In this document: positions 1 through 22,414 of the stretch, piece by piece | Layout: each line of letters opens with the position of its first letter | Numbering within the stretch: the stretch's first letter is position 1 | IMG/VR virus record: IMGVR_UViG_3300042455_001048 | Span: 1 to 22,414 of that record | DNA length: 22,414 nucleotides | From: a virus | Strand: one strand, 5' to 3' | Position numbers and translations under genes: made by a program | Notes under the pieces: generated by a model | The model's database searches: none | What the model saw: the letters and a program-made list of their open reading frames with translations, nothing else | Told to the model about the DNA's origin: nothing

Positions 1-1304
1 TTGGTAAAAAAGTTAAGGCTCAAGATATTTGGAATAAAATTATTGAATCTCAGATTGAAACTGGAGTCCCTTATTTATGTTCTAAAGATAATGCGAATAA
101 GAAAACAAATCACCAAAATATTGGTGTGATTAAACAATCTAATTTGTGTAACGAGATTTATCAATTTACTGATGAGAATACTACCGCAATTTGTACCTTG
201 TCTTCTATGGTTTTAAAGAACTTTATTATTGACGGTAAATTTGACTTTAGATTATTATACAGTGAGGTTAGAAAAGTTGTTAGAGCTTTAAATAAAGTTG
301 TTGATATTAATAGCTACTCTACTGAAAAAGGACGTAAAGGTGGTCTTGAACAAAGAGCAATTGCGATTGGAACTCAAGGTCTTGCGGATGTCTTTTATCT
401 AATGGATTATATTTTTACTTCTGAAGAAGCAAAGTCATTGAATAAAGATATTTTTGAAACTATCTATTATGCGGCTATCAGCGAAAGTAATGAATTATGT
501 AGAACTGAAGAATACCAACCATACAAATTCTTTGAGGGGTCACCAATGTCTAAAGGAGAATTCCAATTTGATATGTGGGGATTAAAAAAAGAAGGTTTAT
601 CGGGTTATTGGGATTGGGACACGTTAAAAGAAGACGTTAAAAAATATGGGGTATGTAACTCTTTATTTACGGCACAAATGCCTGTTGCGTCTTCAGCTAA
701 AATCACTGGGTCTTTTGAAATGACAGAACCGGCTCACTCAGCTTTGTTTAATAGACGTGTTGTTGGTGGAGAAATTTTGATTGTAAATAAATATTTAATC
801 AATGATTTTGAAAAAATTGGTATTTGGTCTGAGGATTTAAAAAATGAAATAATTATGAATGAAGGTTCAGTTCAAGGGATTAACTTTAACCATTATTTAG
901 ACCCTGAAGACAAAAATTACAATAAAAAAGTTAAACGTATTGAACATCTACTTCCTAAGTACAAAACTATATGGGAAATTTCCCAAAGAGATTTGATTGA
1001 TATGGCTGCGGATAGAGGTCCTTTTATTGACCAATCACAATCAATGAATATCTACATGTCAGCACCAACATTACCTAAAATTTCGTCGGCACATTTTCAT
1101 GGATGGAGACAAGGATTAAAAACTCTTTGTTATTATGTTAGAACTAAGGCGATTTCTACAGGAGCAAAACATTTAGCTATGGACATCTCTAAAGTTGAAA
1201 AACCAAAGATTGAAAAACAAATACCAAAATTGGATGTTATACCTTTTGACCCAACAATTAAACCAAAGGATTCAGAATTTGAATGTTTTGGATGTGGGTC
1301 TTAA
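1..1304 (+). CDS. nrdA: Ribonucleoside-diphosphate reductase large (alpha) subunit, class I, C-terminal part (5' end cut by window)
   Basis: The frame is open from base 3 to the TAA at 1302-1304 (433 codons), so the GTG at 126 is internal and the true start lies before the window. The enzyme reduces ribonucleoside diphosphates to deoxy forms in the cytoplasm, working with a radical-generating beta subunit that is not in this window. Visible landmarks: SNLCNEI (bases 138-158) carries the active-site Asn, the thiyl-radical Cys (147-149) and Glu of the family. AICTLSS, about 15 residues on, holds the second redox-active Cys. DQSQSMNI is conserved. The YY pair in LCYYVRTKA matches the radical-transfer tyrosines. 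The C-terminus ECFGCGS has the CxxC swinging-arm pair and resembles the eukaryotic CLMCGS ending more than the E. coli one. The usual GNNE-type loop is replaced by KITGSFEM. Family members are about 750-800 aa, so slightly more than half is present. No intron or intein interrupts it. Gene identity is secure; the eukaryote-like subtype is inferred from motifs. Confidence 0.95.
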   Translation, partial: GKKVKAQDIWNKIIESQIETGVPYLCSKDNANKKTNHQNIGVIKQSNLCNEIYQFTDENTTAICTLSSMVLKNFIIDGKFDFRLLYSEVRKVVRALNKVVDINSYSTEKGRKGGLEQRAIAIGTQGLADVFYLMDYIFTSEEAKSLNKDIFETIYYAAISESNELCRTEEYQPYKFFEGSPMSKGEFQFDMWGLKKEGLSGYWDWDTLKEDVKKYGVCNSLFTAQMPVASSAKITGSFEMTEPAHSALFNRRVVGGEILIVNKYLINDFEKIGIWSEDLKNEIIMNEGSVQGINFNHYLDPEDKNYNKKVKRIEHLLPKYKTIWEISQRDLIDMAADRGPFIDQSQSMNIYMSAPTLPKISSAHFHGWRQGLKTLCYYVRTKAISTGAKHLAMDISKVEKPKIEKQIPKLDVIPFDPTIKPKDSEFECFGCGS

Positions 1305-1328
1305 TATAAAATAGAAAATTACAACATT

Positions 1329-1360
1329 AATCACGGCAAACTGTCGTGATTTTTTATTTT
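1329..1360 (+). terminator. Rho-independent terminator after the reductase gene
   Basis: A 10-bp stem (AATCACGGCA with TGTCGTGATT, including one G-U pair) closes a three-base AAC loop and runs straight into TTTTTTATTTT. It lies 25 bases after the reductase stop and before the tail block, so it should separate the metabolic and structural transcription units. The 3' arm can also pair perfectly with a second AATCACGACA at 1379-1388. Confidence 0.8.
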
Positions 1361-1364
1361 ACTC

Positions 1365-1371
1365 TATTTAT
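1365..1371 (+). promoter_or_regulatory. Candidate phage promoter element TATTTAT upstream of the tail block
   Basis: CTATTTATAAG sits just after the terminator and 31 bases before the gp25-like start at 1403. A second TATTTAT is at 1392-1398. The same heptamer is found before the genes at 3779, 13131, 20626 and 21630, and on the minus strand before the gene starting at 20554. It is only a recurring motif in AT-rich DNA. No transcription data exist here, and TATTTAT also occurs inside coding sequence (for example near bases 73 and 2603). Confidence 0.3.
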
Positions 1372-1402
1372 AAGAAATAATCACGACACTATATTTATTG
1401 AT

Positions 1403-1861
1403 ATGGCAAATGGAACTACATATGGGATTAATTTTCCTTTTAGAGATTCTTATGATGGTAAGTATTTAGACCTTTCTGAGGTAAATGATGAAGAAATCAG
1501 AACTGATTTAATTCATCTTTTATTGACTAGAAAAGGTACTCGATATTATTTACCTGATTTTGGTACAAGACTATATGAGTTTATATTTGAACCTTTAGAT
1601 GGACCTACGTTTTCAGAAATTGAAGCGGAGATTAGAGCCTCTGTTGAAGAGTATATTCCAGGAATAACAATTACTAAGATTGACATAAGTGCGGCTTCCG
1701 AAGGGGAGGAAAATAAAGGTACTTATATAAACGACAACGACGAAAGAGTTTACCGAGTTTCTGATATTGGAACTTTAGAACATACTGCAAGAGTTAAAAT
1801 TGATTACATCATTACTAATGATGCTTTTAACAATTCAGATTTTGTAATTATAAATATTTAA
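1403..1861 (+). CDS. gp25-like baseplate wedge protein (GPW/gp25 family)
   Basis: This 152-residue protein belongs to the T4 gp25 / P2 gpW family, a small central component of the baseplate wedge that bridges wedge and sheath. The family pattern is clear: an N-terminal YGINFPF, then a predicted helix ending LLLTRKGTRYYLPDFG (PDFG at residues 51-54), then LYEFIFEP and a C-terminal part with EIRASVEEYIPGITI. The insertion around residues 95-115 is acidic and Gly-rich. T4 gp25 is 132 aa, so the length fits. The same frame is open to an ATG at 1346, but that start lies inside the terminator stem-loop and adds a 19-residue unrelated extension, so 1403 is preferred. No Shine-Dalgarno precedes it, only ATTTATTGAT. 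It is first in the tail block and six bases upstream of the gp6-like gene, the W-J order of P2-like tails. Confidence 0.88.
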   Translation: MANGTTYGINFPFRDSYDGKYLDLSEVNDEEIRTDLIHLLLTRKGTRYYLPDFGTRLYEFIFEPLDGPTFSEIEAEIRASVEEYIPGITITKIDISAASEGEENKGTYINDNDERVYRVSDIGTLEHTARVKIDYIITNDAFNNSDFVIINI

Positions 1862-1867
1862 TGATAT

Positions 1868-3706
1868 ATGGCTAACAAGAAAATATCATACACAACTAGA
1901 GACTTCCAATCAATTAGAACTGAGTTAATAAATTTTACAAGAACTTATTATCCTGACACTATTGATAACTTTAACGACGCCTCAGTTTTTTCAGTATTGT
2001 TGGACTTAAACGCAGCTGTAACTGACAACTTACAATTTAACATTGATAGAAGTGTTCAGGAAACTGTATTACAATATGCACAACAAAGGTCATCAATTTT
2101 TAATATTGCAAGAACTTACGGATTAAAAGTTCCTGGACTTAGACCGTCAGTCTCATTAGTTGACTTTTCAATTACGGTACCCGCATTTGGGGATAAGGAA
2201 GATTTAAGATACTGTGGTATCTTAAGAAGAGGTTCCCAAGCTAATGGTGCTGGTCAAGTTTTTGAAACAATTTACGATATTGACTTTACATCAGCAATAA
2301 ACGCCGAAGGTTATCCTAATAGATTAAAAATACCTAATTTTGATTCTAATAATAAATTAATTAATTATACCATTGTTAAAAGAGAAACTGTTGTTAATGG
2401 TATTACAAAAGTTTTTAAAAGAGTTATAACATCGTCTGATGTTAAACCATTTTTAGAAATATTTTTACCTGAAAAAAATGTATTAGGGGTTACAAGTGTT
2501 TTATTAAAAGATGGTACGCAATACGCTAATATTCCTACTACCCAAGAATTTTTAGGTTCCAACAATAGATGGTATGAAGTTAAAGCGTTAGTTGAAGATA
2601 GAGTATTTATTGAAGACCCAACAAAAGTTTCTGATAATCCGGGAATTAAAGTGGGTAAGTACGTCCAAACAAATGATAAATTTATTACTGAGTACACACC
2701 TGAAGGATTTTTTAAAATGACATATGGTGGTGGTAGTCAATCTGCGGATGAACAATTAAGGGAGTTTGCAAAAAATGGGTTCACATTAGATTTAAATAAA
2801 TATTCAAATAACTTTGCTTTAGGTAGTGTTCTTAAAGCTAATAGTACATTATTTGTACAATACCGAGTTGGTGGTGGAACAGGAACTAATTTAGGTGTTA
2901 ATATTATTAATCAAATAGGCACAGTTTCATTCTTTGTTAATGGTCCATCAGAATCAGTTAATACAAGTGTTGTTAATTCATTACGTTGTACTAACGTTGT
3001 TGCCGCAATTGGTGGGGCAAATTACCCAACAACAGAAGAAGTTAGAAACTTAGTGGCTTTTAACTTTGCGGCTCAAAATAGAGCAGTAACGGTTAATGAC
3101 TACGATTCTATAATTAGAACAATGCCGTCACAATTTGGGGCACCTGCTAAAGTTGCGATTACCGAAGAAAATAATAAAATTAAAATTCAGATGTTATCTT
3201 ATGACGAATCTGGTAATTTAACTGAAATTGTGTCAAACACATTAAAAAATAACGTTGCTAACTACCTATCAAACTATAGAATGATTAATGATTACATTTC
3301 TATTCAAAGTGCTAATGTTGTTGATTTAGGTGTTACTATTGATGTGGTGTTAGATAATAGTCAAAACCAAGGGGCGGTTATTTCTCAAATAATTACTATT
3401 GTATCTGAGTTCTTTAGTCCTGGTAACAGACAGATGGGGGAAAATGTGTATGTGTCCGACCTTAGAAGATTAGTCCAAAGTGAAAACGGGGTTATTGCGG
3501 TTTCAGATATGTTATTCTTTAACAAGGTTGGTGGTCAATATTCTTCATCACAAACATCACAATCTTATATAGACACTAATACGAAACAGATTGGTTTAGT
3601 TGACGATACTATTTTTGCTGAACCAAGTCAGACCTATCAAATCCGATATCCCAACAAAGATATCAACATCAGAGTCAAAAATCTAAAAACGGTTAATTTT
3701 TCTTGA
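1868..3706 (+). CDS. gp6 / Baseplate_J-like baseplate wedge protein
   Basis: This 612-aa protein is the probable counterpart of T4 gp6 (660 aa) and P2 gpJ, which form the ring linking baseplate wedges. The N-terminal 120 residues (TTRDFQSIRTELINF, then helices with DNFNDASVFSVLLDLNA and ETVLQYAQQRSSIFNIARTYG) follow the gp6-type helical start. The segment RAVTVNDYDSIIRTMP at about 405-420 is the characteristic RAVT-x-x-DY motif before the C-terminal domain of Baseplate_J proteins, followed by a beta-alpha region (VAITEENNKIKIQML). It starts ATGGCT six bases after the gp25-like stop with no Shine-Dalgarno. It ends in TGA, the only TGA stop among the genes here, and that stop lies inside an inverted repeat. 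Assignment rests on motifs and context; which gp6 domains are present in detail is inferred. Confidence 0.85.
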   Translation: MANKKISYTTRDFQSIRTELINFTRTYYPDTIDNFNDASVFSVLLDLNAAVTDNLQFNIDRSVQETVLQYAQQRSSIFNIARTYGLKVPGLRPSVSLVDFSITVPAFGDKEDLRYCGILRRGSQANGAGQVFETIYDIDFTSAINAEGYPNRLKIPNFDSNNKLINYTIVKRETVVNGITKVFKRVITSSDVKPFLEIFLPEKNVLGVTSVLLKDGTQYANIPTTQEFLGSNNRWYEVKALVEDRVFIEDPTKVSDNPGIKVGKYVQTNDKFITEYTPEGFFKMTYGGGSQSADEQLREFAKNGFTLDLNKYSNNFALGSVLKANSTLFVQYRVGGGTGTNLGVNIINQIGTVSFFVNGPSESVNTSVVNSLRCTNVVAAIGGANYPTTEEVRNLVAFNFAAQNRAVTVNDYDSIIRTMPSQFGAPAKVAITEENNKIKIQMLSYDESGNLTEIVSNTLKNNVANYLSNYRMINDYISIQSANVVDLGVTIDVVLDNSQNQGAVISQIITIVSEFFSPGNRQMGENVYVSDLRRLVQSENGVIAVSDMLFFNKVGGQYSSSQTSQSYIDTNTKQIGLVDDTIFAEPSQTYQIRYPNKDINIRVKNLKTVNFS

Positions 3707-3736
3707 TAATTTATTTTCAAAATAAATGAATTATCA
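3704..3736 (+). terminator. Bulged hairpin overlapping the gp6-like stop codon; weak terminator or processing signal
   Basis: TGATAAT (starting with the TGA stop itself) pairs with ATTATCA, and TTATTT pairs with AAATAA, giving 13 bp with a four-base bulge (3726-3729) and a TCA loop. All pairs but two are A-T and only three T follow, so it is a poor intrinsic terminator. It could be an mRNA end or processing site. Confidence 0.35.
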
Positions 3737-3741
3737 TTTGA

Positions 3742-3763
3742 AAATAGTATATAAACTATTTAT
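3742..3763 (+). promoter_or_regulatory. Inverted repeat with candidate TATTTAT promoter before the 1828-aa gene
   Basis: AAATAGT and ACTATTT form a perfect 7-bp inverted repeat around ATATAA (3742-3761), and TATTTAT (3757-3763) overlaps its right arm, 15 bases before the ATG at 3779. The gap of 72 bases is the largest within the first half of the tail block, so a new promoter here is plausible but unproven. Confidence 0.3.
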
Positions 3764-3778
3764 CAAAAAAAGACCAAT

Positions 3779-6700
3779 ATGTCCAACTCGTATAGAATAA
3801 GAACCAAACCTGGTGTTGATAGCTCAATTAAGATTTTAATTGACCAAGAGTTTGAATATTTAGAGATTCTTTCTCTAAAAATATTACAAAGCCAAATTTA
3901 CACAAGACAGTGTTCCGACTATGGAGTTATTGTTGGTAGAGTTAGTATTAATAATGGTTTTGGTATTCCTAACGCAAAAGTATCTGTTTTCATACCTTTG
4001 GACAGTATGGACGAAAACGACCCTGTTATTTCTGAGTTATATCCTTACAAAACTTTATCAGATTTAAATGAAGATGGGTATAGATATAATTTATTACCTT
4101 ATAAACAACAACATCCAGGTCATAATCCTACGGGGACCTTCTTTACAAGAGAAGATGTGTTAATCAACCCAACTCTTATTGAAGTTTACGACAAGTACTA
4201 TAAGTATAATGCGATAACTAATGACAGTGGGGATTATATGATATTTGGGGTACCTGTAGGGGCTCAAACGGTTGTTGTTGACCTTGACCTTTCAGATATT
4301 GGTGAGTTCTCTTTAGCACCACAAGATTTAATTAGAATGGGGATTACTACAGAATCACAAGTTTCTGGGACAAACTTTAAATCATCTACAAATTTACGAG
4401 AATTACCTCAAATCATTACTTTCGTTAGAAACCTTGAAGTTGAACCATTATGGGGTCAACCTGAAATTTGTAATTTAGGTATTACAAGAACTGATTTTGA
4501 TTTATCCGCAGAATTTAATATTAACATTACACCTACCGCGATTTTTATGGGTTCTTTAGTATCATCTATAGAAGAACAGTATGTTAAGAAGAGTTGTAAA
4601 CCAACCTTAACCTCAGGGGCGCTTTGTTCTTTAGTTGCGGGGCCTGGTGAGATATTAGCAATTAGACACACAATTGCTCAAGATTCTAACGGACGACCTA
4701 TATTAGAAACAATTGATTTGGAATCAGGGGGACAAGTTATTGATGAAAATGGTACTTGGCTTGTGGATTTGCCGATGAACTTGGATTATGTTATCACTAA
4801 TGAGTTTGGTGAACAAGTTATTTCAGACAACCCAAAAAATGGTATCCCAACAAAAGGTAGGTATCGATTTAAAGTTAAATGGAACCAATCACCATCAGTT
4901 TCTGCTGACCCTATTAAAAGGGGGTATTTTTTAGTTCCAAATATTAAAGAGTACGGGTGGAAAAAAATTGGAAATATTAACGTAGACCCACTTACTAATA
5001 ATACCGCAACTGCCTTAAATCGAGACGCGGCACAAAGGTCATACGCGTTCAGTTTAGATTGGGCGGATTATGGATTAACGGGGACATCCATGGGTAATCA
5101 GATGATTGATGAGGCGATTAGGTGTGAAGATAAATTTTACGAGTTTCAATACAATAAGGTTTATACTGTATCACAATTAATTACTCAATATAGAAATGGG
5201 TATGGTAACTGGAGAATTATTGCGATAAAAGATATTTTAGATAGTGATGTTAAATGTTCTAGCGACAATAATAAGTTTCCAACAAATGATGCGGTATATA
5301 GATTTGATTTAATTTATCTCCTATTTACGATAATGATGTTTGTTTTTAGACCGATATTATATGTGTTATTACTAATAGTACACATTTTAGCTTTTTTTTT
5401 AATGCTTATTGGCCCTATATTAGCAATCATCGCGATAGTTGTCTATCTTGTTGTTATTACTATCTGTACATTTATTAATGGGGTGATATGGGTGATTAAC
5501 GGAATTCCTTTTGTTAGTCTTGATTACTTGGATTGTCCTGATGTTAAGGATATTAAGGAAACGGTTAACCTCCTGTTAAATTTATATAAAAAATTTACTA
5601 ATTTAAGACTCCCTAATTTATCATATCCCGACTGTGAATTCTGTCAATGTACTGATGGAGACGCAATCGTAATTGACAATGCTGATTATCCAGATGCGGT
5701 AGCTAATGTTGCACAAACCGCTCAAGAAGCTGGTGCTAATGCGGTTTTAAGTCCCTTTGAACTTTCAACAAGTTATAACGCGGCCTCACCATATAATACG
5801 GATAACCTTGTTTATGAGCAGTTATTTGCGGGGACATCATTAGGTAATGCTAACCAAGCAAATAATCCATTAACACCTCAAACACGTGCACCAAAACTTA
5901 TACCAGTGTCGGGTGGCGTGAGTAATCAAGGTAATGATTATGAGTTTACAACAAGTTTAACTCAAGCGGAAAGATTAAATTTATTTAATACTAAAGCAAA
6001 GTTTTTCAGAAACGACATTAATAATAATCCTGGTGGTGGTGTTAATATAATTAACGTTTCATTTAATCCTAACGATATTGGTGTTACTCACCAAGATAAT
6101 GTTATCGTACTTATGGTAGACCCTAGCGCGGCGGAAACTTTTCTACCTGGTAATTTAATAACTTTTCAAGACCCTGCAAACTCTACTGACCCTAATATGA
6201 CAGGGTTTACGTCTATTAATGATTATGGTACTACGAGTAGTACAGGTACTACGGTTAATAATAAACCAGGTAGTACTTCAAATGTTGGTAATATTACAGT
6301 CCAATATGCCGATTATACAAACGGTAATGGTCCTGCATTGACTAAAACATATACTAGTCAACAAGCTGATAATGATGCGCAGTACGCAAAATTCCCAATG
6401 GATGTTGAGTATTTCCAAGTAATTACCGCACAGACTTATTCCGACTATTTTACAATATGTAACCAACCAGGAAGTTTTGGTGCTTATCATGGTTTAATAA
6501 ATAGATTTATTAATAACCATATGAAATTCAATAGAATTTATGGTAAATCTTTTGGGTCAGGATTTTGGATAAATGAGTTAAATATTAATTATCCCGGCGC
6601 ATTTCCACTAATAAAACCTAGTCTTTATTTCCCTGAATTTAATGAACAAATTGTTGTTTTTTTAGTTAGAGGGGTTGACCCGTATTCTACAAGAAGTAAT

Positions 6701-9265
6701 TGTGAATACGACCTCAGTGTTTTGTATGGTGATGTTGTGACAGCTTCTTCAATTTCTAATACATGGGGTTTTACTAACAGAGTAAAAGTTACTAGTGGTG
6801 TTGGTGGGGCGCCTAAATATCATTTAAATCAACCAATTAAACCTGGTTTTAAAAATATTAGACATAATTTAACAAATAATTTTGATACCGATACTTATAG
6901 TGGTCAAAAATTATATTTTGATTCCTTCCATTATCAACCGAGTCCGACTGGCCCCGCGGCTTTTAGTGGATTTAATTCTAATTTACAAACTTACTATTCT
7001 TCATTAGATAATGGTAGTATGTCGTTCACACCTCAAGTTGGTACTCCTAGTTTAGAGACTGGTTTTAATTCTGACACAACTTACGGTGTTAATGTTGATG
7101 GTAACATTAATTACTTTGCTAGAGAATTTAATTCACAACCAGGTTTAATTGACCCAAATACAAATAACTACCTCGCTCCCATAAACCCTTATAATGTTCC
7201 AAACACTAATTTTCCCAACACTGTAAGTCGTGGATATTACGATAATGAAATTATTGAAGGAGGGTCTGGAATGTATTGTCAAACTTTTGTAAGAGCACTT
7301 AGCGTAGCGGCAAGTATAGGTGGAACCTACGACTATAAATCATATTATTATGCACCAAAATACCCTATTGCTAACATGTCATATAATTTGGGTGGTAGTC
7401 GAAAAATAATAATGAGGTCAGATAGATTACCTACATCTACTACATTACAAAACAATTTAAATAATAGTTTTGCATTACATAACAATGTTAATTTCTCAGT
7501 ATATTCAATTAGTGATGATGGTACTTCAGTGCAAGCTCAAGGTGTTGGTGGCGGCCAATCGGGAAGTATAACGGGTAATACTGCGGACTCATTAAGTGAT
7601 GGTGAGACGGAACCTCAAATTATTAGTTCAGTTATTGACTCATTCAACTGTGGGGCGATGATTAATTTAGACTGTTATAAAGAGGTTAATGGAGAGTTAG
7701 TTGTTGATTATACAGGGCCTTGTGGGTATACCTTTTGGAACAAGAAACTGGTGACAAAGGGATGTTATACTTTTATAACTACAATTTTTTTATCATTAGT
7801 CTCAGACTTTAAATTATTAACCGAGTGGGTTAGTCGTTTATTAATAACATTTGCCGCATGTCGAAACGTGTGGGGACATCTGTTCACAAATAATTGGATT
7901 AATGGTACTTTATACGCATTTAATTTTAATAATGATGTCACATTTACATCTCCATTATCACCAAATCCAAATCAAGCAAGATATTCTTATTGTGATGATG
8001 TGGTTATATTACATAATAATACTAACAATTTTTATTATAGAAGTAGCCCATGGGACCGAATTGAGTTTATTGGACAAAATAGAGCAACACCAAATACTTT
8101 TACTTCGGCATTATTTGGGGGGTATGGTGGAAATATGTATAATTTATTATACCCAACGACCATTATGGATTTAGGTCCAAGAAATGATTATTTACAAGAT
8201 ATTGTAATGTCAGATAAATATGATGGATATGTTGCTAATAAATTAAAATCAACTACTTTCTCAGATGTTACTGAATTATTAAATTTGTTCGTAATTACTA
8301 GGTTGGCTAATTCAAGTTTCTTACAACTATTAATTGGTGGAGGAAATGTGTTCTCATATTTTAGTAGAGTTAAAAATATGGTTGATGGGGATTACGCTCA
8401 GTCGATTTCAATTAATTCAGAACTTGGAGTTGCACCATTTCAATCGGCAAATTACCCCGACAGACCTGGACAAGATTCTATTTATATTAATACGCTTTCA
8501 GATGATGACCAAGTATTTGGAATATTCTATCAATCAGATACAAGACTAAGAGATTTAATTAGCCCAAAAAGGACAATTATTGACGATACTGTTCCGGCAA
8601 CTAATGTGTGCGCGTTTAGTAATATTGAAGTTTCTTCCCAAGACGTTCCATTTTATCAATGGGAAGTTAGGACAAATAAAGTTGGTTCAAACGATAGTAT
8701 TTTTGGTAGTCAAGTTAATGGGTGGATGACTGACCCGTTATCTACAACTAGTTTCTTTACTAAGAAATATCAAAGTTTAGATAGAATAGAATCAGCGTCA
8801 AGATATTTTAGAACTAATTCTACCGCAATGACTAAGTACTTTAAGGGTTATCTATATAGTGTTGAACCAAAGACCGTTACAGGTGTTTGTAGTATTTTTG
8901 GTAATGTTTTAACAATTTATTCTCCCATTCCACAACTTTTACAAGAAGGGTTTGTATTAAGTGCCGCAGGGATTATTCCAAATACTACGATAATAAGTCA
9001 ATTAACTGTAGCATTACCAAGTACTGTTGCGGGTGGTTCAGGTACTTATCTTATTGATACTCCGCAAAATTTTGTTGGAGGGCCATTTACCGCAGTAGGG
9101 TTTATATATAGTGCGGATATTATCACTCAAGACCAAAACACCCCTAAAGGTAGAGTAATAAACACAGGAGCTCCTTTCTATTTCTATTTTGGTTTGAAGA
9201 GAGGTGGTACCGCATTTGATAGATTTGTGATTAAATGGGTCGATACTAATGATATAACTGCGTAA
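3779..9265 (+). CDS. Giant structural (baseplate/tail) protein with Ig-like domain and internal transmembrane-like segment
   Basis: The 1828-aa product is not a family I can name. Residues about 48-172 look like a carboxypeptidase-regulatory/Ig-like sandwich: GVIVGRVSINNGFGIPNAKV, then SGDYMIFGVPVGAQTVVV. A second beta region ends GIPTKGRYRFKVKW near 370. Residues 512-578 are almost wholly hydrophobic with one Arg and one His, enough for two or three membrane spans, followed by cysteines 586, 619, 622 and 624 (PDCEFCQC). Residues 720-1270 are Asn/Thr/Gly/Tyr-rich, as in extended beta structure. A second, milder hydrophobic stretch is near 1328-1365. Residues about 1702-1765 carry an inserted module ending AGGSGTYLID, like those common in phage fibre proteins. 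There is no signal peptide and no Shine-Dalgarno (AAAAAAAGACCAAT precedes ATG). Position directly after the gp6-like gene argues for a virion baseplate or tail role; it may be membrane-penetrating, which is inference. Confidence 0.75.
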   Translation: MSNSYRIRTKPGVDSSIKILIDQEFEYLEILSLKILQSQIYTRQCSDYGVIVGRVSINNGFGIPNAKVSVFIPLDSMDENDPVISELYPYKTLSDLNEDGYRYNLLPYKQQHPGHNPTGTFFTREDVLINPTLIEVYDKYYKYNAITNDSGDYMIFGVPVGAQTVVVDLDLSDIGEFSLAPQDLIRMGITTESQVSGTNFKSSTNLRELPQIITFVRNLEVEPLWGQPEICNLGITRTDFDLSAEFNINITPTAIFMGSLVSSIEEQYVKKSCKPTLTSGALCSLVAGPGEILAIRHTIAQDSNGRPILETIDLESGGQVIDENGTWLVDLPMNLDYVITNEFGEQVISDNPKNGIPTKGRYRFKVKWNQSPSVSADPIKRGYFLVPNIKEYGWKKIGNINVDPLTNNTATALNRDAAQRSYAFSLDWADYGLTGTSMGNQMIDEAIRCEDKFYEFQYNKVYTVSQLITQYRNGYGNWRIIAIKDILDSDVKCSSDNNKFPTNDAVYRFDLIYLLFTIMMFVFRPILYVLLLIVHILAFFLMLIGPILAIIAIVVYLVVITICTFINGVIWVINGIPFVSLDYLDCPDVKDIKETVNLLLNLYKKFTNLRLPNLSYPDCEFCQCTDGDAIVIDNADYPDAVANVAQTAQEAGANAVLSPFELSTSYNAASPYNTDNLVYEQLFAGTSLGNANQANNPLTPQTRAPKLIPVSGGVSNQGNDYEFTTSLTQAERLNLFNTKAKFFRNDINNNPGGGVNIINVSFNPNDIGVTHQDNVIVLMVDPSAAETFLPGNLITFQDPANSTDPNMTGFTSINDYGTTSSTGTTVNNKPGSTSNVGNITVQYADYTNGNGPALTKTYTSQQADNDAQYAKFPMDVEYFQVITAQTYSDYFTICNQPGSFGAYHGLINRFINNHMKFNRIYGKSFGSGFWINELNINYPGAFPLIKPSLYFPEFNEQIVVFLVRGVDPYSTRSNCEYDLSVLYGDVVTASSISNTWGFTNRVKVTSGVGGAPKYHLNQPIKPGFKNIRHNLTNNFDTDTYSGQKLYFDSFHYQPSPTGPAAFSGFNSNLQTYYSSLDNGSMSFTPQVGTPSLETGFNSDTTYGVNVDGNINYFAREFNSQPGLIDPNTNNYLAPINPYNVPNTNFPNTVSRGYYDNEIIEGGSGMYCQTFVRALSVAASIGGTYDYKSYYYAPKYPIANMSYNLGGSRKIIMRSDRLPTSTTLQNNLNNSFALHNNVNFSVYSISDDGTSVQAQGVGGGQSGSITGNTADSLSDGETEPQIISSVIDSFNCGAMINLDCYKEVNGELVVDYTGPCGYTFWNKKLVTKGCYTFITTIFLSLVSDFKLLTEWVSRLLITFAACRNVWGHLFTNNWINGTLYAFNFNNDVTFTSPLSPNPNQARYSYCDDVVILHNNTNNFYYRSSPWDRIEFIGQNRATPNTFTSALFGGYGGNMYNLLYPTTIMDLGPRNDYLQDIVMSDKYDGYVANKLKSTTFSDVTELLNLFVITRLANSSFLQLLIGGGNVFSYFSRVKNMVDGDYAQSISINSELGVAPFQSANYPDRPGQDSIYINTLSDDDQVFGIFYQSDTRLRDLISPKRTIIDDTVPATNVCAFSNIEVSSQDVPFYQWEVRTNKVGSNDSIFGSQVNGWMTDPLSTTSFFTKKYQSLDRIESASRYFRTNSTAMTKYFKGYLYSVEPKTVTGVCSIFGNVLTIYSPIPQLLQEGFVLSAAGIIPNTTIISQLTVALPSTVAGGSGTYLIDTPQNFVGGPFTAVGFIYSADIITQDQNTPKGRVINTGAPFYFYFGLKRGGTAFDRFVIKWVDTNDITA

Positions 9266-9266
9266 T

Positions 9267-11063
9267 ATGGGGAATAGAATAGATACTCGAGTAGTTTTAG
9301 GGTCATTAAGGTACAAGTCGGCACCTGACACAAACCTAATGTTTAATGTACCTTTAGTTCAAACTAATAAGGAGAATATTGAATTTGATAGGAATATTAA
9401 TATTGACTTACAACAAGTTTTTGATGATGAAAGACAAAAATCCGATACATTTAGACCTGCGTGCAAGTTCTCATTATTATTTAACAATTCTTATAGTGGG
9501 TCAACTAATTACGTACCATTAGAAAATAATTTATATTATGTTAACGCTGTTGCAGCTGCTAAACTACAATGTGGGTATAATCCACAAACTGTTCTTTGGT
9601 CAGGGTTTCCACAATATAATGAGTTTGACTTTGTTCGCACAGATTATAATGTCCCAGGATATACTCAACCACCCAATAATCATATTACTTTTATACCTAA
9701 AAGTGCTTCAAGTTATAATTGGAATTTTTTTGTTAGTTATGCTTATGATAATGATTTTACAAAACCATTAGAGGCTATTGACCAAAAAAGTGGACAATTA
9801 TTACAATGGATTTCTGGTGGAGGAATACCATTTATAATTAATAACACAACATTTAATGGACAAAATTTAGTATCATTTAGATGTCCGGTAAAACATGGTT
9901 TATCTATTGGTGAGCACGTAAAACTTAACTTCAGTTACATTGGAATTGACACATTTCAAGTATATTCATTAGGAGACCAAAAATCGGGGAGTGAAGAATA
10001 CATATTCAATATATATAACGTTGGGTTTACTGGCGCTGTTTTTGTTAATAATAAAAAAGGTTTTTTTAAAAGAATTATTGATATTGAAAATCCTAATGAT
10101 ACTACCTCACAATATTATGTTAGAAGACATAAATTATTAACTAACTCGCAAGACGCGGTATTAGTTAACGCAGGATTTGACCAAAATATTTTTGGTAATA
10201 AAAAGAAATTTGAAAGTAGTGGATTTACGCCAAATCGAGTTGCTAGGGTTTCAACTAAAGAAGGCTCGCAATCATATACACTATCTTTTAATAAAGACAT
10301 AAATATTAATCCTATTAGAGATAATCAAAAACGACCTATAAGTGAGTTATTTTTCACTGTCATTTGGAAAGGTTATTTTGGATTAATGTTTGGTACTAAA
10401 AAAAATCCAAATGACTATTTAGGTCTTAAACAAGGTTATGAATTTAATTTACCGGTTGACCCCGCAAACAATCAACCTAGTTCTTGGTGGGAGAACCTAA
10501 ACAGTTTATCCGACACAACATTTCCTGTTGGTTTTTATAACACACCACTTGGTGCTGGTTTAGGGCCTAATTCAGGGCCAATACCATTTACCTATATTGA
10601 ATCGTTAAAACAAAATGATATTTTAGATGGGGATTTGTGTGAGTGGAATGAATCGGAACAAAAAGAAAGAGTTATCTCAAAATTATATCATAAGTACAGA
10701 TTTAACCCATTTGTATTAAGTGTGACAGAACCACAACAATCACCCTCAAACATGTTTGGGTATTATTATCAACCTCATTACCCAATAAAGATTAGGGATT
10801 ATTCTGATTATATTGAAACGGGTAGTAAACAATTAACTGAGGGTATCCCTGACTATGCGTTTTATTCGCAAAAAACCGATTCATTTATTTGGAGAGATAT
10901 ATACCAATATGGTTTTATTAATAATGGTATTGGGGTTAATTACCCATTTATTAATGGTACCCATTACCCTTATAATTATAATATTTTTAGAATAATTCCG
11001 GAAGGAAGTAATTATGGTATAGAAGGATTAACAACTGACCCTATTATCGATGGATGTGAGTAA
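9267..11063 (+). CDS. Unrecognised tail/baseplate structural protein (598 aa)
   Basis: I do not recognise a named family. The start is an ATG one base after the upstream TAA (TAATATGG), so translation is probably coupled. The protein is rich in Tyr, Asn, Phe and Gly without long hydrophobic helices or a signal peptide, consistent with a beta-rich virion protein. Residues about 195-255 read like a small beta module of the kind PVKHGLSIGEHVKLNF, then DTFQVYSL, a pattern (pH-G-L-x-x-G-x-x-V) recurring in phage structural proteins. The C-terminal third has many Tyr/Pro pairs (YYYQPHYPIKIRDYSDY) and ends DPIIDGCE. Its last 14 bases overlap the start of the next gene. Context makes it part of the same assembly as the 1828-aa protein; the exact role is unknown. 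Confidence 0.7.
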   Translation: MGNRIDTRVVLGSLRYKSAPDTNLMFNVPLVQTNKENIEFDRNINIDLQQVFDDERQKSDTFRPACKFSLLFNNSYSGSTNYVPLENNLYYVNAVAAAKLQCGYNPQTVLWSGFPQYNEFDFVRTDYNVPGYTQPPNNHITFIPKSASSYNWNFFVSYAYDNDFTKPLEAIDQKSGQLLQWISGGGIPFIINNTTFNGQNLVSFRCPVKHGLSIGEHVKLNFSYIGIDTFQVYSLGDQKSGSEEYIFNIYNVGFTGAVFVNNKKGFFKRIIDIENPNDTTSQYYVRRHKLLTNSQDAVLVNAGFDQNIFGNKKKFESSGFTPNRVARVSTKEGSQSYTLSFNKDININPIRDNQKRPISELFFTVIWKGYFGLMFGTKKNPNDYLGLKQGYEFNLPVDPANNQPSSWWENLNSLSDTTFPVGFYNTPLGAGLGPNSGPIPFTYIESLKQNDILDGDLCEWNESEQKERVISKLYHKYRFNPFVLSVTEPQQSPSNMFGYYYQPHYPIKIRDYSDYIETGSKQLTEGIPDYAFYSQKTDSFIWRDIYQYGFINNGIGVNYPFINGTHYPYNYNIFRIIPEGSNYGIEGLTTDPIIDGCE

Positions 11064-11865
11064 CAAATATAAATTTATATTACCGACAACGGATAAATAT
11101 ATTAATTTGCCAATAGAACTTAAATGGGATTTTTATGGTAGAGACGATAGTATTGAAATTTTCCAAGAAGAAGTTGTTGAAGATATCATAGGAGTTCCTG
11201 ATGATTTTGAGATTTTAAGATTTGCCCACGATACTTACAGATTTGGAAACTCTTTTGAAGATACTAAAATAAATTATGAATTTAATTTCTATAACGGTAA
11301 CCCAAATACTGTTGGAACCTCAACAATTGCGAATTGGGTATGTAGTTATTTACCTGAAGGGTTTTCAGCGACAGAAGTTTATTATTATGAAAAACCTTTT
11401 ACCAAATCATTTTTTAAGTTAGATTTTTATGATAGTAATAGTGGTACAAATCAAACTAATTATTTTACTGTGATTTTACCCGTTCAACAGGGTCTTACTG
11501 AAAGTGTTAGTATTTCACCCATAAAACCAAACGTTGATATTAAAATACCTTCACAATTTTTAGATTATGTTGGGGACAAAGAAGGATTTTTTTTTTATTG
11601 GTTGAGAAAAAAAGAATTTATTGATATTAGTACGTTTTATATGTCCGCAAAATTTTTTGATGCCAGATTAGGTGTATTTGTTAAAATGATGACAGTACCA
11701 CAATCCACGTTACCTAATGTCTTTTTATTTAATGGTGAAGATAAGTTTTATTATAAAGTTGTTTTAAACTCTGTTAATCAAACCTATAGAATTTTTAACA
11801 TTTCTAACGGACTTAGAGTTGGTGAGGGAACCCCCATAAAATGGTATGAATATGTAAACCCATAA
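11050..11865 (+). CDS. Unrecognised structural protein (271 aa)
   Basis: The ATG at 11050 lies inside the end of the preceding gene (14-base overlap, different frame), so it is probably translated by coupled re-initiation. An in-frame GTG at 11056 is a possible alternative. The 271-aa product is acidic near the N-terminus (EIFQEEVVEDIIGVPDDFE), then alternates short aromatic strands (YNGN, EVYYYEKPF, FFKLDFYDSNSG), as expected for a compact beta protein. A run of nine T at the codons for GFFFYW is unusual for a structural gene and a possible slippage spot, but the frame continues normally through it. No domain I can name is present. It belongs to the tail block by position and strand only. 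Confidence 0.68.
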   Translation: MDVSNKYKFILPTTDKYINLPIELKWDFYGRDDSIEIFQEEVVEDIIGVPDDFEILRFAHDTYRFGNSFEDTKINYEFNFYNGNPNTVGTSTIANWVCSYLPEGFSATEVYYYEKPFTKSFFKLDFYDSNSGTNQTNYFTVILPVQQGLTESVSISPIKPNVDIKIPSQFLDYVGDKEGFFFYWLRKKEFIDISTFYMSAKFFDARLGVFVKMMTVPQSTLPNVFLFNGEDKFYYKVVLNSVNQTYRIFNISNGLRVGEGTPIKWYEYVNP

Positions 11866-11866
11866 T

Positions 11867-13045
11867 ATGGATAATAGAATTTATTATATAAAAATATCTC
11901 CAGAAGTTATTAAAAACGATATCTTCAAGGTTAATATATACTCACCTTATACCGAAGATATTGAGATACCCTTTTGTTGTGATATATATACCCAGCAAGT
12001 TACAAAATATGTGACAGGACATACATATGTGTATTCATCCATGACTGAAATTTTATCAGGTGGAACCAACGGGGATTCAATCTTAACAGGACTTACGGTT
12101 CCAATTATGTTAACTGAGAATACGGTTGATTTGGGGTATTATTCAGTTTTTGATGGAATGGTGTTACAACAGGAAACTATGACTAATTTTTTGTTTTCTG
12201 CGACAACAACATTCCCTAACGTATATTATTTTTATAATACTTCCGATACCGAGTTTAAAAAATATTTAGAATTTTCAAATTATTATGTTGATTGGGGTGA
12301 CGGAACGCCAATACAAACAATAACAACAAACGCGCCAAATTATTACCAACACACTTACTCAACAATTGGGGAATTTACTATTATTATGTCAGGAATGAGT
12401 CCATGGGGTTCAAATATTGTTAAAAAAACAGTTGAAGTTCCATTTACTAACATTGTAATAACTAATCCTAATGGTACCGCTTATTTTACACCTGCGGGTG
12501 GTAGTTGGAGTGGGACTATGTTTAATTATGATTACATTTTTAGTGGTGATGCTAGTTGTGACGCACAAATAATGGACATTACAAATTTTACCACAGTCCC
12601 TTTTATTGTTACAGGGTACACTAAATCTTCTGTTAGCGATTTAGAAGTGTACGGAAATAAATATATTTTGTTTGGTGGAAAATATAATATAGGTGTTCAA
12701 ATAACTGGCACATCGGGAAACATTGGAACATATTGGGGACCACACCTAACAGAACCATACACTGCATATACAATTAATGGAATGAATTACTATGATTATA
12801 GTGATGGTACTACAGTATTTGCGGTTGAGTCTTCGGGATTAACTCAAGATATGTTAATTTGTTCTGCAATTACAAAAAATGAGGTATTGATAAATGTAAT
12901 TGATGAGGCTGAAGTTCAAAGTAATGTTTTTGTTGAACGAGGTAAACTATCTGGTTTGGAACGAATTGAAAGATTGGGGGAAATTGATAATATAGGTGAC
13001 CTTGAAAAATACGGATATGAATTTTTTAATATAATAAAAATATAA
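11867..13045 (+). CDS. PKD-domain tail/baseplate protein (392 aa)
   Basis: Residues about 138-185 hold a PKD-type Ig-like domain: YYVDWGDGTPIQ, then the YQHTYSTIGEFTI strand. PKD domains are beta sandwiches used for protein or polysaccharide contacts on surfaces and on phage tails. The flanks are Tyr/Thr-rich beta sequence. The last 40 residues change character to a charged, helical tail (NVFVERGKLSGLERIERLGE, followed by IDNIGDLEKYGYEFF), which looks like a separate docking or assembly element. I recall similar C-terminal tails in other phage structural proteins but cannot verify it here. The gene starts one base after the previous stop (TAATATGG), no Shine-Dalgarno. It is probably a peripheral baseplate protein; the partner is unknown. 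Confidence 0.72.
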   Translation: MDNRIYYIKISPEVIKNDIFKVNIYSPYTEDIEIPFCCDIYTQQVTKYVTGHTYVYSSMTEILSGGTNGDSILTGLTVPIMLTENTVDLGYYSVFDGMVLQQETMTNFLFSATTTFPNVYYFYNTSDTEFKKYLEFSNYYVDWGDGTPIQTITTNAPNYYQHTYSTIGEFTIIMSGMSPWGSNIVKKTVEVPFTNIVITNPNGTAYFTPAGGSWSGTMFNYDYIFSGDASCDAQIMDITNFTTVPFIVTGYTKSSVSDLEVYGNKYILFGGKYNIGVQITGTSGNIGTYWGPHLTEPYTAYTINGMNYYDYSDGTTVFAVESSGLTQDMLICSAITKNEVLINVIDEAEVQSNVFVERGKLSGLERIERLGEIDNIGDLEKYGYEFFNIIKI

Positions 13046-13046
13046 T

Positions 13047-13128
13047 ATGGATATTTATTGTTATAAAAATTTGTGGTAAATGTGGGATAGAAAAAGAAAA
13101 AAATAATAAAATATTAATAAATAATTAA
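13047..13128 (+). pseudogene. Possible remnant of a tiny zinc-ribbon gene, frameshifted
   Basis: An ATG at 13047 follows the previous stop in the same TAATATGG context used by real genes here, but reads only 10 codons (MDIYCYKNLW, TAA at 13077-13079). In the +1 frame the sequence KICGKCGIEKEKNNKI follows up to a TAA at 13126-13128, with Cys codons at 13072 and 13081. K-x-C-x-K-C-G-x-E-K is the usual opening of small phage zinc-ribbon or HNH-associated proteins. Loss of a single base in the AAAAA run (about 13066-13070) would join the two frames into about 25 codons, still short. It may be decay debris or chance. Confidence 0.3.
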
Positions 13129-13130
13129 AA

Positions 13131-14039
13131 ATGGCAACAGGAACGTACGGTACAATTAGACCAGCGGATGTCTCTCCCGAAGATGTGGAAATCATCTTAA
13201 ATTACACACCATCAAGGGATGAAACAGATAATTTTATCTTAACTAAGTTAAATGCGACATCAATCTTAAGACCATACTTTAATAACAATGATACTGGTGG
13301 TAACCCTAATATTGAAATATTGGGTGGTTTATATAATTTAAGGTTACCTTCAGACCAATTTAATAAAATTGGTATCTATACCTTAATGGTTAGACCGGCC
13401 CAAATAAGAACAAGAATACTTGATTGTGGTGTTCTATCGGCATTACCAAATGTTAAAGGGTTAGTTATTGATTTAAATGACGTGCCAACTCAGTTTAGAA
13501 ATAAATTTGTTAATCAAGGATTGGTTGGTTTTAGAATTGAATATTTAAATTCTGACGGAACTAAAGTACCTAATTTTTTTAGATTAATAACTTCATCATT
13601 TTTTTGTGAACCAGTTGTTCAAAACTTAACTAATACTTCTCAAAAAGCTATTAGATATAGGTATACTGATAATAATACAAATTTAATTTTTTGTACTGTT
13701 TCACCATCATCATCACCTACTAATAAGCCAAATGCAACACCGTATATTGGGCAACCTGACCAAGATATCATTATTACAAATACTTTCTTTAATCCAATAA
13801 CATTGGATATTGAAATTGCTGAACACGATTTCTCAACATTGGCAATTGCATTGTTTGGTAATCAAACTAAGTCTATGGATGATGGTATCTACACATTATA
13901 CGATACTCAAAATAACATATACAGACAATACAATTTATATGAAATTAGAGACCAATTTAATGAATTACTTTATGAGGTTAGACAAGATAGGGGAAATAAT
14001 ATTGACTTCAGTAAAAACTTTACAAATATAACGCAATAA
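13131..14039 (+). CDS. Unrecognised structural protein (302 aa)
   Basis: No named domain is recognised. The N-terminus (TIRPADVSPEDVEIILNYTP) is followed by beta-rich sequence with two conserved-looking strands (GIYTLMVRPAQIRTRILDCG and VKGLVIDLNDVPTQF), a Ser/Pro/Asn-rich loop near 195-210, and a C-terminus rich in Tyr/Asn/Asp (IYRQYNLYEIRDQFNELLYE) that could form a helix for oligomerisation. The start ATGGCA follows an A-rich tract (AATAATTAAAA) with no Shine-Dalgarno, and this 85-base gap holds a TATTTAT at 13052-13058. Its stop overlaps the next start by one base (TAATG), so it is coupled to the tail-I/gp7-like gene and is probably an assembly partner of it. Confidence 0.68.
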   Translation: MATGTYGTIRPADVSPEDVEIILNYTPSRDETDNFILTKLNATSILRPYFNNNDTGGNPNIEILGGLYNLRLPSDQFNKIGIYTLMVRPAQIRTRILDCGVLSALPNVKGLVIDLNDVPTQFRNKFVNQGLVGFRIEYLNSDGTKVPNFFRLITSSFFCEPVVQNLTNTSQKAIRYRYTDNNTNLIFCTVSPSSSPTNKPNATPYIGQPDQDIIITNTFFNPITLDIEIAEHDFSTLAIALFGNQTKSMDDGIYTLYDTQNNIYRQYNLYEIRDQFNELLYEVRQDRGNNIDFSKNFTNITQ

Positions 14040-17000
14040 TGGCCGTTACAAAATATACTTGCCCACCTCAGTCCGCTTCAGGAGCTGGTACCTTTTCCGA
14101 TAATTTAGTTGGATTCCAATTAGTTACTGGTGGAGGTTTAACGCAAGGAAATTTTGAATTTGTTAGTTCTATTAATGAAAAAACAAATAGAACCTTTAAT
14201 ACGGGTAATTTCTCAGACCCTATCAGTTTAGATAGTATGGGTGTTAGTGGTGTGGTACAATCTAAATCTATTTTTGAAAATAACTTTAAGGTTTATCCTA
14301 ATTTTGACATGAGTCAAATTACCAACTTCACATTATATGGGTCGATGGTTAAACGTATTTCAGTTTCGGTTGAAACCATTATTAGTAAGTTCCCTGCGGC
14401 ATTAGAGTCGACATTCATGGGGACTAACTATGTGACAGGTGCAACCGCAACTAACATTTTATTTAATTCGGTTTACGATGAGACCGTTTTTGATTTGGAC
14501 GTTTCAAAATTAAGAAATCCATTTGATATTGACTTTTCGGTTAACTCAACAAGAAATTTAGAATTAAAAGAAATTAGTGTATCTCCATTAAGAGATATGA
14601 CAATCCAATATGCTAAGTATTCCTTATACGTCAATGGGGTTGGATATGATGTTAAATCTTTAACACCAACAACCAATACTTCTAGTGGAATATTACAAAT
14701 ATCCGTTAGTGGAAACCCTTTTTCAGGGCAAAGTATTGTATATTATAGTTTTGTTATTCGGCCTAACGACTATGAGGTTACTAAAATATTTAATGAAGAT
14801 TTAGATGAAGTTGAAAATTTCTTATTAAATAGAAGTGTAACACCAATTTATACCGCAACATTCCAAGTACCAAGAGAATCTGAAGATGGTACATATTACA
14901 CCTCAAATCAACCAATTACATGGCCATTGTATGGTGAGTGGAATATTGATATTATAACCAAATCATTTGAAAATTATTTAATACAATTAAATGAAGTTAG
15001 TGAGTATTTTGACATTTATACAACAAATTTAGTCTCAAGATTTTTAATTACAGGTTCATTTAAAGAATTTGACACCGTAACTCAAAAAATGGAAAAAGTT
15101 CTACAGATTTATGGTAGAAGTTTTGATGAAACTAAAAAATTCATAGACGCTTTAGCATTTATGACTTCGGTTAATTATAATGTTGGTAATGATATACCGT
15201 CACAATTATTAAAAAATTTAGCACAAACATTAGGTTGGGGAATTAACATTTCACCAATAACCGAGGATGATTTTTTAGGTTCTGTGTTTGGTCAAAAAAA
15301 TAAAGACAATTCACAATTTACAGGAACGTCACAAAAACAAACTCCCGATGAATTAAATTATCAGTATTACAGAAATTTAGTATTAAATTCCGCTTACTTA
15401 TTTAAATCTAAAGGAACAAGAAAATCAATTGAAGTTTTAATGAGATTGGTTGGTGCTCCTGAAGCCTTAGTTGAATTTAATGAATATGTTTATGTTGCTG
15501 ACCAAAAAATTAATTTAGAACAGTTTGATACACAATTCTATAATATTTCTGGAGGGACATACATTCAAGAATTACCGACTTACGAACAAGGTAATACATT
15601 TAACATTATGGGAGTTACCTATACAGGTTTTACTACTCAAACAACAATTCAGGATGTTAATATTAACCGAGGGGAATACCCTATGGATTTTTATGGATAT
15701 CCACAAGCACCTATCGACACTGAAAATTACTTTTTTCAGATAGGTAGCGGTTGGTTTGAACAAACACCAAAACACAGAGCTCCTGAACAAGTTGATTTAA
15801 ATAATAGTGTATTCACAGGTTCTAACCCTAATTATCAAACAACTTTAATACCTTATTCATACGGTCAAGAATATCTTAATAGATTTAGGGACTTCCCATT
15901 TATGACATTAGGTTATAATTTGAGCGCAGTTCCTGATAATAATAAAAGTTGGACTGATAATGAAGTTGGAATAAGAAGTAATTTAGATGGAGGGATTAAT
16001 GCTCGTTATTTTGTCGATGATGAAAGATTAGTATTAAATGTTAAAAATGTTGATTTATTTTTAAATCCTGCTCAAGGTATCGTATATGACGTATGGTACA
16101 TGTCTAGACAATATAATTACCCAATCCCAAATCAAGGTTTAAATTATGTGGCACCAACTTATTGTAACCCACACCCAAATATCGAGTATCCACAAAGAGG
16201 TGGTGTGGATTGGACTGAAATCAACCCACAACCAAAAAGAAAAACATTCTTTGAGTTTGCTCAAACATTTTGGCAAAATACTATTAATGTTAGAAACAGA
16301 CAATATGCTACAGATGGTAAAACAAGTGGTTATCCAACTTTATCTTCTATTTTTTGGAAGTATTTAGAGTCTCAAAAGACAATAAATATACCTAACGATA
16401 ATTTCACATATCAAACAATGATTGACTACGTGAATGGTATGGGGGATTATTGGATTAGACTTGTTGAACAAATGATTCCTGCAACAACTATTTGGAACAC
16501 TGGTGTTAAGTATGAAAATTCAATATTTCATAGGCAAAAATTTGTTTGGAGAAGACAAGAGTGTTGTAAATTTATACCAGTACCATGTAAACCATGTTCA
16601 TTAACCTCAAACATATATCGATATGATTGTAATATACAATCAGTTGAATGTGGTGTGTATCCTTGGTATGGAAGTTCTACTATTAATAGTTTTAATGCGG
16701 TTTTAGGTCAAGCGCTTAATAACTATCTTACTGCTAATGGTTATACCTTAAATGACTGTTTATTAAATACTTTAACAACTAATTGGTTTGTAGAAATAAA
16801 AATTAATGACTCAACTGTTATTCAATACCCATTTTTTGATGGAATTGGTTATACCAATATAAGTTTAAGCTCGCCACAACCAAATGATTGGGATTCCGCA
16901 TTATTAATAGCATTAAATGATTTAACAATTTACGGATATGACTATTATTTAACAACTACCGATACTATAGTTATTTATAATTCAATTTGCTCCACTTCAG

Positions 17001-17059
17001 CCTTTGGTGATAACTTCAAACTAAATGTCGGAATAAACTTTAATATTTTATGTAATTAA
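14039..17059 (+). CDS. Large baseplate protein, tail protein I / gp7-like (1006 aa), tentative
   Basis: The strongest clues are in the middle. Residues about 360-402 read FDETKKFIDALAFMTSVNYN then IPSQLLKNLAQTLGWG, and about 450-480 read YRNLVLNSAYLFKSKGTRKS then IEVLMRLVGAPEALVEFNEY. The helical 'lyKsKGT...l.r..G.p' pattern recalls the phage tail protein I / gp7-like baseplate proteins that join the wedge to fibres. T4 gp7 is 1032 aa, a similar length. Residues 1-300 are beta-rich. Near 840-860 there is a Cys cluster (ECCKFIPVPCKPC), with more Cys to the end (ILCN), suggesting metal binding or a Cys-rich fold. It starts in TAATG with the previous stop and overlaps the fibre start in the same way, so it lies immediately before the fibre as I precedes H in P2-like phages. 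The function is inferred; a fibre-adaptor role is likely. Confidence 0.72.
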   Translation: MAVTKYTCPPQSASGAGTFSDNLVGFQLVTGGGLTQGNFEFVSSINEKTNRTFNTGNFSDPISLDSMGVSGVVQSKSIFENNFKVYPNFDMSQITNFTLYGSMVKRISVSVETIISKFPAALESTFMGTNYVTGATATNILFNSVYDETVFDLDVSKLRNPFDIDFSVNSTRNLELKEISVSPLRDMTIQYAKYSLYVNGVGYDVKSLTPTTNTSSGILQISVSGNPFSGQSIVYYSFVIRPNDYEVTKIFNEDLDEVENFLLNRSVTPIYTATFQVPRESEDGTYYTSNQPITWPLYGEWNIDIITKSFENYLIQLNEVSEYFDIYTTNLVSRFLITGSFKEFDTVTQKMEKVLQIYGRSFDETKKFIDALAFMTSVNYNVGNDIPSQLLKNLAQTLGWGINISPITEDDFLGSVFGQKNKDNSQFTGTSQKQTPDELNYQYYRNLVLNSAYLFKSKGTRKSIEVLMRLVGAPEALVEFNEYVYVADQKINLEQFDTQFYNISGGTYIQELPTYEQGNTFNIMGVTYTGFTTQTTIQDVNINRGEYPMDFYGYPQAPIDTENYFFQIGSGWFEQTPKHRAPEQVDLNNSVFTGSNPNYQTTLIPYSYGQEYLNRFRDFPFMTLGYNLSAVPDNNKSWTDNEVGIRSNLDGGINARYFVDDERLVLNVKNVDLFLNPAQGIVYDVWYMSRQYNYPIPNQGLNYVAPTYCNPHPNIEYPQRGGVDWTEINPQPKRKTFFEFAQTFWQNTINVRNRQYATDGKTSGYPTLSSIFWKYLESQKTINIPNDNFTYQTMIDYVNGMGDYWIRLVEQMIPATTIWNTGVKYENSIFHRQKFVWRRQECCKFIPVPCKPCSLTSNIYRYDCNIQSVECGVYPWYGSSTINSFNAVLGQALNNYLTANGYTLNDCLLNTLTTNWFVEIKINDSTVIQYPFFDGIGYTNISLSSPQPNDWDSALLIALNDLTIYGYDYYLTTTDTIVIYNSICSTSAFGDNFKLNVGINFNILCN

Positions 17060-20000
17060 TGTCTTGTACTTTATTATATACCTCAACTATAACTGGTGAT
17101 TGTTCAAATACTAATGTTGGAGGATTCACTATAGATATTAATGGTAGTGCTCCTGATTATTCAATTCAGTGGATTAACCCATCTTCTTTAGGAACTATAG
17201 CGTTAGGTGCTGGTGTTATACAATATGAGGTTACATCATTATCTGCGGGGACTTACACATTTAATATTATTGATTCATGTATACCAACATTAACGATTGT
17301 CCCCGTAAATGTATATATATCAAGTGGAACGTGTGTAAGTATTGATTCTCATACTAATGCTACTTGTGGCCAAAATAACGGTAGTCTTACCGCATCAACC
17401 CAAAATCTTTATGGTATAAGTCAATTCTACCTTTACGATACAATTAATGGTTATATTACTTCGGCGTCATCAGTGACAAATACTTTTGCATTTGATAATA
17501 TGTTAAGTCCTGGAATTTATTATGTTATAGGTGATGATGGTGGTGGATGTTCCGGTAAGTCAGAAACATGTATTGTTCAAAGTGCGGAAACATTTGACTA
17601 CGGATTTTATGTTGTTAATGATGCGGGGTGTGCGGTAAATTCGGGTAAAATATTTATTACAGGATTAACAGGCACGCCACCATACACTTATTTATGGTCA
17701 AACGGAGGAACAAACTCATCAATTAGCGGTTTAAGTGCCTCGACTTACGGTGTTATTGTTACTGATGGTAATGGATGTACTATTTCTAAATCGGTAACGG
17801 TATTACAAGTGCCATTAGTTGGTTTAGGAGCGTTTACCTCAATTAGTCCAACTTGTTTTGCGTCTAACGGAGAAATTACGGTTACGGTAACAGGTGGAAC
17901 CGCGCCATATTATTTTTCAGGTTCAAATGGGACTGTTTATATTACATTTGACCAAACTTACACTTTTACAAATTTAGCTTCAGGTGTTTTTACAGTACAA
18001 GTGACGGATGCTGGTTTATGTAATTTTGTTGCAAGTACAACATTATTACCTCCAGGAGGATTTAGTATTGTTGGTATTGGTGTTAATAATTCAAACTGTA
18101 ACAATAACGGGGGGTCTTTAAACCCAATTCAATTATTTGGTGGTAGTGGTAATTACACCTATGACTTACAATATCCTGATGGACATCATGATATTGTAAG
18201 TACAACAAATCAAAATTGGCAATTTACGGGACTTTCAGGAGGTACTTATAATTTAACAATTAATGATGGTGTCTGTACCTTTACCAGTGCTTATACTATC
18301 AATAATACTGTTCAATTTAATTTAACAACAACAAGTACAGGAACAACTTGTGGTTTTACTAATGGAGCTATTAATTTAGAAATTTCAGGTAGTACAGGGC
18401 CTTATACTTACTCAATAAATGGGTTAAGTTTGGTTTCGCCTTTAAGTGCTTATACATTTAGTAATCTGGCCTCAGGAACATATACGGCTAGTGTTACAGA
18501 CTTTAGTGGGTGTCAACAAACTAATTCTGTATTAGTTGCCCCATCCGCAAATCCTAATTTTATATTAAATGCGACAAATACAGTAAATGGTTCTGATGGT
18601 ACTATCACCGCATACATAACTAATGGTTTACCACCATTTACTTTAAATTGGAGTAGTAACGTAAATGGACAAACAGGGGATACGATTAATAGTTTATCAG
18701 CTGGCACGTATTCACTTACAGTTATAGATTTTAATGGGTGTTCTACAATATCAAGTGTTATTATTACGGGTACAAATAGTGTGGCATCCTATCAGACATA
18801 TACAATATGTGATACTGATTTTATCAATTCACCAAATGCAATTAAAACGGGGCCTAAACAAATGTTAAATGAAGGTTTTTATGATTTAACATTTAATGAT
18901 ATAAATTGTGTGTTAAATGAAGCAATTTTTGAGGCGATTGTGAGTGTTAGTGGTGATGTTTTAACTCAACAATTTTATGCTGGTACAACATTAAACGAAT
19001 ATCCTGCAGATAATCAATTTTATGACACAATTACGGGGTTATTATTACAATTTGATGGTATTGCAAGTGTGGATATTAATCCTCTAAGAAACACTATTCA
19101 AATTTTAACTGATTGTGACTCGTTAGTTTCTTTATCGGATGCTCAAGTTATTATTAACATGAAAATATATTATGATATCTCGTGCGTTAGTTGTCCTAGT
19201 CCAACACCAACACCGACACAAACACCAACGCCAACTAACACTCCTACACCAACAGTCACACTTGGGTTAAGTCCAACACCAACAAATACCTCAACTCCAG
19301 CAAATACGCCAACACCTACACCAACAAAAACACCAACTCCAACACCTTTACCGATAATACCAATATGTTCTGTGATAATTAATGGTAGTACTAACGTATC
19401 CGCCTATTTTCCATCATCAAATACTAACGTATCTTTAGGTTTTTCAGTAAGTGCACTTGATATTGCACATACAACAACTAAACTATGGTTGGATACTGGA
19501 TTGATAATTAAAGAATATAACATAACATTAAACCCTTGGTCAAAAACGTTCAACAGAAACATCGCATACCCTTCAGGTGTTTCTTTAGGGGCTGGTTTAG
19601 GTGCCATTAGCAGCTCTCAGTTAATCTCAACAAACACTTCAGTATCTCCTAATCAAATAATTACTTTAGATATTACCACAAGTACCGCAGTTTCAACTGT
19701 GATTGGAACACTACTGCCTGGTAGGGAGGTTTCGGGTGATATTTTATTAACAACAACAAATAAAATATTAGTTACTAATTCAACTACCTCAGGTCCATAT
19801 CTTACATATCTAACCCAATATAGTTATCCGTCAGGTACTTTTGAAGTTGAGGTCGATATTACGTCAACCACACCCCAACCGTATGGTATATTTATCGATA
19901 GTGGTAATATATATGTTTGTAACAATGGTGGTCAAATATATAAGGTTAATGTTAACTTTCCATATACACAAACATTATTTAATAACTCAGGGTTATATGT

Positions 20001-20346
20001 TGAAGGAGCATCTCAAGTACCAAGTTGTTGTAATACTAACCTAAACTTACCTATAACATACTATACTTGGTTTACTAATCTTGATACCTACACATCATCT
20101 GATATTACTCCCTGTATAGCCACTGGTTGTGGGGCAAATTTATACACAGCAACATCGACAATAGCTCCTGGAATTGTAATATATCAGGATAATGCTTTAA
20201 CAATACCATTTGTTGGTACTAATTATGGTGTTTCAGGTGGTGGATGGGGTAGATTGTTTTTATCAGATGATTGCCCAATAATTGGATTGAGAAATATTGC
20301 ACAAGTAAATGGTTCAGGACAAGTTCTAAGTAATTATACATGTTAA
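17059..20346 (+). CDS. Tail fibre / adhesin with SprB-like repeats and Pro-Thr linker (1095 aa)
   Basis: The protein is modular. Residues 5-570 hold about seven SprB-like repeats of roughly 70-80 aa, each with a Cys near the start, then a G-x-I/L-x-x-x-x-x-G-x-x-PY core (for example [17 protein letters not shown]), then LSAGTY and VTDxNGC. Residues 575-710 form a separate globular module ([10 protein letters not shown] to YDISCVSC). Residues 713-764 are a linker of alternating Pro and Thr. Residues 769-1095 are beta-rich ([17 protein letters not shown], then a Cys/Gly-rich end YTC) and may be the receptor-binding head. No signal peptide or anchor is seen, so it fits a virion fibre and not a secreted adhesin. 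The start overlaps the tail-I-like gene by one base. SprB repeats are known from the Flavobacterium gliding adhesin; their use on a phage fibre suggests a Bacteroidetes host, which is inference. Confidence 0.82.
17071..18768 (+). repeat. Tandem SprB-like protein repeats (about seven units)
   Basis: Units start near residues 13, 100, 190, 265, 346, 430 and 505 of the fibre. Each ends in a T-Y-x-(L/V/F)-x-(V/I)-x-D motif followed by a Cys in most units. They are divergent at the DNA level, so this is an old protein-level array and not a recent tandem duplication. Confidence 0.7.
19195..19350 (+). repeat. Pro-Thr-rich linker coding repeat
   Basis: About 52 codons alternate CCA/CCT/CCG/CCC-type proline and ACA/ACT/ACC/ACG threonine with Asn, Ser and Lys interruptions ([19 protein letters not shown] and so on). 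The mixed codon choice shows selection on the protein. It forms an extended, flexible spacer between the SprB/globular part and the C-terminal head of the fibre. Confidence 0.85.
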
Positions 20347-20377
20347 TATATGACAAACTCAATTAGTTTACTGGTAA

Positions 20378-20554
20378 TTAATCAATTGGGTCTTTTTTAC
20401 CTAAACCACCATAAAGTCTCATAAGTTTTAGGGATTCATGATAGTTTTTTTCTAATCTGTCTAGTTCTTTTTCAGGGACACCTTTTTCACAGGCAACCTC
20501 ATACGCATCTTTAGATTCAGAAACCAATTTTGATATTGTTTTTAGTAGTTTCAT
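20378..20554 (-). CDS. Small charged helical protein of unknown function (58 aa)
   Basis: Reading the minus strand from ATG at 20554 to TAA at 20378-20380 gives 58 residues: it begins MKLLKTISKLVSESKDAYEV, has EKELDRLEKNYHESLKLMRL in the middle and ends GGLGKKDPID. The middle is rich in Lys/Glu/Leu with heptad-like spacing, so a helical or short coiled-coil protein is expected; one Cys is at residue 22. Codon use resembles the neighbouring genes. Its upstream region on its own strand has TATTTATACTAT directly before ATG, like other starts here. It is the only gene on the reverse strand and converges with the fibre gene. I do not recognise it. It is likely a small accessory gene inserted between the fibre and the glycosyltransferase. 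Confidence 0.6.
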   Translation of the reverse strand: MKLLKTISKLVSESKDAYEVACEKGVPEKELDRLEKNYHESLKLMRLYGGLGKKDPID

Positions 20555-20625
20555 ATAGTATAAATATCTACCAAAACACCATTTATTAAGATGGATGATT
20601 AATTATATTTATTTTAAAACATAAA
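20555..20625. promoter_or_regulatory. Divergent intergenic region with TATAAATA / TATTTAT elements
   Basis: This 71-base gap lies between the minus-strand 58-aa gene and the plus-strand glycosyltransferase gene. TATAAATA at 20559-20566 reads as TATTTATA on the minus strand, four bases from the minus start. TATTTAT at 20606-20612 lies 13 bases before the plus start. A two-way promoter region is plausible. No Shine-Dalgarno is seen on either side; AAAACATAAA precedes the plus ATG. Confidence 0.35.
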
Positions 20626-21603
20626 ATGGATAAAAATTTAAGATTTGTATGTGCCCAACCTGATGTACCATATTTTTATTGGCAAGTTAGGGTGTACGTT
20701 GAAAATTTTATAGAAAAAGGTATTTTACCAAACCAAATACATGTTATTTTTGGTATAGTAACACCAAATACCGAACCAACTTCAGATTCGTTAAAATTAA
20801 AAGAATTGGGAATTAATATCCATCATTATTTAGACGACAGAGAACAAAAACATTATATTCCAAACATTAAGCCATTTTTAATTCATAAATGGTTAAAGGA
20901 ATTCCCTCAACACGGAGAATGTTTTTTCTTACATGATGCTGATATAATTTTTAGAGAATTACCTGATTTTAAAACATTAATGGAGGATGATGTTTTATAT
21001 CTTTCAGATACTGTTGGTTATATTGGGTTTAATTACATTATGGATTGTTGTAAAAGATATGAATCTCATCACCCACAATCTAAACAAGGGCAATTACTAC
21101 AAGAAATGGTTGATGTTATTGGTGTTACGACCGAATGTGTTGAATGTAATGAAAATAATTCAGGCGGTGGTCAATATTTGATTAAAAAAACAGATTGGAT
21201 GATTTGGGAAAAAATCTATATGGATTGTGCGCCACTATATGACCAAATGATGGATTACCAAAAACGTTTCCCAATAAACCAAGGTGAAATACAATTTTGG
21301 ACTGCAGAAATGTGGTCTTTATTATGGAACTTATGGTATTTTGGAAAAGAAACTAAAGTAGTTAAAGATTTAGATTTTTCATGGGCAACCGACTCAATTT
21401 CTATTTACGAACAAAGACCAATACTTCATATGGCAGGAGTAACTTCAGATATGAAAACAACTAAATTTTATAAAGGTGATTTTATTAATGTTAATCCATT
21501 AATTAAGTTAACGGAAAATTTTGAATATTTTGATTATGTTGAAGAACATAGTTCTACAAAAAAATATATAGATGTTATGAAATCTATAGTAAAAAAACAA
21601 TAA
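20626..21603 (+). CDS. GT-A type glycosyltransferase, HPAT/SERGT-like (325 aa)
   Basis: The product probably transfers a sugar from a nucleotide-sugar donor. Residues 8-30 (VCAQPDVPYFYWQVRVYVEN) match the opening PY-x-WQ pattern of the hydroxyproline-arabinosyltransferase / serine-galactosyltransferase type. FLHDADIIF places an acidic D-x-D at 104-106 after a hydrophobic strand, the expected metal/nucleotide-sugar site of a GT-A fold. GGGQYLIKKTDW (180-191) looks like the acceptor-side loop, and WTAEMWSLLW (225-234) matches the AEM-W/Y signature of that group. His268 in PILHMAGV may be the C-terminal metal ligand. There is no signal peptide or membrane span, so it should act in the host cytoplasm. 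It stands alone with its own upstream gap and is flanked by two fibres having Pro/Thr linkers, which may be its substrate. The glycosyltransferase call is fairly firm; the subfamily and substrate are inferred from remembered motifs. Confidence 0.68.
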   Translation: MDKNLRFVCAQPDVPYFYWQVRVYVENFIEKGILPNQIHVIFGIVTPNTEPTSDSLKLKELGINIHHYLDDREQKHYIPNIKPFLIHKWLKEFPQHGECFFLHDADIIFRELPDFKTLMEDDVLYLSDTVGYIGFNYIMDCCKRYESHHPQSKQGQLLQEMVDVIGVTTECVECNENNSGGGQYLIKKTDWMIWEKIYMDCAPLYDQMMDYQKRFPINQGEIQFWTAEMWSLLWNLWYFGKETKVVKDLDFSWATDSISIYEQRPILHMAGVTSDMKTTKFYKGDFINVNPLIKLTENFEYFDYVEEHSSTKKYIDVMKSIVKKQ

Positions 21604-21609
21604 TCTGAT

Positions 21610-21626
21610 TATTTATAGTATAAATA
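21610..21626 (+). promoter_or_regulatory. Perfect inverted repeat TATTTATA-G-TATAAATA before the second fibre gene
   Basis: The 17-base palindrome lies three bases before the ATG at 21630 and six bases after the glycosyltransferase stop. One arm is the recurring TATTTAT element and the other is the T4-type late-promoter octamer TATAAATA. It may be a promoter or a binding site; it has no T-tract and is a poor terminator. Confidence 0.35.
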
Positions 21627-21629
21627 ACA

Positions 21630-22414
21630 ATGACTAACACGACATCTTTACTTCAACAAAAAAACGAATGTGATGTAATTACAATATTTCCAATGACCGT
21701 TGAGTGTTTAGTTAACAATCCGTCATCACAAAATGCGACTGATGGAGGTTTATCTATTTCTATAACAGGAGGAACACCACCATACATAGTTGCTTGGAGT
21801 AATGGTAATATATCTCCGGCAATTAATAATTTAGGTGCTGGTAGTTATACGGCAATAGTTACTGACTATTCTTGGTCAGGGAGTGGTCCTGATTATACGG
21901 CAACTACAACATGTGTGTTAACCGCACCTATAACACCTACAACTACAACCACAACAACGGTTGCTCCTGTATTACTCTATGATATTTGTTTAACAGTGTA
22001 TAAACAACCAAGTAATTATCAAATACACTTTAACCCTAATGGTATATATAATGGTATCTATAGTAGTGGTTATCAATCATGGATATCAGATGACTCAGTA
22101 TACCAAATTGTTTGGGGTACACTATACCAGTCATGGACTGTAATTCCGCCCCCAACAAATCCTGGTTATTATTTACTATCACCCTCACCATATCCACCTT
22201 TAACGGGATGGTATATAAATGGTGCGTTAGGAACTGTTGTATCAAATCAAGGTCTTTGTGTACCGTTACCAAGTAACCCGTCATTTACATATTCACTTAC
22301 TCAACCAACTTGTATATGTGATGGTAATATAATTATAACGGCTTCTAATGGAACACCACCATATCAGTACTCAGTTGATAATGGAGTGACATTCACTAGT
22401 AATTCAGGGCTCTT
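21630..22414 (+). CDS. Second SprB-repeat tail fibre / adhesin, N-terminal part (3' end cut by window)
   Basis: The frame is open from ATG at 21630 to the window edge (261 codons). Residues about 23-98 form one SprB-like repeat: ATDGGLSISITGGTPPYIVA, then WSNGN, NNLGAGSYTAIVTDYSW and a closing Cys. Residues 102-110 are a short Thr linker (TPTTTTTTT). The next module (about 114-210) is rich in Trp, Tyr, Pro and Ser (YQSWISDDSVYQIVWGTLYQ, PLTGWYING) and ends in GLCVPLP; it resembles a carbohydrate- or surface-contact beta module but I cannot name it. A further SprB repeat begins near 222 (TCICDGNIIITASNGTPPYQ) and is cut off. It has no Shine-Dalgarno. With the 1095-aa fibre it suggests a set of modular fibres built from the same parts. 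The total length is unknown. Confidence 0.78.
   Translation, partial: MTNTTSLLQQKNECDVITIFPMTVECLVNNPSSQNATDGGLSISITGGTPPYIVAWSNGNISPAINNLGAGSYTAIVTDYSWSGSGPDYTATTTCVLTAPITPTTTTTTTVAPVLLYDICLTVYKQPSNYQIHFNPNGIYNGIYSSGYQSWISDDSVYQIVWGTLYQSWTVIPPPTNPGYYLLSPSPYPPLTGWYINGALGTVVSNQGLCVPLPSNPSFTYSLTQPTCICDGNIIITASNGTPPYQYSVDNGVTFTSNSGL
21933..21959 (+). repeat. Poly-threonine linker in second fibre
   Basis: ACA CCT is followed by seven threonine codons in mixed synonymous form (ACA, ACT, ACC, ACG). It separates the first SprB repeat from the Trp/Tyr-rich module, the role the Pro-Thr linker plays in the first fibre. Confidence 0.7.

Follow-up and report, generated by a model that had tools for sequence, protein, structure and literature searches.

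The passage of DNA from contractile phages across the membranes of their hosts is unclear, with the hydrophobic parts of the tape-measure protein (TMP) being one suspect, and the locus described here raises the question of what a segment of membrane strength does in a protein of the baseplate gene cluster. The window, that is, the whole analysed stretch of 22,414 nucleotides (positions 1 to 22,414 of IMG/VR virus record IMGVR_UViG_3300042455_001048), encodes a protein of 1828 aa, in which a first-pass annotation of the DNA had located a nearly all-hydrophobic run; both its place (5312-5512, aa 512-578 of the ORF 3779-9265) and its character were confirmed. The 67 residues are I16, L11, V9, F7, Y3, T3, M3, P3, A3, G3, N2, R1, H1, C1, and W1, with zero K, D, and E; 57 successive residues are free of D, E, K, and R, and the share of AILMFVWC is 76%, versus 36% in the whole protein. 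The best 60-residue Kyte-Doolittle mean was 2.54, whereas 2000 shuffles of the protein gave 1.61 at most; the KD19 peak was 3.04, versus 3.15 in the most extreme of 2000 shuffles. Consequently, it is the length of the stretch, not its peak, that exceeds chance. By Kyte-Doolittle and Wimley-White octanol sums, the segment reaches transmembrane (TM) length and strength, the octanol scale also flagging many weak segments in soluble parts.

The giant gene and its neighbours are listed in Table 1. It should be noted that the following synteny counts take in identical and near-identical copies: a gp6-like gene was found 5' of the giant gene in 215 (58 within 200 nt) and a gp25-like gene in 213 of the 218 loci with more than 2.6 kb upstream, and a d598 homologue was found 3' in all 112 loci in which the giant gene is complete and followed by over 2.5 kb of sequence. 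At the locus of the helix-less relative L174 (G014:C1:10914-16211), the gp6 gene is directly followed by neighbours of 598 and 271 aa, and the giant core gene is reached about 10 kb further along.

Table 1. Positions in the window of the giant gene, its neighbours, and the parts of its product
Feature	Position	Strand	Remark
gp25-like baseplate wedge protein, 171 aa	1346..1861	+	Pfam GPW_gp25 E 3e-11; PHROG baseplate wedge E 1e-16
gp6 / Baseplate_J-like wedge protein, 612 aa	1868..3706	+	Pfam Baseplate_J E 1e-5; phrog_219 baseplate wedge E 3e-19
Giant baseplate-cluster protein, 1828 aa	3779..9265	+	Without credible Pfam or PHROG family
N-terminal conserved beta-rich core, ~aa 1-484 (~470-484 aa)	3779..5230	+	Common to the clades seen; core profile, alignment A6 (30 rows)
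C493	5255..5257	+	Invariant, 39/39 (window included) and 49/49 in the wider set
Hydrophobic helix, aa 511-573	5309..5497	+	Continuous in AlphaFold2 model, pLDDT about 75-90
H535	5381..5383	+	Invariant 39/39 (window included); 40/43 in the wider window group
CxxCxC patch C619, C622, C624	5633..5650	+	Invariant 39/39 and 49/49
Beta-rich insertion of the window family, aa 640-1330	5696..7768	+	None in L081, L130, and short homologues
Second helix of the insertion, aa 1340-1361	7796..7861	+	Directly before NNWINGxLY motif; AlphaFold2 model
NNWINGTLY motif, aa 1371-1379	7889..7915	+	Shared C-terminal core restarts here; variants in L080, L081, L130, L174
d598, 598-aa neighbour	9267..11063	+	Homologue 3' of the giant gene in 112/112 loci

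A 177-kb viral contig with an identical copy of the giant protein encodes a tail sheath of 1111 aa, a tube, a hub-like protein, and a helix-rich protein of 645 aa that is the TMP candidate; thus, the virus is a contractile-tailed phage. SprB repeats, which are repeats of Bacteroidota gliding adhesins, were present in two neighbouring phage proteins, encoded at 17059-20346 (Pfam E 2e-19; this protein also has a proline/threonine-rich linker) and at 21630-22412 (E 2e-6, just under the cut-off). Four remote relatives of the giant protein were found in genome contigs, L083 and L082 in metagenome-assembled genomes (MAGs) named Bacteroidota or Paludibacteraceae and the remaining two in MAGs bearing other names (Wolfebacteria, Mycoplasmatota). 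Since the neighbours carry SprB repeats and relatives occur in Bacteroidota and Paludibacteraceae MAGs, the hosts of these giant myophages are probably Bacteroidota. The contig of the window's virus, G001, also encodes a tail-region protein of 1693 aa (G001:C1:50342-55423) with a weak OmpA-like stretch (E 0.005, below the cut-off). Ribosomal protein S21 was encoded on two of five related giant-phage contigs (G002:C1:272389-272547 and G003:C1:27723-27878) and was not seen on G001; freshwater Bacteroidetes phages with S21 are described in PMC9723584.

Scanning of viral contigs with the window protein yielded 156 relatives confirmed by tblastn, in at least 78 distinct loci, and scanning with two remote relatives yielded the best 80 loci of 162 and of 226 relatives, these three counts overlapping; the viral-contig scan with L083 yielded no relative. 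A profile of the core (aa 1-480) found the giant protein in 245 loci, or 243 after subtraction of two partial copies of counted loci, of which 236 encoded at least 560 aa and 138 were left after removal of near-duplicates. The first-pass annotation proposed a search of homologues for conservation of the stretch, and a peak of TM strength (KD19 >=1.6) was indeed kept at aa 440-680 in 134 of these 138 non-redundant homologues, reaching at least 2.0 in 120 of them. Of the 357 further plus-strand ORFs in these loci with a length of at least 400 aa, 10 reached 1.6 and none reached 2.0. The strongest hydrophobic window fell at aa 440-680 in 135 of 138, the exceptions being L080, L083, and L153; the last lacks its N end and has its peak at 394, with the element in the same place, and L174, counted among the 135, peaks at only 1.26 and is without the element. 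The helix is therefore absent in 3/138 homologues, namely L080, L083, and L174. Under clade names coined in this analysis, the TM-like windows span a median of 77 residues among the 43 sequences of the window clade, 46 among the 23 of the aquatic-mid clade, and 43.5 among the 68 of the rumen/gut clade. The two or three membrane spans originally suggested thus match the length of the stretch in the window clade alone; what stays constant is one helix of 30-40 residues. Within the window clade, the residues of the stretch vary and its hydrophobicity is kept, with H535 as the sole invariant residue inside. Judged from these alignments, the hydrophobic helix is an old, conserved element of the baseplate-cluster protein of giant phages. 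Elsewhere in the window protein, aa 1701-1760 (8879-9058) correspond to a gap in about 90% of 39 aligned sequences and are probably a recent insertion.

In the AlphaFold2 model of aa 430-1400 (49 sequences, mean pLDDT 70.5, pTM 0.63), aa 511-573 were predicted to form one continuous helix of 63 residues, and the rest of the confident part was mostly beta, in agreement with the beta-rich flanks noted in the first reading. The model of L130, a complete compact relative of 1148 aa (68 sequences, pLDDT 69.6, pTM 0.69), likewise placed a helix, at 459-488, in a beta-rich protein; alignments A3 and A4 were not used for models, the first protein of A4 being divergent C-terminally and that of A3 having few close rows. 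Structure prediction, at moderate confidence, thus points to a single long helix in a beta-rich protein, and no hairpin was resolved in either of the two models. As for the cysteine patch reported behind the stretch, C586, C619, C622, and C624 were correctly placed, C586 occurring in only 15% of the sequences; the other three proved invariant, as did C493, which precedes the stretch, both across the 39 non-redundant full-length sequences, the window protein among them, and across the 49 of the wider set. In all, twelve cysteines were invariant in 39/39 (45, 231, 283, 449, 493, 619, 622, 624, 1291, 1299, 1329, and 1361). In the window's family, the set of C493, C619, C622, and C624 may hold both ends of the insertion to each other, probably through a metal.

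In a tblastn search, none of 50,697 phage records matched any of four family proteins, records very near the window possibly lying outside this set, and we know of no isolate of this phage family. Pfam and PHROGs gave nothing credible for the giant protein and four relatives, CarboxypepD_reg appearing below the cut-off in three remote relatives. The window model found no match at E<=0.001 in BFVD and a best Z of 4.7 in VIA. With the L130 model, the PDB gave two rows at E<=0.001 (FimA prepilin and SdrD, with TM-scores about 0.1 of the model) and the VIA rows, the best of which had Z 8.5, were mostly FnIII domains aligned to 938-1023; among the matches listed, the rows were mostly Ig/FnIII-like and surface-protein domains. 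In BFVD, the best match of the same model (E 4e-95), an uncharacterised protein of Myoviridae sp. ctPuP5, evidently belongs to the family; the rows below it were only weak and included one named 'baseplate wedge protein' (E 0.08). Among the papers found by searches on jumbo phages and on membrane helices in baseplates or tails, none had a title describing this arrangement.

If the helix serves membrane passage, then phages without it should carry another device, and for this reason the TMP was compared. The TMP candidate of the window's virus (645 aa, assigned from its place, its helix content and composition, and its varying length only) had a helix-like fraction of 0.49, that of the 1828-aa protein being 0.01, and no segment above KD19 0.85; all 12 helix-bearing genomes searched contained a homologue of it. 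The helix-less baseplate protein L083 has 728 aa, and the same contig of 39,982 bases encodes a TMP candidate with four TM-like segments (1.79-2.11). A scan with this TMP candidate found 19 loci, and the baseplate protein was present in 11 of those 19 genomes: nine combined a short baseplate protein (712-775 aa, KD19 0.94-1.34) with a TMP candidate having 3-6 segments, and two (G032 and G033) combined a baseplate helix (3.25 and 3.09) with a TMP candidate lacking segments (1.47 and 1.26). A further 36 helix-bearing genomes supplied 29 TMP candidates. Among genomes with both genes and a full-length TMP candidate (TM-like, KD19 >=1.6), 3-6 TM-like segments were found in the TMP candidate of 10/10 helix-less genomes (maxima 2.11-2.31, four of the ten sharing identical values), whereas the 43 helix-bearing genomes had none in 30 cases, one in 8, and at least two in 5, with at least three in 1/43 (maxima 0.81-2.05). 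This comparison covers genome G006, a MAG with the two genes on separate contigs, and leaves out the 8/19 and 7/36 genomes with one gene only as well as G015, G014, and G016, the last having a TMP candidate of KD19 1.29 and a baseplate protein (L082) cut before the helix region.

By clade, the TMP candidates were free of segments in 9/9 genomes of the window clade, 5/5 of the aquatic-mid clade, 2/2 for G032/G033, 1/1 for L218, and 13/26 of the rumen/gut clade; the last is mixed, the other 13 of its 26 candidates having at least one segment (eight one, five two or more). The rumen/gut candidates are 684-1448 aa long, versus 581-690 aa in the window and aquatic-mid clades. The two other helix-less relatives, L080 and L174, sit elsewhere in the core tree than the L083 type; the TMP candidate in the MAG of L080 is cut at the contig end, before the part where the segments would lie, and none was found on the contig of L174. 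The seven L083-type helix-less representatives form one clade (support 1.0) across the midpoint root from the rest. The exchange thus amounts to a single deep split, equivalent to a sample of about one evolutionary event that may have gone in either direction, and a Fisher value calculated from the counts is not to be taken as a probability. It had been expected that homologues without the stretch would speak against a membrane role: such homologues do exist (3/138 plus nine more), but the ten helix-less genomes with both genes have TM-like segments in the TMP candidate. For the same reason, the idea that the helix is dispensable because helix-less homologues exist was dropped. On this comparison of sequences, the baseplate helix and the TM-like segments of the TMP appear partly to exchange for each other, which suits a function in membrane passage more than one that is purely structural.

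The explanation that we favour, with about an even chance of being right, is that the giant protein is a baseplate protein of a contractile phage whose inserted hydrophobic helix enters a membrane and does part of the membrane work of the TMP. It builds on conservation, hydrophobicity, helix prediction, gene context, and the presence/absence exchange with the TMP. The original proposal of a membrane device carried on the baseplate and released during contraction accordingly stands as regards the conserved helix of membrane strength, the baseplate gene cluster, the CxxCxC patch, and the lack of a comparable peak in the 357 neighbouring ORFs, while the location in the virion, the insertion, and its timing are what we infer. 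The beta-rich core would be interrupted by an inserted module, the constant part of which is a very hydrophobic predicted helix of 30-40 residues (about 63 in the window protein). Most likely, the helix would be stored in the baseplate until the phage lands or the tail contracts, and would then insert into the host envelope. Pore-forming colicins offer a parallel: soluble themselves, they conceal a hydrophobic hairpin, which is inserted once a trigger acts. Because the beta-rich core continues on both sides and both halves would be bound in the baseplate, a hairpin, a re-entrant helix, or insertion during infection only would fit better than a single crossing. A ring of several copies at the tail tip could aid the crossing of the tube or the DNA. 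In these phages, the helix would perform part of the membrane work proposed for the hydrophobic segments of the TMP in T4 and other phages; the sister clade seems to retain that work in the TMP. Reaching the inner membrane would need an extra assumption, since the baseplate normally stays outside the cell; the target may be the outer membrane, or the helix may travel further, or it may act during assembly.

The faces of the helix bear on whether it meets lipid at all. Hydrophobicity had a period of 100 degrees in all three large clades (0/2000 column shuffles as strong in each), polar or small residues lining one side as a stripe, and outside the window clade the helix carried an Asn in 23/23 and 67/67 sequences of the other two clades. 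Conservation followed such a period weakly in one clade (40/2000 shuffles as strong) and not in the other two (1567/2000 and 389/2000), and the angle between the hydrophobic and the variable face was 172 degrees in the window clade, 125 in rumen/gut, and 81 in aquatic-mid, which, as far as alignments can tell, is unlike a simple lipid-facing helix. The stripe thus fits helix packing without proving lipid on the opposite side; the notion that it proves a lipid-facing bundle was dropped, as the test of conservation gave it no support. Such a stripe, together with a variable side opposite the hydrophobic one in the window clade, is what would be expected if the helix were buried in an oligomeric bundle of the baseplate or bound a tail-assembly chaperone and never met lipid. 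We consider this rather unlikely: 57 residues without D, E, K, or R look far beyond the need of a buried soluble helix, and none of the 357 neighbouring large ORFs reaches KD19 2.0. A chaperone role common to both proteins would, even so, also account for the exchange between TMP and baseplate, and there is a parallel in the TMP of TP901-1, where, according to PMC5099701, deletion of the first hydrophobic region abolished infectivity and deletion of the second had little effect, the authors regarding chaperone recruitment as likelier than membrane insertion.

Insertion into the host envelope has also to be weighed against insertion at home, where the helix, lying in the inner face of the inner membrane of the producing cell, would tether the growing baseplate without any role in entry. 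A nascent chain this hydrophobic should engage the membrane-insertion machinery. A precedent is the contractile injection system (CIS) of Anabaena (PMC8894136), which is fixed to the thylakoid membrane by a TM helix of the tail-fibre-like protein Cis13; once this helix is removed, the particles float freely. The free virion would, however, need to leave the membrane with the helix still attached, and a tether by itself leaves the absence of the helix alongside TM segments in the TMP unexplained, so that we regard this account as unlikely. Hydrophobic proteins of phages are often not part of the virion, and it is very improbable that the giant protein is such a membrane-bound assembly factor merely encoded in the baseplate cluster, as it lies near gp6-like and d598 genes in nearly all loci, its large beta-rich build resembles structural proteins, and another clade keeps helix-less versions.

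The favoured reading, a baseplate helix that enters a membrane, can be extended, tentatively and at clearly less than even chances, to a function in membrane crossing that, in a large clade of giant phages, was handed from the TMP to the baseplate or in the opposite direction, with packed helices around the tail tip that would form or seed a pore for the tube or DNA and, in the window's family, a metal clamp of four cysteines. Fixed in three large clades of uncultured giant phages, with a helix-less sister clade that has segments in its presumed TMP, the helix of membrane strength makes two related designs of one machine available, by which the question of membrane passage becomes testable by comparison, and it provides a marker for sorting giant phages by entry design.

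In comparison with known systems, tail proteins with helices of TM strength occur among TMPs with hydrophobic segments (T4 gp29, phiCD508 gp59, TP901-1, and R4C), the giant protein resembling several of them in the strength of its segment (KD19 3.04, 60-residue mean 2.54). T4 gp29, a TMP with a hydrophobic stretch, is proposed to help form a membrane channel (PMC11948020), and TMP helices are proposed to aid the passage of DNA through the membrane (PMC11948020, PMC10276861), a role doubted for TP901-1 (PMC5099701). The giant protein differs from TMPs in that its helix sits on a beta-rich protein of the baseplate cluster (helix-like fraction 0.01, beta-rich models) instead of a long, mainly helical one, and a separate helical TMP candidate is present, free of segments in the window's clade. 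Another known case is the iris/penetration domain of the megatron protein of the gene transfer agent RcGTA and of roseophage R4C (PMC7296036, PMC10276861). This tail-tip protein is also large, and its TM-capable helix is proposed to enter a membrane, the outer one according to PMC7296036, and to make a pore; that domain comprises the N-terminal 45-46 residues at the tip of a non-contractile tail, whereas the helix described here is internal (30-63 residues; aa 511-573 in the window protein, behind a core of about 480 aa) and belongs to a contractile-tail cluster. In the Anabaena thylakoid CIS, the Cis12 extension and the Cis13 TM helix are also extensions of baseplate or tail-fibre proteins that contact or span a membrane, but the anchoring is in the producer's own membrane and Cis12 is without a predicted TM helix (PMC8894136), whereas the phage helix is internal to a core protein. 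T4 gp7 and the gp7-like part of Alg12, Afp12, and Pvc12 are likewise encoded near a gp6-like protein. The gene order in T4 is 6-7-8. This gp7-like part of the contractile baseplate is a hot spot for added domains and re-engineering, according to PMC8894135. In sequence searches of the PDB, profile A6 gave no match at E<=10 and profile A1 one chance-level match, to an ABC transporter (E 0.48); no gp7-like fold was among the fold-search matches listed, and a relation to gp7 may exist even so. Thus, tail proteins proposed to enter membranes were already known, and what sets the present case apart is an internal helix of membrane strength that is fixed in a baseplate-cluster protein over three clades and that seems partly to exchange with segments of the TMP.
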